In this document: positions 1-64,000 of the stretch, in pieces | Layout: every line of letters begins with the position of its first letter | Position numbering within the stretch: the stretch's first letter is position 1 | Assembly (NCBI GenBank): GCA_028284905.1 | Contig: JANQQU010000064.1 | Location: 62,001 to 126,000 of the forward strand | Length of the DNA: 64,000 bases | From: Calditrichia bacterium | GTDB taxonomy: Bacteria; Calditrichota; Calditrichia; RBG-13-44-9; J075 | Direction of reading: 5' to 3' | Made by a program: the position numbers and the translations under genes | The notes under the pieces: model-generated | Told to the model about the DNA's origin: nothing | What the model saw: the letters and a program-made list of their open reading frames with translations, nothing else | Databases searched by the model: none

Positions 1-224
1 CTCTGAACTTAAAAGAGGCCGCTGTTTCCGCAATGATGGACGCTGCCTGGGTAATTGGTAGCGCCGCTTTACTCTTCAGTAGCCTGGCTTTTACCAATAC
101 CGGCTGGTGGCTCATTGCTATCATCGCGGATATCGTGGCAGTTTTCGGCATTGCCAAATATTATCTGCTCCATCGGATTAAGGGCGAAAATACTGTGGAA
201 AGCGGATTACAGTATAACGGATAA
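1..224 (+). CDS. C-terminal end of a membrane protein (5' truncated by window)
   Basis: The frame is open from base 3 with no stop before 224, and the first ATG (33) has no ribosome binding site, so this is the tail of a gene that begins before the window. The visible 74 residues hold two hydrophobic stretches (roughly VIGSAALLFSSLAF and WLIAIIADIVAVFGIA), then a short basic, cytoplasm-like tail. I do not recognise the family. The membrane location is read from composition only. Confidence 0.55.
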   Translation, partial: LNLKEAAVSAMMDAAWVIGSAALLFSSLAFTNTGWWLIAIIADIVAVFGIAKYYLLHRIKGENTVESGLQYNG

Positions 225-290
225 ATTCCCTGTAGATTTGCAAATTTAACCCTTCAATTCTATTTTAAGTAAGCTTTAATCTGCGCCATT

Positions 291-350
291 GATATGCACG
301 GATGATCATAGTTGTTCTATTTATTTGACTTATATTCATCCGTGTATATC
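291..350. repeat. Imperfect inverted repeat, intergenic
   Basis: Two 15-base arms (291-305 and 336-350) are reverse complements with one mismatch that would be a G-U pair in RNA. The arm core CACGGATGA / TCATCCGTG, with the following CATCTGTGGCTAA, resembles a dispersed intergenic repeat type seen in many bacterial genomes. It could also act as a transcript end for the truncated gene, but there is no U-run. Confidence 0.5.
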
Positions 351-386
351 AGTGAGCATCTGTGGCTAAATGTTCGGGAGTAAAGC

Positions 387-1388
387 GTGTATAAAAAATA
401 TCGGGACTTTATCCAGCAACCATACCCCCTTTTTCTGGAAGCATCAAAGCTGCTGCCGGCAATTACCGCAACTAGTATTTTTCTGGTGTTATTTCTTTTC
501 CTCTTCGAACCATTCGGCCTGGCCAATATACACTTTGAGGGAAAGACCTGGCATTTGCTCGGCTACGGCCCATTGATATTTATCGTATTAAGTGTTAACT
601 ATTTCGGGGTAACCCGATTGTTTCCGAAGATTTTCCAGGAAGATAAATGGGTGATCTGGAAAGAAAGTAGCTGGATCCTGTTCAATATGTTTGCCGGTTG
701 TTTTGCCGGCATTGTGTACCAGGTGATGAATCCTCATTTGGATGCATCCTTCTCCGAATTGTTTGTTCGCCTGATCCAGGCGTTTTGGATTGCGGTTATT
801 CCGGAATCGGTTTATGTTCTGACCACCTACATGATTTACCTGAATAACCGCCTGCAGCAGGCAGAAGCGATCAATCGTAAATTGCTTGCCGCCGCTCGTC
901 TGGCGCATCGGCAGACAGATGCCCCCTCTCCGGTTGCCCCGGCAGCGACGTCCGCTTCTGCCCGGCAATTTCAAATGCCTTCAACAGATCATTCCCGGGA
1001 AGAAAACTCTCTGCCGGAAGCTGCTTCCGATACGGAGGGACATCTTTCATTGGTGGGGGAAAACAATACGGAACGAATAGAAGTGCCGCTGGATCAGTTG
1101 CTCTATATTCAATCTCAGGATAATTACTCCAGTATTGCCTGCGCGGAGCGCGCCGGGGTAAAGCGTTTGTTATTGCGTTCCAGTCTGAAACGCCTGGAGC
1201 AGCAGATTGATATTCCCTTTGTCATTCGTTGCCATCGCTCTTTTATTGTGAACCTTACCAAAGTGCAATCCGTGGAAGGGAACGCGCGTGGTTACCGGCT
1301 TTCCCTGGAATCCGGCGGAGAAGCGATACCGGTCTCCCGTGAATCCGGGAAAGAAGTGCTGAACACCCTGGAAAGATTAGCAGGGTGA
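387..1388 (+). CDS. Membrane-anchored LytTR-family transcriptional regulator
   Basis: A 333-residue protein with an N-terminal membrane part (about four hydrophobic segments between residues 25 and 150, such as ITATSIFLVLFLFLF and LLGYGPLIFIVLSVNYFG). A short helical linker (LNNRLQQAEAINRKLLAAAR) and a Pro/Ala/Ser-rich spacer lead to a LytTR DNA-binding domain at about 225-330. The domain shows the usual IEVPLDQLLYIQSQDNY start, the LLLRSSLKRLEQQI segment and the FVIRCHRSFIVNLTKV core. LytTR domains bind DNA, normally to control transcription; no response-regulator receiver is present, so the membrane part is the likely sensor. No kinase gene adjoins it, and the target is unknown. Confidence 0.85.
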   Translation: MYKKYRDFIQQPYPLFLEASKLLPAITATSIFLVLFLFLFEPFGLANIHFEGKTWHLLGYGPLIFIVLSVNYFGVTRLFPKIFQEDKWVIWKESSWILFNMFAGCFAGIVYQVMNPHLDASFSELFVRLIQAFWIAVIPESVYVLTTYMIYLNNRLQQAEAINRKLLAAARLAHRQTDAPSPVAPAATSASARQFQMPSTDHSREENSLPEAASDTEGHLSLVGENNTERIEVPLDQLLYIQSQDNYSSIACAERAGVKRLLLRSSLKRLEQQIDIPFVIRCHRSFIVNLTKVQSVEGNARGYRLSLESGGEAIPVSRESGKEVLNTLERLAG

Positions 1389-1505
1389 TGATTCTCGAAA
1401 CCATCCGTTAAAAGTTCATTTTCCCACTGCCCAATTCTACTAATCTCTTTTAGTCGCCTCTTTCTTTGCTTATAATAGCGCGGAACTTAAAAGGGACTGA
1501 CTTTA

Positions 1506-3218
1506 ATGAATCGAATATACATTCTCACGCTAATACTTCTTGCCTCATTCACTATTTTAAACTGCAGCAATAATGACGATAGCGCAATTCCTGCCGGCAG
1601 TGAATGGCAGGGGCGTATGAACGTTCCTGCAGTTGAACTGCCACTAATCCTGCACCTGAGTGGTGATGAATCGGAAGGCTTCTCCGGTGTTATCGATAAT
1701 CCCTCCGAGAATGATCTTAATCGTCCGATTAATGCTGTCACCTTCTCGAATGGTGAACTTCGCCTGCGTATCAATAGCCTGGCGGTTTTCTTTAAAGGCG
1801 AGTTATCGCCGAATGGTGATTCACTTTCCGGACATTGGATCCGCGGACGTAACCGGGTGCCGTTAACATTTGTTAAGCAGGAAAAAAATCGCGGAATTGC
1901 CGGGAGCTGGGCAGGAACCTGCCGTTATCCCGGGGAGTCACTCAATATTCTCTTAAAGTTCGATCGTAGCTGGGGAGGATTAAATGGCACTGTGGATATT
2001 CCAGTGCTGGAAGTGAAGCAAGTCCCCCTGGAAAATATTACAGCCGTTAATAGTACGGTTAACTTTAATAGCGCAGCAATTGGTGCCAACTTTTCGGGAA
2101 AAATTCATCCGGACAGCACATCATTTCAGGGACAGTGGCGCTGGCATTCTCCGGCGGTGCCGCTGGATATCAATTTCGAGAGGGTCGATGTAAACAATCA
2201 GATTGCATACCAAATACCAGACAGAATGAATGATGGTTGGGAGACTGGAACGCTGGAAAAACCTGCCGCATTTGATAGCCTTTTCCATCATGCTGAAACT
2301 GGCAAGTTGCGCGATTTGCACAGTGTTTTGGTTGTTAAAGATGAGCGGATTATCCTCGAAAAATATTGGCATGGTTTTGACCGGGAAAGCCGCCATGATC
2401 TCCGCTCGGCAACGACAGCAATTACCTCTCTGCTTACCGGCATTGCATTGGAAAGCGACATGTTTAGCAGCATCGATCAACCGGTTTGGCCGCTGCTCGC
2501 TGCCGACAGCGCTTATAAAAATCCCGATCCACGGAAATCAGCAATTTCTGTTCGGCACTTGTTGACAATGACTGCCGGCCTTACCTGCGATGATTTCTCG
2601 AAAACCGCATTTGGTAACGAAACCAAAATGTTGCGTGGTGCCGATTGGGTGCAAATTATGCTCGATTTGCCCCAGGCATTTGAACCGGGAAAAGAATGGG
2701 CTTACTGTGCCGGTGGCGCCATGTTGCTGGGTGCCGCAATTTCGTCAGCGAGTAATATGGATGTGCCTGCTTTTGCCGAAAAGATATTGTTTGGGCCATT
2801 GAACATTTCCGATTATCGCTGGCAATTTTCTCCGGAAGGCCGAGCTTATACCGGCGGTCTACTGATGATGCGTCCCCGCGACCTCGCAAAAGTCGGGCAA
2901 TTGATGTTGAATGATGGTGAATGGCAAGCGCAGCAAATTATTTCCCCCGAGTGGATTGCAGATGCAACTGCAGCCCAGGCGACAACCTGGGGACCGGAAG
3001 CCGCGGCAGCATCGTTTGGCTATCTTTGGTGGCGTAAAACATTTGGGGAAAATCTTTCCGCGACGGATGGCTATTTCGCGCTTGGTAATGGCGGTCAATT
3101 TCTCGGCTGTTTTCCTGACAAAGGGCTGGTCGTTGTGCTAACTGGTGGCGATTTCCGCGCATCCCATGCAGATCAGGTTTTTGATATTGTAGAAAATTAT
3201 ATCCTGCCCGCATTTTGA
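1506..3218 (+). CDS. Lipoprotein, beta-lactamase/serine hydrolase fold, catalytic residues altered
   Basis: A 570-residue protein with a lipoprotein signal peptide (lipobox ILNC, lipidated Cys at about 20). Residues 30-225 hold two similar beta-rich repeats of about 95 residues (SEWQGRMNVP... and GSWAGTCRYPG...), as in N-terminal parts of some secreted serine hydrolases. The rest is a class C beta-lactamase/penicillin-binding-type domain (LRSATTAITSLLTGIAL, WAYCAGGAMLLGAAI, GNGGQF). The family needs SxxK and YxN; here Ser301 is followed by A-T-T, so the general-base Lys is Thr304, and YxN reads Y-C-A. Known family: esterase, beta-lactamase or D-Ala peptidase. Inference: a catalytically impaired or binding-only version. 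The preceding ACTTAAAAGGGACTGACTTT segment supplies a modest ribosome site. Confidence 0.8.
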   Translation: MNRIYILTLILLASFTILNCSNNDDSAIPAGSEWQGRMNVPAVELPLILHLSGDESEGFSGVIDNPSENDLNRPINAVTFSNGELRLRINSLAVFFKGELSPNGDSLSGHWIRGRNRVPLTFVKQEKNRGIAGSWAGTCRYPGESLNILLKFDRSWGGLNGTVDIPVLEVKQVPLENITAVNSTVNFNSAAIGANFSGKIHPDSTSFQGQWRWHSPAVPLDINFERVDVNNQIAYQIPDRMNDGWETGTLEKPAAFDSLFHHAETGKLRDLHSVLVVKDERIILEKYWHGFDRESRHDLRSATTAITSLLTGIALESDMFSSIDQPVWPLLAADSAYKNPDPRKSAISVRHLLTMTAGLTCDDFSKTAFGNETKMLRGADWVQIMLDLPQAFEPGKEWAYCAGGAMLLGAAISSASNMDVPAFAEKILFGPLNISDYRWQFSPEGRAYTGGLLMMRPRDLAKVGQLMLNDGEWQAQQIISPEWIADATAAQATTWGPEAAAASFGYLWWRKTFGENLSATDGYFALGNGGQFLGCFPDKGLVVVLTGGDFRASHADQVFDIVENYILPAF

Positions 3219-3245
3219 TTGTGTTGTTTGTTTTTCGTTTTTCCT

Positions 3246-3320
3246 GTAGAGACGATTCATGAATCGTCTCTACAATGTCATGAATCGTCTCTACAATGTC
3301 ATGAATCGTCTCTACAACGT
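3246..3320. repeat. Perfect 28-bp palindrome followed by 21-bp direct repeats
   Basis: Bases 3246-3273 form a perfect palindrome (left arm GTAGAGACGATTCA, right arm TGAATCGTCTCTAC). Its right half plus AATGT then repeats at a 21-bp period: 3258-3278, 3279-3299 and 3300-3320 (the last with one change). The GTAG...CTAC palindrome type recurs at 40991-41018 with another core. It behaves like a dispersed REP-like intergenic element with local right-arm amplification. Confidence 0.85.
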
Positions 3321-3486
3321 ACGGTTATGCGAATAACGAATAATGGTTTGATCATTAAAAAACGAAAAACAAACAACGGTTTCCCCCGTGACATTTTGTG
3401 ACAAACCTTTACAGCCTTATGACATCTCTCCGGAAAAGTGCCCGTAAAAACAGGCAAATACATAATAAAACTTTGAAGGAGTAGAC

Positions 3487-3918
3487 ATGAAAAATTTTAA
3501 ACGCACTTTCGCCTTAACCGCAATTCTCGCTTTGTTTGTAGTAAATACCGCAACCTTTGCTAATGGCCCTGCCGACTCGAAAGAGGTTATCACCTATTCA
3601 AAAAAATCTGTTGTCAACTATAGTGAAGCATTGAAATCCGAGAACCGTGGTGTTGTCGAATCGGCAATTTTCTACTCGGTTAAATTCAAGTTGTTTAATC
3701 CTGAGGAAAACACTGTGCCGATTGAAGATCAATTGCAGAATCTGGTAGCGAACGGAGAAACCGAGAAAATTCGTTACAAGGCGCAAATCGCCGTAAATTT
3801 TGTCCGGAATCCTGAATTGATGGAAAACATTACCCGCGAAAATTATAAAGATACCAGCGATGTTTTTTTCAAGCTATTGGCGAACGAGCTGGAAAATAAA
3901 TATCTGGTCAAACGCTAA
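3487..3918 (+). CDS. Small secreted protein, first of a tandem pair
   Basis: A 143-residue protein with a clear Sec signal peptide (FALTAILALFVVNTATFA, cleavage near residue 26) and a good AAGGAG site upstream of the ATG. The mature part is all-helical in character and aligns along its length with the product of 4280-4711: shared blocks NYSE, GVVESAIFYSVK, IEDQL, IRYKAQIA, NELENKYLV/DELENRFLV. No cysteines and no catalytic motif are seen. I do not recognise the family; the paired-helix pattern is loosely like a HEAT repeat. Likely periplasmic. It has its own terminator (3988-4029). Confidence 0.8.
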   Translation: MKNFKRTFALTAILALFVVNTATFANGPADSKEVITYSKKSVVNYSEALKSENRGVVESAIFYSVKFKLFNPEENTVPIEDQLQNLVANGETEKIRYKAQIAVNFVRNPELMENITRENYKDTSDVFFKLLANELENKYLVKR

Positions 3919-4279
3919 TGACGAATTTGATACAAGTTTCCGGCAGATAGCCTTAAACTGAGAAGTCGAATTATCTAATCCCTGATGGCGGATATCGAAG
4001 CAGTAAATCGATATCCGCTTATTTTTTTCTTCCCACCTTCAGTGCCAATTTCAGGCAATTTCCACTTATTTGTTACACCGATATCATCATTTGTTACCTC
4101 AGCGTTAGAAGCGCGGGCCGCGATTTGATAGTTTGATATCGAGAGCGATGATGGTTTCCGAGGCCTCAAAATGGACAAAACCTTCAATGAAAAGTAACGC
4201 TCGCAAGTTAGAGTTTTTAAACACTTTTAAAGGATTTCCAAACGCCGCAATTCAGCGGCACAAAAGAAAGGATTGAGTC
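3919..4279. other. Intergenic region between the two small paralogues
   Basis: No gene is supported in these 361 bases. They hold a strong rho-independent terminator (3988-4029) and then about 250 bases with the promoter region of the second paralogue, which ends in the AAGAAAGGATT ribosome site before the ATG at 4280. Confidence 0.6.
3988..4029 (+). terminator. Rho-independent terminator
   Basis: A perfect 11-bp stem (GCGGATATCGA 3988-3998 with TCGATATCCGC 4008-4018), a 9-base loop, and a following TTATTTTTTTC tract. Confidence 0.9.
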
Positions 4280-4711
4280 ATGAAAAAGTCCAATCGCATT
4301 AGAGTTCTCGTTAGTTTATTAATTCTCGCATTATGTCAACCCCTTTTCTCCGGAGAAGAAGCTGCTAAGACGCCAGAGAAAATGGCGTATTCGGAAGCGG
4401 CTGTGAAAAATTATAGCGAATCAATGAAGATTGATAATGAGGGTGTTGTCGAATCGGCAATCTTCTATTCAGTGAAGTTGAAATTGCTCTACCCGGAGCG
4501 GGATACTGAACTGATTGAAGATCAGCTGAAAGTGTTGATCCTGGATGGCGCAACCGAAAGGATTCGCTACAAGGCACAAATTGCTTTCACTTTTATCAGC
4601 AATCCGACAATGTTGGCCAATATCGAGCAAAAAAATTATCTGGATATCAACGACGAGCTCTTTCAAAATCTCGCTGATGAACTGGAAAATCGATTTCTGG
4701 TGAACCGGTAA
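4280..4711 (+). CDS. Small secreted protein, second of a tandem pair
   Basis: A 143-residue paralogue of the product of 3487-3918, equal in length and with the same blocks (NYSE, GVVESAIFYSVK, IEDQLK, RIRYKAQIA, DELENRFLV). The signal peptide is VLVSLLILALCQPLFSG. The ribosome site is AAGAAAGGATT. The two genes have separate terminators, so they may be expressed separately despite the duplication. The function is unknown; the strongest conservation (VVESAIFYSVK and RYKAQIA) marks the probable functional surface. Confidence 0.8.
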   Translation: MKKSNRIRVLVSLLILALCQPLFSGEEAAKTPEKMAYSEAAVKNYSESMKIDNEGVVESAIFYSVKLKLLYPERDTELIEDQLKVLILDGATERIRYKAQIAFTFISNPTMLANIEQKNYLDINDELFQNLADELENRFLVNR

Positions 4712-4739
4712 ATTGAAATTCTGAATTGAATCTGGGCGG

Positions 4740-4786
4740 AGTACCTCCTGTGAAGCATTTGTTTCCGGAGGTGCTTCGTCTTTTTT
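4740..4786 (+). terminator. Rho-independent terminator
   Basis: A 9-bp stem (AGTACCTCC 4740-4748 with GGAGGTGCT 4767-4775, one G-U pair) followed by TCGTCTTTTTT. It ends the second small paralogue gene. Confidence 0.85.
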
Positions 4787-4790
4787 GGAA

Positions 4791-4943
4791 TTCGTTGATC
4801 GTTGACCGTTGTTCGTTCTTCGTTATGTCATGCAGAGAAGGTTCCTGAATTTTTTCTGCGGTAATTCGACGAAATAACGGCAAATTAAAATTTGATTCGA
4901 ACAACGAACAACGAACAACGATGAACGGTCAACGAATTACGAA
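4791..4943. repeat. Inverted arms of CGTTGTTCG-type intergenic repeats
   Basis: The left arm (4791-4826: CGTTGATCGTTGACCGTTG then TTCGTTCTTCG) and the right arm (4898-4943: CGAACAACG units, then AACGGTCAACGAATTACG) are near-reverse complements around a 70-base middle. The right arm holds three tandem AACAACG-type units. It lies between convergent genes and codes for nothing recognisable. Confidence 0.7.
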
Positions 4944-4945
4944 CA

Positions 4946-7348
4946 TCATTCATACCGCAAGGTATCAACCGGCCGTGCAAACGCGGCCTTTAGCGCCTGA
5001 TATGCAACGGTTGCCAGCGCGATGGTGAGGGCCAAGCCAGCCGCGGCGAGAAAAATACCGATAGTCATTTCGCTGCGGTAGGCAAAGTCTTGCAGCCAGC
5101 TGTTCATTACCAAATAGGCGATTGGCCAGGCGATAAGGTTGGCAAGCATCAACCATTTACTGAAGGACCTGGATAGCAGCAATACGATATCGGTAATCGT
5201 CGCGCCAAGCACTTTCCGTATACCGATTTCTTTGAAGCGTTGCTCTGCAGTAAAAGCGGCCAGCCCGAATAACCCCAGACAAGCAATGATAATTGCCAGA
5301 AAAGCAAAGGCAGAGAAGAGCTTCCCTAATTGCTGCTCACTGCGATACATCCTTTCAAATATTTCATCCACAAAGAAATATTCGAATGGCGTATTATCGT
5401 ATTGTTGCCAGACGGCGGTGACGTGGGCAATGTGTTCGCTAATACCCTCTGGTCGCAGACGGATGGCAATAAAACTGTAGCTTTGCGCATCAATGTAAAA
5501 GGTCATTGGCTGAATTTGCTCGCGCATGGAACGGAAGTGAAAGTCTTCCACAATCCCGACGACTGGCCCGGGGCTGTAGGTCCATTCGCCGGTTGCTTCG
5601 TCTCGTTCGGTTGGGCGATACAACGTTTTGCCCACTGCATCATTCTCCCAACCGAGTTGTTTTGCCGCCGTTTCGTTAAGTAGAAACCCGCCAGTATCTC
5701 CGGCCATATCCAGGGAAAAATCCCGGCCGTTCACGACGCTCATTCCGAGCGTGGAAACATAATTATGGTCCACTACCATAATCCGGGTGGAAAACCGGGT
5801 TTGCTCGCCATCCTGGTCGTAGCGCAACGGCATTCCCCAATCGCCGTATCCGGGCAGTCCGGAGGAGCGTGCCACATTTTCGATGCCGGGATGTTGTTGT
5901 AGTTGATCGCGGATCGCATCGTAATGAGTTGCGATAGCTTCGTTTTGAATTCGCAGGACCATCACCTGGGATTGGTTAAATCCCAGTTTTTTGTTTTGCA
6001 TGTAGGAGAGCTGATTATAAACCACACCGGTGCTAATCAGCAATGCAATGGTGATGGTAAACTGGAAGATCACCAATGCTTTACGTAACAGGGGCGTGCG
6101 CCCGCCGCCACGAATGCTGCCTGTGATGCCTTTAAGAATTTCGACCGGGCGAAAAGCGGAAAGGAAGAACGCCGGATAGGCACCGGAAATCAAACCAACC
6201 AACACCGTGATGCTGAGGCAACCCAGCAACAGCGAGCTGTTTTCCGTATATTTCAGCGTCAGGTTTTTAGCGGCAAGTGTGTTGAAGTAGGGGAGGAGCA
6301 TTTCTACCAGGCAGATGGCTGCCAGCATGGCGAGTAAACTTAAAAGCAGTGCTTCTCCCAAAAACTGTCTGATTAACTGGTAACGATTAGCACCAACCAC
6401 CTTGCGCATTCCTACCTCCCGGGAACGCCGTGTCGCCCGTGCGGTGGAAAGATTCATGAAGTTGATGCAGGCTATCAGCAAAATAAATCCGGCGATAATA
6501 GAGAAGATATAAACATAGCTGATATCGCTATTCTGCTCAAATTCCCGGAACAGATTGGAATGAAGGTGTATATCACCCAGCGGCTGTAAACGGACGTCGG
6601 AGCGGTACTGGGCAACGGCCTCTTCTCCCATATGTTTTTCAAGAAACGCCGGGATTCCGGCAGTGATTGCCTCCGGAGACTGCCCCTCATTAAGTAACAC
6701 ATATAAGTGGTAGTTGTTCATTCCCCATTCGTTTACATACCAGGCATTATGGCTGATGAAGGAGGCCAGAAAGCTGAAGCGGAAGTGGGCATTTTCCGGC
6801 ACATCGGCAATAACGCCTTTGATCTGCATTTCCCGATCGCCCATCGTGATGGTTTGCCCAAGGGGATTTTCTTCGCCAAAATATTTCTCTGCAAAAGATT
6901 TGGTGAGGACGATGGCATTCGGAGTTGTTAATGCTGTTTGCGGATCGCCATTGATGAATGGGAAAGTAAATATCTGAAAGACAGCTGAATCCGCGTAAAG
7001 TCCGTTGCTTTCATAAAATTGTTTATCATTATGCCGCACCAGGGTTCGCCCATAATATCGAAAACGGGTAAAGGCTTCGATACCGCTGAAGTCCGCCTGC
7101 ATTGCCGGTCCCCAGGGAGCGCCAACCCGTGCACGTCCCTGACTGTCGCTGTCCCGGGATTCCTGAATCACCCGATAGATGCGATTGGCCCGTTCATTAA
7201 ACTGGTCGTAGTTCAACTCGTCCTGCACCCACAGCAGAATGAGCAAACTACAAGCCATACCAACAGCCAGGCCGAGGATGTTGATAAATGAATAAGCCTT
7301 GTACTTTCTCAGATTTCGAATCGCGATTTTAAAATAATTGCGAAACAT
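4946..7348 (-). CDS. FtsX/MacB-like ABC transporter permease
   Basis: An 800-residue permease. The N-terminus (YFKIAIRNLRKYKAYSFINI) leads into the first membrane helix, then a large extracytoplasmic MacB_PCD-type domain (about 50-270). A first FtsX core of three helices follows (FSIIAGFILLIACINFMNLS, then REVGMRKVVGA at the membrane edge). A second periplasmic segment and a second FtsX core come next (FLAIIIACLGLFGLAAFTA, RFKEIGIRKVLGAT). The length and doubled architecture match the permeases that Bacteroidetes-like genomes carry in many copies. No ATPase gene is adjacent, so the partner is elsewhere. The substrate cannot be read from sequence; the family acts in export, mechanotransmission or lipoprotein release. 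Confidence 0.9.
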   Translation of the reverse strand: MFRNYFKIAIRNLRKYKAYSFINILGLAVGMACSLLILLWVQDELNYDQFNERANRIYRVIQESRDSDSQGRARVGAPWGPAMQADFSGIEAFTRFRYYGRTLVRHNDKQFYESNGLYADSAVFQIFTFPFINGDPQTALTTPNAIVLTKSFAEKYFGEENPLGQTITMGDREMQIKGVIADVPENAHFRFSFLASFISHNAWYVNEWGMNNYHLYVLLNEGQSPEAITAGIPAFLEKHMGEEAVAQYRSDVRLQPLGDIHLHSNLFREFEQNSDISYVYIFSIIAGFILLIACINFMNLSTARATRRSREVGMRKVVGANRYQLIRQFLGEALLLSLLAMLAAICLVEMLLPYFNTLAAKNLTLKYTENSSLLLGCLSITVLVGLISGAYPAFFLSAFRPVEILKGITGSIRGGGRTPLLRKALVIFQFTITIALLISTGVVYNQLSYMQNKKLGFNQSQVMVLRIQNEAIATHYDAIRDQLQQHPGIENVARSSGLPGYGDWGMPLRYDQDGEQTRFSTRIMVVDHNYVSTLGMSVVNGRDFSLDMAGDTGGFLLNETAAKQLGWENDAVGKTLYRPTERDEATGEWTYSPGPVVGIVEDFHFRSMREQIQPMTFYIDAQSYSFIAIRLRPEGISEHIAHVTAVWQQYDNTPFEYFFVDEIFERMYRSEQQLGKLFSAFAFLAIIIACLGLFGLAAFTAEQRFKEIGIRKVLGATITDIVLLLSRSFSKWLMLANLIAWPIAYLVMNSWLQDFAYRSEMTIGIFLAAAGLALTIALATVAYQALKAAFARPVDTLRYE

Positions 7349-7503
7349 AATATCTCCCGGGTTATGATCAACAGCAAATGTTTAGGTACTGCCAAGGAAG
7401 ACAGTTCAATAACCATACCAATAGGTAAATTCGCCGTTTTCAGGGAGTTTGTTAGAAAAGAGTGTTCGGAAGTATCACAGGGCTGTTCATCAGCGAACAT
7501 TCT

Positions 7504-7640
7504 ACAGTTGACAGTTATCAGTTAACAGTTATCAGTAAACAGTGAACAGTTATCAGTGAACAGTAAACATTAAACGGCCGTCAGCGACAAATAATGATAA
7601 CTGATAACTGACAACTGTCAACTGATCACTGTTCACTGTT
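7504..7640. repeat. AACAGTTATCAGT repeat array with inverted right arm
   Basis: The left part (7504-7572) is a run of degenerate CAGT(T/G)(A/G)ACAGTTAT units. The right part (7595-7640) carries the reverse complement pattern (GATAACTGATAACTGACAAC, then TCACTGTTCACTG). The right edge extends into the 3' end of the dehydrogenase gene, where the last codons AAC AGT GAA CAG TGA are repeat sequence. Confidence 0.8.
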
Positions 7641-10508
7641 TTTCACCAGCTCCACCCAATGATGGGCCTGCTTTCCGGTGAAATGGGCAATTTGGTGACG
7701 GCAGCTAAAACCGTTGGCAATAATACCGGTGTTTTTATCGGCTGCCTTTACTGCCGGAAAGAGAATCTGTTCTCCAATCTTTTCGGAGATTTCGTAGTGT
7801 TCTTTCTCGTATCCAAAGGAACCGGCCATACCACAGCAGCCACTCGGTAGCGTTTCCCGGGTTAAGCCGGAGACATTGCTAAGCACATTCTCCAATGGTG
7901 CCAGGCCGACCAACGCTTTTTTATGGCAATGTCCGTGTAGCTTGATTTTTTCTGTGTCGGAGCGCCAGTTTGGGGTCAAGCGCCCCGCTTCGATTTCCTG
8001 ATGGAGAAAATCTTCAATCATCATTACCCCGTTTTGTAGACGGCCGGCCAGTGCTTCGTCTTCAATAAGATCAGGCAAATCATCGTTGAGAGCGGAGGCA
8101 CAACTCGGTTCGCAAACCAGCACGGGTATGTCCTCCTGCAGAAACTGATCGAGCGCCAGAACGGTTTCTCCACCGGCATTTTTGGCATCGCGCAGAAAAC
8201 CATGAGAAATTTTCGGGCGCTGGCAACAGCCGACATCGCCAAGCAATACTTCGTAACCGGAGCCATGCAAAAGTTGCGTGGCGGCAATACCAACATTTGG
8301 CTCGTAATGATTAAGGTAAGTGTCCACAAAAAGCACTACTTTTTGGGCAGGATTCGCATGTGCTTTATAGTTGGATTTGTACCAGCTGACAAAAGTTTTC
8401 CGGGCAAAGTCTGGTAAAATACGTCGTTTGTCAAAACCGGCGGTTTTTTCCAGGGCTGCCCGAAAAGGGCCGCTGCGCTGAATACTGTTTATCAGGGAAG
8501 CGGCTATTCCGGAGGCAAATGAAGCCTTATCGGCAGATTCCCGAATTAATCGATCCCGCAAAGAGATGCCATGACGGTCATAATTCCGTTGCAGCACTTC
8601 CCCCTTCAATTTTGCCATATCGACATTGCTCGGGCATTCCGATTTACAGGCTTTGCAGGAGAGGCATAAATCGAGCACAGAAAGCAGGCGTTTATCTGTT
8701 AGTCCGTCCCCAAGCTGGCCGGACATGGCCAGGCGCAAGGCATTGGCCCGTCCACGGGTGGAATGTTCTTCTTCCCGGGTGGCCTTAAAGCTGGGGCACA
8801 TGGTGCCGCTAATCATTTTCCGGCATTCACCCACCCCGTTACACATGTGCACCGCCGAGGTAAAACTACCGTCCCTCCGGAATTTGAAAACCGTATCGTC
8901 ATTCACCGGCCCATCTTTATAGCTGGTGCCATAGCGCAGGTTCTCATCGATTGGCGGCGCATCGACAATCTTTCCGGGATTCATCCGGTTTTTCGGATCA
9001 AATAATGTTTTCACCTGTTTGAATGCCTGATAAACTTCCTTCCCGAAAAATCGTTCGTTGTAAGGGCTACGCACCAGCCCATCGCCATGTTCGCCGCTAA
9101 GAGAGCCGCGGTATTTTTTGACCAGTTGAAATACTTCTTCGGAGATGATCTTGAATTTATCGATATCTGACTGCAGGCGAAGATCGAGAATCGGCCGTAC
9201 ATGGATCACCCCGACACTAGCGTGGGCATACATCGCCACCGGTACTTCCACCCGATCACAAAGGGCCTTTACCTCGGCGATGTAATCCGGCAGCACTTCA
9301 GTGGGAATGCTGGCATCTTCAACAAAAGCGGTGGGTTTCCGGTCGCTCTTCATACCGAGCATCAAGCCTAATCCCTTTTTCCGAATCGTCCAGACATCGT
9401 TAAAGCTTTGCCCTTCCGGGAAAACCGGGTACGCATATCCCATATTCTTCGATTTTAGCAATTCTATCATTTGCTGCGGGCGCTCCATAACGCTGGCTTC
9501 GGTATCACCAAAAAATTCCACAATCAAAATCGCTGCCGGATCGCCCTCAATGAAGTGGCAACTGCGCATTGTGGTCAGGTTCTTTCGGCTGAGCTCAATC
9601 ACGGTATTGTCGACAATCTCGATGGCTGATGGTTGGAAGGCCAGCATGCTATGCACCGCGGAGATACATTCCTTTAAGGTGGTAAAATGAGCGACACAGA
9701 GCGCTTTATACTTTGGCAGCGGAGTGAGGTTGATTTTAGCGGACATCGTTAGGCCCAATGTTCCTTCGCTGCCGACAAACAGCTTGCTAAGATTCCAGCG
9801 ATCGGTAAAGGTAAATTCATCGAGACAATATCCACCAACCCGGCGCATTACTTTCGGGAAATTTTTGTCGATTGCAGTTTCATTTGCCTGAACAATTTTA
9901 GCGAATTCGCGATAGATGGTCCCTTCCCGGTCATCGAGGTCAGCTTTCTTTTTATAGTCTTCCGGCGATAGTTCAGCGAAGTCGAAATCTTCGCCATCGG
10001 CCAGCATAACCGTTAAGGCCTCGGTGTGATCGATCGTCTTGCCATAAAGGATGCTTTTAGTGCCGGAAGAATTATTGCCGATCATGCCGCCAATATTTGC
10101 CCGGCTGGATGTGGCCGGATCCGGTGCGAAATGAAGATTGTGCGGGAGTAAAGCTGCATTCAGATCATCCCGGTTAATGCCCGGCTCGACAATCGCCCAT
10201 TGTTCATCCACATTGATTTCCAGAATGCGATTCATATGGCGGGAAAAATCGAGCACCAGAGAATGACCAACTGTTTGCCCTGCCAGGCTGGTGCCACCTC
10301 CGCGGGGAAGAATACTAACCTCATATTCATCGGCAATGCGCAGCGCATTACGCACATCTTCCCGGTCCAACGGGGTAAGAATCGCTATTGGCGCTATCTG
10401 ATAAATACTGGCATCCGTGGCGTATAGTCCCCGGCTATATTCATCATTGAGCACACCGCCCCGGGTAGCGGATTTTAGCGCTGCAATAAATGCATCATAG
10501 TTCTTCAT
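7626..10508 (-). CDS. FAD-linked oxidase / Fe-S D-lactate or glycolate-type dehydrogenase
   Basis: A 960-residue fusion of the YdiJ / Dld2-GlcD-GlcF type. Residues about 35-190 are an FAD-binding type 4 domain (PRGGGTSLAGQTVG, IGGMIGNNSSGTKS). About 240-530 is the FAD-oxidase C domain, with HASVGVIHVRP and SGEHGDGLVRSPY. About 560-670 is a ferredoxin-like region (GEC...MCPS, CLSCKACKSECPSNVDMA). About 740-950 are two CCG-type cysteine segments (VCEPSCASAL, SGCCGMAGSFGYE). The family oxidises 2-hydroxy acids (D-lactate, glycolate, 2-hydroxyglutarate) and passes electrons to quinone at the inner membrane; the exact substrate cannot be chosen here. It stands alone. Its final residues (NSEQ) and stop lie in an intergenic repeat array. 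Confidence 0.9.
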   Translation of the reverse strand: MKNYDAFIAALKSATRGGVLNDEYSRGLYATDASIYQIAPIAILTPLDREDVRNALRIADEYEVSILPRGGGTSLAGQTVGHSLVLDFSRHMNRILEINVDEQWAIVEPGINRDDLNAALLPHNLHFAPDPATSSRANIGGMIGNNSSGTKSILYGKTIDHTEALTVMLADGEDFDFAELSPEDYKKKADLDDREGTIYREFAKIVQANETAIDKNFPKVMRRVGGYCLDEFTFTDRWNLSKLFVGSEGTLGLTMSAKINLTPLPKYKALCVAHFTTLKECISAVHSMLAFQPSAIEIVDNTVIELSRKNLTTMRSCHFIEGDPAAILIVEFFGDTEASVMERPQQMIELLKSKNMGYAYPVFPEGQSFNDVWTIRKKGLGLMLGMKSDRKPTAFVEDASIPTEVLPDYIAEVKALCDRVEVPVAMYAHASVGVIHVRPILDLRLQSDIDKFKIISEEVFQLVKKYRGSLSGEHGDGLVRSPYNERFFGKEVYQAFKQVKTLFDPKNRMNPGKIVDAPPIDENLRYGTSYKDGPVNDDTVFKFRRDGSFTSAVHMCNGVGECRKMISGTMCPSFKATREEEHSTRGRANALRLAMSGQLGDGLTDKRLLSVLDLCLSCKACKSECPSNVDMAKLKGEVLQRNYDRHGISLRDRLIRESADKASFASGIAASLINSIQRSGPFRAALEKTAGFDKRRILPDFARKTFVSWYKSNYKAHANPAQKVVLFVDTYLNHYEPNVGIAATQLLHGSGYEVLLGDVGCCQRPKISHGFLRDAKNAGGETVLALDQFLQEDIPVLVCEPSCASALNDDLPDLIEDEALAGRLQNGVMMIEDFLHQEIEAGRLTPNWRSDTEKIKLHGHCHKKALVGLAPLENVLSNVSGLTRETLPSGCCGMAGSFGYEKEHYEISEKIGEQILFPAVKAADKNTGIIANGFSCRHQIAHFTGKQAHHWVELVKNSEQ

Positions 10509-10905
10509 TCTTCCACCATATTCTGTTTAGGTATCCTTGTAAAATCCTTGGATTATATCGATTTTGGAAATAATACTCAAGTTTAAATTCTTCTGACATG
10601 GGGATGAAAAAGATGGGAAACCGCACTGGAAAAGCTTTCCGTGAAATAATTTTGTAACAAATGTAACAAGAAGAAAAAAAGTTTGTGATTTTTTTAATTT
10701 GGCCTTGATTTTTTAAAGCAACGTGAATATATTCACTTAATTGATTGACAATTGATTAAGTTTTGTTAGTCATTCGTTTTTTGATACTGGTAGTTGCGGA
10801 TCACTATTCCATCTCTTACGGATTCTGTTGCACTGTTTTTCAAGATAATTTTTAATTATTGAGCCAGATAAGGTATTCAAAGTTACAGCAGAAAAGGGGT
10901 ACGTT
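10509..10905. other. Divergent intergenic region: dehydrogenase / adenylate kinase promoters
   Basis: No coding sequence is supported. A perfect 14-bp palindrome GTGAATATATTCAC (10723-10736) lies 8 bases before a TTGACA (10745-10750). No good -10 is seen at 17 bases (AGTCAT), so the promoter is only possible. Runs of A/T (10670-10720) fit a divergent promoter region. The adk ribosome site AAAAGGGG lies just before the ATG at 10906. Confidence 0.5.
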
Positions 10906-11610
10906 ATGTTTGCGATATTGCTCGGAGCACCGGGGGCTGGGAAAGGAACCCAGGCTCAGTTGTTGATGAAAAAATATGGAATTCCGCAAATATCTACCGG
11001 GGACATGCTGAGAAGCGAAGTGGCCCAGGGGACTGCGCTCGGTAAGCAGCTTCATGAGATTATGACTCGTGGTGATTTAGTACCTGATGCTTTGATTATG
11101 CAAATTGTCGAGAAACGGTTACAGGCGCCCGATTGCTTCAATGGTTTTATTCTGGATGGTTTTCCCCGCACAATCCCTCAGGCAGAAGAGCTCTCAAAAT
11201 TTCTCAAGTATAAGATGCATATTGACATTACGGTTGTAGACATCTCGGTGCAGGATGACGTTATTATTGATCGCCTTGCCAACCGCCGGGTGTGTGGCAC
11301 CTGTAAAAAAGTTTATAGCCTGACAGTAAATCCGCCAATTGTAGATGGAAAGTGTGACCGTTGCGACGGCGAACTGAAGCACCGTGCGGATGATCAGGTG
11401 GAAACTATCAGAAAACGACTAAATGTTTATCACGATAATACTGCACCGTTAATTCGGTTTTACAGAAATAAAAAACTTCTCCATCGCGTCAATGGCCTGC
11501 AGAAGGTTGATGATGTCTTTAGAGATGTTGAAAAGTGTTTTAACATGAACAAAAATGCCAAAGAGGGATATACGACTGGTCGCGCAGTAGTAGAAGCACC
11601 AATGAACTGA
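10906..11610 (+). CDS. adk: Adenylate kinase
   Basis: A 234-residue nucleoside monophosphate kinase catalysing ATP + AMP = 2 ADP in the cytoplasm. The P-loop GAPGAGKGT is at 7-15. The AMP-binding segment ISTGDMLR, the DGFPRT motif and the LID segment DRLANRRVCGTCKKVYS are all present. The LID has four cysteines (CGTC and CDRC), a zinc-binding long-LID form. The closing RADDQVETIRKRL is also typical. It is somewhat longer than the usual 214-220 residues, with a C-terminal tail (about 215-234, ending TTGRAVVEAPMN) of no known role. The ribosome site AAAAGGGG supports the start. Confidence 0.97.
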   Translation: MFAILLGAPGAGKGTQAQLLMKKYGIPQISTGDMLRSEVAQGTALGKQLHEIMTRGDLVPDALIMQIVEKRLQAPDCFNGFILDGFPRTIPQAEELSKFLKYKMHIDITVVDISVQDDVIIDRLANRRVCGTCKKVYSLTVNPPIVDGKCDRCDGELKHRADDQVETIRKRLNVYHDNTAPLIRFYRNKKLLHRVNGLQKVDDVFRDVEKCFNMNKNAKEGYTTGRAVVEAPMN

Positions 11611-11834
11611 TAGCGGCGAAAATGAAGGCAGTAAGCGACAACGACAGCGATTGCACCGGCACTGACAGCAGCGGAAACGGTATAGCAGCGAATTTTACGG
11701 GAACGGAACGAGCGCAGAAACGAAAACGAAAACGACAGCACTTGCGAATAAGCTTGCGAACACGAACAGGATAGCACCCACGGAGACAGAAACAGGACTT
11801 GATCGTACTGGCTATAGACCTCTGGCAAACTTTG
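11611..11834. other. Low-complexity purine-rich intergenic segment
   Basis: Bases 11614-11800 are T-poor on the + strand and rich in CGA/ACG/CAG triplets, with short tandem hexamers AACGAAAACGAAAACGAC at 11719-11736. Open frames on the minus strand here are Ser/Phe/Arg-rich and low complexity and are not credible genes. It looks like decayed repeat DNA between convergent genes. Confidence 0.5.
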
Positions 11835-11878
11835 CACAAATCCCGTCTGATGAAAATCGGCGGGATTTGTGGTTTTTA
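11835..11878 (+). terminator. Rho-independent terminator of adk
   Basis: A perfect 11-bp stem CACAAATCCCG (11835-11845) with CGGGATTTGTG (11861-11871), followed by GTTTTTAT. It lies between adk and the convergent isomerase gene and overlaps the latter's stop. Confidence 0.85.
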
Positions 11879-12340
11879 TAGCGATTCGCTTTTTGTATCG
11901 GTTGAATCTTCAAATTCCTCTAGCCAGCGCAGGCAGGCGATGTCTTCGGCATCCTCGCTGCGGCTGTTGCTAAACCAGGCATCAAGAATTTCTTCTGCGA
12001 CCGCCTCGGAAACGCTGCGTAAACTCATTGCAAGGATGTTTGCATCATTCCAGAGTTTCGCTCCGCGGGCTGTTTCCGCATCGTGGCAAAGCGCTGCCCG
12101 AATACCCTTGATCTTATTCGCCGCCAGGCTAATCCCGGTACCCGTCCAGCAAAACAGGATTGCCTGCTCGTATTCACCGGCCGCCACTTTCCGGGCGACG
12201 TCTACAGCCACAGCCGGCCACATTCCCGGCGTGCCAACCAATGCGCCATATTTATCCACAGAATAACCACGCTTTTCCAAATCTTTAATAACGGCGGTGG
12301 TTAGATGGGTGTCCATATCGCTACCAACAGCAATTTTCAT
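11876..12340 (-). CDS. RpiB/LacA/LacB-family sugar-phosphate isomerase
   Basis: A 154-residue protein of the ribose-5-phosphate isomerase B fold. It has KIAVGSDM at the N-terminus, the catalytic-Cys segment FCWTGTGISLAANKIKGIRAALCHD (Cys64) and a WNDANILAMSLR segment. Classical RpiB has CGTGIG and HNDANVL; here the motifs read CWTGTG and WNDAN, so Gly is replaced by Trp and the His of the second motif by Trp. Known family members interconvert aldose and ketose phosphates. With these changes a substrate other than ribose 5-phosphate is plausible, so I give no symbol. The acidic C-terminal tail (about 125-154) is extra. Confidence 0.85.
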   Translation of the reverse strand: MKIAVGSDMDTHLTTAVIKDLEKRGYSVDKYGALVGTPGMWPAVAVDVARKVAAGEYEQAILFCWTGTGISLAANKIKGIRAALCHDAETARGAKLWNDANILAMSLRSVSEAVAEEILDAWFSNSRSEDAEDIACLRWLEEFEDSTDTKSESL

Positions 12341-12839
12341 TATTTCCTCGGATTATAATTAAAAGTTCAGAGTTACTATTATTGCCCATTTGCCCATTTC
12401 TTCTACAGAATATTTCTCTAATAAAACCATCATATATCGGAAAAACAAAGCCGCTTTTTAGCGCATTTGAGCAGGATAGAATGCATCTGTTTACCAATGT
12501 CGATAGTTGCCGGAATTGTGTTGAAGGAAAATCAATAACTATTCCCTTTCAGCGGTTTTTATTTTATATTATCTCCTTGTCTGCATTAAAAAATTCTGTA
12601 ATAAATCGATCGGGATACCGGTTGTTAGATAGATAAATAAACGATTTAAAAAGAGGGTTGCCAATCAACGGGAAAGGGTCACGCCCTGCCTTGGCAAATC
12701 GTTTATAATAAGCAATTATCCGTTATCCTAAATTGAATTCAACCAATGCGTTGATATATATGCATTTCCGGAACTACAACGGGATATATCTGGCAGCGGC
12801 AACGGAAATCTCTGAACACCTATTCTAGGAGGAATTCTA
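12341..12839. other. Intergenic region upstream of acetyl-CoA synthetase gene
   Basis: In these 499 bases no gene is supported (a short frame at 12382-12636 has no family features). The region carries the divergent promoters and, at 12639-12704, a nested hairpin described separately. It ends in the ribosome site TAGGAGGAATTCTA before the ATG at 12840. Confidence 0.55.
12639..12704 (+). promoter_or_regulatory. Structured leader element upstream of acs
   Basis: Three nested perfect pairings: AAACGATTT (12639-12647) with AAATCGTTT (12696-12704); TTGCCAA (12658-12664) with TTGGCAA (12691-12697, sharing two bases with the outer arm); and AGGG (12675-12678) with CCCT (12684-12687) closing a TCACG loop. 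No U-run follows, so it is not a plain terminator. It lies about 135 bases before the acs start. It may be a cis-acting RNA or a small RNA; I match it to no known riboswitch. Confidence 0.4.
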
Positions 12840-14765
12840 ATGAAGTACCATCCTGATGCAGCATTCTCGAAAAACGCACTTATTAGTTCCCTGGAACAAT
12901 ACCAGGAAATGTACGATCATTCGGTAAAAGATCCAGAAGGCTTCTGGAGCGAGCAAGCCGGCCGTATAAGCTGGTTCAAAAAATGGGACACTGTCCGGGA
13001 ATATGATTTTGTAAATGCAAATTTGGCCTGGTTTAAAGGCGGTCAGCTAAATGCCAGCTATAACTGCCTGGATCGCCATGTAGACAATGGAAATGGCGAT
13101 AAAACTGCTATTATTTGGGAAGGTAACGATCCCAGTGAATCGAAAACCTACACTTATGCAGAAGCGCTTAGCGAAGTCAGTAAGTTTGCTAATGTGCTGA
13201 AAGCACAGGGTGTTAAAAAAGGGGACCGGGTTTGTATTTACATGCAGATGATTCCGGAACTGGCTTTTGCAATGCTCGCTTGTGCCCGTATCGGCGCAGT
13301 TCATTCCATCGTTTTCGGCGCATTTAGCTCGGATGCATTGGTCGGCCGTATTAACGATTCTTCCTGTAAAGCCCTTATTACTCAGGACACCGCTCTCCGC
13401 GGGAAAAAGAATGATATTCCGATGAAAGTTAATGCCGACCGGGCCGTCCCGGATTGCCCCTCCATCGAAAAAGTGATCGTTGTTCGGCGTACCGGCAATC
13501 CTGTGGATATGGTCGATGGTCGTGATGTTTGGCTTCACGAGGAAATTGCCAAAGTGGATGATAACTGCCCGGCGGAAGCGATGGATGCGGAAGATCCGCT
13601 GTTTATTCTCTACACATCCGGCTCCACCGGAAAACCGAAAGGGGTTCTCCACACCACCGGTGGTTACATGGTTTACACATCCTTTACGCACGAAATGATT
13701 TTTGATTACCACGAAGATGACATTTACTGGTGCACCGCCGATATTGGCTGGATTACCGGTCACTCCTACATTATTTACGGCCCGATGGCCAATGGGGCAA
13801 TTACCATGATGTATGAAGGCGTGCCGACCTATCCGGACTACGGCCGCTTCTGGGAAATTGTCGAGAAGCATAAAGTGAATCAGTTCTACACCGCGCCGAC
13901 CGCAATTCGCGCCCTGATGAAAGAAGGGGACAGCTGGCCGAATAAATATGATCTTTCTTCCCTGAAAGTGCTTGGTACTGTTGGGGAGCCGATCAAAGAG
14001 CCGGAGTGGAAGTGGTATCATAGTGTTATTGGTAAAGAGACTTGCCCGATTGTTGATACCTGGTGGCAGACGGAAACCGGCGGTGTGTTACTTACCCCGC
14101 TGCCTGGCACAACACCGACAAAACCGGGATCTGCGACCCTGCCTTTCTTTGGCATCGAACCGGTGATTCTCGATGAGGCCGGCAATGAACTGGAAGGCGC
14201 GGTACAAGGATATCTCGCCATTCGTACTGCCTGGCCTTCGCTGATGCGCACGGTTTATGGCGACCATGATCGCTTTAAGGAAGTATATTTCTCCCGTTTC
14301 CCGGGATACTATTTTACCGGAGACGGCGCCCGCCGCGACGAAGACGGTTACTACTGGATTACCGGCCGCGTGGATGACGTGCTTAATGTATCCGGACACC
14401 GCATCGGCACCGCGGAAGTGGAAGGCGCCATTGGTCAGGCGGATGGCGTGGCGGAAGCTGCCGTCGTTGGTTTTCCGCATGACATCAAAGGGGAAGCAAT
14501 CTATGCCTATGTTACCCTGATGACCGGCGTGGATGCCAGCGAAGAAATTGCGAAGAGTATCCGTAATACCGTGCGGAAGATTATCGGCCCGCACGCCTCT
14601 CCGGATAAAATTCAGTTTACCCCTTCGCTGCCGAAAACTCGTTCCGGGAAAATCATGCGCCGGGTATTGCGCAAGATCGCTTCCGGCGATTTGGACTCAC
14701 TCGGTGATACCTCCACATTGGCCGACCCATCAGTCGTCGATGCATTGGTTGAGGGCAGAAAGTAA
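12840..14765 (+). CDS. acs: Acetate-CoA ligase (acetyl-CoA synthetase, AMP-forming)
   Basis: A 641-residue cytoplasmic enzyme activating acetate: acetate + ATP + CoA gives acetyl-CoA + AMP + PPi. Signatures are the N-terminal ACS segment (about 30-85), the AMP-binding P-loop [15 protein letters not shown] (from about 258), the [10 protein letters not shown] motif, [20 protein letters not shown], and [13 protein letters not shown], where Lys604 is the conserved lysine regulated by acetylation in this family. Length and motifs are complete. A very strong ribosome site (AGGAGG, 7 bases from ATG) and a strong terminator suggest a well-expressed single-gene unit, perhaps controlled through its structured leader. 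Confidence 0.97.
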
Positions 14766-14801
14766 ACTGCTGAAGCATAAAAAGTATTAGAAATACCTCT
14801 A

Positions 14802-14834
14802 AAACCTTCCGGTATACTCCGGAAGGTTTTTTTT
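14802..14834 (+). terminator. Rho-independent terminator of acs
   Basis: Stem AAACCTTCCGG / CCGGAAGGTTT around a TATACT loop, running into a T tract to 14834. Confidence 0.93.
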
Positions 14835-14996
14835 TATGGCATTCCGAATATTTTTACCGTATAATTAATTCTGTGAGTTAGATCACATTGATCATTTTCA
14901 TATTTCTCCGGCTAATTCCTGCAGTTCTCCGCTGTTTTGCACGATGCAAATTTGAATTACCGGCCATTATCAACACATGATTTATAAGAGGATGTT

Positions 14997-15554
14997 ATGC
15001 GGATCTCCAGGGATGACGCGATCGCAGTAATTGTCGATGTACAGCAGAATAATCTGCCCGGCATTCATGACAGCGCTCGCCTGAAAGAAAACCTGATTAC
15101 CCTGATTAGGGGACTACAAATATTAAATATACCGGTGATTGCTTTAGAGCAGGAGCCGCAGCGATTGGGGAATACTATCCCGGAAATTAGTGGCCTGTAC
15201 GACCGTTTTAATGCTGTCGAAAAAATAACCTACAGCTGCTATCGGGACCCGGATTTTGCGGATTTACTGGACAGCACCGGGCGCCAAAAGGTGATTCTGG
15301 TAGGGATAGAAGCCCATATCGGCATTCTGCAAACCAGCCTGGATTTGCTGGAAAACGGATACCAGCCGGTGCTGCTGGATGATGGTGTTTCCTCCCGGCG
15401 GGAATACGACAAAGTGATCGCAATGAAACGAATGCGACGCGAAGGTGCTATTATATCTACCTGCGAATCTTTGCTGTATGAACTGAGTGTGGTGGCTGGC
15501 ACCGAGAAAGCCGATGCCGTCTCCCGCTTGATTCAACAGACCTATTTTGCCTAA
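14997..15554 (+). CDS. Isochorismatase-fold hydrolase with Gly at the nucleophile position
   Basis: A 185-residue isochorismatase-like protein. Asp14 (IVDVQ) and Lys76 (EKITYSCY) of the usual Asp-Lys-Cys triad are visible. The nucleophile segment, GIEAHxCxLQT in YcaC-type hydrolases, reads GIEAHIGILQT, so Gly109 replaces Cys. True isochorismatases (EntB, PhzD) also have Gly here and use Asp-based chemistry on a vinyl ether. The rest of the sequence (LDLLENGYQPVLLDDGVSSR) looks like the YcaC/nicotinamidase-related group. Substrate unknown; amidase chemistry by a Cys nucleophile is not expected. RBS GAGGATGTT precedes the ATG. Confidence 0.85.
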   Translation: MRISRDDAIAVIVDVQQNNLPGIHDSARLKENLITLIRGLQILNIPVIALEQEPQRLGNTIPEISGLYDRFNAVEKITYSCYRDPDFADLLDSTGRQKVILVGIEAHIGILQTSLDLLENGYQPVLLDDGVSSRREYDKVIAMKRMRREGAIISTCESLLYELSVVAGTEKADAVSRLIQQTYFA

Positions 15555-15690
15555 CCGGCAGACAGAGAATTAAAAGACCCTGTTATCGCTGCCCGGAAAC
15601 TTCCGGTGCAGTAAACCCGCCGATATACTATTTGTTTATTTTCCCCCAAATTTCTATAATATTCCGAACATTTAAGAACAAGGAATAACC

Positions 15691-16710
15691 ATGAGCTCAG
15701 CCGCTGTTGAAAAGAAAACTAAAAGCGCCGCAAAGCCAGCTGCATTGAAAACACCAATTACCGAAATGTTTGGCGTAAAATATCCTATCGTCTGCGCACC
15801 GATGTTTCTGGTAAGCACCGTAAATATGGTTGCTGCTGCCTGTGAGGCCGGGGGAATCGGCACCTTTCCCGCATTAAACTTTCGCCCGATTGAAAACTAT
15901 CACCAGGCGATTAAAGACATCAAGGCAAAAACGGATAAGGCCTTTGGCATCAACATTATTGTGCAAAAATCAAATAAGTATCAGCAGCAGCAAATGGAAA
16001 TTGCCCTGGAAGAAAGAGTGCCTTTGCTGATTACCTCGTTGGGAAAGCCGGGGGAAATTATCAAACTGGCCCACGAGGTCGGCACAAAGGTTTTCTGCGA
16101 TGTCATTAGCCTGGATCATGCCAAGAAAGTGGCAGACCTGGGGGCGGACGGGCTAATCGCGGTGGGCAGCGGTGCCGGAGGGCATGCCGGGGATATTTCC
16201 CCATTTGCATTAATTCCCACCCTGGTCAGTGAAATCGGATTGCCGGTGATGGCCTCGGGCAGTATCGCAGACGGCAAAGGGATGGCTGCGGCCTTTTCTC
16301 TTGGGGCGGATGCCGCCTATGTTGGCACTCGTTTTATTGCCTCAACAGAAGCGGAAGTAGATGATGCTTACAAAAATGCCATCGTCGATGCCGGCAGTGA
16401 CGACATTGTCAATACCCACCGGGTTGATGGATTCCCGGGCAACTTTATCATGACCGATGCCCTAAAGCGTGTGGGCCTGGAAGACGGCCTGATGGAAACC
16501 GTACTGTCGAAAAGCAAAAAAATTAAGAAGTGGATTGCACTGAGCCGTGCTGCAAAATCGCTATTCGCCAAACCAGACGGAAAAGTCTCCTATAAAACAG
16601 TCTTTTCTGCCGGACATGGATCAGGACTCATTCATGAAGTGAAATCCATTGAGGCAATTATGAATGATATGGTGCGGGAATATCGGGAGATCAAGAAAAA
16701 TCTCCCGTAG
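15691..16710 (+). CDS. Nitronate monooxygenase-like FMN oxidoreductase
   Basis: A 339-residue TIM-barrel flavoprotein of the nitronate monooxygenase / 2-nitropropane dioxygenase family. The N-terminal LGVKYPIV-like start appears as MFGVKYPIVCAPM. The FMN-phosphate and catalytic segment VGSGAGGHAGD includes His165, the usual catalytic base. PVMASGSIADGKGMAAAFSLGADAAYVGTRFIA is the second FMN-binding segment. Members oxidise alkyl nitronates or act as NADH:quinone or enoyl reductases, so the substrate is open. An Ala/Lys-rich N-terminal tail (about 1-22) is extra. An 8-bp hairpin (CGGGAGAT / ATCTCCCG, 16684-16707) overlaps the last codons. Confidence 0.88.
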   Translation: MSSAAVEKKTKSAAKPAALKTPITEMFGVKYPIVCAPMFLVSTVNMVAAACEAGGIGTFPALNFRPIENYHQAIKDIKAKTDKAFGINIIVQKSNKYQQQQMEIALEERVPLLITSLGKPGEIIKLAHEVGTKVFCDVISLDHAKKVADLGADGLIAVGSGAGGHAGDISPFALIPTLVSEIGLPVMASGSIADGKGMAAAFSLGADAAYVGTRFIASTEAEVDDAYKNAIVDAGSDDIVNTHRVDGFPGNFIMTDALKRVGLEDGLMETVLSKSKKIKKWIALSRAAKSLFAKPDGKVSYKTVFSAGHGSGLIHEVKSIEAIMNDMVREYREIKKNLP

Positions 16711-16719
16711 GTCGATTTT

Positions 16720-16811
16720 AGGTCTAAGGCGATAGGCCTTTAGGCAAACTGCTGAGTTGAAGTTATTCTTAGTACCTAATTCCCTTAGGCCTTAGGCCTA
16801 AAGCCTATATC
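16720..16811. repeat. Intergenic TTAGGCCTTAGGCC-type repeat arms
   Basis: Two stretches (16720-16745 and 16783-16811) hold degenerate copies of TAGGCCTTTAGGC in opposing orientation, including the palindromic CCTTAGGCCTTAGGCCTAAA. They lie between convergent genes and form another dispersed-repeat family. Confidence 0.55.
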
Positions 16812-17338
16812 TACCAACCCATTCTTTCCTTCAAACGGGTAATATGGGCAAGATGATGATTACAATGCCAAACGTATAGCTGAATATTGGTGTTCATATC
16901 AAAGCTCTTTTGGTCTTCCGGATGGAAGAAGGTGCGCTTGTAATCTTCATCGGACATATTTTTCAAAACCATTACCCAGCGTTTATGCAATGCTTCCAGT
17001 AAATCTAGAGAAACATCAATCGGGGCGCTTTTTGCTTCCGGCTGTTCCGCCCAGCGTTTTTCCAGGTAAGGGCGAATCGTGGGATTATCCTCGGTTAATG
17101 CCAGTTTGAAACGAACATAACTGTTTACGTGGCTGTCCGGCAGATGATGCACCACCTGGCGAACCGTCCAGCCTTCCGGGCGGTAAACTGTATCGAGCTG
17201 TTCATCGGTTAAGCCGTCGACAGCTTTCCGTAAGCGGGCGGGGGTCTCTTCAATTACCTTGATCCAGGCAGCTATTTTTTCCGGGGTGACATCATTGTCT
17301 GCTTGAAATTTTCCAACCGGATAGCGTAAGTCTTCCAT
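16811..17338 (-). CDS. yfiT: YfiT-family (DinB fold) bacillithiol-transferase-like protein
   Basis: A 175-residue four-helix DinB/YfiT protein. The whole N-terminus follows the family closely: RYPVGKF, ARLRKAVDGLTDEQLDTVYRPEGWTVRQVVHHLPDSHVNSYVRFKLALTEDNPTI. Metal ligands are His in VVHHLPDSH and in WHCNHHLAHI. Bacillus YfiT/BstA is a metal-dependent bacillithiol S-transferase; the thiol used here is unknown. It starts 15 bases after the stop of the histidine kinase gene on the same strand, so the two are probably co-transcribed. Confidence 0.88.
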   Translation of the reverse strand: MEDLRYPVGKFQADNDVTPEKIAAWIKVIEETPARLRKAVDGLTDEQLDTVYRPEGWTVRQVVHHLPDSHVNSYVRFKLALTEDNPTIRPYLEKRWAEQPEAKSAPIDVSLDLLEALHKRWVMVLKNMSDEDYKRTFFHPEDQKSFDMNTNIQLYVWHCNHHLAHITRLKERMGW

Positions 17339-17353
17339 GATATTTTCCTTCTC

Positions 17354-19285
17354 TTAATTTTCCAATAAACTTTCTTCGCTCAAATTTGCGGGAATATGAA
17401 TTGTGAATGTCGTGCCCTTACCCACTTCGCTGTCCACGGTAATATCGCCCTGATGTTTGCTGATAATATTGTAGGTTGTGTAAAGACCGGTACGCATTTT
17501 TACCCGGGAGCTGTCTTTGGTAAATCCCGGTTCGAAAAGCGTCGACAGTTTGTCTTTGGGAATCCCCTTCCCGGTATCGGTGATGCTGACGCAGACATTG
17601 CTATCATTTCGGAAGGTACGAATCGAAATCTTGCCCCCTTCCGGTGTTGCCTGGATGGCATTTAGCAATAGATTCATAAACACCTGGTTCAGTTCGTTGG
17701 CGTAAGCATACACTTCCGGTAGCTTCCCATAATCCCGTTCGACATTTACCCGGCCACCAATTTCATGGCCGATCAGGGTCAGGGTGCTGTCCAGTCCTTC
17801 ATGGATATCGGTTTTCAGGAAGTCTGCCTCATCGAGGCGGGCGAAATTTTTCAGACTTTGGATAATTTTGATAATTCGCTCGGCAGCAGCGGCATTATTC
17901 TGACTGCTCTGCTGGAGAATGGAAAGCGTTTTCTGCAGCTCCTTTTCAATATTTTCGACGCGTTCTTCCATATTCAGGGAGCTGAGCAGGCGATTGGCGA
18001 TACGCTCAGAAAGGTCGTTTCCGCTTTTGATTGTGCCAATCGGTGTATTGATTTCATGCGCGATGCCGGCAACGAGATTTCCAAGCGCAACCATTTTACC
18101 GGACTGTACCAGCTGTGCCTGGGTGGCATTGAGCATACGGATGGTTTCTTCCAGGCGTTCGTTCTTTTCCCGTAATTCCACATTCTTCAGGCGATAGATT
18201 TCCGCTTCTTTTTTCGAAGCTTCAACCTCGTAAACGGTTTTGATGCGCTGCATCTTTTGATCGGTATCGGATTGGGAAGCATCTTTATATATCTGATGGA
18301 GTTCTTTATGCATCTCCAATGCTTCTTCGAACTGACCTTCCAGCTCATGCACCTTGCCAAGACCTTCCAGGGCACGAATGATTTTCTGCTTGGATTTCAT
18401 CTTCTTGGAAAGTTCTAATCCTTCATTGAACATCTCAATCGCTTCCGGATGGCGATCCATCATGCAGTAGGTCCAGCCCATATCGATTAAAGTGGTGGAA
18501 AGTCCCGGGCCATAGTTCTGCTTTTCGCGGAGCTCCCGGCTTTCTTCAAAATACGCCAATGCTTTTTCATAATCACCCATGCCGCGGTAGATTAAACCCA
18601 TATCATGGAGAGAGCGGGATATACTGAGCACGTTATCCATCTTTCGCGCCAGTGCGGTACTTTTTTCCTGGTATTCCAGGGCTTTTTCGGAATCACCCAT
18701 AAATTGAAACGCTTTACCCATCCCATTGAGTGCCCGCGCTTCTCCAATGGGATTCGCCGTTTTTTCGAAGAGAACTAACGCTTTGCGGGAATAATTGAGC
18801 GTTTCTTCATACTCCTTCCGGTCGTAATAAAACCCGGAGAGAATATTGTAGGCCCAGGCTTCGCCTTCCGGCTCATCAATATCTTTATAGATGCCCAGAG
18901 ATTGATTGACCAGTTCGAAGCCTTTCTGGAAGTCCCCGAAGTTCCAATACATCACGGCGAGAATGTTGGTTGCATACGCATCGCCCTTTTTTTCCTGGTT
19001 ATTTTTAAACCATTCCTGGGCATCGAGGATAAAATGGAGTGCTTCTTCGATATCCCTGGGCCAAACTGCCAGCCCTTTATTCAAACGATTGTAGGCAATC
19101 CCTTTTTCGTATTTTAGCACCCGGGCCATTTTAGCGCTTTCTTCGGTCAGTGCTTCAGCCCGCTCCCGATTGGTGCTCCAGGTTTCCCAGGCCAAATCGT
19201 TGAGTACATCAACATATTCCCGGGTGTTTTTGGGAGTGGATACAATTTTGGCTTCCAGATTCTCTAACGTCTCATTTTTGATCAA
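17354..19285 (-). CDS. TPR-containing cytoplasmic sensor histidine kinase
   Basis: A 643-residue protein without a signal peptide or membrane segments. Residues about 20-345 are six to seven tetratricopeptide repeats (e.g. ALNGMGKAFQFMGDSEKALEYQEKS, SLHDMGLIYRGMGDYEKALAYFEES). A coiled coil (about 350-395, EAEIYRLKNVELREKNERLEE) leads to a HisKA domain with the H-box GIAHEINTPIG (His near 410). A HATPase domain follows, with NELNQVFMNLLLNAIQAT, ITDTGKGIP and KGTTFTIHIP. TPRs replace the usual sensor and likely bind a protein partner. No response regulator is adjacent; the gene is followed by yfiT. Confidence 0.92.
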   Translation of the reverse strand: MIKNETLENLEAKIVSTPKNTREYVDVLNDLAWETWSTNRERAEALTEESAKMARVLKYEKGIAYNRLNKGLAVWPRDIEEALHFILDAQEWFKNNQEKKGDAYATNILAVMYWNFGDFQKGFELVNQSLGIYKDIDEPEGEAWAYNILSGFYYDRKEYEETLNYSRKALVLFEKTANPIGEARALNGMGKAFQFMGDSEKALEYQEKSTALARKMDNVLSISRSLHDMGLIYRGMGDYEKALAYFEESRELREKQNYGPGLSTTLIDMGWTYCMMDRHPEAIEMFNEGLELSKKMKSKQKIIRALEGLGKVHELEGQFEEALEMHKELHQIYKDASQSDTDQKMQRIKTVYEVEASKKEAEIYRLKNVELREKNERLEETIRMLNATQAQLVQSGKMVALGNLVAGIAHEINTPIGTIKSGNDLSERIANRLLSSLNMEERVENIEKELQKTLSILQQSSQNNAAAAERIIKIIQSLKNFARLDEADFLKTDIHEGLDSTLTLIGHEIGGRVNVERDYGKLPEVYAYANELNQVFMNLLLNAIQATPEGGKISIRTFRNDSNVCVSITDTGKGIPKDKLSTLFEPGFTKDSSRVKMRTGLYTTYNIISKHQGDITVDSEVGKGTTFTIHIPANLSEESLLEN

Positions 19286-19588
19286 TTTATGTCTCGCTTA
19301 TTTGGGTTGAATTCTAAATATGGTGCTTTGAGGATGCGATTTCAAGGGTGATTCCGATTATTTGATGCTACTAATATTAAAATAGTGACGCCATCTTGCA
19401 CAACACTGCTCTGAGTTACAATTACGAATTAAAAAAGCTATTTTGAATAGTGAGAGAAAAATAAGTTTTGAAACAGCAAAAGCGCAAATGAAAAGACCAG
19501 TGGAATATCAATTCCTGGAAAATTTACTTGACAAAGTTTCGTTATAATTTTATCTTCTACTATAAATATAGTAATTCTACTAAGTGCA
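19286..19588. other. Divergent intergenic region: histidine kinase / blaI promoters
   Basis: No gene in 303 bases. The right half holds the promoter and operator of the blaI-M56 operon (19528-19573). The left half should carry the histidine kinase promoter, which I cannot assign. Confidence 0.6.
19528..19573 (+). promoter_or_regulatory. Promoter and BlaI-type operator of the blaI-M56 operon
   Basis: TTGACA (19528-19533), a 17-base spacer and TATCTT (19551-19556) form a good sigma-70-type promoter. Directly after it, 19558-19573 is the dyad TACTATAAATATAGTA. The BlaI/MecI family binds dyads with TAC...GTA ends, so this fits an autoregulatory operator at the transcription start. It lies 16 bases before the GTG start of blaI. 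Confidence 0.7.
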
Positions 19589-19999
19589 GTGGAGAAAGAT
19601 TTGCCAATACGAAAAAAGAAGCTGTCCGGTTTGGAATGGGAAATCATGGAAATCGTCTGGCAGCAGGAAAAGCCTGTCTCGGTACGGGAAGTGCTGGAGA
19701 TTGCCTACCCGAACGGCGAAAAGGCCTATACAACCGTACAAACCGTGATGAATCACCTGGTTGACAAAGGGTTTGCCAGGAAAGAAAAGATTGGGCTGGT
19801 AAACTTTTATGCGCCAACAAAGCCCCGGGAAGAAACGCTTGAAGGGGAAGTGACCCGTTTTGTTAATCGAACCTTTGGCGGGTCTGTCAATGCATTGGTA
19901 AGCTTTATGCTGGACACGAAATCTCTAAGTGCTGATGAAGTTGCCTCACTAAAAGCATTAATCGATCAAAAAACCGCCGATGATAAGGAAGAAAAATGA
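19589..19999 (+). CDS. blaI: BlaI/MecI/CopY-family transcriptional repressor
   Basis: A 136-residue winged-helix repressor starting at GTG. The N-terminal domain is typical (KLSGLEWEIMEIVWQQEKPVSVREVLE, then AYTTVQTVMNHLVDKGFARKEK). The C-terminal dimerisation region holds the cleavage-site area (FGGSVNALVSFML) where the M56 partner cuts BlaI/MecI in known systems. It overlaps the M56 gene by four bases (ATGA), the standard arrangement. The promoter dyad at 19558-19573 is its likely operator. Which target genes are derepressed is unknown; no beta-lactamase is adjacent. Confidence 0.92.
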   Translation: MEKDLPIRKKKLSGLEWEIMEIVWQQEKPVSVREVLEIAYPNGEKAYTTVQTVMNHLVDKGFARKEKIGLVNFYAPTKPREETLEGEVTRFVNRTFGGSVNALVSFMLDTKSLSADEVASLKALIDQKTADDKEEK

Positions 20000-21303
20000 T
20001 TACAACCATCAATCAACTGGCAGCAGAGTGGGGCGGATACCTGCTGATAATGCTTCTCCAGAACGCTTTGTTTATTGCCATCGCACTCATTTTGATATTT
20101 TTTCTGCGCCGGCAAAACCCTCGATATTTACGATTGATTGCCCTGCTGGCATTGGTGAAAGTGTTTATCCCGCCATTTATCTCTTGGGAAAGCGCCCCGG
20201 CGTTGGAAACCTTTGCCGCACCGGTATTGAGTTTGCTGCCGGCCGTTACTGAATCGATCTCAGTCGGTAGCTCGCTTTCTCCAACGGCAATAGTACTTTC
20301 TCTCTGGATCATGATTGCCACAACGCTAACCTCGATAGCGATTTATAACTACAACCAATTGCGCAAACTGGCGCTTTCTGCAGAACCTTTCCACTTGCCA
20401 TTTCAAGAGAATTTAAGTGTGCCGATTCTTCGTTCTCAATCGACACACAGCCCTTTTGTGCTGGGCTTTTTCCGGCATCGAATTGTCTTTCCGAAAACAG
20501 CTGCGGAGTGGACGCCGACCCAAATCCGTACCGTGATTGCCCATGAAATGAGCCATATTCGCCAGAACGATCATTGGGTTAATTTGCTGCAAATGCTGGC
20601 TGGCACGCTGTTCTTTTTCAATCCTCTGATTTTTATACTGAACCGCCGGTTAAACGACCTGCGGGAAAAAATTTGCGATGATGCTGCGATCCAATCCCTC
20701 GATCAAACCCCGGAAGAATATGTCCGCTGCCTGATGGATCTGGCCAGTCTGCTGACTGCTGGCGGACGGCAACAAATATCCGGTGTTTACTTCTCCCAAT
20801 CCGCACAAGGATTGCGAGAAAGGATCATTTACCAACTCAATCGGAAAGGTGTAACCATGAAGAGATTCACTAACCAGAAAAATCTACTGATCGTCGCAAT
20901 GTTTGCAATGTTGATTTTACCATTCTCATGCGAATGGCAATCTGCAGATGAAGGGGCGGAAATCACTTCCCCGGAATCTTCAGTGGCAATCAGTGAAGGT
21001 GAAGTTGTCAGTTTCGCCGATTTATCAGAACCGCCCTCATTAACGACCCCAGCAAGCCCGGTATATCCGGAAGCAGCAAAGAAGAATAAGCTGGAAGGGA
21101 AAGTGATGGTGAAGATGCTTGTTGGCACGCATGGGCTGATCGAAGAGGCGCAAATACTCGATCATCCGGAAGCCAGTCAGGATGCATCGTTGCAGGCGGC
21201 GGCGTTGGACGCTGCGAAAAAAATGAAATTTGAGCCAGCTAAAAAAGATGGTGAAGCAGTAAAAGTGTGGGTGACAGTTCCTTTTCAGTTCAAACTGAAC
21301 TAA
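19996..21303 (+). CDS. BlaR1-like M56 metallopeptidase fused to a TonB C-terminal domain
   Basis: A 435-residue membrane protein. Residues about 15-115 hold three hydrophobic helices. The M56 zinc peptidase domain has HEMSH at 183-187, followed by LNDLREKICDDAA, the glutamate-containing third segment. After a further hydrophobic stretch (LLIVAMFAMLILPFSC, near 300) comes a TonB_C-type domain (about 345-435: SPVYPEAAKKNKLEGKVMVKMLV, AAKKMKFEPAKKDGEAVKVWVTVPFQF). In BlaR1 a penicillin-sensor domain would be here; its replacement by TonB_C suggests a different envelope signal. It is in an operon with blaI. Confidence 0.9.
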   Translation: MITTINQLAAEWGGYLLIMLLQNALFIAIALILIFFLRRQNPRYLRLIALLALVKVFIPPFISWESAPALETFAAPVLSLLPAVTESISVGSSLSPTAIVLSLWIMIATTLTSIAIYNYNQLRKLALSAEPFHLPFQENLSVPILRSQSTHSPFVLGFFRHRIVFPKTAAEWTPTQIRTVIAHEMSHIRQNDHWVNLLQMLAGTLFFFNPLIFILNRRLNDLREKICDDAAIQSLDQTPEEYVRCLMDLASLLTAGGRQQISGVYFSQSAQGLRERIIYQLNRKGVTMKRFTNQKNLLIVAMFAMLILPFSCEWQSADEGAEITSPESSVAISEGEVVSFADLSEPPSLTTPASPVYPEAAKKNKLEGKVMVKMLVGTHGLIEEAQILDHPEASQDASLQAAALDAAKKMKFEPAKKDGEAVKVWVTVPFQFKLN

Positions 21304-21328
21304 AACTCTCAATTTAACGAGACACGTC

Positions 21329-21366
21329 AAAAAGCCACGGATCTTGTTCAGATGCCGTGGCTTTTT
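21329..21366. terminator. Bidirectional rho-independent terminator
   Basis: A perfect 12-bp stem AAAAAGCCACGG (21329-21340) with CCGTGGCTTTTT (21355-21366). The A-run on one side and T-run on the other serve both the M56 gene (+) and the metalloprotease gene (-), which converge here. Confidence 0.9.
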
Positions 21367-21378
21367 GTTTTATAAGGA

Positions 21379-23673
21379 TTAGCGAACCAGTAACATTTTT
21401 CGCATAGCGGTAAATCCGCTCCCGGTACTCAGTTTGTAGATGTAGAGACCGGATGCAAGTCCTTCCGCATCAAAAGTAACCTGGTATGTGCCCGCCGCTT
21501 TTCGCCCCTGGGATAACAAGGCAACCCGCTGCCCCAAAGTGTTGAAGACTTCCAGCCGGACATCGGTTGCTGCCGACAGTTGATAGCGGATCGTCGTCGC
21601 CGGATTAAACGGATTAGGAAAGTTCTGCGCAAGCTCGAAACGATTCGGCAATTGGCTGTCTTCAAGACGCTCTTCCGAAATACCGAGGGTAACATCTACC
21701 CGGAAAACCACCGTGATGAATTTTGCCGGCAGCAGTAAATCGTTACTGTTAATTTTAATCCGCTGCACAACTGAGGTGTCGCTGGAAATACCAGTCGCAT
21801 CAAGAATGACCCGTAGCGTATCAGTTCCACCGGCCAGCACTTCCCCGCTGGGGGAGGGCATAGATAACCAGGAGAAATCCGCAATGGAATCCCCTTGACT
21901 GTCGAATTCAAATGCTTCATAAGTAAGGGTTTGTTCGGTGCCATTATTGGAAATATACACAGCCAGTTCCTGCGTGGTATTCGGTGCTTGCATGCCGAGC
22001 AGCAACCCCGGAGAAGTACTGATTGAGGCATACGTCGAAGGTACGGATGTCATTGCGATGCTAAAATCCCAGTTGCCGTATTGGGAGATAAGTCCGCCTC
22101 CCTGGTCGGTATTATTCGGGGATCTATTAATCATCGCATAAAATGTGCCGTTGGCCGGTGCTATCCAGTTTAAGGAAGAACGGAGGACTTCGGTGGCATT
22201 CGGCGGACCACCGACAGTACCGACATCATCATTGGAGGCGAGCAGGTTGCTGGATGCATCATAAACACGGAGGTAGGTGTCCGCGCCGTCGAGCATCGAT
22301 TGGGTACTAAGATTGTAGCCCACACCTTCAAGCGCTTCGAATTTAAACCAATCCTGATCACCGGCCGGATAGGTCGTATTATGCAAAAAGGTGCTCATCA
22401 ATTCCGCAGTGATCTCGGTTGCTTCGTTCATGTTGTCATTCGGCTCATATTCATCGGGAAAATACTGGATGCCATGCATATAACGCTGCATATCGTTCAA
22501 GGTTTGCGCCTGCGGATTGGGCATCACGGCGATCCATTGCTGATACCAGTCTTCATAAGTCAAAAAACCGCTAAATGGTGGCTGGGCCAGATAGGTGGTT
22601 GCAAAATCCCAGGTTTCCTGAACGGTGCGATTCATGTAATATCCGGCGGTTTGGTCATCATCGACGCCGGGAGAAAAATCCGGGGTGTCGGGATTATCCG
22701 TCATGTCCCAGAGAGTGGCCTGCACAACCTGCTCGCTGGCCGCACCACCGCTGCCGGTTGTTTCCAGGTCGTAGGAAAAGCCTTGCCCGCCGCCAATGCT
22801 GCCATTGGAGTTCATGTAGACTGTTGGATGGTTGTAAGCAATATTATCGCCGGTTTCGACCAGGTAATGGGCGCGCACATGCGATCCCCAAAAGGTCGGC
22901 CAACCCTCTCCGAAGGAAAGCCGGGGATCCTGCTGGTTATCGTTAATAAAATGCTGACCGCCGGTGTTGTCGCTAAAATCGCCGAAACGATCCTGCACCC
23001 AATGGCCGATTTCGTGGAGCATAATCGTATCATCATAGCCGTAGATGCCAGCCATGTTCACCGAGCCGCTGTAGAAGGCAAAGCCACCGCTATTCGGGTT
23101 AAAAGTAAAACCAATTCTTAAGCCGGAAGGACTGCCAGGAGGGGCCGGTTCGCCCAGCACGTTGATCAGATAGAGGCAGCCATCGACTGATACATCAAAA
23201 AGGTTGAATTCATCCCCGCCATTGTGATAGGTTGCGACAACTTCACCAACATCAATGTTGCTGTTCGGATCATGACTGTTGGCGCTGAAGAGTGGGTAGG
23301 CGTGGGTCGGTCCGGGATTATTGCCATTGTTGTATGTGCCGGCGCGAATATTCAGAAAGGCTGTATTCGTTGTGCTGGTAAGGGCAACAACAGAAATGTT
23401 TTGCGTAGAACTGCTACTCACCTGGATGGAAAAAAAGCCATTCTCATCCGTCGCTCCCTGGGCAATCGTGGTACTGCCGGACATTACCAGCACGTCGGCA
23501 TAACGCACCGGGCGGTTCGCGGTATTTCCGGTAAAGCCGTCATTCCTGTGTTGTTGTAAATCTTCATATTTAAATACACCTGTGACGGTGTAATCCGCCA
23601 AAGCCTGTGTGGAAAACAGCGTGGAGAAAAGAAGCACGGCGGAAAGGTAAATCGCAAAGTGTTTTATATTCAT
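21379..23673 (-). CDS. Secreted zinc metalloprotease-like protein with T9SS-type sorting domain
   Basis: A 764-residue protein with a signal peptide (residues 1-26, ...STQALA). An N-terminal carboxypeptidase-regulatory-like beta domain (about 28-130) precedes a zincin-like region with HEIGHWVQDRFG (near 219) and EGWPTFWGSH downstream. After about 410 comes a pre-peptidase C-terminal-like domain (DEYEPNDNMNEATEI, GDQDWFKFEALEG), then a short Ig-like segment. A sorting domain (about 680-764) has LAQNFPNPFNPATTIRYQL and ends RKMLLVR. Probably exported to the cell surface by a type IX-like system. It lies 28 bases after the 188-residue protein gene, so likely the same transcript. Confidence 0.87.
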   Translation of the reverse strand: MNIKHFAIYLSAVLLFSTLFSTQALADYTVTGVFKYEDLQQHRNDGFTGNTANRPVRYADVLVMSGSTTIAQGATDENGFFSIQVSSSSTQNISVVALTSTTNTAFLNIRAGTYNNGNNPGPTHAYPLFSANSHDPNSNIDVGEVVATYHNGGDEFNLFDVSVDGCLYLINVLGEPAPPGSPSGLRIGFTFNPNSGGFAFYSGSVNMAGIYGYDDTIMLHEIGHWVQDRFGDFSDNTGGQHFINDNQQDPRLSFGEGWPTFWGSHVRAHYLVETGDNIAYNHPTVYMNSNGSIGGGQGFSYDLETTGSGGAASEQVVQATLWDMTDNPDTPDFSPGVDDDQTAGYYMNRTVQETWDFATTYLAQPPFSGFLTYEDWYQQWIAVMPNPQAQTLNDMQRYMHGIQYFPDEYEPNDNMNEATEITAELMSTFLHNTTYPAGDQDWFKFEALEGVGYNLSTQSMLDGADTYLRVYDASSNLLASNDDVGTVGGPPNATEVLRSSLNWIAPANGTFYAMINRSPNNTDQGGGLISQYGNWDFSIAMTSVPSTYASISTSPGLLLGMQAPNTTQELAVYISNNGTEQTLTYEAFEFDSQGDSIADFSWLSMPSPSGEVLAGGTDTLRVILDATGISSDTSVVQRIKINSNDLLLPAKFITVVFRVDVTLGISEERLEDSQLPNRFELAQNFPNPFNPATTIRYQLSAATDVRLEVFNTLGQRVALLSQGRKAAGTYQVTFDAEGLASGLYIYKLSTGSGFTAMRKMLLVR

Positions 23674-23701
23674 GGTATTATCTCCGGTGGTTAAAGAAGT
23701 C

Positions 23702-24268
23702 TCATTTCTTTGGTATAATCAGATTTAATTCACTACCGCCCTGGTACCCTTCTACCGGAACGGTTTGATAGGATGCATGGGAGACTTCTCCAAGATCGAA
23801 ATTGTAAGCCACGCCGCGCGTCGCGCTATAGTCACCGCTGTTGATAGTGATTTTGGCCTGAATGGCTACCGGCGCTTCAGTGTCGATAGAAACCGTCTGT
23901 CGAAGCCGTTGGGTTTCGTTCAGTGCCAGATTTCCGCGCCATTCCGTGCTGCCATTCAGCGTGCGCATTTCCGCGGGGAGAATATATTCAACTGTTAGCT
24001 CGGCATTGGGCAGGCGGGAGGTAAACATCAGTTCCAGTTCGGCGGCATCGCCGCTTTTTTCCGGTTGATTAAGCAAGATAAATTGCGCACCTACAGGTAA
24101 GCTAACGCCTAAATCCAGCTTGGGAAAATAAGGCTCAGGAGTGAATTCTTTTGCAGGTTGCGCTTCTGGCAAGCCGTAAAGCCAGTGTGCACCTGCCATC
24201 AGGATTGTCGAGCATAAAATAATCGCAAGCGGTTGGCGGAAGCGTTTTCCGAAGGACGGAAATTTCAT
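23702..24268 (-). CDS. Membrane-anchored periplasmic protein of unknown function
   Basis: A 188-residue protein with one N-terminal hydrophobic helix (QPLAIILCSTILMAGAHWLYG) and then a beta-rich soluble domain (ELELMFTSRLPNAELTVEYILP, WRGNLALNETQRLRQTVSI, AIQAKITINSGDYSATRG) that looks like an Ig-type sandwich. I recognise no family. Its position immediately upstream of the metalloprotease gene (28-base gap, same strand) suggests a role with that secreted protein; this is inference from context. Confidence 0.7.
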   Translation of the reverse strand: MKFPSFGKRFRQPLAIILCSTILMAGAHWLYGLPEAQPAKEFTPEPYFPKLDLGVSLPVGAQFILLNQPEKSGDAAELELMFTSRLPNAELTVEYILPAEMRTLNGSTEWRGNLALNETQRLRQTVSIDTEAPVAIQAKITINSGDYSATRGVAYNFDLGEVSHASYQTVPVEGYQGGSELNLIIPKK

Positions 24269-24359
24269 TGTCGGCTCCTTGTCTATGTAAGGTTGATGAT
24301 TTCATAAATTTCCGGTTCTTTGCGAAGCTACAAATACACCGGGGCGGGCAGGAATTTTG

Positions 24360-24394
24360 GATCTGCCGGTCAATGTTATAATTACCGGCAGATC
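24360..24394. repeat. Perfect 11-bp hairpin between surface-protein genes
   Basis: GATCTGCCGGT (24360-24370) pairs with ACCGGCAGATC (24384-24394) across a 13-base loop. It lies downstream of the VCBS-protein gene on the minus strand. No U-run follows in that direction, so it is a weak terminator or processing element. Confidence 0.6.
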
Positions 24395-24463
24395 AGCTGC
24401 TTCCCTATTCGAATTATGAAATAGAAAAAAATGTTGGGCAGGGGAGTGTAAATTGGGCGGTTT

Positions 24464-25972
24464 TTAACGCATTAATATCATTTTCCTGGTTTGCTGGAAA
24501 TTTCCATCGATCTGCAAGCGGTAAAAATAAATACCGGATGAAAGATCGCCGGCATGAAAAACTGCCTGGTGTAAACCTACCTCCCGGCGGCCTTGTATGA
24601 GCGTTCGTACTAATTTGCCATTAACATCGAAAATATCCAACGACACCTGCGCAGTATGCGATAACTGAAAGGGAATGATTGTCGATGGATTAAATGGATT
24701 TGGATAGTTCGCCGCCAGCTCAGTCCGGGACGGGATTTGGTTGTTAGGCGGATTAACAGCGGTAAGGCGTTCGCCCAGGTAAAGAAAATCCTGCCCGGTA
24801 AAAACAGAGAGATACAAGTCCGGCACGCCATCCGTATTTACGTCAAGGATTTCCACATCGATGCCACTGCCAATGGGAATACTGAGGAAAGCTGTAGAGG
24901 TAACATCACTGAATTTGCCTTTTCCATCATTGGCGTAAATCTGATAGTTACCGCCAAAGGCATTTGCGACCACCATATCAAGGTCACCGTCGTCGTCGAG
25001 ATCGGCAAAGTCGCCATCAACGGTGTGGAGATTTTCCTGGGGAAGGTGAGTCGTGGTGGAATCGCTGAAGAAACCATTGCCATCATTAAAGAGCAGGCGA
25101 TTTTGATTGGGGCGCCCCTGGCCGAAATTGACATTGGCAAAATAAAGGTCGAGGTCGCCATCACCGTCGACGTCGGCAAAATCCGCCTCGCGGGTTTCTT
25201 CGCCCAATGCCGGCAAAGGAAGGCGCGCTATGGTGGAATCGCTGAAGAAACCATTGCCATCATTGAAAAGGAGGCGATTGCCATTCTCATTGCCTTCAAT
25301 AAGATCGAGGTCGCCATCGCCATCGACATCCCCCAGTTCGAGATCCTGGGTAATGTTAAAATTCACCGGCAGCCGCTGGGCGGTTTCGTTGTTAAAAAAG
25401 CCGGTGCCATCGTTAATGAGGAGCACATTCTGCCCGGCATTACCGATGATGATATCCGGGTAACTATCGTTATTGAAATAAGCAGCGAGGACGGCATTAG
25501 AGGTGCCGCTGGTGCCCAGACGGGAGGTGGCGTCGCTAAAAACACCGCTGCTGTCGTTGAGGTAAAATTCATTGGTCTGGTCGTCTTCGCTAACAAAAAG
25601 AATATCCGGACCATTGGCCTGGTCGAAATCGGCAATGGCGATATCTTCGGAATCATGAAATAGCTGGGGAAGCCGGCCGGGCGTGCCATTACTGAAATGG
25701 CCGCTGCCATCGTTGAGCAGGATCAGGTTCGGTCGAAACTCCGATGCGATGACCAGATCGATATCCCCATCAAGATCGATATCAGCCATTTCCACATCCA
25801 TGCTGTTATTCCCGAGAACGCCGGCCGGCAGGTAGGTGCTACTAACATTCCGAAATTGAATATTGGACAAATCCTGCCGGGGAAAAATCTGCATGAACAA
25901 ACCGGCAAGAATGAGCATGAGAAACAGAGCATTTTGCGGCGATAACTGAAAGTAGCGCAATCTTATTTGCAT
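24464..25972 (-). CDS. Secreted FG-GAP/VCBS-repeat protein with T9SS-type sorting domain
   Basis: A 502-residue protein with an N-terminal signal helix (NALFLMLILAGLFMQIF). It has about seven repeats of some 50 residues with calcium-type loops (DIDLDGDIDLVIA, DVDGDGDLDLIEG, DLDDDGDLDMVVA), forming a predicted integrin-like beta propeller. The C-terminus (about 415-502) is a sorting domain: [20 protein letters not shown], then RKMILMR. Likely a surface-displayed Ca-binding adhesin or enzyme scaffold; no catalytic residues are apparent. The Asp/Gly-rich repeats create long non-genic open frames on the other strand. Confidence 0.88.
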   Translation of the reverse strand: MQIRLRYFQLSPQNALFLMLILAGLFMQIFPRQDLSNIQFRNVSSTYLPAGVLGNNSMDVEMADIDLDGDIDLVIASEFRPNLILLNDGSGHFSNGTPGRLPQLFHDSEDIAIADFDQANGPDILFVSEDDQTNEFYLNDSSGVFSDATSRLGTSGTSNAVLAAYFNNDSYPDIIIGNAGQNVLLINDGTGFFNNETAQRLPVNFNITQDLELGDVDGDGDLDLIEGNENGNRLLFNDGNGFFSDSTIARLPLPALGEETREADFADVDGDGDLDLYFANVNFGQGRPNQNRLLFNDGNGFFSDSTTTHLPQENLHTVDGDFADLDDDGDLDMVVANAFGGNYQIYANDGKGKFSDVTSTAFLSIPIGSGIDVEILDVNTDGVPDLYLSVFTGQDFLYLGERLTAVNPPNNQIPSRTELAANYPNPFNPSTIIPFQLSHTAQVSLDIFDVNGKLVRTLIQGRREVGLHQAVFHAGDLSSGIYFYRLQIDGNFQQTRKMILMR

Positions 25973-26277
25973 ATGATCTCCTCTTCAATAATTATGTGAA
26001 TGACCGGGTTAAAACGATGCTTCGCCGCAATTAAATTCCGGAATCGAACGTTGGCAATACCCCATTATGCGTAAAAATAACCGGGAATGCTCAGCGGAAG
26101 TTGCCAATAACAATATTTTTCCGTCAATTGCAAAGGTGACCCAAATTTTAGCGTTTTTGTAAGATCATTATGTTTTGATTATATTCGCGATATTCAGGAA
26201 GCTGTATCAAAGTAAAATAAGCCTAATGAACAACCCCAAAAGGGCAAGCGAACAAGAATAACGAAAAGGAGAGACAG
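25973..26277. other. Divergent intergenic region: VCBS protein / selenoprotein promoters
   Basis: No gene is seen in 305 bases. The right end holds a likely promoter for the ArsC-family gene (26157-26185) and its ribosome site AAAGGAG (26265-26271). Confidence 0.6.
26157..26185 (+). promoter_or_regulatory. Probable promoter of the selenoprotein gene
   Basis: TTGTAA (26157-26162), a 17-base spacer, and TATATT (26180-26185). This would give a leader of about 85 bases ending in the strong ribosome site before the ATG at 26278. Confidence 0.5.
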
Positions 26278-26622
26278 ATGGCGAAATTGGATTGGTATTA
26301 TCATCGTTCCGGCTGAAACACTTGTAAAAAATCGCAGGAGTTTCTTGCGCAGAACAATATTGAACCGGAAGAGCAGCAAAGTGCCAGTAAAAAATTGAAC
26401 GCAGATGACGTTACTGCCATACTTACAGACGTGGATGAAATATATTCCATGAAGGGACGGAAAGTACATCATCTCAACTTGAAAACCGAGAGTCCTTCTC
26501 AGGAAGAAGTGCTGAGTTTATTGTTAGGACCCACCGGAAACCTTCGTGCCCCGGCACTACGAAAAGGGCGGACATTGATTGTGGGATTTAATGCAGACAC
26601 TTATGCTTCGGTATTTCGCTAA
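26278..26622 (+). CDS. ArsC/Spx-family selenoprotein with in-frame UGA (Sec13)
   Basis: Read through UGA at 26314-26316, this is a complete 114-residue thioredoxin-fold protein of the ArsC/Spx/YffB family. It opens LDWYYHRSG-U-NTCKKSQEFL, so Sec13 takes the place of the first Cys of a CxxC-type motif and Cys16 is kept. Downstream blocks (KKLNADDVTAIL, PSQEEVLSLLLGPTGNLRAP, then RKGRTLIVGFN) are family-typical, including the Arg and cis-Pro of RAP. The ATG at 26278 has AAAGGAG 6 bases upstream and the frame is open on both sides of the UGA. A hairpin that fits a bacterial SECIS follows (26333-26349). Likely a redox enzyme (reductase or peroxidase-like); arsenate as substrate is not shown. A gene starting after the UGA would lack the active-site helix. 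Confidence 0.88.
26333..26349 (+). promoter_or_regulatory. Bacterial SECIS-like hairpin
   Basis: CGCAGGA (26333-26339) pairs with TCTTGCG (26343-26349), seven pairs including one G-U, around the triloop GTT. The loop begins 23 bases after the UGA and has G as its first base, in line with the known bacterial SECIS pattern (short apical stem, small loop with an early G, about 16-37 bases after UGA). Confidence 0.7.
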
Positions 26623-26939
26623 ACGCATTTTAGTATCGTCGATGGTTATTGCCAGTTAGCATAACCATCGGCATCTTTATCAGTCAATTCAAGAGGATGA
26701 GACGAAAAAAGTTAATCATTCCCCACGCTATTCTTATCTCCTTAAAGTCATTTTCAATTTTTTCTCTTCACAACTCACCGAGAATCGTCACTTACACTAC
26801 ATTATTTCATAGCTAAATTGATATCAAACTGACAACAAAGTGTAATTTTGCGATTCGCCAGCATAGTGGCCACAATTGAAATAAGTTTGATTCATACCGA
26901 TTCTGCAAGGAAGCGGATTAATGAAGCAGGGATGATATT
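26623..26939. other. Intergenic region with hairpin after the selenoprotein gene
   Basis: No gene in 317 bases. A perfect 10-bp stem CGATGGTTAT (26640-26649) with ATAACCATCG (26661-26670) follows the stop by 18 bases and is followed by GCATCTTTATC. It is a plausible but weak terminator. The rest should hold the promoter of the lipoprotein gene at 26940. Confidence 0.55.
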
Positions 26940-27689
26940 ATGAAAAAATACTTGATTTCTAGCTGGATAATATTCGGGATTTGCCTGTTATTGGCTTGCA
27001 GTAGTAACTCTACTGATGCCCCCTCGGCAAAAGAACTGGTATCGTTGGGCGTATACGAACTAAGCATGGGAGAGCCATCAGGGCTTTCTTATGATAGCAC
27101 AAGCCAGTCACTCTGGGTCGTTGGAAATAATCCCCAACGCATCTATCAAATCGACTTTCAGGGAAATACGCTGGATACCATCGATTATAATGGCAGCGAC
27201 ATGGAAGGCGTTGTCTTTAATCCCGCAGACAGTTCCTTCTGGGTTGTCGAAGAACGGGAAAGAGATCTCGTTCAGGTAAGTATGGATGGGGATGAACTGC
27301 AGCGGAAAACCTTTAGTACCGGTAATGAAGAGAATAGTGGCCTGGAAGGGGTAACGATAACTTCCACTGGTGATTTGTTCATTCTCAATGAGAAAAATCC
27401 CGGTCTGTTTCTGGCGCTTGATGATAGCCTGGAAGTTGCCCGTCAATTAGTGCTGGATTTTGCAGACGATTATTCCGGGCTTGTTTATGATGAAAATGAG
27501 CAGGGTTTCTGGATTATCAGCGATCAGGAAAGCGAAGTGTATCTCTGGCGGGAAATTGCCGGCGTCGTGGAAACATACGAATTCTCCTTCCGCAAAGCTG
27601 AGGGAGTTGCTATTAACAATACTGGAGATCGCATGTATATTGTTAGCGACACCCCCGCCCGCCTGTATGTATTCTCTCTGGAAGAATAA
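26940..27689 (+). CDS. SdiA-regulated/YjiK-family lipoprotein (beta-propeller)
   Basis: A 249-residue protein with a lipoprotein signal (lipobox LLAC, Cys at about 20). The mature part is a SdiA-regulated-domain propeller: PSGLSYDSTSQSLWVVGNNPQRIYQID, MEGVVFNPADSSFWVVEERERDLVQV, LEGVTITSTGDLFILNEKNP, YSGLVYDENEQGFWIISDQESEVYLW, AEGVAINNTGDRMYIVSDTPARLYVF. Each blade carries the family's GL/EGV...FWVV pattern. The function of this family is unknown; it is envelope-anchored. The gene converges with 27714-28655 with only 24 bases between. Confidence 0.85.
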   Translation: MKKYLISSWIIFGICLLLACSSNSTDAPSAKELVSLGVYELSMGEPSGLSYDSTSQSLWVVGNNPQRIYQIDFQGNTLDTIDYNGSDMEGVVFNPADSSFWVVEERERDLVQVSMDGDELQRKTFSTGNEENSGLEGVTITSTGDLFILNEKNPGLFLALDDSLEVARQLVLDFADDYSGLVYDENEQGFWIISDQESEVYLWREIAGVVETYEFSFRKAEGVAINNTGDRMYIVSDTPARLYVFSLEE

Positions 27690-27713
27690 TCAGAGGGAAT
27701 AACACACCGGAAA

Positions 27714-28655
27714 TTAATCCGCTAATTTTTCAAAGACAGCCAAAGCTTCCGGGTAAGAAAGCGTTATTCGGAAGTAACGAAAAGCAGAGCCACCGATCGC
27801 GCCCTCCACTTTACGATCCATCCACTGGGACATATACTCATGAAAATTTTTGTCGGCCCGCCGGGTAAACCATACGGGTCCGACGGTGTGTCCGGCTATT
27901 GTCACCTCCGGCACGGCGAGCATTGCTTCGCCATCGACGATCGAATCTGCATTAGCGATATACTGCCAGTCAGGGTGTTCAGTATGCCACTTGTCAAAGA
28001 GAGATGCGACGAGAAAACTGGTGGCGCGAAAAGCAGGGCGGCCATCATCTAAAGTTTGATGAGCGGCTTTTTTTATTAGGGTCATGGCACCGGTATCGAA
28101 AAGCATCGGATAATTTTCCCCGCCGATAGTAACCTCGAAGCTGGGAAAATTGGTGGTGCGAGCGCCGGCATCATTCACCTGAAAGCCCAGTTTCGCGCTA
28201 TGTTCAATTTCCGGCGAAATGCTGACATCCCCCAAAAAATAAAGCGTTGATGTGCCATAGTCAATCGTCCAGCGACGGTCCTGAAACCAGAAAGCGCCGA
28301 ACATGCCTGCTTCCTCAAATAGATGAAATCGTTTTTTATTATCCGGAATCACCCATAACCGGCCGTCGTTGCCAGCAGGATGAGGAATCCATTTATTTTC
28401 AGAAAAAGGGGGGAGCGTGATCGACTTATACTGATCCCCCTCCGGGGTTAATCCCAATTTCTTAGCGGTTTCATCATAAACGAAAATACCGCCACCGGTG
28501 TCGGTATAAAACGTCAGCGGCGTGCCATCCTCAGTTGCGGTATGAACATAGATCAGCGCTTCATGGAATTGCGCCGGTAGTTTACGAACGGTCTGTGCGA
28601 GCAGAAAACCCGGTAAGCAGAAAAGGAAAATAAATAGTTTGTTTAAGGAAGTCAT
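27714..28655 (-). CDS. Secreted aspartic-protease-like (retropepsin/pepsin-fold) protein
   Basis: Start placed at the ATG at 28655 (TTG-less signal peptide LFIFLFCLPGFLLA, preceded by CAGGAAC at 8 bases); an ATG seven codons upstream lacks a ribosome site. The 313-residue product has two DTG-type motifs, FYTDTGGG (Asp52) and LFDTGAM (near 187), each preceded by a hydrophobic strand and followed by a turn, as in two-lobed aspartyl proteases. The second lobe carries hydrophobic-hydrophobic-Gly (EGAIGGSAF) near the end. Likely a periplasmic or outer protease-like protein; activity is inferred from the paired motifs only. Confidence 0.75.
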   Translation of the reverse strand: MTSLNKLFIFLFCLPGFLLAQTVRKLPAQFHEALIYVHTATEDGTPLTFYTDTGGGIFVYDETAKKLGLTPEGDQYKSITLPPFSENKWIPHPAGNDGRLWVIPDNKKRFHLFEEAGMFGAFWFQDRRWTIDYGTSTLYFLGDVSISPEIEHSAKLGFQVNDAGARTTNFPSFEVTIGGENYPMLFDTGAMTLIKKAAHQTLDDGRPAFRATSFLVASLFDKWHTEHPDWQYIANADSIVDGEAMLAVPEVTIAGHTVGPVWFTRRADKNFHEYMSQWMDRKVEGAIGGSAFRYFRITLSYPEALAVFEKLAD

Positions 28656-28734
28656 CGGTAGTTCCTGTTTGAGCATTCTAAATATTTGTTGGATATGATA
28701 GCGTGGGGAGGGGAGATTTGTTGCAAAAATATCG

Positions 28735-28772
28735 TGGCAGTAGCAGTGAAAAGCTGTCCACTGCTACTGCCA
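28735..28772. repeat. Perfect 14-bp hairpin downstream of a sorting-domain gene
   Basis: TGGCAGTAGCAGTG (28735-28748) pairs perfectly with CACTGCTACTGCCA (28759-28772) over a 10-base loop. It lies 11 bases past the stop of the minus-strand gene at 28783. In that direction the stem is followed by CGATATTTTTG, so it can terminate transcription. The same stem core occurs at 35646-35678 after another sorting-domain gene. Confidence 0.8.
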
Positions 28773-28782
28773 TTGTATACTG

Positions 28783-30645
28783 TTACTTCATTAAAATCAT
28801 TTTTTTCACCTGACGGAAATCGGCGGTTTGAATGCGGTAGAAATAAATACCGCTGGTCACCGTCTTTCCAAAATCATCGGTTGCGTCCCAGCTAACGGTA
28901 TAATTTCCAGCCTCGCGGCTTTCGCTTACCAATGTCTTCACCAGGCGCCCGGCAATATCATATACCTTTAACTCAACAAATCCAACATCCGAAGTTGTAA
29001 ATCCGATCGTGGTTGTGGGATTGAACGGATTGGGATAGTTCTGCGCCAGTTCATACTGCTGCGGCAGCTGTGCGGCATTCTCTTCATCGCGGTCGACAAC
29101 CTGTTTGGGTGGACTCTGGGAACTGTGATGGAGAATGGTGCCGCCAGTGCTGAAGGAGATGTCTTCCGCGCAGATCGCTCCGCGGAAGTGTACATAACTT
29201 TCCGCGCGCACTTTCGCATCCGGGGCGACGATGGTGCCAAGTACCGTCGATTCCCGGCGCAGTTCCAGGTTGCTGCTTTGCAGGCTGTTGAAGAAAACTT
29301 TCCCGCTACCGCCTTCTCCTTCGGAAGTGCTCACAACCGAGCGGTCCCCAAAGCGCAGCTTGTTGACCACGTTGATAAAGACTGGCCCGCCGCTAAGGTC
29401 GATATTGAGTTGCGTATCGGTATTAAGGATTAACTCTTCCAGGAAGTATTCTCCGGCGCTCAAATTAAGGATGCCGTCCCGTTCAACCTCCACATCGCCA
29501 TAGCTGCCCGGGGGCAGGTCGAGGGTTTCCTCATCTTCCACGGTGATGTCTTCCGTGCCGGCGGCAAAGGGGGCCAGCGGGGGAATATCCACCGGGGAAA
29601 CGGCGCCTTCTTCTGTCACCGTGCCGTCAACTGTGCCGTCGTTGTCAACGTCGTCACCAGCGGTGATGTCACCGGTAATGGTGTTGTCGCTGGAGATGTC
29701 AATATCGTCGCCAGCGGTAAGGCTGCCGGTATGGACAGTCGGCGCGCCACGGTTAAGGTCGATATCGTCATTAGCGTGCATGTCGCCCTCGGTGGCGGTT
29801 GCCGCGGAAATCTCGATATCAACCGTTGCCAGCAGCAGGTAATCGTGTGGCAGGGAAGGGCCGTCTTCCAGCTTGATCATTTTCGAATTGTCGATCGCCA
29901 GAATACCGAATTCATTGTTCGCAAACCAGCCGTAGCGGTTGGCCGCTACTTCAATATTAATCAAATCCGTCGCATCGCTCAGCGTCCAGGTGTGCAGAAC
30001 GCTGCCGGAGGGGTCAAGAATGCTGAGATCGCAAGCCAGCACTCCGCTGCCGTTATCATAAAAAGTATGCTGAAAAGTGTGCCAGCCGCTCGCGCTGATC
30101 ACGAAAGGATCCCGGCCGGGATTTTTCGGATAGGAATTGCCGCGTCCGGTATTATTACTGGCGCTGACCACGAAACGGGGGCCGCTGCCCGGCGGTGTGG
30201 TGTCGAAGTAAAAACCGGCATTAAAGGCAAAATCCCGGCGGTGAGAGCCTTCCGGGCGGCTAACTGCAGAGGTAAAATCGAAGCGGGTATCATTGGGCAA
30301 TTCCATCGTTAAATCCAGATAAACATCCACCGAAGTTTGCCAGCCGTTAGCGGGAAAAACCGCGCCGGCAGCACAACCGGTATTGTCGCAGCCGGGAACA
30401 CAGTTATACCCTCCCCAGTTGGTAGCTGCGGGGCCCGCTTCCGCGTGGTAACTACCAGTGCGGGAGGTGATGCCATTGGTGCCGGATGGAACCCGGATAG
30501 CGTGGAGGCCGCTACTGAAGACATCCCAGCCGCTGTTATCAGTTTCGAATCCCTGGTCAAAGAAAACGCCTTGCCCGTTTGATGTCATGGGAAATAATCC
30601 CAGTAAGAGTAGTGTCAGGAAGATCTGAATTCGTTTCATTCTCAT
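28783..30645 (-). CDS. Secreted modular protein with T9SS-type sorting domain (tandem paralogue 1)
   Basis: A 620-residue protein with signal peptide IFLTLLLLGLFPMTSNGQ. Residues about 26-265 are a lectin/galactose-binding-like beta region (FFDQGFETDNSGWDVFSSG, WHTFQHTFYDNGSG) with a small Cys cluster (NCVPGCDNTGC). Residues about 266-530 form a repetitive beta-helix-like domain of GDM/GDI/GDV units ([28 protein letters not shown]) that recalls polymer-forming bactofilin-like folds. The sorting domain is about 530-620 ([17 protein letters not shown], ending KKMILMK). From about 266 it is nearly identical to the neighbour at 30740-32587; the N-terminal module differs. Function unknown, predicted surface-exposed. 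Confidence 0.85.
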   Translation of the reverse strand: MRMKRIQIFLTLLLLGLFPMTSNGQGVFFDQGFETDNSGWDVFSSGLHAIRVPSGTNGITSRTGSYHAEAGPAATNWGGYNCVPGCDNTGCAAGAVFPANGWQTSVDVYLDLTMELPNDTRFDFTSAVSRPEGSHRRDFAFNAGFYFDTTPPGSGPRFVVSASNNTGRGNSYPKNPGRDPFVISASGWHTFQHTFYDNGSGVLACDLSILDPSGSVLHTWTLSDATDLINIEVAANRYGWFANNEFGILAIDNSKMIKLEDGPSLPHDYLLLATVDIEISAATATEGDMHANDDIDLNRGAPTVHTGSLTAGDDIDISSDNTITGDITAGDDVDNDGTVDGTVTEEGAVSPVDIPPLAPFAAGTEDITVEDEETLDLPPGSYGDVEVERDGILNLSAGEYFLEELILNTDTQLNIDLSGGPVFINVVNKLRFGDRSVVSTSEGEGGSGKVFFNSLQSSNLELRRESTVLGTIVAPDAKVRAESYVHFRGAICAEDISFSTGGTILHHSSQSPPKQVVDRDEENAAQLPQQYELAQNYPNPFNPTTTIGFTTSDVGFVELKVYDIAGRLVKTLVSESREAGNYTVSWDATDDFGKTVTSGIYFYRIQTADFRQVKKMILMK

Positions 30646-30681
30646 TCTCCTTAAAAAATTAATATTACACTCGGTTTATGG

Positions 30682-30728
30682 TTTCAGTCTGGCAACTGCT
30701 GAGAAAGCGATACAGTACCAGACTGAAA
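30682..30728. repeat. Hairpin downstream of tandem paralogue 2
   Basis: TTTCAGTCTGG (30682-30692) pairs with CCAGACTGAAA (30718-30728), a perfect 11-bp stem with a 25-base loop, 11 bases after the stop of the minus-strand gene. It is a candidate transcript end; the U-tract is weak. Confidence 0.65.
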
Positions 30729-30739
30729 TTTATTATTGT

Positions 30740-32587
30740 CTACTTCATCAAAATCATCTTTTTCATCTGGCGGAAATCCGCGGTCTGAATGCGATAGAAA
30801 TAGATACCGCTGCTCACCGTTTCCCCAAGATTATTGGTGGCATCCCAACTAACGGTATAATTTCCGGCATTGCGATTTTCACTGACCAACGTTTTTACCA
30901 GGCGGCCAGAAATATCATAGATGGCTAACTCGACAAATCCGCCATCCGCCATCCGAAATGCGATATTCGTGGTTGGGTTAAACGGATTGGGATAATTCTG
31001 TGCCAGTTCATACTGTTGCGGCAGATGAGCGGCATTCTCTGCATCGCGATCGGCAACCTGCTTGAGCGGGGTCTGGGAATCGTGATGGAGAATGGTGCCG
31101 CCGGTGCTGAAGGCGATATCTTCCGCACAGATCGCTCCACGGAAGTTGACGTAGCTTTCCGCGCGCACTTTCGCATCCGGGGCGATGATGGTGCCCAGCA
31201 CCGTCGACTCCCGGCGCAGTTCCAGGTTACTGCTTTGCAAACTGTTGAAAGTGACCTTCACACTGCCACCATCTCCTTCGGAGGTGTTTACTACCGAACG
31301 GTCTCCAAAGCGCAGTTTGTTGACCACGTTGATAACGATTGCTCCAGCACTGAGGTCGATGTTCAATTCAGTGTCAGTGCCGAGGATCAGTTCTGCCAGG
31401 AAGTATTCCCCGGCACTCAAATTGAGAATACCGTCCCGCTCCACTTCTACATCGCCGTAGCTGCCCGGGGGCAGGTCGAGGGTCTCGTCCTCCTCGACGG
31501 TGATATCTTCCGTGCCGGCGGAGAAGGGCGCCAGCGGGGGAATATCGACCAGAGAAACCGCGTCGTCTTCAGTGACTGTTCCGTTGACGGTGCCGTCGTT
31601 ATCGACATCGCCACCGGCGGTGACGTCGCCGCTAATGGTGTTCTTGCTGGAGATGTCGATATCATCGCCGGCGGTGAGGCTGCCGGTGTGGACGGTCGGC
31701 GCGCCGCGGTTGAGCTCGATATCATCATTGGCATGCATGTCGCCTTCAGTGGCAGTGGCAGCGGAAATTTCTATATCAACTGTCGCCAGCAGAACGTAAG
31801 GATGGGGTGCCGCCGGGGCGTCGATTTCGAAGTTCGCAGAAACTTCATCGCTGCCATTAAATTCACAAATGATGTTATCTACAAAACCGAGAAAAGTATT
31901 CCCCCAACCAGAACCGACGCCGGTATTAATCCCAACGACCAGCGTGCTGGCGTCAATGGCTACCGGGGTGGGGTCACCGGTTTGCCCACTGGGAGAGGTA
32001 TTGATCCAGTCCGCGAGGGTAACTCCGAAATTTTGTACGACGCCGGAAGGAATCCCTTGTCCGGATGGCACGAACATCCAGAATTTCTGACTAAGAATAT
32101 CGCGGGACATCCAGGTATCTTCCGTAACAACATTCCCATTGTAGATATTTTCCCATATCAACAAGGCGATATGTCCTGTGGAAGGATTAACAACATACAA
32201 GCGGAACACCGGCAGAAAATGGCCAGCATTGGTACTACTGCTGCTACGGTAAATCTCAAATTGCAGTTTACTCAGGGCGGCCAGGGTCCGGGTCGGGTGA
32301 TCGATCGGTATTGTTGTAATATCTTCCCAATAGATCTCGAAGTCTGCCTTATCCTGTCCGGAAGTAACGGTGTTGGTCGCAAATTCCAGGGAGCCGCTGC
32401 CGCTGCGGGGTTGGGTGCCGGTAATGCCAACAGTGGCATCCGCCCGTACATTGGCTTCTCCCCAGACAAGCGGATTGACCGTCGTGGGGGCGGTATCCGC
32501 TGGTTTGATAATGGTTTGTGAAAATATTGGATGCGATAACATACCCAATATCAATGCTAAAGTAAGATAGCGGTACATATTCCTCAT
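30740..32587 (-). CDS. Secreted modular protein with T9SS-type sorting domain (tandem paralogue 2)
   Basis: A 615-residue protein with signal peptide [18 protein letters not shown]. Residues about 24-262 are a different N-terminal module ([55 protein letters not shown]), beta-rich and without the Cys cluster of paralogue 1. The remainder repeats paralogue 1 closely: [51 protein letters not shown], and the sorting domain ending KKMILMK. The pair arose by duplication with N-terminal exchange. A 501-residue open frame on the opposite strand (31016-32521) is a by-product of codon use. Confidence 0.85.
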
Positions 32588-33159
32588 AACTTTCTCCTTG
32601 CATTAGCTGTGAATGTTTATTCCCGGAAAGCTATGACAGCAAATATCGCAAATAAAAGCTGCCGCTCCCCTCCATTGGCTTAATTGATTATTGATGAACT
32701 GTGCCGGGCGGCGTTCCGGGAATAAAAGCGAGCCTGCTCACGCGCTCCGGCGGCTTGCTCGAAAAATTCCCGGAAACAGGTCGTTTCGGTTTATGGACCC
32801 CTTCGGAAAGGCAGGCATAAATCAACTGCTGGTGGACAAGAAAACAACATGTTTGATTCCACTAAAAAGAGGACGAAAAACATTGGTTGAATAACCAATG
32901 ACAACGGAATTCACAAGTGTTTTGACATATACTGAATGTCAAACCGGATGGAATGATTTGTTAATATATTTTCTATTTCAAGATAATATCGTCGGTCGTG
33001 CAAACTGCTTTTGCTTCTGAGGCGAAGTTCGAAATCTGTGAAAAGAAATCAAAAGGAAAGATAGGGGAGGGGAATAGTTATTTCAATAAGTCAATACCTA
33101 ACCGTCATGCGCCAAAGGCGCGGATTGGGGGCGTTTTTGGAGAGCTTTTGGTCAGCCGG
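32588..33159. other. Long intergenic region with a large hairpin
   Basis: 572 bases with no credible gene (a 67-codon frame at 32691 has no family features). The main structure is the hairpin at 32714-32775. A small GCGCC-AAA-GGCGC stem near 33112-33125 lies downstream of the response regulator gene (minus strand). The left end should hold the promoter of the 30740-32587 gene. Confidence 0.5.
32714..32775. ncRNA. Possible structured RNA or REP-like hairpin
   Basis: A long stem with symmetrical A-rich bulges: TTCCGGGAAT (32714-32723) pairs perfectly with ATTCCCGGAA (32766-32775). Bulges AAAAG and AAAA follow, then CGAGC (32729-32733) with GCTCG (32757-32761), around a 23-base G+C-rich apex that can form CGC/GCG. 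It is richer in G+C than its flanks. The strand is unclear since the stem is self-complementary. Confidence 0.4.
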
Positions 33160-33807
33160 TTAGAGGGTTGTTAGTCCCTCCCGAATGGCATATTTGGTGA
33201 GGTCAACTATCGATTGCAGGCCGAGTTTGTCCATGATTTGTCGCCGGTGAGATTCGATGGTTTTTGTACTTAATTTCAACGAAGCAGCGATCTCCTTTGC
33301 ATTTTTTCCTTCGACAAGATGCTTTAATACTTCGTTTTCGCGAGTGGTTAATTTGCTGATCGATGCGCTGCCTTCATTATTGAGAAAGGCCCGGTAGTCC
33401 TGCACTACAACCCCGGTGATAGCCAGGCTCAAATAGGTGCCTCCCTGCAACACTACGCGGATCGCCTGGGTTAATTCCTTAAACGTGCCTTCCTTAAGGA
33501 CGTAGCCGGCTGCCCCGGCATAGAGCATGCCTTTGACGAATCGCTTATCGGAGTAGATCGAGAGCGCAATGATTTTCGGATGGGAATTCCGCTGGAGAAT
33601 CTGCCGTGTTGCTTCAATCCCATTCACCTTTGGCAAGGTAACATCCATTAAGATAATATCCGGGTTGATCGCCTGCGCCATTTCAATAGCCTTTTCACCG
33701 CTATCTGCTTCTCCGGCTATTTCAAAATCGGATGTTTTTTCCAGCAAGGCGCAAATGCCTTCCCGGACCAGTTGATGATCTTCTACGACGAGAATGCGAA
33801 CACTCAT
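33160..33807 (-). CDS. NarL/FixJ-family response regulator
   Basis: Start chosen at 33807 (MSVRILVVEDHQ), which has GGGGAAG upstream; the longer reading from 33831 adds eight basic residues. The receiver domain shows Asp10 and the phosphoacceptor Asp55 (ILMDVTLPKVNG), Ser/Ile near 82 and Lys (AAGYVLKEG) near 105. The C-terminal LuxR-type helix-turn-helix is LTTRENEVLKHLVEGKNAKEIAASLKLSTKTIESHRRQIMDKL. It lies 65 bases after the sensor kinase gene on the same strand, so the two form a two-component system. Targets are unknown; it sits among surface-protein genes. Confidence 0.93.
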   Translation of the reverse strand: MSVRILVVEDHQLVREGICALLEKTSDFEIAGEADSGEKAIEMAQAINPDIILMDVTLPKVNGIEATRQILQRNSHPKIIALSIYSDKRFVKGMLYAGAAGYVLKEGTFKELTQAIRVVLQGGTYLSLAITGVVVQDYRAFLNNEGSASISKLTTRENEVLKHLVEGKNAKEIAASLKLSTKTIESHRRQIMDKLGLQSIVDLTKYAIREGLTTL

Positions 33808-33872
33808 TTTTCTTCCCCGTTTTTTGAGCAATCAATCTATCTATAAAGTCGAAATTCAACTCATTAGGTCAG

Positions 33873-35405
33873 TTAGGGATTTGCCGTCAATGGCAGCGAT
33901 AAGCGAACCGTAGTTCCTTGCTGTTTTTCGCTGATGATACTTAATTCTCCGCCATAATGATGCAACCGTTCCCGAATATTAAAAAGTCCGAAACCACGAT
34001 TGGCAGCAGATGGCCGGGGTATTTCCTGCGTCCGGAAACCGATCCCCTCGTCAGTAACTTCGATAATTAAGCGATCATCTTCTCCCCGGAGCGCAACACG
34101 GGCAGTGCGGGATTGACTGTGTTTAACAATATTCAGTAACAACTCCCTTATCGCCTGGAAAAGAAACATTCGGGTATCGTCATCCGGTTGGAGAGCGGCA
34201 TCATCTTTAACGGTAATTGCAATGCTATGCTCGGATTCAAATTTGTCCGCCAGCCATTCCAGTGCGGCTACAAATCCTAATTCGTAGAGCACCGGCGGAC
34301 TTAATTCGAACATTAACGAGCGGGTGTGCTGCAGAACTTTGCTGATTAGGTCGTAAACTTTGCTGATTTGTTTTTTTTGCGTGTCGGAGGCAACACCATC
34401 GGTTAACTCTTCCAGGTGAAGCATGGAGAGAGTGAGGGATTGCCCGATTTCATCATGAAGAATTGTGGTAATCCGCCGGCGTTCCCGTTCTTCGCTGGCG
34501 GAAAGCGCACTGGCGAGAGAACGCAATTCACTTTGATAGCCCAACAAAGTCGCCTCTGTTTCCTTTTGCGCACTAATATCCCGGCTAACGCCGATCATGC
34601 CAATTGGTTTGTTCTCTGCATCAGTAATCAGTGATGTTGTTAAAAAAACAGGAAAGATGCTGCCATCTTTATGACGCTGGAGAATCTCTCCTTTCCATCT
34701 GCCGGTGGTTTTCATCGCCGGTATAATGACATCCGCTGAAAACCCGTATTGGGCATTGAGATTCTCGACATTCTCCCCGATAAGTTCTCCGGGATCGTAT
34801 TGGAAAATTTCTTCAGCAGCACGATTGATTGAGGTGATGTCACCCTCAAGGTCAGTAATGATAATGCCGTCTATGGAGGTATTTACCGCATGGTAGAACA
34901 GTTGATATTGCTTGCGGAGTTCATACATGCGGGTGATGTCCCGTCCAACTGCCTGGAATTCATATACCTCTCCCTGCTGATTTTTAATTGGAATGTTGAC
35001 CCACTGATGCCAGCGGACGTCGCCCTCCGGGTTCAGTACCGGGTGCTCATGGGCAAGTATTTCCGGATGATTGGCAAGCGCTTGAAAATAGGAAATCGCA
35101 GATTCCCGGCTAAACTCCGGTATCAGGGAAATAAAGCTTTTCCCAATTAGCGCATCGGCAGGTTTTTGGAAGTAATTACAATAGGCCTTATTGACAAAGG
35201 TGAGAGTGGTGTCCGGTAAAAAACGACAGATAAGATCTACCTGATCATGGACGATGGCCCGGTGCACATCATCACTATGTTGTAATGAAGTAATTTGGGC
35301 TATGTACTTTTTGTTGGCAGCTTCAAGTGTTTTAATCTTTTCTTGAAGTATCTTAACCGATTTGGGAGAAATCTTGAGAGAATCTGTTACATCTTTAGTG
35401 GACAT
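33873..35405 (-). CDS. PAS-domain sensor histidine kinase (NarX/HisKA_3 type)
   Basis: A 510-residue protein with no signal peptide or membrane helix. A short coiled coil (ILQEKIKTLEAANKKYIAQIT, about 18-40) precedes two PAS domains, at about 48-165 (DLICRFLPDTTLTFVNKAYCNYF) and 170-290 (IDGIIITDLEGDITSINRAAEEIF, ending MIGVSRDIS). A HisKA_3 dimerisation domain follows, with ERERRRITTILHDEIGQSLT (His near 318). The HATPase domain shows RELLLNIVKHSQS, DEGIGF and GFGLFNIRERL. It works with the LuxR-type regulator encoded directly downstream. PAS domains suggest a small-molecule or redox signal from the cytoplasm. Confidence 0.93.
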   Translation of the reverse strand: MSTKDVTDSLKISPKSVKILQEKIKTLEAANKKYIAQITSLQHSDDVHRAIVHDQVDLICRFLPDTTLTFVNKAYCNYFQKPADALIGKSFISLIPEFSRESAISYFQALANHPEILAHEHPVLNPEGDVRWHQWVNIPIKNQQGEVYEFQAVGRDITRMYELRKQYQLFYHAVNTSIDGIIITDLEGDITSINRAAEEIFQYDPGELIGENVENLNAQYGFSADVIIPAMKTTGRWKGEILQRHKDGSIFPVFLTTSLITDAENKPIGMIGVSRDISAQKETEATLLGYQSELRSLASALSASEERERRRITTILHDEIGQSLTLSMLHLEELTDGVASDTQKKQISKVYDLISKVLQHTRSLMFELSPPVLYELGFVAALEWLADKFESEHSIAITVKDDAALQPDDDTRMFLFQAIRELLLNIVKHSQSRTARVALRGEDDRLIIEVTDEGIGFRTQEIPRPSAANRGFGLFNIRERLHHYGGELSIISEKQQGTTVRLSLPLTANP

Positions 35406-35645
35406 AAAATCATCTTGAAATTAATAACAATCCCATTATGAACGATGGCTGTTTGAGTTCTCTTTCAGCTCGCAGTAATGGAACATTAGTATAATCAATT
35501 TGTTATAGAGAATTGTTTAATATATTACACTGTTGAACGATGAATATCAAGCAGTAATTTTATAGATGTGGTTAAGATAATATCTTTGCGAGGAAGAATT
35601 GTCGTATTGGCCTGGAGAACTTTCCGATTGTAAAGTTTAAAACAG

Positions 35646-35678
35646 CAGTAGCAGTGAAAAATTGCCCCACTGCTACTG
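35646..35678. repeat. Hairpin downstream of the giant adhesin, copy of the 28735 element
   Basis: CAGTAGCAGTG (35646-35656) pairs with CACTGCTACTG (35668-35678); outer AACAG / CTGTT (35641-35645, 35682-35686) extends it past a three-base bulge. The stem core is identical to that at 28735-28772. It lies 14 bases past the stop of the minus-strand adhesin gene and is followed in that direction by TGTTTTAAAC. Confidence 0.75.
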
Positions 35679-35691
35679 CCACTGTTAATTG

Positions 35692-38600
35692 CTATTTCAG
35701 GAACATCATTTTCCGGACCTGGCGATGATTGCCGGAGATCAGCTGATAAATATAGACACCGCTGCCCAGCGGTTCGCCGATGTCGTTGTGTGCATCCCAG
35801 CGAACTTCATGGCTACCGGCCGGGAGGTGACTGTCAACCAGCGTGCGAATCTTTTGCCCGAGCACGTTGAAGATATTCAAAACGGCCCGTCCCGGTTCCG
35901 CGAGCTGAAAGCGAATACTGGTAGATGGATTGAACGGGTTCGGATAATTCTGCTCAAGTTCAAAGCGTTCGGCAGCCGCTATCGGCTCCGGTGTTATGCC
36001 AACAACCGGTTGAACGGTGACCTGAATAGTATCCTGATCAATGCCATTCTCCGGATCGCTGACTTCAATCCCCAGCTGGGCATCTCCGGCAAATCCGCTC
36101 GCTGCGGAAATCGTCAGATTGCCATTACCATTGTTGAATGAATGGAGCAGGTTATTGTTGGAGGTGGTGATTGTGTACGTCAGCAGATCATCCGCGGTTT
36201 CGACATCGGAAACAAAGTCCCACAGGTTGAGCACTACCGAAGAATCACCAACAAAAGAAATTGCCGTTGGCAATCCGCTAATTACCGGCAGGTCGTTCAC
36301 GGAAATGACATCGACCACCACGGTGGCAGTATCTGCACCGCCGAAGCCATCGATGATAGCATAACGGAAGCTATCCTGGCCAAAAAAGTTGGCATCCGGG
36401 GTATAGCGAACCATTCCCGTTTCAATGCTTACTTCTCCGTGCAATGCCTGGAAGACGGTATCGACGACCAATGGATCACTGTCGCCATCACTGTCATTGT
36501 TAAGCACATCGATTAGTGAGCTGACATCTTCATTTGTCGTTGCGTCATCATCCAGGGCAACCGGGGCGATATTGGAGAAATCGGTGACAGTCAACAGGAA
36601 GCTGCTGTCGGAGTATGCGATATCAAAAGAGACGTGACCGCCGATGGCGTTGTTATTCACTGTCGCAAACTGGCCCACCCGGGAATTCGCGGTTAGCACC
36701 TCAAACTGATCACCGATAGAAGCAAAAAAGTTGTCGACAAGATTGATCGTTACTTCGCCATCGAGATTAGCAGTGTTGGTAACCACCAGCCGGTCGTAAG
36801 TATCACCGGGAATAATGCCCCCCAGTTCAATGTTAAGATGCCCGCTGGCCGCCTGATTATAAACGCCCTCGATGGTGAGAATACCGGGGGAACTGCCCGG
36901 CGCTACTGTGCCTTCATTAAGAAAACTGATCGCAGATACATCTAAAATACCGCTGCCCTGAATGACCCCACTGCTGTCGTTGGTAAAGGCATTGGTGACT
37001 TTTACTTTACCTTTGCGGATGTCCAGCACGCCACGATTCTGGAAAGGTACGTTAATGAGTGTTGCACCGGCGCTGTCGGTTTTTACGATGCTGCCGTAGT
37101 TCTCCAGAGTTCCGCCATTGGGTGCGGCAAAATCCAACTCGGCATCGTCCTGAATTTCCCAGTTCGCACCTTCACGAACTGCGAGGAGTGCATTATTCTT
37201 CAACTGGAAATTGCCAATGCCGCGCCAGTGGCCGCTGCCGTGAAAGTTCAGGGTTTTGCCATCCAGCACTTTTTCGTGATTGCCGCCAACCAGCAAACCA
37301 CCGTTAACAGTAAATGCACCGCTGCCGTCAATTGTGCCGCGGTTCCAGGCAAGATTGCCATTGATGGTGATCGGATCGTTGCTGCTTAAAACACTGTTGG
37401 ATTGTGTCATTAACAGGGTTGCATCCCCATCGATGGTAAAGCCGCCATCAGCAGTTATCGTCGCGTCATCCATCTCCAGGGTGCCGGCGCCGTCAATAGT
37501 TGCATTGCTGAATGTATGATCGCCGCTAATCAACAGAAATACTGTGCCGGAATCGAGCTGTGCACTAAGGTTATCATGAGAGCTGTTCTCAATTAATTTC
37601 AGCGAGCCGTCTTGCAGGTGGATCGTTCCGGTATTGGTCACGGCTGTGGAAACAGTCGTAGTGTTCGGATTATCCCGGCGGACGATATCGCCATTGTTGA
37701 TGAAAGTGCCGCCGCCACCGCTGTCAAAGGCGAGTTCGCCATCCCCGGTAATATCGAGGCTGCTATTATTCGCGATGGTGAATGATGAGCCATTCCGCAG
37801 TTTAAAGTCACCGCTGCCACCACCCCATTCGCCGATACCGTTGAGCGTCATTGCCCATCCTTCAAGCCTTTTATCGCCGTCACCAAGCATCTCCAGGTAG
37901 GTGCCGACTGTCAGAGCGCCGCTGCCGGTAAAAGTGCCGCTTTCCCAGATGAGCATATTGCTAATATCAATGTTGCCGCTATTAACGGTAATAGAAGCCG
38001 ATTTCAGATAGATATCGCTAAAAGTGGCGCCATTGGCAAGAACTGCTGCCCCGCCGCTAACATCGAGAGAACTGCTGCCGCCGAAGGTGCCGTTAAGCGT
38101 TGTGGTGCCGTCTAATATCGCGAGGGTGTGTCCGCCGCTGAATTGCGTCGCAGCGTCAAAATTATGATCGGCATCGGTGAGTGTCAATACGCCGCCGGCT
38201 TGTCCGTCGATAACTGCACCGGTATGAGTGCTCGCTGCTTCCAATTGCAATACACCATTGTTAAGGATAATGCTGCCATTATTGGTTAATGGTGTTTCAA
38301 AGACCGCTGTCCCGGCATTACCATCGCGAATAATGCTGCCATGGTTGGTAAAAACACCGCCGGTGGGATCAATGAAAGAGAGCTCTGCGGCATCGTTCAT
38401 GGTAAATGTCGCGCCGGATTGATTAACGATTTCGCATCCATCCTTCAAGCGAAAATCACCGCTGCCGCTCCAGTTGACTGCGCCGTTGTTCGTCAGGGTA
38501 ATGCCTTCCAGGGTTCGGGCGCTATTGCCAATAAAATTCATTGCACCGTTAACAGTGAAGGCGCCGTTGGTGCGGATAAACCCACGCTCCCAGTCCAGCG

Positions 38601-40758
38601 TGCCATCGATGGTCACGGCGACATCTCCTTCCAAATTGCTGGAAGATTGTGAGATAAAGAGTGTCGTGTTTGCGCCCACGGAAAGCGAGCTGCCCAGGGC
38701 CAGCAAGGTGGCATTACTGATTTGCACGGTGCCGCCGCCGGAAAAATTCGGGTTGGTAATCTGATGCAGGGTGTTGGCGAATTGTAGATTGGCGCCGGTA
38801 CCGATAGTTGTGCTGGCGTCGATAACTGATTTTTTGGCGAAACGCAGGGTGCCGGATTGCACATCGATACTGCCGCTGCCGTTAAAAGATGCATCAATAA
38901 GCGTTAGCCCGCCGCCAGCGCTTTTAAGCAGTGTGCCATCGCTCTGGAAGGTGCCCCCACCCGGTGCAATCGAATCCAGCACGGCATTGCCCTGAATGTC
39001 CATCGTTGCACCGGCCTGATTGATCAAGGCTGCGCTGTTTTTCATGCGCAGATCGCCGTCTCCCTGCCAGGTTAGTGTATTGGCATTGTCAATGGTAACA
39101 CCGTCGAGGTTCTTGGTGTTGTTGCTGCTCAGCAGAATGTCGCCGTTTAGATTGAGGCTACTGGCGCCGGTGATGGTGCCGTCGGACCAGGAAAACTGTC
39201 CGTTAACCGTCAGGGCATTGTCGATGGTCAGTAAACCGCCGTCGACGGTTAATTCGCTGACGGAGATCGGCGTGTTGATGTTGACATCACCATTGCCGAT
39301 AATCAGGGTGCCGCTGCCGTTTAAACCTGAGTTTAAGTTTGCAGTGCCGCCATTGATGTAAATATTTCCGCTGCCGCTGTGAGTGCCGCTAAAGTTGAAA
39401 TCGCCAGCGGAAAATGCCAGGTCACCGGCACCACTCAAACTACTGCCATTTTCCAGCACGTGGGCACCGCCATTTAATTCCAGCATGCTGCCGCTGGCAA
39501 CATCGTAACTACCGCTGTTGGTGCTGCCATTTTCCAATTTGAATTGGCCATTAGCAATATTCACGCTGCCGGTGTTGGTAAATGCCACTTCCATGACGGT
39601 GACGCCATCTGCAGTGTTCTTCGCGAAAGTGCCATTGTTGACAAAGGTGCCACCACCCGGTGTCGCAAAGGCGATATCCGCATCGCTGGCAAATGTAACG
39701 GTTTTTCCACTGGCGTTGTTAAAAGCGCTGCCGTTCTTTAAGCGAAATTCGCCGCTGCCGTTAAAGTTGATGGTGCCGTTATTATTTAAATTCCGGGTGT
39801 CAAGCGTTTTGGCATTATTACTGATCATATCCAGTGTGGCGTTGATGGTCAGGTTGCCGTTCCCGCTCATAGTGCCTCTTTCCCAGCTAAACGGGCCGTT
39901 CGCGATAAAATCGCCATCGCCGCTAAACTGAGCACTGCTGCCATCAATGGAAAAGGAAGCCGTCGCTGCCAAAGTTGTGTTGCCGATAGTGGTAACGGTC
40001 GCGGAAGAAATAATATAACCGCCGTTTCCGGCAAGCGTGATTCCATCCAGTACATGACTGCCATCGCTGAACTCCAGAAATGCATCGGTGTCGGTGGTGA
40101 GCGTGCCGGTATGGGTGCCGCTCAAACTGAGCTTGAGGGTGCCGCTGGAAACCTGAATGGTACCGCTGTTGGTGACGCGAACATCCAGCCGGGCAACACC
40201 GGTATCACTTAGCTTGTTAATCGTGCCAGTGTTGACAATACTGCCGCCATCAGGCGCTATAGAATCAACTAAAGCTGTATTGCGAATTTCGAAGAGGGAA
40301 GTATTGATGATTTGCGAACCGCCTTTCATACGCAAATCTCCGTTGCCATCAAAAATCAAAGTGCCTTCGTTGCGAATGTTTCTGCCATTAAGCTCCTTCG
40401 CATTATTATTGTCCAGCGAAAAGGTGGCACCGGCAGGAATAAAGACCTCGCCGCTGCCTTCCAGTCGGCCGTCAAACCAGTTCAGCGTCGTAGTAACGGT
40501 GATTTTACCACTGCCATTAATATTACCGCTGTTGAGTTCCAAAGCGGCAACACTGACATCGCTGTTTACCGCGACGTCGCCATTGTTGATGACGACATTA
40601 TCTGCGGCGCCGGGAACGCCATTGGGGGTCCAGTTTGCGGCAGTGTGCCAGTCACTGTTGCCACCGGACCAGGTATAGGTTGTCTGGGCAAAAATAACTT
40701 GGGAGAAAAATAACAGGGTTAAGAAAATTATGGAGAATTTGCTATAGGAATAAACCAT
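35692..40758 (-). CDS. Giant repeat-containing surface adhesin with T9SS-type sorting domain
   Basis: A 1688-residue protein with signal peptide FSIIFLTLLFFSQVIFAQ. It starts with a TYTWSGGNSDWHTAANWTPNG segment typical of large autotransporter-like beta-helix proteins. Six degenerate repeats of about 200-240 residues fill about 90-1290; each has a W-x-x-G opening, an LxGxxL..NxG line, a G(D/N)(F/L)(R/Q)(M/L)K line and an AxxGGTF/TL..GxI line. A GSSPGILTIEG segment (about 1310) ends the helix. Then come two cadherin/VCBS-like domains (IAPVALDDDATTNEDVSSLID, VISVNDLPVISGLP). The sorting domain is about 1605-1688 ([19 protein letters not shown], ending RKMMFLK). Likely a fibrous cell-surface adhesin. 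Confidence 0.88.
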   Translation of the reverse strand: MVYSYSKFSIIFLTLLFFSQVIFAQTTYTWSGGNSDWHTAANWTPNGVPGAADNVVINNGDVAVNSDVSVAALELNSGNINGSGKITVTTTLNWFDGRLEGSGEVFIPAGATFSLDNNNAKELNGRNIRNEGTLIFDGNGDLRMKGGSQIINTSLFEIRNTALVDSIAPDGGSIVNTGTINKLSDTGVARLDVRVTNSGTIQVSSGTLKLSLSGTHTGTLTTDTDAFLEFSDGSHVLDGITLAGNGGYIISSATVTTIGNTTLAATASFSIDGSSAQFSGDGDFIANGPFSWERGTMSGNGNLTINATLDMISNNAKTLDTRNLNNNGTINFNGSGEFRLKNGSAFNNASGKTVTFASDADIAFATPGGGTFVNNGTFAKNTADGVTVMEVAFTNTGSVNIANGQFKLENGSTNSGSYDVASGSMLELNGGAHVLENGSSLSGAGDLAFSAGDFNFSGTHSGSGNIYINGGTANLNSGLNGSGTLIIGNGDVNINTPISVSELTVDGGLLTIDNALTVNGQFSWSDGTITGASSLNLNGDILLSSNNTKNLDGVTIDNANTLTWQGDGDLRMKNSAALINQAGATMDIQGNAVLDSIAPGGGTFQSDGTLLKSAGGGLTLIDASFNGSGSIDVQSGTLRFAKKSVIDASTTIGTGANLQFANTLHQITNPNFSGGGTVQISNATLLALGSSLSVGANTTLFISQSSSNLEGDVAVTIDGTLDWERGFIRTNGAFTVNGAMNFIGNSARTLEGITLTNNGAVNWSGSGDFRLKDGCEIVNQSGATFTMNDAAELSFIDPTGGVFTNHGSIIRDGNAGTAVFETPLTNNGSIILNNGVLQLEAASTHTGAVIDGQAGGVLTLTDADHNFDAATQFSGGHTLAILDGTTTLNGTFGGSSSLDVSGGAAVLANGATFSDIYLKSASITVNSGNIDISNMLIWESGTFTGSGALTVGTYLEMLGDGDKRLEGWAMTLNGIGEWGGGSGDFKLRNGSSFTIANNSSLDITGDGELAFDSGGGGTFINNGDIVRRDNPNTTTVSTAVTNTGTIHLQDGSLKLIENSSHDNLSAQLDSGTVFLLISGDHTFSNATIDGAGTLEMDDATITADGGFTIDGDATLLMTQSNSVLSSNDPITINGNLAWNRGTIDGSGAFTVNGGLLVGGNHEKVLDGKTLNFHGSGHWRGIGNFQLKNNALLAVREGANWEIQDDAELDFAAPNGGTLENYGSIVKTDSAGATLINVPFQNRGVLDIRKGKVKVTNAFTNDSSGVIQGSGILDVSAISFLNEGTVAPGSSPGILTIEGVYNQAASGHLNIELGGIIPGDTYDRLVVTNTANLDGEVTINLVDNFFASIGDQFEVLTANSRVGQFATVNNNAIGGHVSFDIAYSDSSFLLTVTDFSNIAPVALDDDATTNEDVSSLIDVLNNDSDGDSDPLVVDTVFQALHGEVSIETGMVRYTPDANFFGQDSFRYAIIDGFGGADTATVVVDVISVNDLPVISGLPTAISFVGDSSVVLNLWDFVSDVETADDLLTYTITTSNNNLLHSFNNGNGNLTISAASGFAGDAQLGIEVSDPENGIDQDTIQVTVQPVVGITPEPIAAAERFELEQNYPNPFNPSTSIRFQLAEPGRAVLNIFNVLGQKIRTLVDSHLPAGSHEVRWDAHNDIGEPLGSGVYIYQLISGNHRQVRKMMFLK

Positions 40759-41186
40759 CTTAAAACCTTCCTTGTGAATTTAAGGGTTATGCCTCTCGTG
40801 CAGCACGCACATCTTGTGCGCTTAAAAATCGTATGCGGAAATTGAATCAACGGGAAATGACAATAGATGCAACGCGGTATTGTCTGGCAAATATTTCAGG
40901 AGTGCCAGAGAGAATAAGTGGTAAGGTATTTACCGGATACGAGTTTGTAAGATCGGGGGCGTGTAAAAGGAACGAACATTCATAAAAATTGTAGGGGCGA
41001 TCAAATGATCGCCCCTACGTGCCAAAGAGGGTAAAAATACCCGCTGAATTAAATCTAATTCTGAAGGGGGGCGTTTGGTTGATTAGCTGCACAAAATGCA
41101 GAAAGGTTTTTTAACAGAAACCCGCATCAAAGTGATATTTCGATCCAATCTAAACCGGAAATAGAAGGCTTTATATTGATGAGAAC
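40759..41186. other. Intergenic region upstream of the adhesin gene
   Basis: 428 bases with no gene. It should hold the adhesin promoter (near 40759-40900) and carries the palindromic element at 40991-41018. I can assign no clear -35/-10 pair. Confidence 0.5.
40991..41018. repeat. 28-bp palindrome, REP-like
   Basis: GTAGGGGCGATCA (40991-41003), a two-base AA centre, then TGATCGCCCCTAC (41006-41018): perfect arms. It shares the GTAG...CTAC ends and length with the element at 3246-3273 but has a different core, as in the widespread palindromic intergenic repeats of this type. Confidence 0.8.
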
Positions 41187-42230
41187 TCAATGGGAAATTT
41201 TAATACGCAAGTCCCTTAACCACTGCCGGGTTTTTCGGAAAAAGCCGATAAACCCTTGACCACGAAGGATCTTCCGGAAAATGTTTTTGATGTGGTGTTG
41301 CAGCAGTTGAGATTTGGTAACATGCTTTTCCAGCAAATGGGGATATTGCAGCGGGTACCCTAATCGCTGTAATAATTCTCCGGCCATCAATTCAAAATCC
41401 TGAATATCTTTGGCAGACATGCGGGAGCGCCACTTATCGTAATTGTCGCGTTTAACTTTCGGACAGGTCATTTGCAGGAAGTCTTCGATGATCATATCCC
41501 GGTCACCGTCATAATCAATGAAGTGAATGAGGCGTTGAAAGGCAATTTCCGGTTGTTGCACCAGTGCTTCGTAGCGCAATTCCAGGTAGTTCTCATTGCT
41601 GAGTTCCTGGCCAAAGTTCAATGCTGCGGAAACTCTTTCCTGCCAGTGTTGGGCGGCGAGCAGGGCGTCTTTTGGGCCCCAGTCAAGATTGAACAGGGAG
41701 AGGGCGACATCCCGTCCATCGCGAATAATGTGAATGAATTTTGCATCGGGAAAAAGTTGATGAAGGCTATCGACATGCAGGGAGTAATCCGGCGTTTTGC
41801 CGCCCCAGCGATCTGCCCCCTTCAGATAGGCCCATTCCGCATAAAACTGACGCACCACTTCCGGGTAGGTTTGTGCATCAAGATTTTCGATGAAAGTATC
41901 CGGATCGATTTCCAGGCCGCTAAATCGTTTTTTAAACTCGGGGATGGCGAGTATGTCACTCACCAATTGAAACATGTTGTCGTAGTTGGAAAGGTCGCCA
42001 TAATGCGGTAGAAGGTTGAGAAAATGGATAAAATTACCATTGTCCCGTCCAAAGCCGATATTCAGATGCTTCTGAATAAGCCGGTAAAGAAAGGACGTGC
42101 CGGAACGATGAGAGCCGATAATAAAAATAGGCGCGCTATTTTTTATTTCTCGAACGACATCTTTTTGTGGGACAACTGGAGACCTGGCGTGGTGGGTGGT
42201 GGTTTGGGATGCTAAAACAGTCGCATTCAT
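41187..42230 (-). CDS. Sulfotransferase family protein
   Basis: A 347-residue PAPS-dependent sulfotransferase. The 5'-phosphosulfate loop is FIIGSHRSGTSFLYRLIQKHL (near 35-55). The 3'-phosphate binding motif is FIHIIRDGRDVALSLFNLDWG (near 165-185). The WGGKTPDYSLHVDSL segment between them and the LELRYEALVQQPE strand (near 215) fit the Sulfotransfer_1/3 families. The C-terminus is basic (FRKTRQWLRDLRIKI). Members sulfate glycans, lipids or exopolysaccharide. No polysaccharide genes adjoin it; its neighbours are surface-protein genes, so a cell-surface substrate is possible. Confidence 0.9.
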   Translation of the reverse strand: MNATVLASQTTTHHARSPVVPQKDVVREIKNSAPIFIIGSHRSGTSFLYRLIQKHLNIGFGRDNGNFIHFLNLLPHYGDLSNYDNMFQLVSDILAIPEFKKRFSGLEIDPDTFIENLDAQTYPEVVRQFYAEWAYLKGADRWGGKTPDYSLHVDSLHQLFPDAKFIHIIRDGRDVALSLFNLDWGPKDALLAAQHWQERVSAALNFGQELSNENYLELRYEALVQQPEIAFQRLIHFIDYDGDRDMIIEDFLQMTCPKVKRDNYDKWRSRMSAKDIQDFELMAGELLQRLGYPLQYPHLLEKHVTKSQLLQHHIKNIFRKILRGQGFIGFFRKTRQWLRDLRIKISH

Positions 42231-42679
42231 TGGACTTTTCCTGTGGTTACTGAATTCCCGTTAAATCAATTAATCATGACATCGAAGAAATAGATGCATT
42301 TCACCTGCATAATCTCTCAATCCAGTTTCTTATCCCAAAAATTTTGACTTATCAAAGATCCGGCGCTTGATAAAGTAGAGAGCAATCTATCTGCGAAAAG
42401 GGCAAAAAAAAATGCGCCACGTCAATTTCGGATGAAATATTCGCCGCTACAAAAAACTTTACTTTTTCTTCGGAAAACAGGCGTCGATTTCGGGGAACGC
42501 TTACTGAGCGTTTGCGCCAAATCAAAAAATGCCAATTTATCTATTTTTTTATTTTGATTTACAGGAATAAGATCGTAAAATCAGCGCCTATGTCTTTTTT
42601 GAATTTGAAAGCTAAACATCTCTATAATGTCTGTCAAAATTTGAGATGTAACCTGGATACCGCTAAACCGTTGGTGTCA
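42231..42679. other. Divergent intergenic region: sulfotransferase / TPR protein
   Basis: 449 bases. An in-frame upstream extension of the TPR gene reaches back to 42512 but lacks a ribosome site and would place 56 odd residues before the signal peptide, so I treat it as non-coding. Promoters for both genes should lie here; none is clear. Confidence 0.45.
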
Positions 42680-43756
42680 ATGAAGCAGTTTTCTTTTAAT
42701 GGCGTAAAACTTTTTTTCCTCTTCGTTCTGTTGTTTTTCACAAGTGCTCCCAGCTTCGCCGAAACGCCATCCTCTTCAACAGAAATAAAAAGAACCCTGG
42801 AAACAGGCATAGAACTAACCATACGTAATGACTTTGCCGGTGCTGCAGAAGTGTTTGAAGCGCTGATCCGGCAGTATCCGGATAATCCTTGCGGCTATTT
42901 TTACCTGGGGGCAACTTACCAGGCGGAAATGCTCGATCGAGAAAATTATGCATTGCTCGATACTTTCCGGGTATTGATGGATAAAACTATCGAGCTTGCC
43001 AAAGCACAGCAGAAAATAAATGCGAACGATCCCTGGGCGTTATTTTTCGAAGGCAGTGCTTACCTCTATCGCAGCTTTATGGATAGTAAACGCAGTAAAT
43101 TGTGGGGCGCCTATCGGAATGCTGTAAAAGGCGTCGATCGCCTGGAGAAGGCGCTGGAAAAGGATTCCACTTTTTACGACGCTTATTTGGGAATTGGCAG
43201 TTACAAATATTGGAAAAGCGTTAAAGCAAAATCTTTAACCTGGTTGCCGTTTCTTTCCGACGAGAGAGATAAAGGCATTAAAATGGTGCATCAGGCAATC
43301 GAGCATGGATACTTTACCCGCTATGTCGGCCGGGATCAACTCGCCTGGATTCTCCTCAGCAAAGGAGATCTTGCCGGTGCACTGGCTCAGGCGGAAGCAA
43401 ACTATCAGCTTTTTCCGGAGAGCCGCTTTTTTCGCTGGACCCTGATCGAGATTGTCTATAAAAACGGTCAGTGGGAGCGGGCATTAGGGTTATATGAAGA
43501 TATGCTGCAAACTGTTCGGGAAATTCCCGGCAACAATCATCATAACGAAGTTGATTGTTTAATTCGGATGGCGGAAATTCATTTTGCGGCGGAGGCCTAC
43601 CAACCGGCCCTGGCTTGTGCAAATGAAATTCTTGCCCTGGATTTGCAAAAAGATATTCGCGAGAGAAATAAAAAAAAGCTGAAACGGGCCCGGGAAATTG
43701 TTCGGGAATCCGAGAAAAAAACGCTGTTTTTGCAGAATTCCAATGGGGCAAAATAA
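42680..43756 (+). CDS. Secreted TPR protein
   Basis: Start chosen at 42680, since the residues directly after form a signal peptide (KLFFLFVLLFFTSAPSFA); upstream in-frame ATGs (42512, 42590) would bury it. The 358-residue product has tetratricopeptide-like repeats (ELTIRNDFAGAAEVFEALIRQYPDN, RLEKALEKDSTFYDAYLGIGSYKYW, WILLSKGDLAGALAQAEANYQLFPES, LIRMAEIHFAAEAYQPALACANEIL). It ends in a basic coil (KDIRERNKKKLKRAREIVRESEKK). A periplasmic scaffold protein of unknown partner; it precedes parA by 320 bases. Confidence 0.75.
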   Translation: MKQFSFNGVKLFFLFVLLFFTSAPSFAETPSSSTEIKRTLETGIELTIRNDFAGAAEVFEALIRQYPDNPCGYFYLGATYQAEMLDRENYALLDTFRVLMDKTIELAKAQQKINANDPWALFFEGSAYLYRSFMDSKRSKLWGAYRNAVKGVDRLEKALEKDSTFYDAYLGIGSYKYWKSVKAKSLTWLPFLSDERDKGIKMVHQAIEHGYFTRYVGRDQLAWILLSKGDLAGALAQAEANYQLFPESRFFRWTLIEIVYKNGQWERALGLYEDMLQTVREIPGNNHHNEVDCLIRMAEIHFAAEAYQPALACANEILALDLQKDIRERNKKKLKRAREIVRESEKKTLFLQNSNGAK

Positions 43757-44076
43757 TTCCGGGAAACTTTAAAATGATTTCCGGGAAAAAGGGAAATTAT
43801 CATTAGTCTAATGAACTCAGATGCTTAGCGCATTTTAAGATTTTGGTTTGAGGGATTTGGCTGGTAGTCACAAAAAAAATACTTTTTTTTAAGGATTTTT
43901 CTGCTTTATTAAATGATAGTCTTTTTTAGCGGAAACTGAAATTCACCGCCACTGCCAGTTTCCCCGAAATCATTGTTATCATTTAATATAAAACATTTTT
44001 TTGTTTCAATTGTTGTGTGTGTGAAACTGTTTCACACTTACGTAACTATGAACTGTATAACGACGACGTGAGGATT
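43757..44076. other. Intergenic region upstream of parA
   Basis: 320 bases with no gene. It holds a TTTCCGGGAAA direct-repeat pair near 43759-43790, A/T-rich DNA, and the perfect dyad at 44019-44037 described separately. The GTGAGG ribosome site sits just before the ATG at 44077. Confidence 0.55.
44019..44037 (+). promoter_or_regulatory. 19-bp dyad upstream of parA, probable operator
   Basis: GTGTGAAACTGTTTCACAC: two perfect 9-base half-sites with one central base, 39 bases before the parA start. The half-site GTTTCAC equals half of the classic parS (TGTTTCACGTGAAACA), but the two halves are in the opposite (everted) order. A role as operator for parAB or for ParB contact is inference. Confidence 0.5.
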
Positions 44077-44850
44077 ATGGGCAAGATACTCGCTATTGCG
44101 AACCAGAAGGGTGGGGTAGGTAAAACAACAACGGCAGTTAACCTGGCATCCTGCCTGGCTGTTGCTGAAAAAAATGTATTGCTGATCGATGTTGATCCGC
44201 AGGCAAATGCGACCTCCGGATTGGGGATAGATTCCCGGGATCTCGATCGCAGCGTTTACGATGTTTTCGTAAATGAGGAAGATGTAAACCGGACAATTAT
44301 GTCCACGCAGGTACCAAATCTCCACTTGATTCCTTCCCATATAAATTTGGTTGGTACCGAAGTAGAACTGGTACAAGTGATTGCCCGTGAAAAAATCCTG
44401 AAAGAAGCGTTACGCGCCGTAAAGGATTCCTACGACTATATTCTGATCGACTGCCCTCCCTCTTTAGGTATTCTTACTTTGAACGCATTGACCGCTGCGG
44501 ATAGTGTCTTAATTCCGATTCAATGCGAATACTATGCCCTGGAAGGGTTGAGTAAACTGTTGAATACGGTTAAGCTCGTCCAAAAACACCTGAACAAGAA
44601 ACTGAGCATTTATGGTGTACTGCTGACCATGTATGATGGTCGCCTGAATCTTTGCAACCAGGTGGAAAAAGAAGTGAGGGATTATTTTAAGGAAAAAGTC
44701 TTTCAAACCACTATTATGCGCAATGTTCGCTTGAGTGAAGCGCCCAGCTTTGGGTTACCGATTGTGATGTTCGATGCCACTTCTACCGGTGCGGAGAATT
44801 ATATGCGGCTGGCGGAAGAAGTGCTATCCAGAGGAAGTATGGTCCAATGA
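44077..44850 (+). CDS. parA: ParA/Soj chromosome-partitioning ATPase
   Basis: Start chosen at 44077 (MGKILAIANQKGGVGKTTTAVN), preceded by GTGAGG; an upstream in-frame ATG (44017) adds 20 residues unlike any ParA. The product is 257 residues: deviant Walker A KGGVGKTT at 11-18, LLIDVDPQANATSGLG, DYILIDCPPSLGILTLNAL and QCEYYALEGL are textbook Soj/ParA. It is a nucleoid-bound ATPase that moves ParB-parS complexes or polar cargo. Its gene overlaps parB by four bases (ATGA). Confidence 0.96.
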   Translation: MGKILAIANQKGGVGKTTTAVNLASCLAVAEKNVLLIDVDPQANATSGLGIDSRDLDRSVYDVFVNEEDVNRTIMSTQVPNLHLIPSHINLVGTEVELVQVIAREKILKEALRAVKDSYDYILIDCPPSLGILTLNALTAADSVLIPIQCEYYALEGLSKLLNTVKLVQKHLNKKLSIYGVLLTMYDGRLNLCNQVEKEVRDYFKEKVFQTTIMRNVRLSEAPSFGLPIVMFDATSTGAENYMRLAEEVLSRGSMVQ

Positions 44851-45743
44851 AAAAAGGGAAAAACCGTCTGGGTAAGGGGCTGCATGCACTCATCCCCTCA
44901 GTAGTGGAAGAACAGGTTAACAGTTCGGAGGCATCCGGCGTTGGTCTGTCGATGCACGAATTGGAAGTTGCCCTGATCGAACCCAACCCCTTTCAGCCCA
45001 GAATTATTTTCGATGAAGATTCCTTTGAAGACCTGAAGCGATCCATCAAGGAGAAAGGTGTGATTCAACCGGTGCTGGTCCGGCCGCTCGGTGATGGCCG
45101 TTATCAGCTGGTTGCCGGAGAGCGGCGATTGCGTGCTTCGATTTCCCTGGGAATCAAGCAAATTCCAGCTTATATAAAAGATATTGCAACAGACGAAGAA
45201 ATGTTAGAAATTGCATTGATTGAGAATGTGCAACGAGAACATCTCAATCCGATCGATCTGGGCAAGGGCTATCAGCGGTTGATAGACGAATGTGGACTCA
45301 CCCAGGAAGACGTTGCAAAAAAAATCGGTAAGGATCGCACGACGGTATCAAATGTGATTCGTCTGTTGAAGTTGCCGAACAAGATTCAGGAAAGTTTGCG
45401 GGCCGGGGAAATTAAAGAAGGACATGCCCGTGCCCTGCTTCGGGTAGAAAAACCGGACGTGCAAACGCGAATCTGGCGGAAAACAATTAAAGAATCGCTC
45501 TCTGTTCGTAACGTCGAGCAACTGGCGAAAAAAGCCCATGAGAAAGCAAACGGGATTACCCCGAAGACGGTCAATCGCCGGAAAAGTGCTTTTGTCGGTA
45601 AAGCGGAATCGAAGTTACGGGAGAAGTTGGGCACCCAGGTGAAAATCCGCACCCGAAAAGAAGGGGGCTCTATTGAGGTAACCTTCTACTCAAATGAAGA
45701 TCTGGAAAGATTGATCGACATTTTTGATCAAATAAAGTTTTAG
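44847..45743 (+). CDS. parB: ParB/Spo0J chromosome-partitioning protein
   Basis: A 298-residue CTP-dependent DNA clamp that binds parS. The N-terminus (KNRLGKGLHALIP) carries the ParA-stimulating arginine segment. LIEPNPFQPRIIFDEDSFEDLKRSI, YQLVAGERRLRAS (the GERRxRA CTP-binding box) and LIENVQREHLNPI (the ENxQR box) follow. The helix-turn-helix is LTQEDVAKKIGKDRTTVSNVIRLLKLP. The C-terminal dimerisation region is after about 230. Its parS sites are not in this window apart from the everted dyad at 44019. Confidence 0.96.
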   Translation: MKKGKNRLGKGLHALIPSVVEEQVNSSEASGVGLSMHELEVALIEPNPFQPRIIFDEDSFEDLKRSIKEKGVIQPVLVRPLGDGRYQLVAGERRLRASISLGIKQIPAYIKDIATDEEMLEIALIENVQREHLNPIDLGKGYQRLIDECGLTQEDVAKKIGKDRTTVSNVIRLLKLPNKIQESLRAGEIKEGHARALLRVEKPDVQTRIWRKTIKESLSVRNVEQLAKKAHEKANGITPKTVNRRKSAFVGKAESKLREKLGTQVKIRTRKEGGSIEVTFYSNEDLERLIDIFDQIKF

Positions 45744-45773
45744 CGAATGGCCATAGAATTATAGAGAAATACC

Positions 45774-46556
45774 GTGCACAAGAAAGACAAGAAAAAGATA
45801 TTGAGCATTCTGGTTATCCCGGATAATCAGGAAGTGCCGCCGAAAAATTTTCGTATCCGCTACTCAACCCTCAACTTAAGTTTTGCAGTTCTGGGCATTT
45901 TTTTTATTGTGCTGATCTACGGTTTGGTGACATATAGCCAGGTGCTGCAAAAAGCCTCCGAAAAGGATCGCCTCGAAGAAGAGCTGGTGCGTCTGAAGGA
46001 TCAGATGAAACTCACCTACCAGCTACAGGCGCAATTGGATACCATTCAGACCTATCGGGAAAAGATAAATAATAGTTTTCAGGGATATGTACGTTTCGTT
46101 GATAAAGTAAATGACGATTTGTTGACCGAAAACAAGATAATTGATAATGACTTGAGTAAAATTTCTATATTCACAAACGTTCCGCTGAAAATTCCGGTCG
46201 AGGGATTTGTCTCGCAGGAATTTAAAGAACCGGAGCATCCCGGCATTGATATTGTTGCCAAAGTCGGGACGCCAATTGTTGCTGCAGCGGACGGTATTGT
46301 AGTATTTAGCGGATGGACTGTAAAATACGGTTACGTCTTGATGATCCACCATGAGGGAGGATATCTGACCGATTACCGTCACAACTCTCAGAATATTGTG
46401 AGAGCTGGCCAGGAAGTAAAACAAGGAGAGGTCATCGCTTTATTAGGTAATTCGGGTGAATCGTCATCCGGACCGCATCTTCATTTTGAGATTCGGAAAG
46501 ATGGGCGAGCTTGTAACCCGCGGGATTTTTTTATGGATTTAACTTTAGGAGAATAG
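45774..46556 (+). CDS. M23-family peptidoglycan endopeptidase, membrane-anchored
   Basis: A 260-residue protein starting at GTG. One membrane helix (LSFAVLGIFFIVLIYGLV, about 38-55) and a coiled coil (KASEKDRLEEELVRLKDQM, about 62-90) precede a LytM/M23 domain (about 145-255). Zn ligands and catalytic residues are visible: EHPGIDIVAKVGTPIVA (HxxxD), YLTDYRHNS, and GPHLHFEIRKDG. It likely trims peptidoglycan from the periplasmic side. Five bases separate it from the bactofilin gene; the pairing of an M23 enzyme with bactofilin is common and is used to shape the cell wall locally. Confidence 0.92.
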   Translation: MHKKDKKKILSILVIPDNQEVPPKNFRIRYSTLNLSFAVLGIFFIVLIYGLVTYSQVLQKASEKDRLEEELVRLKDQMKLTYQLQAQLDTIQTYREKINNSFQGYVRFVDKVNDDLLTENKIIDNDLSKISIFTNVPLKIPVEGFVSQEFKEPEHPGIDIVAKVGTPIVAAADGIVVFSGWTVKYGYVLMIHHEGGYLTDYRHNSQNIVRAGQEVKQGEVIALLGNSGESSSGPHLHFEIRKDGRACNPRDFFMDLTLGE

Positions 46557-46560
46557 CGTT

Positions 46561-46986
46561 ATGGCTTTTCAAAAGATGAAAAGTAACGAGACCCCTCAGA
46601 ATCAGCTGAATTTTATTACTGCCGGCACCTTCCTGGAAGGCACCATTGAAACTAAAGGCAGTATCCGGATTGATGGAAAAGTAAAAGGCATCATTCGGGC
46701 AGCAGACGATGTTAGTGTTGGCCGGAATGGGGAAATTATTGGTGAAGTTTATGCGAAGACCGCCAAAATCGCCGGCCGTATCGAAGGCAATGTGTTTATC
46801 GATCAGAAATTGACCTTGCAGGAATCCTCTTCTTTAAATGGCAACCTGAGCGCAGGTAAGCTTGTGATTGATGAAGGTGCTTTCTTTAACGGCAAATCTG
46901 AAATGGGTGGCGGCGCTACCCAGAATGGCAAGAAAGGCCTCTTCGAGAAAGCTGGTAATGCCGCGCGTGAAGCCGTCAAAAAGTAA
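46561..46986 (+). CDS. Bactofilin
   Basis: A 141-residue bactofilin. A short N-terminal tail is followed by the triangular beta-helix core (TFLEGTIETKGSIRIDGKVKGIIRAADDVSVGRNGEIIGEVYAKTAKIAGRIEGNVFIDQKLTLQESSSLNGNLSAGKLVIDEGAFFNG; about 20-115 in the protein). A Gly/Lys-rich tail ends it. It polymerises without nucleotide at the membrane and positions partners such as the M23 enzyme encoded just before it, or ParA/ParB as in myxobacteria. Its 3' end overlaps the atpZ start by 29 bases. Confidence 0.95.
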   Translation: MAFQKMKSNETPQNQLNFITAGTFLEGTIETKGSIRIDGKVKGIIRAADDVSVGRNGEIIGEVYAKTAKIAGRIEGNVFIDQKLTLQESSSLNGNLSAGKLVIDEGAFFNGKSEMGGGATQNGKKGLFEKAGNAAREAVKK

Positions 46987-47248
46987 GCAAAAAGAAAAGA
47001 AATCTTTTGATCCATCACTGGGGGCTACTTTCGCAGATACTTTGCGGGAAATTGGCCCCTATATGAACATGGGTTTTTTCTTTTTAGCAGCCATTGGTCT
47101 CTTCACTCTTATCGGATATGAGATCGACCAATGGCTGGGTGGTGATCCTTATTATATCAGAATCGGGGCAATTCTCGGTGTAGTAATAGGGATGTATAAT
47201 TTTTTTAAAACTGTTCTTTCAAAACCTGATGACAAGTCGGAAAAATGA
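46958..47248 (+). CDS. atpZ: AtpZ/AtpI-type F0 accessory protein
   Basis: Start chosen at 46958 (MPRVKPSKSKQKEKKSFDP), which leaves a 96-residue protein of family-typical length; longer readings run backward through the bactofilin gene. It has two membrane helices (MGFFFLAAIGLFTLIGYEIDQWL and IRIGAILGVVIGMYNFF) with the conserved GxxxGxxIDxWLG pattern between them. AtpZ helps ion/magnesium handling or assembly of ATP synthase. It overlaps bactofilin by 29 bases and atpI by four, so the par-bactofilin and atp genes are probably read as one unit. Confidence 0.85.
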   Translation: MPRVKPSKSKQKEKKSFDPSLGATFADTLREIGPYMNMGFFFLAAIGLFTLIGYEIDQWLGGDPYYIRIGAILGVVIGMYNFFKTVLSKPDDKSEK

Positions 47249-47634
47249 ATTTTTGGAGCTTCTTCAAGCAGAGCCTGTTGGTGTTGTTAGTGAGTGTGCT
47301 GGTGAGTGTTGCTATACTGTCGTTGTGGAATAATGCCGCTTACGATCAGGCTGCCTGGACAGGACTCGCCATTGGTTATGGAAACGCCCTGTTGGGATAT
47401 GCAATCATCAACTGGGGTTACCACAAATCCCAAAATGCCTTTCTGGCCTCGGTCTTCGGGGGGATTATTTTTAGATTTTTGTTGATTTTCGCTCTTTTAT
47501 TTATTTTAATAGGGGCGCTTGATATGAATCGGGTTGCACTAGTGGTACCACTGGTAGCAACCTATTTCCTTTTTATGACGTTGGAAATATTTCACATTCA
47601 TAAATCTTCTCAGGTGGAAAGGAATCGAGAATGA
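47245..47634 (+). CDS. atpI: ATP synthase subunit I-like membrane protein
   Basis: A 129-residue protein with four hydrophobic helices ([79 protein letters not shown]). Size, position directly before atpB and a GNALLGY segment identify it as an AtpI-type protein, thought to help c-ring assembly. It overlaps atpZ and atpB by four bases each. Confidence 0.8.
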
Positions 47635-48461
47635 GTGCAGTGTTTTTACGGGATAGTGGTGGCGATGGAAAAGGTGAAGGCGGACTCGGTGAATATATTC
47701 TCTCTCACCTTCAGGATGCCGATGCGTGGCTAGGCACCAAACTCCCCAGTTTTGAACCAGTAGTAATTGCTGGCATTCCTTTTGATTTTTCAATTACATT
47801 GCACGTGGCAATGCTTTGGCTGGGCAGCCTTTTGCTGATAACCGCACTCTGGTTTAGTTTCCGGAAGCCAAAGCTGGTGCCAACCGGTTTTGCCGGCTTG
47901 ATTGAAACGCTGGTGTTGTTTATTCGCGATGAAATTGCTGTTCCGAATATCGGGGAAAAACTGGGCCGGGCATTAACTCCTTTCCTTTGTACCATTTTCT
48001 TTTTTATTCTCACTTTAAATTTACTTGGGCTAATCCCAATTCTTTCTACCGCCACCAGCAACCTGGCTGTTACCGCGGCGTTTGCGATTATTACTTTTGT
48101 TGCGACGCAGGCTTATGGTATCAAGCAGAATGGATTGGGTGGATATTTGGCGCATTTGGCGCCCGGTGGTGTTCCCAAAGGCTTACTGCTGATTATGGTG
48201 CCGATTGAAATTCTCGGCCTTTTCACCAAGCCGTTTGCCTTGGCAATGCGTCTCTTCGCAAACATGGTCGCCGGACACACGGTGATTTATGCGCTTTTGG
48301 GACTGATTATCGTATTACACAGCGTTTACGTATCGCTGCTGGCAGTACCAATGGCCATCGCAATCAATCTGCTCGAAATTTTTGTTGCCTTTCTGCAGGC
48401 TTACATATTTACAATGTTGAGCGCGCTGTTTATCGGGATGTCTGCGCATCCTGATCACTAG
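47631..48461 (+). CDS. atpB: ATP synthase F0 subunit a
   Basis: A 276-residue integral membrane subunit forming the half-channels next to the c-ring. The essential arginine is in [19 protein letters not shown] (Arg near 207). [28 protein letters not shown] and the final [16 protein letters not shown] helix are standard. An N-terminal Gly-rich segment ([20 protein letters not shown], 7-26) precedes the first helix. Confidence 0.95.
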
Positions 48462-48473
48462 GAATGGAATGAA

Positions 48474-48501
48474 AGCACGTATGGAACTGCTAATGCGTGC
48501 T
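48474..48501 (+). promoter_or_regulatory. Hairpin in the atpB-atpE spacer
   Basis: AGCACG (48474-48479) pairs with CGTGCT (48496-48501) over a 16-base loop, 13 bases after the atpB stop. The atpB-atpE gap is 251 bases while other gaps in the operon are about 5-115. No U-tract follows. It may mark an RNA processing site or an internal promoter region for the highly made c subunit. Confidence 0.4.
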
Positions 48502-48712
48502 AGTAGTGTTTTAAGATTTGTGAAATAAGTTACATAGTTTTAAAAGAAACGAAAAATATTTTTAAATAGAGAGTAAGGGAATTAAGTAAAGGGGATTCGG
48601 GAAGTATACCGAAGAACAATGGCACCCCCTCCCTCTACAGTCATTCGCTCCAACGCTTGATCACCCTGCTCGAAAATCAAATGATGATTCTTTTAAAGAA
48701 GGAGAAGTCGAA

Positions 48713-48940
48713 ATGGATGCAACAGGATTAGCGTATTTAGCAGCAGGTATTGGTGCAGGTCTTGCAGTAATTGGAACTGGTTTAGGTATTGGTAGAATCG
48801 GTGGTCAGGCAATGGAAGGAACTGCCCGTCAGCCGGAAGCCGGTGGTGCAATCAGAACTTCTATGATTATTGCTGCAGCACTGATCGAAGGTGTAGCTTT
48901 CTTCGGTTTGGTAATTTGCTTCTTATTAGGCACAAAATAA
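48713..48940 (+). CDS. atpE: ATP synthase F0 subunit c
   Basis: A 75-residue hairpin of two membrane helices: LAYLAAGIGAGLAVIGTGLGIGRI and IIAAALIEGVAFFGLVICFLL. The polar loop GGQAMEGTARQPEAGG contacts F1. The ion-binding Glu is in ALIEGVAFF (near 59); the sodium-site Gln and Ser/Thr neighbours are not evident, so a proton ring is likely. The ribosome site AAGAAGGAGAAG is strong. Confidence 0.96.
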   Translation: MDATGLAYLAAGIGAGLAVIGTGLGIGRIGGQAMEGTARQPEAGGAIRTSMIIAAALIEGVAFFGLVICFLLGTK

Positions 48941-48963
48941 TCTCTAAATAAGCGAGAAACTGA

Positions 48964-49458
48964 ATGGAACTACTAAAACTTTCACCTGGAATGCTCATTT
49001 GGAGCTTAGTAACATTCTTTCTGCTGCTGATCGTGCTTAGACGAATTGCTTGGGGTCCACTGCTCAATGCAGTGGAAGCCCGGGAAAATCGGATTGCCGA
49101 AAGCCTGGAGAAGGCGGAGTCTGCTCAGAAAAATGCTGAGAAGCTTCTGGCAGAACAGCAGGAAAAACTGGCCGCTGCCCAGGAAGAGATGCAGCAGTTG
49201 GTTAAAGAGGGCAAGCAGGTGGCCGAAAAGATGAAGAATGATATCGTCGAACAGGCCCGGGATGAAGCTCAAAAGATTAAAGAACGCGCGAAAGCGGATA
49301 TCGATCGGGAACGCGAAACTATGATCGCGTCGCTGAAAGCGGAAGTTGCCGAAATCGTCTTCGATGCAACTTCAAAACTGATCGGTGTGGTTGTCGATAA
49401 AGACAAACATCAGAAAATTATTGATGATTCTATCGCTAATATGGGTCAAAAAAATTAG
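48964..49458 (+). CDS. atpF: ATP synthase F0 subunit b
   Basis: A 164-residue peripheral stalk protein with an N-terminal membrane helix (GMLIWSLVTFFLLLIVLRRIAW) and a long charged coiled coil (residues about 38-125, ENRIAESLEKAESAQKNAEKLLAEQQEKL). It ends in a DATSKLIGVVVDKDKHQKIIDDSI segment that binds delta. Confidence 0.95.
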   Translation: MELLKLSPGMLIWSLVTFFLLLIVLRRIAWGPLLNAVEARENRIAESLEKAESAQKNAEKLLAEQQEKLAAAQEEMQQLVKEGKQVAEKMKNDIVEQARDEAQKIKERAKADIDRERETMIASLKAEVAEIVFDATSKLIGVVVDKDKHQKIIDDSIANMGQKN

Positions 49459-49470
49459 AAGGGATTTTGC

Positions 49471-50010
49471 GTGAAAGGGTCTCGTGTCGCAAAACGGTAT
49501 GCGCAGGCAGTATTTGAAACAGCGCTGGATAAAAAACAACTGGAGATCGTGGAGAAAGATCTGGAACGATTGGCGAAGGACTATGCCGATATTCAATCTT
49601 TCCGGGAATTGGTGGATTCCCCGGTCACTGCCGACTTTCTCAAGCTGAAAGCGTTTAAAGCTGCATATCAAAAACACCTTCAACCACTGACATTCAATTT
49701 TGTTGCGCTGCTGATCAACAAAAATCGGGTTGCCCACCTCCCACAAGTCATTGATAATTTTAGAGATCTGTTAGATGATTATCGCGGAATCATCCGCGGA
49801 CAAGTATTCAGCGTGGTGCCTTTGTCCGACAAACAGCTGAAAAGCCTGAAAGTGAGTCTGGACAAAGAAACCGGGAAAAATGTAATACTGACTTCCCATA
49901 TTGACGAAAGTCTGCTGGGTGGATTTGTGGTTCGTTTGAATGACATGGTTTTCGACACCAGCCTTTCAAATAAGTTAAAGAAATTAAAGCAAAATCTGAT
50001 AGAAGCGTAA
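49471..50010 (+). CDS. atpH: ATP synthase F1 subunit delta
   Basis: A 179-residue protein starting at GTG ([20 protein letters not shown]). The helical N-domain and the C-terminal [63 protein letters not shown] are characteristic. It joins b to the alpha crown. Twelve bases follow the atpF stop. Confidence 0.94.
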
Positions 50011-50027
50011 AAACTGAGGACAGAAAC

Positions 50028-51572
50028 ATGGCCGTAGATGTAAGACCGGAAGAAATCTCTGCCATCATCAAAAAACAGCTTGCGGGGCTGGATAAAGAGG
50101 CAGATGTATATGAAGTCGGTACTGTACTGCAAGTCGGAGACGGTATTGCGCGTGTCCATGGGTTAAACAGCGTAATGGCCGGGGAATTGGTGAAGTTCGA
50201 TTCCGGGGCCACCGGTATGGTGCTTAACCTGGAAGAAGACAGCGTCGGTATCGTTATCCTGGGTGATGACAGAGCGATTAAAGAGGGTGAATCCGTTACC
50301 CGTACCCAGCGAATTGCAGAAGTACCGGTAGGAAAAGAATTGTTGGGACGCGTCGTAAATCCGCTTGGCGAACCATTGGATGGACGCGGGCCGATCAATG
50401 CGACCGAATTTATCCCGATTGAACGTAAGGCGCCGGGGGTAATTTACCGTAAATCCGTGCATGAGCCGGTTCAAACCGGATTAAAGGCGATTGACTCGAT
50501 GATCCCGATTGGCCGTGGCCAGCGTGAGTTGATTATCGGTGACCGCCAGACCGGAAAAACAGCGGTTGCTGTGGATACGATTATTAATCAGAAATCGACC
50601 CACCAGCCAGGCTCACCGCAAAAACCCCTGTATTGTATTTATGTCGCCATCGGTCAGAAAGCATCTACGGTTGCAAAAGTTGTGAAAACGCTCGAAGAGC
50701 ATGGCGCTATGGAATATACCATCGTCGTTGTGGCGAATGCGAGTGAGTCCGCAGCACTCCAGTATATCGCTCCGTATACCGGCGCGGCAATGGGCGAATA
50801 TTTCCGTGATAATGGCATGCATGCCGTAGCGGTTTATGATGACCTTTCCAAGCACGCATATGCCTATCGCCAGATGGCATTGCTGCTCCGCCGTCCTCCC
50901 GGACGTGAAGCATATCCTGGTGACGTTTTCTATCTGCACAGCCGTTTGCTGGAGCGTGCGGCAAAGCTTAGTGACGATAAAGGCGCTGGTTCTTTAACCG
51001 CGTTGCCGATTATCGAAACCCAGGCGGGTGACGTTTCCGCATACATTCCCACGAACGTAATCTCCATTACCGATGGTCAGATTTACCTCGAACCTTCACT
51101 GTTCTACTCCGGTGTTCGTCCGGCGGTAAACGTAGGTATCTCGGTAAGTCGTGTGGGTGGTAGTGCCCAGATTAAGGCAATGAAGCAGGTTGCCGGCCGC
51201 TTGCGTCTGGACCTTGCCCAGTATCGTTCGCTGGAAGCATTTGCGAAGTTCGGTTCAGACCTGGATAAAGCCACGCAGGCACAGCTGACCCGTGGTGTGC
51301 GCCTGGTAGAACTGCTGAAGCAGGGACAATACATTCCGATGGATGCAGAAAAGCAGGTCGCAATTATCTATGCCGCGAACACTGGTAATCTCGATGAACT
51401 GCCGGTAGAAAGCCTGCAGCGTTTCGAAACCGAGTACATTGAATATCTTGAAAGTAAATCACCGGAACTGCTGAATGAAATTAGCAACGAAGGGAAAATC
51501 TCCGATGAGCTTGGCGAAAAACTGACTAAATCCGTAGTTGACTTCCTGAAGATGTTCAAAGTAGAAGGTTAA
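50028..51572 (+). CDS. atpA: ATP synthase F1 subunit alpha
   Basis: A 514-residue regulatory nucleotide-binding subunit. The Walker A is [11 protein letters not shown] (near 170). [75 protein letters not shown] and GIRPAVNVGxSVSRVG-like [19 protein letters not shown] are intact. Length is standard. Confidence 0.97.
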
Positions 51573-51578
51573 TGGTTT

Positions 51579-52439
51579 ATGGCAACGCTAAGAGAAATCA
51601 AGCAGCGCATCAAAGGGATTAAAAATACCCAGCAAATTACCAAAGCGATGAAAATGGTCGCTGCTGCAAAGATGCGACGGGCCCAGGAACGGATGTTCTC
51701 TGCCCGTCCCTATGCATCGAAAATACAGGAATTGATTCAGAACCTGGCAGCAAATTCGAATGAAACCGAATCACCCTTGCTGGCCGTTCGCCCGGTAGAA
51801 AGACTTCGCCTGGTAGTGGTTACTTCGGATCGTGGTCTTTGTGGTTCTTTTAATAGTAATGTTATCAAAAGAGCGCTGCTGGAAATACGAAATAATCAGG
51901 ATAAAGAAATCTCTCTGGTAACGGTTGGTAAAAAAGCCGGAGAGTTTTTCCGTAAGCGGGATTTTAATGTCATCGCTTCCTATGACGGCATTTTCAATAA
52001 TCTGCAATATGCCCATGCCGATAACCTGGCACAGGCGATTATGAAAGATTTTTCCGATGAGAATGTCGATGCAGTACAAATTGTTTTTAATGAATTTAAG
52101 TCTGTTGCCCGGCAGGAAATTGTTGCCGACACATTGCTACCGCTGGATATGAGTGAATTTGAAAGCGAAGGCACCGTAGATTATCTCTACGAGCCGTCTG
52201 AAGAAGCATTGTTGTTAGCACTGTTGCCGAGACATCTGAAAATGCAGGTGTGGCGAGCATTCCTGGAGTCCTATGCCTCAGAGCAGGCAGCCCGGATGAT
52301 GGCAATGGAAAATGCGACAGAAAATGCAACGGAGTTAATCAGTTCCCTTACGCTGGTTTATAACAAGGCTCGTCAGGCAGCAATTACCACGGAAATCCTG
52401 GAAATTGTTGGCGGTGCCGAAGCATTGAAGAACGGATAA
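51579..52439 (+). CDS. atpG: ATP synthase F1 subunit gamma
   Basis: A 286-residue central rotor shaft. The N-terminal helix is REIKQRIKGIKNTQQITKAMKMVAAAKMRRAQ; the core has SDRGLCGSFNSNV; the C-terminal helix is SEQAARMMAMENATENATELISSLTLVYNKARQAAITTEILEIVGGAEAL. Standard length and motifs. Confidence 0.97.
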   Translation: MATLREIKQRIKGIKNTQQITKAMKMVAAAKMRRAQERMFSARPYASKIQELIQNLAANSNETESPLLAVRPVERLRLVVVTSDRGLCGSFNSNVIKRALLEIRNNQDKEISLVTVGKKAGEFFRKRDFNVIASYDGIFNNLQYAHADNLAQAIMKDFSDENVDAVQIVFNEFKSVARQEIVADTLLPLDMSEFESEGTVDYLYEPSEEALLLALLPRHLKMQVWRAFLESYASEQAARMMAMENATENATELISSLTLVYNKARQAAITTEILEIVGGAEALKNG

Positions 52440-52510
52440 GCACGATCGCAGGATGCTGTAGTCAGCAAGTAAGGGCTGATAAAAATGATCATAGGAAATA
52501 ATTGGCTTGA

Positions 52511-53947
<1,437 letters not shown>

Positions 53948-54035
53948 TTCATTTAGTTGATATTGTTCACAATTCGTTTTATAAAATTAATTTAATTAAA
54001 GCCGATCTGAAAATAAACGATTATAGCGTTATATT

Positions 54036-54461
54036 ATGACTGAGAAAAGTCTGAACATTGAGCTCGCAACCCCGAATAAGAAAATTGAAATTGGATTAGC
54101 ATCCAGTTGTTCTGCCCCGGGAGTTTTAGGAAAATTTCAAATATTACCAGGTCACACTGCATTTATCAGTGAATTAGAAGTAGGTGAAATTAAGGTGGAG
54201 TTGCCGGAAAAGACCGAATACTACGCGGTAAGCGGCGGCTTCCTTGAAGTCGTTCAGGATCGGGTACTTCTATTGCTCGAGTCTGCCGAATCAGCACAAG
54301 ACATTGACATCGAGCGAGCTCAACAGGCCATAGACCGCGCTAAAGATCTTTTAGATCGGAGAAAAGACTCTGGTGATATCGATGTTGACGTTGTACGAGC
54401 TGAGGCAGCATTAGCAAGAGCTACAAATAGATTACAGGTCGCCCGCCGTAATTCCATCTGA
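54036..54461 (+). CDS. atpC: ATP synthase F1 subunit epsilon
   Basis: A 141-residue epsilon. The beta-sandwich domain shows GVLGKFQILPGHTAFISELEVGEI and the YYAVSGGFLEVVQDRVLLLLESAE segment. The C-terminal two-helix domain (about 88-141, IDIERAQQAIDRAKDLLDRR, then AEAALARATNRLQVARR) is present, so the inhibitory arm is complete. Last gene of the atp operon; the next gene follows at 54524 on the same strand. Confidence 0.95.
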   Translation: MTEKSLNIELATPNKKIEIGLASSCSAPGVLGKFQILPGHTAFISELEVGEIKVELPEKTEYYAVSGGFLEVVQDRVLLLLESAESAQDIDIERAQQAIDRAKDLLDRRKDSGDIDVDVVRAEAALARATNRLQVARRNSI

Positions 54462-54523
54462 AGTATTATAGGTTAACATTAATTCATTTTAAACTGTTAA
54501 TACATAATAGTGGAATATTATAT

Positions 54524-57118
54524 ATGAGGCGAATCCCACTCATAGCGGCTCTGCTTTGTCTTGTTTTCTCCACTATTCATGCCATCCCCCCACAATCCAG
54601 CGATAAACAGGATTTGCAAGAATTGATTTCATACACTGCTGAACTCGAAGTTCAAACAGAACTGGTTCAGTACGTGTATGAGCAGTACTTACGGCATGGA
54701 GAAGAGACAATACCCGAGCAAAAATTTCTTATCAGTCTTATGGACCTGGTAAATCGGGAAGTCTCGAAAAGACTGAAGAACCCTGGCAAAGCACGTAAAA
54801 AATATTTTGGCGAACTGCACGGCATGCTCGAAGAGATTGAAATTCTCAAGAGACGACTGAAGGCAGCAAATATTCGGGAGCTGGACACGTTCGTCAATGA
54901 CCTTTCCCGCCGAATCAAAGTTACAATCGACAGAGGTGAGGTCGATTTCAAGAAGAAAAAGGTCTTCGAAGACGGTCTGCAAATGCTTTATGTCTCGGAA
55001 GAGACAATTAAGATGGATCAGTCGGAAAGTCCCGGAGATATCAGCGCGAATATTGCCCGCTCCAAAGAAAGGCTGTTAAAAGCTTTCGGCGAAGTGGACA
55101 ACGACGGTGGTAGCATTCTTGGCCGCCCCCCGACAATTTACGATCTGTTTGTAGAATGGCGCCGGACTGAAGAAGTGAAATACAGCCTGCGCCTTGCCGA
55201 TGTACGACTGGCGCGGAAAAATCTCCTGAAGTCTGCGGGATTGCAGGAAGTTCAGCGCATGTTCAACGAAGAGATTAAGCTTGCCTATACCCGCTTTAAC
55301 TATGCGGATTATGAATTGGCAGAGTTGCTGCTCTCCGATGTCAGCGAAGAGTATCCGCTCTGGGGCATTCGAAATATCGATGATGTCTTGTTTTACAAGG
55401 CAGAGTCTAATTTTGCCCTGAATCGCTTAATGCACGCTGAAGAAGATTATAACGAATTGATCCGTAAGTATCCTTCAACAACATATTTGGCTGAAGTATA
55501 CGGACGTCTGGTGCAAATTCATTACACGATGAACAACTATGCGAAAGTTGTAGAATTTGCCAATCTCTATCAGAATCTGGCGCCGTTAAGCAATCCGGAA
55601 TATTACGATATTCAGTTCCTGCAGTCGATGGCCCATTATCAAATGGGTAATTTTGACGAAACCGTCGCTACATTGCTAAATGTGCCGGAAGGCCATGCCT
55701 ACTACTATCTCGCACAATACTTTATCGGAAATGCCTATCTGGACAGCGAGCTGCTCGACGACGCCGTAACCAGTTATTTAAAACTGGTCAACGATCTGGA
55801 AGCACCGGCCTATCTGCATGCCCGCTCTCTTTACAAGCTTTCCGTCGTGGAATATGAACGGGATAACTACCTGGCTGCCATTAATTATCTGAATGAAGTG
55901 GCGCCTGGCTTTTCCCAGTATGACAAAGTTTTGAACGCTCTTGCCTGGTGTTATTACGAGGTTGAACGTTCCAAGCCAGCCGGTGAAAAACGTGATTTTA
56001 GTCAAGCGCGATTCTATGCCAAACGTTTAATTGCCGATTACTATGCTTCACCTTACAAGATGGAAGCAACCGGCTTACTGGCTTATATCAATCAGTCAGA
56101 AAATGAGCCGCTGGAGGCGATTGACTTATACCGGGAAGTCTACCAGGAAAAAGTGAAGCGCGGGTCTATTGAAACTTATATCGGCGAGCGAAACCGTCTG
56201 GAATCATTACATCGCGATGCGATTGAAGAGAAGGAAGCTGCGCTGAGAGAAGGCAACTCCGAAGCATATATTCGGGCGACGGATTTGATTGCCCGGCTTC
56301 AGGTGGAAATACATGGTTTGGATATTTCCGAAACCAGTAGTTCCGGTCTGTTGATGTTTCAGGAAGCGAATGCAGTAATCGATCAAATCAAGGAGTTGAA
56401 CCAATTGCGCCTGGCCGCGGAAGAAAGCAATAACAGTGTGGCTGTCGAACGTATTGACAGTTTACGCGTCCGCCTCGGGGCCATTCTGGAAACATTTCCC
56501 GATGAAGTGTTCGATCCGAAAAGCCGGGTCAACTTTTTTGACGATTATCCGGTCAGTAAATATGTAACGGAAGAAGAGTTACATCATCAGCAACTGGAAC
56601 AGAAGAAGAAAGAAGTGCTTGATGAAATTGCCCGGATCGACATGCTCGTAAAAGAAATGGACGGGCAGATTGCCCATGCCAGCAGCCGGAACAATTTTGA
56701 TCTGGTCGCAAAATATGAGCAGAAACGACGGCACCTGCTGCAGTTGAAAAAACGCTATGACTTTTTATATGTCGGTATTCAGGAAACATCCAGCCAGGAA
56801 AATCCTTATCCGGAATTCAATCGCTGGGGAGATCTTGGGGCATTCGGCATCATTAACGTTTATTTCGACCAGAAGCAAAAATCCCAGGGTAAACTGGTAA
56901 AAGTGGCCGATGTTTTTGAAAGAGTAAATAAACAACTAAACTACCGGAAGCAAGTGATCGAAGATAAGATCAAGAAGATTGAGTCAGAAGTACGATTTAT
57001 GACGATGAAAGCGCGAATGGAAGAGCGAGCACGACTACGGGCCGAAAGAGAAAGAGCTTTCCGGGAAAGTTATTTTGATACAAGAGAATCCGAGACACAG
57101 GATGATCAACAACAATAA
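54524..57118 (+). CDS. Large periplasmic TPR protein (864 residues)
   Basis: Signal peptide IPLIAALLCLVFSTIHA. An N-terminal helical region (about 30-220) has heptad-like charged runs (REVSKRLKNPGKARKKYFGELHGMLEEIEILKRRL). Tetratricopeptide-type repeats occupy about 240-560 (FNYADYELAELLLSDVSEEYPLW, NRLMHAEEDYNELIRKYPSTTYLAEVYGRLVQIHYTMNNYAKV). A long coiled coil follows (about 590-720, LEQKKKEVLDEIARIDMLVKEMDG), then a small domain (NRWGDLGAFGIINVYFDQKQKSQG) and a basic C-terminal coil. No enzyme motif. Same direction as, and 23 bases before, the giant TPR gene. A scaffold for an envelope complex is inferred from that context. Confidence 0.8.
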   Translation: MRRIPLIAALLCLVFSTIHAIPPQSSDKQDLQELISYTAELEVQTELVQYVYEQYLRHGEETIPEQKFLISLMDLVNREVSKRLKNPGKARKKYFGELHGMLEEIEILKRRLKAANIRELDTFVNDLSRRIKVTIDRGEVDFKKKKVFEDGLQMLYVSEETIKMDQSESPGDISANIARSKERLLKAFGEVDNDGGSILGRPPTIYDLFVEWRRTEEVKYSLRLADVRLARKNLLKSAGLQEVQRMFNEEIKLAYTRFNYADYELAELLLSDVSEEYPLWGIRNIDDVLFYKAESNFALNRLMHAEEDYNELIRKYPSTTYLAEVYGRLVQIHYTMNNYAKVVEFANLYQNLAPLSNPEYYDIQFLQSMAHYQMGNFDETVATLLNVPEGHAYYYLAQYFIGNAYLDSELLDDAVTSYLKLVNDLEAPAYLHARSLYKLSVVEYERDNYLAAINYLNEVAPGFSQYDKVLNALAWCYYEVERSKPAGEKRDFSQARFYAKRLIADYYASPYKMEATGLLAYINQSENEPLEAIDLYREVYQEKVKRGSIETYIGERNRLESLHRDAIEEKEAALREGNSEAYIRATDLIARLQVEIHGLDISETSSSGLLMFQEANAVIDQIKELNQLRLAAEESNNSVAVERIDSLRVRLGAILETFPDEVFDPKSRVNFFDDYPVSKYVTEEELHHQQLEQKKKEVLDEIARIDMLVKEMDGQIAHASSRNNFDLVAKYEQKRRHLLQLKKRYDFLYVGIQETSSQENPYPEFNRWGDLGAFGIINVYFDQKQKSQGKLVKVADVFERVNKQLNYRKQVIEDKIKKIESEVRFMTMKARMEERARLRAERERAFRESYFDTRESETQDDQQQ

Positions 57119-57141
57119 GAATTGCAAACAATAGAGAGACA

Positions 57142-60100
57142 ATGGGGTCCGAATTGTTTAAGCTGAAACATTACCTTACCATCATACTCGCTGCGTTGCT
57201 GATGAGCACTTTTTCCGGAGTCGCGCAGGATGGCGCCGTGAAGGATACCAGTCTCAGTGTCTTTTCTGTAAAAGACCTGGTAAAGATTCGTAAAATTCTG
57301 GCTCGGGAACGGGAAGATCTCCTGAAAGAACAGGAAAAAATCCGTCAGCGAGGTGTAGAAGTTACCCAGGAATTTCTGGGTAAAAGCAAAGATGAAAATT
57401 CGAATCAGGATAAAATTCTGATTCGTGTTGCTGAGTATTATATCGAAGAAGAAGATCTGAATTTCGAACGCCGCTACGACAAATACGAAGCGGATTACGA
57501 AGTTTATGAGCAGGAAGCTAAAGCCTTCGAAGCGGGGCAATTGGCCGCCATGCCGGCGGAGCCGAAGCTGCCGCAGAAAAATTATCAGGAAGCGATTGCG
57601 ATCTACGACCTGATCATTCGTAACTTCCAGGAATCTGACCTGGTGGATGATGCTTATTACAACAAGGCATATCTGTTGAATGAGATGGAAGAGTTCGAGA
57701 CTGCTCAGCAAATTTTCCAATCGATTATCGACGAATTTCCGGAAAGTGAATATGCACCGGAAGCATATATGAAGCTTGCGGAAAGTTTTTTCTACCCGGA
57801 GCCGGGAGATGATACCGCGGAAACGATTCTGAAACTGAACAAAGCGATTCAGCTTTACAAGAACGTGCTGCAGTATAAAGATTCTCCCCGCTATGACGAA
57901 GCACTGTACAAGCTCGGGTGGAGCTACTATCGCCTCGCCGGTGAAAATCCCGATTATTATACCGATGCCATCGTTTACTTTATGGCGGTTATTCAGGATA
58001 TCGAGAAGCTGAAGGCATTAGATCCCACCGGAGAAATTATCCGGGCAGATGTAAAGCCGGAAGCGCTGCAGTTTGTCGCGGCATCTTTTATTGATCCTGC
58101 TTATAACAAAAGCGGGGTAGATAACGCTCGGACATTTATCGAGAAGCTGGACAAGCCATCCTTTGGTGTAGACATTATGTATAACATCGGTGATCGTTAT
58201 GCGAAGATCACCCGCTGGACCGATGCGATTCAGGCCTACAACGAATTGCTGCTGATGTATCCGGATTATCTCTATGCACCTGGCGTGCAAAAGAAAATTG
58301 CCGATGCTTACATCGCCAGTGAAGAATATGAGCAGGCTTTCGCGGAAAGAAAATTGCTGTTTGAAAGCTACAATCCGAAATCCGAATGGTATGCCCGTTT
58401 GGAAGCGCGGGACGATCTCGAAGAGCAGATTACCGCAATGGATGAAGCATACAGCTTAACGGAAGAAGCCTTCCGTACCAATATTACATACCTTTATAAT
58501 AAGGCCCTGGCGAAAGAAAGCGACGGCGGAGAAGTTCGCGCGGATTTCGAAGAATTCGTTGATTTGTGTAAGCTCTATCTGGATAACTATCCAACCGACG
58601 AAAAAGCGTATGAAATCAACTGGGCGCTCGCTTATGTTTTCGATACCCGGCTCGGCCGTTTCGAAGAGGCGTTTGCCGAATATATCCGCGTGAGTAACGA
58701 TTACCTGGAAGATGATCACCAGTTTGATGCGGCAATCAACGCGATTAACTCTGCTGATACCCTGGTTAAAATCAGCGTCTCTTCCGCTTCTCTGACGGAA
58801 ATCGGCGCGGATCAGCCCGTGGGACGTGCGGTGAAAACGCTGACACCGGAAGAAAAGATGCTTGCGGAAGCTTATGACAACTTTATCAAGCTGTTCCCGG
58901 ATTCACCGGAAACGCCGACCATTCTGGCTGCAGCCGGTGCGTTGTATTACAACAAGCGTCAGTATGATCTTGCGAAAAAATATTATAAAACGATGGTTAC
59001 CAAATTCCCCTCTTCTCAGCAGAAGAGCGTTGGTCTCCTCTCGTTGATGAACAGTTATTTCTTCCTGGGGCAATATCGTGATTCCGAGATTGTCGCCAAG
59101 AAAATTCTCAATACTTCCGGCATCCCGGAAGAGCAAATCAAGGTTGCGCAAAGCCGTATCGGTGAGTCCATCTTCAAAAATGGTGAACGCCTGGAGCAGC
59201 AGGGCAATCATGCCGAAGCTGCGAAGGAATATCGCCGGGTTTACGAAGAAGCTGCCAGTTATGTCTCATTCGTGGATAACTCGCTCTTCCGTAGTGCCCG
59301 TAATTTTGAGCAGGCCGGCGAATGGTTAAAAGCGATTGAAACTTATGAGATTCTGGTGAGCGACTTCCCCGAATCGAAACAGTTGCTCTCTGCTTATATC
59401 AACATCGCTTCTGACTACAAAGAGCTGGAAGATTTTCTGAATGTGGCGAAAACTAACGAGCGTATTTTTGATCGTTTCTCCGGTACGCCGGAAGCGGAAA
59501 ATGCACTCTATAATGCCAGCCTTTTCTATGAGAAAGCTGAAGCATGGGATGAAGCGATTCGTGCGAATAACCTTTACATCGGCACTTATCCGAGCAATCC
59601 GGAATCGAAAGACCTTCTTTTCGAGAATGCCCGTTTCTATCTGAAGCTGGACGATCTTGCCAGCGCAAACCGTATTTATGACGAATTTGCCTCGCAATAT
59701 CCGAATGATCCGCTGACGATTGAGGCATTCTATAATCGCGGTGTTTACTACTTCGAGCGCACTAAAAACGACTCAGCGAAGATCGAGTTTAATAAGGCGA
59801 TTGCCCGCAGCAGCGATTTCGCTCGTGCCGGTCGCGATCCCAATCTTTACTTCGCTGCAGAATCCAATTACAAGCTGGGACAAATTCTCTATCGCGAATA
59901 CAAGGACATTCAGCTGAGCTATCCGCAAAACACCTTGCGGGCGCAATTGGAACGCAAGCAGGCAAAGCTGACCGAGGTAGAAGGCGCTTTTACACAGGTC
60001 ATCAGTCTGGGATCGATACGTAGTTTCGAAGCGATGTATCGAATCGCCGAAGCGTATGAAGAGTTTGCAAATGCTATCGCCAATCAGGCCTTGCCGGAGG

Positions 60101-61926
60101 ATCTAAGCCGGGATGAACGTCTCGTTCAGAAAACCCAGGTGTTTAATGCCTCGGTGCCGGCATATGAGCGTGCGGTGAACGAATACAAAAATGTTTTAAT
60201 TAACTTGCCGGCACTGGCCGAAAAACTGGATGTCTCCATGGACACAACCAGCGTAATAACGGATACCACTCCGGAAGTTAATGATACGACGGTCGCTATC
60301 CGGAAAGAGGCGGAAGTGGACAGCAGTAGCGAAGTTGCCCTGAAATGGTACGGCCGTGCCAAGGACAACATCTCCCTGATTCAGTATAATGTCGCTGAAC
60401 GTTCGTCGGATTTTGTTACCGACTATCTCCGCGTCGAGAATCCGGAGACTGGCTTACGGTCACTGGTATTTCAGGATCAGGTATTGAGAACGTTAGTTGC
60501 TCAACAGGTAACCACGACAATCGATGCGCATTTGAAGAATCTGGAAATCGCCAACGAGCTTGGTCTGGAAAATAAATATGTGGAAGAATCCAAACGGAAG
60601 ATTCTGCTCTCCAGAAATGTGCTGGCGACTGAATATGAAGGACTGTTCTATCAGGCCATTCAGGAGTTTAGAAATGCCTTGCCAACCCTGGAAGATTTGA
60701 TCGAGCAGGGAGAAGGCGCTGTATCCGCAGAAGGTCTCGATTACTATGACTTTCAGGATACTTATGTAATGCAAATGATCTACAATATGGATCAATATGC
60801 CAAGATCGCACTGAATCAATATAAGATTACCTTGCAACTGGCTCAGGAGCATAACATCAATTCCGATACTCGCTTAACCACGGAACAGCGAATGTTCAAT
60901 TTTGGTTACGATGCCGGTCAGCAGCTGACTCAATTGGCAGTAGTGCCGACGCAGAAGAGTGAGGAATTTATTACCAAGTATGATTCGACCCAGAATGAGA
61001 ATTTCTCTCTTGGTGGTACTTTCTTTGACGATCAGGCGTTCGAACTGGGACAATACTCGCAGGATATTTATGCTTTTGCCTATGACATCAGTAAGGAATT
61101 TCAGATCGAGAATATCTGGACGCAGTTGATGCTGGTGCAACTGGTACAACTGGATCCGGTAACTTACCTGGAAGATCTTCCCAAGCGGGAGTTTAATGTC
61201 GCCAGTGACAATTCCTGGAAAGCGACCACCCGATATACCACCGGCTGGAATACCAATGTTGTCAGCGATGGTGATTGGGGAGATGCAAAGGTAATACCGA
61301 CGCCGATCGATCTTACCTTTTCCGGATTTGATTCTCTGAACGTTGCACCAGCGGCAATTTGGGTGAGCGAACTGGCAGCCGGCACAACCGGCAGCGGCTC
61401 TGTCAATCCACTTGAGTTGGAAGACCGTTCCGTGGTGGATTCTCTGGCCGAAGATAACACGCTGGATCAAACATCACTGGAAACCTTGCGGGATACTTCG
61501 CTGGCAATTCTGGACAGAATTGAAGAGCCCGACACGCTGGAAGCCTTTTTCCGCCAGCGGGTGCAATTGGATTCCAAGCCGATTGACGGCTGGATTTCGG
61601 TGACCGGCGATAAAACGTATCATCTTTACATCAATGATGTGTATATTACCGGCGGAGACATGTCGCCCTTCGAAACCGTTGAGTATTTACCTTTCGATAT
61701 TTTTTCAGAATTCCTGAAGGAAGGTGAAAACCTGATTGCAATGTCCGTAAAAGACTTTGACGGACCGCCGCGCCAGGGATTGAAGTTTCATATGTTGCTG
61801 AAGCTGCTCCCGGGCGAAGTATCGCAGTCAATTGAGCAGATTCGGGCGAAAATGCAGCAGGACAATGTTGATCCTGTCCAGCTCCAAAAAACCGGAATTA
61901 CGAATAAAAACCGAATTGTTGATTAA
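57142..61926 (+). CDS. Giant periplasmic TPR protein (1594 residues)
   Basis: Signal peptide YLTIILAALLMSTFSGVAQ with GAGAG ribosome site. About 20 or more TPR-like repeats run from about 100 to 1000 (LIIRNFQESDLVDDAYYNKAYLLNEMEEFETAQQIFQSIIDEFPES, YEILVSDFPESKQLLSAYINIASDYKELEDF, NNLYIGTYPSNPESKDLLFENARFYLKLDDLASA). A helical region with a Thr/Asp-rich linker (TSVITDTTPEVNDTTVAI, near 1035) follows. The C-terminal part (about 1330-1575) is beta-rich, ending in a galactose-binding-like domain (GWISVTGDKTYHLYINDVYITGG, EGENLIAMSVKDFDGPPRQGLKFHMLL). No catalytic motif. Thirteen bases precede the next gene; likely partner of the ExbB/ExbD motor downstream. Confidence 0.82.
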   Translation: MGSELFKLKHYLTIILAALLMSTFSGVAQDGAVKDTSLSVFSVKDLVKIRKILAREREDLLKEQEKIRQRGVEVTQEFLGKSKDENSNQDKILIRVAEYYIEEEDLNFERRYDKYEADYEVYEQEAKAFEAGQLAAMPAEPKLPQKNYQEAIAIYDLIIRNFQESDLVDDAYYNKAYLLNEMEEFETAQQIFQSIIDEFPESEYAPEAYMKLAESFFYPEPGDDTAETILKLNKAIQLYKNVLQYKDSPRYDEALYKLGWSYYRLAGENPDYYTDAIVYFMAVIQDIEKLKALDPTGEIIRADVKPEALQFVAASFIDPAYNKSGVDNARTFIEKLDKPSFGVDIMYNIGDRYAKITRWTDAIQAYNELLLMYPDYLYAPGVQKKIADAYIASEEYEQAFAERKLLFESYNPKSEWYARLEARDDLEEQITAMDEAYSLTEEAFRTNITYLYNKALAKESDGGEVRADFEEFVDLCKLYLDNYPTDEKAYEINWALAYVFDTRLGRFEEAFAEYIRVSNDYLEDDHQFDAAINAINSADTLVKISVSSASLTEIGADQPVGRAVKTLTPEEKMLAEAYDNFIKLFPDSPETPTILAAAGALYYNKRQYDLAKKYYKTMVTKFPSSQQKSVGLLSLMNSYFFLGQYRDSEIVAKKILNTSGIPEEQIKVAQSRIGESIFKNGERLEQQGNHAEAAKEYRRVYEEAASYVSFVDNSLFRSARNFEQAGEWLKAIETYEILVSDFPESKQLLSAYINIASDYKELEDFLNVAKTNERIFDRFSGTPEAENALYNASLFYEKAEAWDEAIRANNLYIGTYPSNPESKDLLFENARFYLKLDDLASANRIYDEFASQYPNDPLTIEAFYNRGVYYFERTKNDSAKIEFNKAIARSSDFARAGRDPNLYFAAESNYKLGQILYREYKDIQLSYPQNTLRAQLERKQAKLTEVEGAFTQVISLGSIRSFEAMYRIAEAYEEFANAIANQALPEDLSRDERLVQKTQVFNASVPAYERAVNEYKNVLINLPALAEKLDVSMDTTSVITDTTPEVNDTTVAIRKEAEVDSSSEVALKWYGRAKDNISLIQYNVAERSSDFVTDYLRVENPETGLRSLVFQDQVLRTLVAQQVTTTIDAHLKNLEIANELGLENKYVEESKRKILLSRNVLATEYEGLFYQAIQEFRNALPTLEDLIEQGEGAVSAEGLDYYDFQDTYVMQMIYNMDQYAKIALNQYKITLQLAQEHNINSDTRLTTEQRMFNFGYDAGQQLTQLAVVPTQKSEEFITKYDSTQNENFSLGGTFFDDQAFELGQYSQDIYAFAYDISKEFQIENIWTQLMLVQLVQLDPVTYLEDLPKREFNVASDNSWKATTRYTTGWNTNVVSDGDWGDAKVIPTPIDLTFSGFDSLNVAPAAIWVSELAAGTTGSGSVNPLELEDRSVVDSLAEDNTLDQTSLETLRDTSLAILDRIEEPDTLEAFFRQRVQLDSKPIDGWISVTGDKTYHLYINDVYITGGDMSPFETVEYLPFDIFSEFLKEGENLIAMSVKDFDGPPRQGLKFHMLLKLLPGEVSQSIEQIRAKMQQDNVDPVQLQKTGITNKNRIVD

Positions 61927-61938
61927 AAGGGGAAATAG

Positions 61939-62280
61939 ATGATTCAGGTCAGATATCTTTCTTTTATGGTCTTTATATTATGTGCGCTTAGCAGCGTTTC
62001 CCTGGCTCAGGATCAGGGGCAAAGCGGGCAACAACAGCAGGCAAGTAGCGGCGATGTTATTCAGATTGAAGCACAAATTCTGGACGCCCGCGTAGAGTTG
62101 CCGCAGGTTCAGATATTAGACAAGCGTAAGAAAGTGCAGTTCGAAGAAGTAAAAGTAGAGAAAAGCTTCCGTTCGGAACTCTCCGCAAGAACCGAAGAGT
62201 TAAAATTTACGCCAAATACCAGCGGGAAAATCAAGCGAATTAAAGATATAGAAGCATTATTAAATAAAAATAGATTTTAA
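61939..62280 (+). CDS. Small secreted protein of the TPR-ExbBD locus
   Basis: A 113-residue protein with signal peptide YLSFMVFILCALSSVSLA and a Gln-rich linker (DQGQSGQQQQASSGD). The mature domain has a repeated short pattern (IEAQILDARVELPQVQILDKRKKVQFEEVKVEKSFRSEL). I do not recognise a family. It may be periplasmic or have a weak outer-membrane link; its tight position (12 bases after the TPR gene, 43 before exbB) says it belongs to the same complex. Confidence 0.75.
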   Translation: MIQVRYLSFMVFILCALSSVSLAQDQGQSGQQQQASSGDVIQIEAQILDARVELPQVQILDKRKKVQFEEVKVEKSFRSELSARTEELKFTPNTSGKIKRIKDIEALLNKNRF

Positions 62281-62323
62281 CTGAAAATGGAATCGTTTAT
62301 AACATACTAAGGAGAAATTACTT

Positions 62324-62989
62324 ATGGGCAGTCAGTTTTGGAGTGAATTCTTTAACTCTTTTAGTCCGAACTCCGAAGGATTTGCATTCATGTGGTTTAT
62401 CTTGTTCTTTCTGGTGATTGCCATCGCTATTGCCGCGGAAAGAATCTATTACGTGATGGTACGGTCAAATGTGAATTCTGATAAGTTCATGATGGAAATC
62501 CGCAAATACGTTACCAGTGGTAATATGAAACGCGCCATCGAATTGTGCGAAGCTGGCAAACAGCGCGCATTACCTTATGTTGTCCTCGCAGGACTGAAGA
62601 AAGTAGCTGAAAGTGAAAGTCTTGATTTCCGTTCTATTCAGAACGCAGTGGATGAAGGCACGCTGGAAGTGATACCGAAACTGCAAAGACGCACAAATTA
62701 TTTGTCTATGATCGCAAATATTGCAACTTTGACCGGTTTGATGGGTACGATTTACGGTCTTATTATCGCATTTGCTTCTGTGGGTAGTGCAGACATCCCC
62801 GATGATCAAAAAACCAGGTTACTGGCCGCTGGTATTTCGACAGCGATGAATACTACGATCTTCGGATTGGCTGTTGCAATTCCCACTATTGTATTATACA
62901 ATGTTATTCAGAATAAGACCGCCCAGATTATTGACGACATGGATGAACATCTGGTCAAATTAATCAATCTAATTACCGGAAGTCGTTAA
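62324..62989 (+). CDS. exbB: ExbB/TolQ/MotA-family proton-channel subunit
   Basis: A 221-residue protein with three membrane helices: AFMWFILFFLVIAIAIAAERIYYV, LSMIANIATLTGLMGTIYGLIIAF and AGISTAMNTTIFGLAVAIPTIVLYNV. The family core P-x-LG..GT.xG is present as ATLTGLMGTIYGL, and the T residues in TAMNTTIFGL line the channel. It forms the pentameric ring around ExbD-type dimers and turns proton flow into force. Strong ribosome site AAGGAGAAATT. Which of TonB, Tol-Pal, gliding or a new function it drives cannot be read; no TonB/TolA gene is adjacent. Confidence 0.9.
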   Translation: MGSQFWSEFFNSFSPNSEGFAFMWFILFFLVIAIAIAAERIYYVMVRSNVNSDKFMMEIRKYVTSGNMKRAIELCEAGKQRALPYVVLAGLKKVAESESLDFRSIQNAVDEGTLEVIPKLQRRTNYLSMIANIATLTGLMGTIYGLIIAFASVGSADIPDDQKTRLLAAGISTAMNTTIFGLAVAIPTIVLYNVIQNKTAQIIDDMDEHLVKLINLITGSR

Positions 62990-63015
62990 ACCGAAAAAGT
63001 GACTGAGGCGTATTT

Positions 63016-63567
63016 ATGGCTTTTAAACCCTCAATGCGTGCGCATAACAAAGTTACTGAAATTCCCCTGGATATCCGTCCGGTGATGAACCTGATGGTTG
63101 TGCTGATCCCGATTCTCCTCTATAGTGCGGAGTTCGTAAAGCTCTCGATCCGGGAATTGAATCTGCCTCCAGCGGCCAGAAAAGGCCCGGGAGACAGTGC
63201 CGGTGATAATATCGAAAAGGAAAAACGCTTCCAGTTGACCGTTATTTTGTCGAAAAACGGATTCTATATTGGTAACAAAGCCGGCTATTTGACCGGTGAA
63301 GCCAATACCGAATCCGAACCGACGATCCCGATCCTGGAAGATGGCACCTACGATTATGTCGCATTGCAAGAACAACTGATCGAAATTAAAGATAAAATTA
63401 AAGATCAGGGATTTATTGACGAAAAAAGTATTATTATATCCGCTGAGGCAGATATAGAATATAAACACATTATTAAAACCGTGGATAATATCACCGTCTT
63501 TGAAGCTGTCGACGGCAACCTGGAAGAGTTATTCCCACAGATTAATATCGGTCAGGTAATTATCTAG
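63016..63567 (+). CDS. ExbD/TolR-like subunit with Asn at the proton-carrying position
   Basis: A 183-residue protein: short cytoplasmic N-terminus, one membrane helix (MNLMVVLIPILLYSAEFV) and a periplasmic domain (about 65-183) with the ExbD pattern ILSKNGFYIGNKAGYL and KSIIISAEADIEYKHIIKTVDNI. In ExbD/TolR the helix starts P-x-I-D-V-M-L-V-L with Asp as the only protonatable residue; here the same place reads P-V-M-N-L-M-V-V-L, so Asn25 replaces Asp. It therefore cannot carry a proton alone and likely pairs with the second ExbD encoded next. Confidence 0.85.
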   Translation: MAFKPSMRAHNKVTEIPLDIRPVMNLMVVLIPILLYSAEFVKLSIRELNLPPAARKGPGDSAGDNIEKEKRFQLTVILSKNGFYIGNKAGYLTGEANTESEPTIPILEDGTYDYVALQEQLIEIKDKIKDQGFIDEKSIIISAEADIEYKHIIKTVDNITVFEAVDGNLEELFPQINIGQVII

Positions 63568-63583
63568 CGAAGGATAAAACGCA

Positions 63584-64000
63584 ATGGCTTTTATACCATC
63601 GAGAGCAAAAAAACATCGGATGGAAACGGATGAAGAACTCAATCTAACATCCATGATGGATGCAATGACGATTATTCTTCTGTTTTTGTTGAAAACCTAT
63701 TCGACGACCGGGGCAATTATTTCGCCTTCAAGCGACCTTAAGTTACCCTACTCGTTAAGTACTCAGGCACCGCATAAAGAGTTAACCGTGTCGATTACCC
63801 GGGATAATATTCTGGTTTCCGACGAGCGGGTGATGAGTATTGAGCAAATCGATTCGCAATCGCCAATTATTGCGCCGCTTTATAGTGAACTGAGCCGGCG
63901 AGCGCAGGAAGCGAAACAAAATGAGATAACTTATAGTATCCCATTTACACATGAAGTGATAGTGGTTGCGGACGAAAGTGTACCATTTCAAATGCTTTTT
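63584..64000 (+). CDS. Second ExbD/TolR-like subunit (3' truncated by window end)
   Basis: The frame is open from the ATG at 63584 (ribosome site GAAGGATAAA) to the window end: 139 residues visible. N-terminus FIPSRAKKHRMETDEELNLTSMMDAMTIILLFLLKTY; Asp26 sits where ExbD has its proton-carrying Asp (T-x-M-M-D-A-M-T-I-I-L-L). The periplasmic part begins ELTVSITRDNILVSDERVMSIEQIDS, the ExbD-type strand-helix pattern. It follows the first ExbD by 16 bases. More genes of this locus may lie beyond the window. Confidence 0.85.
   Translation, partial: MAFIPSRAKKHRMETDEELNLTSMMDAMTIILLFLLKTYSTTGAIISPSSDLKLPYSLSTQAPHKELTVSITRDNILVSDERVMSIEQIDSQSPIIAPLYSELSRRAQEAKQNEITYSIPFTHEVIVVADESVPFQMLF

Follow-up and report, generated by a model that had tools for sequence, protein, structure and literature searches.

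A predicted selenoprotein of the NF041106 family in a Calditrichota genome, with a candidate SECIS hairpin that disappears where selenocysteine is replaced by cysteine

The frame at 26278–26622 of the window (the whole 64,000-nucleotide stretch of DNA analysed) is very probably a genuine bacterial selenoprotein gene of the family NF041106, and, judged by sequence criteria, recoding of its internal UGA as selenocysteine (Sec) is close to certain. The frame opens with an ATG at 26278–26280, is preceded shortly 5′ by a Shine–Dalgarno-like AAGGAGA within AAGGAGAG, and contains a single in-frame stop before its TAA, a UGA that falls exactly at the first position of the redox motif YHRSG-U-NT-C (Table 1). 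The original prediction, which described a frame clean on either side of one UGA behind a ribosome-binding site, was exact in both its coordinates and its description. With the TGA counted as one residue, the readthrough product begins MAKLDWYYHRSG-U-NTCKKSQEF... and runs to 114 residues. An inverted repeat with 10-bp arms and an 11-nt loop lies just 3′ of the gene.

Table 1. Positions of the gene, its signals and related features (window coordinates unless a locus is named)
Feature	Position	Strand	Basis or comment
Predicted ArsC-like selenoprotein CDS	26278–26622	+	114 aa; Sec13 (UGA), resolving Cys16; TAA 26620–26622
Shine–Dalgarno-like ribosome-binding site AAGGAGAG	26264–26272	+	Read directly; shortly 5′ of the ATG
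UGA, putative selenocysteine (U13) in YHRSG-U-NT-C	26314–26316	+	Aligned codon is TGA in 76/83 homologue rows and Cys in seven
Candidate bacterial-type SECIS hairpin CGCAGGA-GUU-UCUUGCG	26333–26349	+	Covariation, invariant GUU, loss in Cys genes, codon constraint
Predicted beta-hairpin, codons 54–67, with K59-G60, replacing ArsC/Spx helices	26437–26478	+	AlphaFold2 model against a control model
Motif GPTGNLRAP, codons 84–92	26527–26553	+	Invariant at all nine positions across 81 homologues
Perfect 10-bp inverted repeat lacking a T run; may mark the end of transcription	26640–26670	+	Shortly 3′ of the stop codon
In-frame UGA of selD	L019 about 2392–2394 (G000:C21)	-	Motif CAG-U-ASK

The frame is real and far exceeds what chance would give. 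Of the UGA-readthrough frames in the window, eleven extend for 90 codons or more past the UGA and have an ATG 10 or more codons before it; under a looser limit of 60 codons, the 26278 frame alone was seen, on inspection, to encode a recognisable protein family both before and after the UGA, and none of the remaining readthrough frames of the window resembled a protein family. The readthrough protein matches NCBIfam NF041106 (ArsC_rel_Se_1, ‘ArsC family (seleno)protein’) over residues 4–109 with 130.6 bits (E = 3e-38; cut-off 85 bits), in keeping with the family blocks that the original prediction noted past the UGA up to the full length; in a search of the genome the same gene scored 122.9 bits, again above cut-off. 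It carries the U/C-x-x-C motif of the family, in which the first place is taken by Sec or Cys. The claim that a standard gene finder would miss the gene holds for naive ORF callers, but has lost ground now that this curated model exists.

A scan of a collection of species genomes gave at least 475 confirmed relatives, of which the best 80 were retained and, together with a search of the phylum, yielded an alignment of 83 rows. After removal of two duplicates (L023, which is the window itself, and one of L024 and L044, which give the same match on contigs of equal length and were counted as a single locus), 81 homologues including the window gene remained, 74 with Sec and 7 with Cys, a ratio that applies to the closest 80 relatives and not to the whole family. 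The codon aligned with the UGA is TGA in 76 of the 83 rows, TGC in five and TGT in two; neither TAA, TAG, a decayed codon nor any other codon occurs there in these rows. It had been proposed that Sec or Cys at position 13 of homologues would support recoding, and that decay or other stop codons would argue against it; the alignment contains only the former. Within the closest 80 relatives, Sec and Cys forms are spread over Planctomycetota, Acidobacteriota, Methylomirabilota, Rokuibacteriota, Melainabacteria, Nitrospinota, Calditrichota and others.

Bacterial SECIS elements are defined as stem-loops just 3′ of the UGA with a small apical loop and a conserved G (PMC1088965), and the hairpin listed in Table 1 has this form: its stem begins 16 nt 3′ of the UGA and comprises seven pairs around the loop GUU, with the loop G at 26340 (-7.1 kcal/mol). 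The 74 Sec genes align without gaps downstream of the UGA. In this alignment, 90.4% of the cells of the helix are paired (83.8 in shuffles, 0/500), 28 cells are changed on both sides (5.5 in shuffles, 0/500) and the covariation score is 0.278 (0.156 in shuffles, at most 0.203 for versions slid along the alignment), although related rows can exceed shuffles. The column pair 21–35 shows all six standard pair types, and unguided RNAalifold recovers five of the pairs. The loop GUU is present in 74/74 UGA genes and in 0/7 Cys genes, where the stem is broken too. Codon choice at two positions is strongly constrained beyond the needs of the protein: Glu21 is encoded by GAG in 62/62 cases, compared with 232/479 for the rest of these genes (p = 2e-18), and Leu23 by CTT in 62/74 (p = 5e-41), although CTT is one of the minor codons for Leu there. 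An Rfam search of the window gave no matches, and the minimum-energy fold of the window sequence alone, with the UGA included, favours a competing pairing of a UGA-proximal GAAAC with GUUUC (z -0.68), so that the case for the SECIS rests on family comparison.

In the tree, the Cys forms arise about three times, with at least two of the places forced by well-supported branches; the loop and the UGA have therefore probably been lost jointly more than once. Taken together, the covariation, the linkage between GUU and UGA, the codon constraint and this repeated joint loss make Sec insertion close to certain by sequence criteria. The Cyanobacteria-related Cys forms (L069, L080, L093 and L108) cluster together with good support and would lend themselves to the study of how Cys replaces Sec. 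The possibility that a Cys codon, TGC or TGT, was misread or mutated to TGA, a single base away, so that the gene is a pseudogene or a sequencing error, is negligible: the same TGA occurs in 73 other non-duplicate loci from many phyla, the linked hairpin is lost where the codon is Cys, and both the frame and the conserved residues of the window gene are otherwise intact. A genuine stop is ruled out by the same homologues and hairpin.

The genome holding the window (G000; 8.55 Mb, estimated 100% complete) encodes the full set of Sec genes. It has a tRNA-Sec (selC; 73 bits) with anticodon TCA (UCA), a selB (349.5 bits) adjoining selA, a selA (531.6 bits) in two pieces (L017 and L018; G000:C46:4356-5474 and G000:C28:25337-25666) and a selD (388.6 bits). 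Because the two selA pieces sit at the ends of contigs C46 and C28 and overlap by about 33 residues, they are taken as one gene split by assembly. The selD gene has an in-frame UGA of its own, in THLVTCAG-U-ASKIGPGDL, and, from this motif, is likely to encode a selenoprotein as well. The original prediction named these four genes as the ones to look for and the absence of all of them as evidence against recoding; it is thus well supported, by the complete set as by the UGA and Cys homologues and by the SECIS lost in the latter. Across the phylum, 28 of 40 genomes have a selA above cut-off, and two of them, G033 and G037, each hold two full-length copies, all above the family cut-off, which may be paralogues or reflect mixed bins. 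NF041106 itself is rare there, exceeding its cut-off in 2/40 genomes. In the tree, the window protein and sequences from Nitrospinota and Calditrichia form one group (support 99/92), consistent with a patchily distributed gene that has perhaps moved horizontally.

Residues that are invariant or nearly so among the 81 homologues include W6, Y8, H9, R10, G12, U/C13, C16, F22, L23 and A36, followed by K59 (94%)-G60, the motif GPTGNLRAP, G97, G103 and F104. An AlphaFold2 model built with 53 homologues (pLDDT 93.5, pTM 0.85) has a thioredoxin-like core and a beta-hairpin at residues 54–67. In this fold, Arg90 and Pro92 (the latter probably a cis-Pro) should point towards the redox motif; the cis-Pro and anion-binding roles are suggested by analogy with ArsC and Spx. 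The best matches of the model in the PDB are Spx and ArsC-related proteins, at a TM score of about 0.55 and an r.m.s.d. of about 7; no solved structure fits the hairpin-bearing model (26278–26619) well. As a control, an ordinary Cys-containing ArsC-related protein from the same phylum (L028; 97 bits to TIGR01617) was modelled in the same way; its model has the usual helices and reaches TM scores mostly of 0.75 to 0.89 to YffB, ArsC and Spx. Since the control matches these structures well, the low TM score would, as far as the predicted model holds, be a property of the NF041106 family.

The protein had been assigned to the ArsC/Spx family, an assignment that stands at superfamily level, whereas the defining residues and the helical part of arsenate reductases and Spx are not kept; both an arsenate reductase and an Spx-like regulator are possible but disfavoured. 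A glutaredoxin- or thioredoxin-linked arsenate reductase with Sec as its nucleophile would agree with the Pfam ArsC match (33.6 bits, cut-off 24), with the invariance of R90, the equivalent of ArsC R94, and with the name arsenate reductase-like used in the literature. However, of the arginine triad R60, R94 and R107 of ArsC (PMC3169414), only R94 is clearly kept in an alignment made via Spx and not directly to E. coli ArsC: the R60 equivalent is K59, a Lys in 76/81 homologues, and there is no invariant Arg at or near the place of R107. The UxxC motif implies an internal resolving Cys, unlike E. coli-type ArsC; the predicted structure departs from ArsC in that the helical middle subdomain is not found (TM about 0.55, against up to 0.89 for the control); and no gene recurs widely beside family members, whose neighbours were clustered and annotated in part. 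We consider this reading improbable, and arsenate unlikely as the main substrate.

Less probable still is a regulator of the Spx kind. Spx proteins are the nearest solved sequences (profile E = 7e-10), the UxxC aligns with the CxxC switch of Spx, and R90 and K59 align with Spx R92 and R60, respectively. Spx G52, however, is needed for binding to the alpha-CTD of RNA polymerase and for activation (PMC2801614), and four residues around it are deleted in the alignment, which places the variable column 51 there. The region of Spx helix 4 is a beta-hairpin in the predicted model, again with a TM score to Spx of about 0.55, and the score against TIGR01617 is 47.5 bits, below the cut-off of 75.05; matches to the Spx/MgsR and Spx models fall below their cut-offs. 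On balance, we lean towards NF041106 being a separate family of thioredoxin-fold selenoproteins, neither arsenate reductases nor Spx, in which the helical ArsC subdomain would have been rebuilt as a beta-hairpin around GPTGNLRAP and which would act on a distinct redox substrate, in Planctomycetota, Acidobacteriota, Calditrichota and others.

The UxxC motif, the thioredoxin fold and the anion-friendly residues nearby make it probable, on sequence and model, that the protein acts as a free-standing selenol/thiol–disulfide oxidoreductase with internal resolution by C16. In the mechanism that we propose, SelB carrying Sec-tRNA(UCA) would bind the SECIS and Sec would be inserted at residue 13, giving a small protein of thioredoxin fold; its selenolate, U13, would attack a substrate that is a disulfide, peroxide-derived or an oxyanion. 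U13 and C16 would then be joined in a selenenylsulfide, the pair being recycled by a donor of the thioredoxin or glutaredoxin type. The conserved H9 and R10 ahead of U13, together with R90 of GPTGNLRAP, probably serve to tune the selenol and to hold an anionic group. Clustering of 555 neighbouring ORFs from the 81 loci found no nearby gene shared by more than a few loci, and the window gene is flanked by an FG-GAP/Por-secretion protein and an SdiA-regulated/phytase-like lipoprotein with no evident link to it; a single-gene housekeeping or stress redoxin is therefore expected. Elsewhere in the window, two similar adjoining secreted proteins on the minus strand (28783–30645 and 30740–32587), each with a sorting-tail-like C-terminus, resemble a tandem duplication.

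The use of Sec in the ArsC family had been put forward as having precedent. This kind of selenoprotein is indeed already known: NCBIfam devotes a model to the family, and reviews include it in their tables. A search for papers on ‘ArsC family’ selenoproteins or on Calditrichota selenocysteine gave none in the library searched. Selenoproteome surveys, a 2026 review among them, had already listed the family, and recent reviews (PMC13188914, PMC9312934) give ‘Arsenate reductase-like protein’, NF041106, with UxxC; the window protein shares the whole-length match, the motif and the place of Sec with it, and differs only in its Calditrichota host. The ‘Arsenate reductase 2’ (cd03032, UxxC) of the 2008 Global Ocean Sampling survey (PMC2398784) is likewise an ArsC/Spx-like protein that contains Sec in a UxxC motif and has Cys homologues, but comes from marine metagenome reads, and its motif and domain suggest that it is the same as NF041106. 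The ‘Arsenate reductase 1’ selenoproteins of the Sargasso Sea (PMC1088965; TIGR00014 in PMC13188914) also have Sec in place of the ArsC nucleophile, but in a UxxS motif without a resolving Cys, and are filed under the true ArsC model. Bacillus Spx (PDB 1z3e, 3gfk and 7f75) shares the CxxC/UxxC motif, R92/R90 and the thioredoxin-like core with the window protein, which has the G52 alpha-CTD site deleted, lacks a matching helix 4 and is shorter at its C-terminus. YffB (PDB 1rw1 and 2kok), which binds glutathione (PMC3169414), is another small redoxin related to ArsC in which one Arg of the triad is conserved, but has one Cys only and retains the helical middle part.

The gene adds a well-supported Calditrichota member to a catalogued selenoprotein family. 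The comparison also yields a clean model of the SECIS in this family, with a GUU loop that is gone exactly where Sec has given way to Cys. The part likeliest to interest a specialist is the structural one, which raises the possibility that ‘arsenate reductase-like’ is a misleading label for those who seek the function of these proteins.
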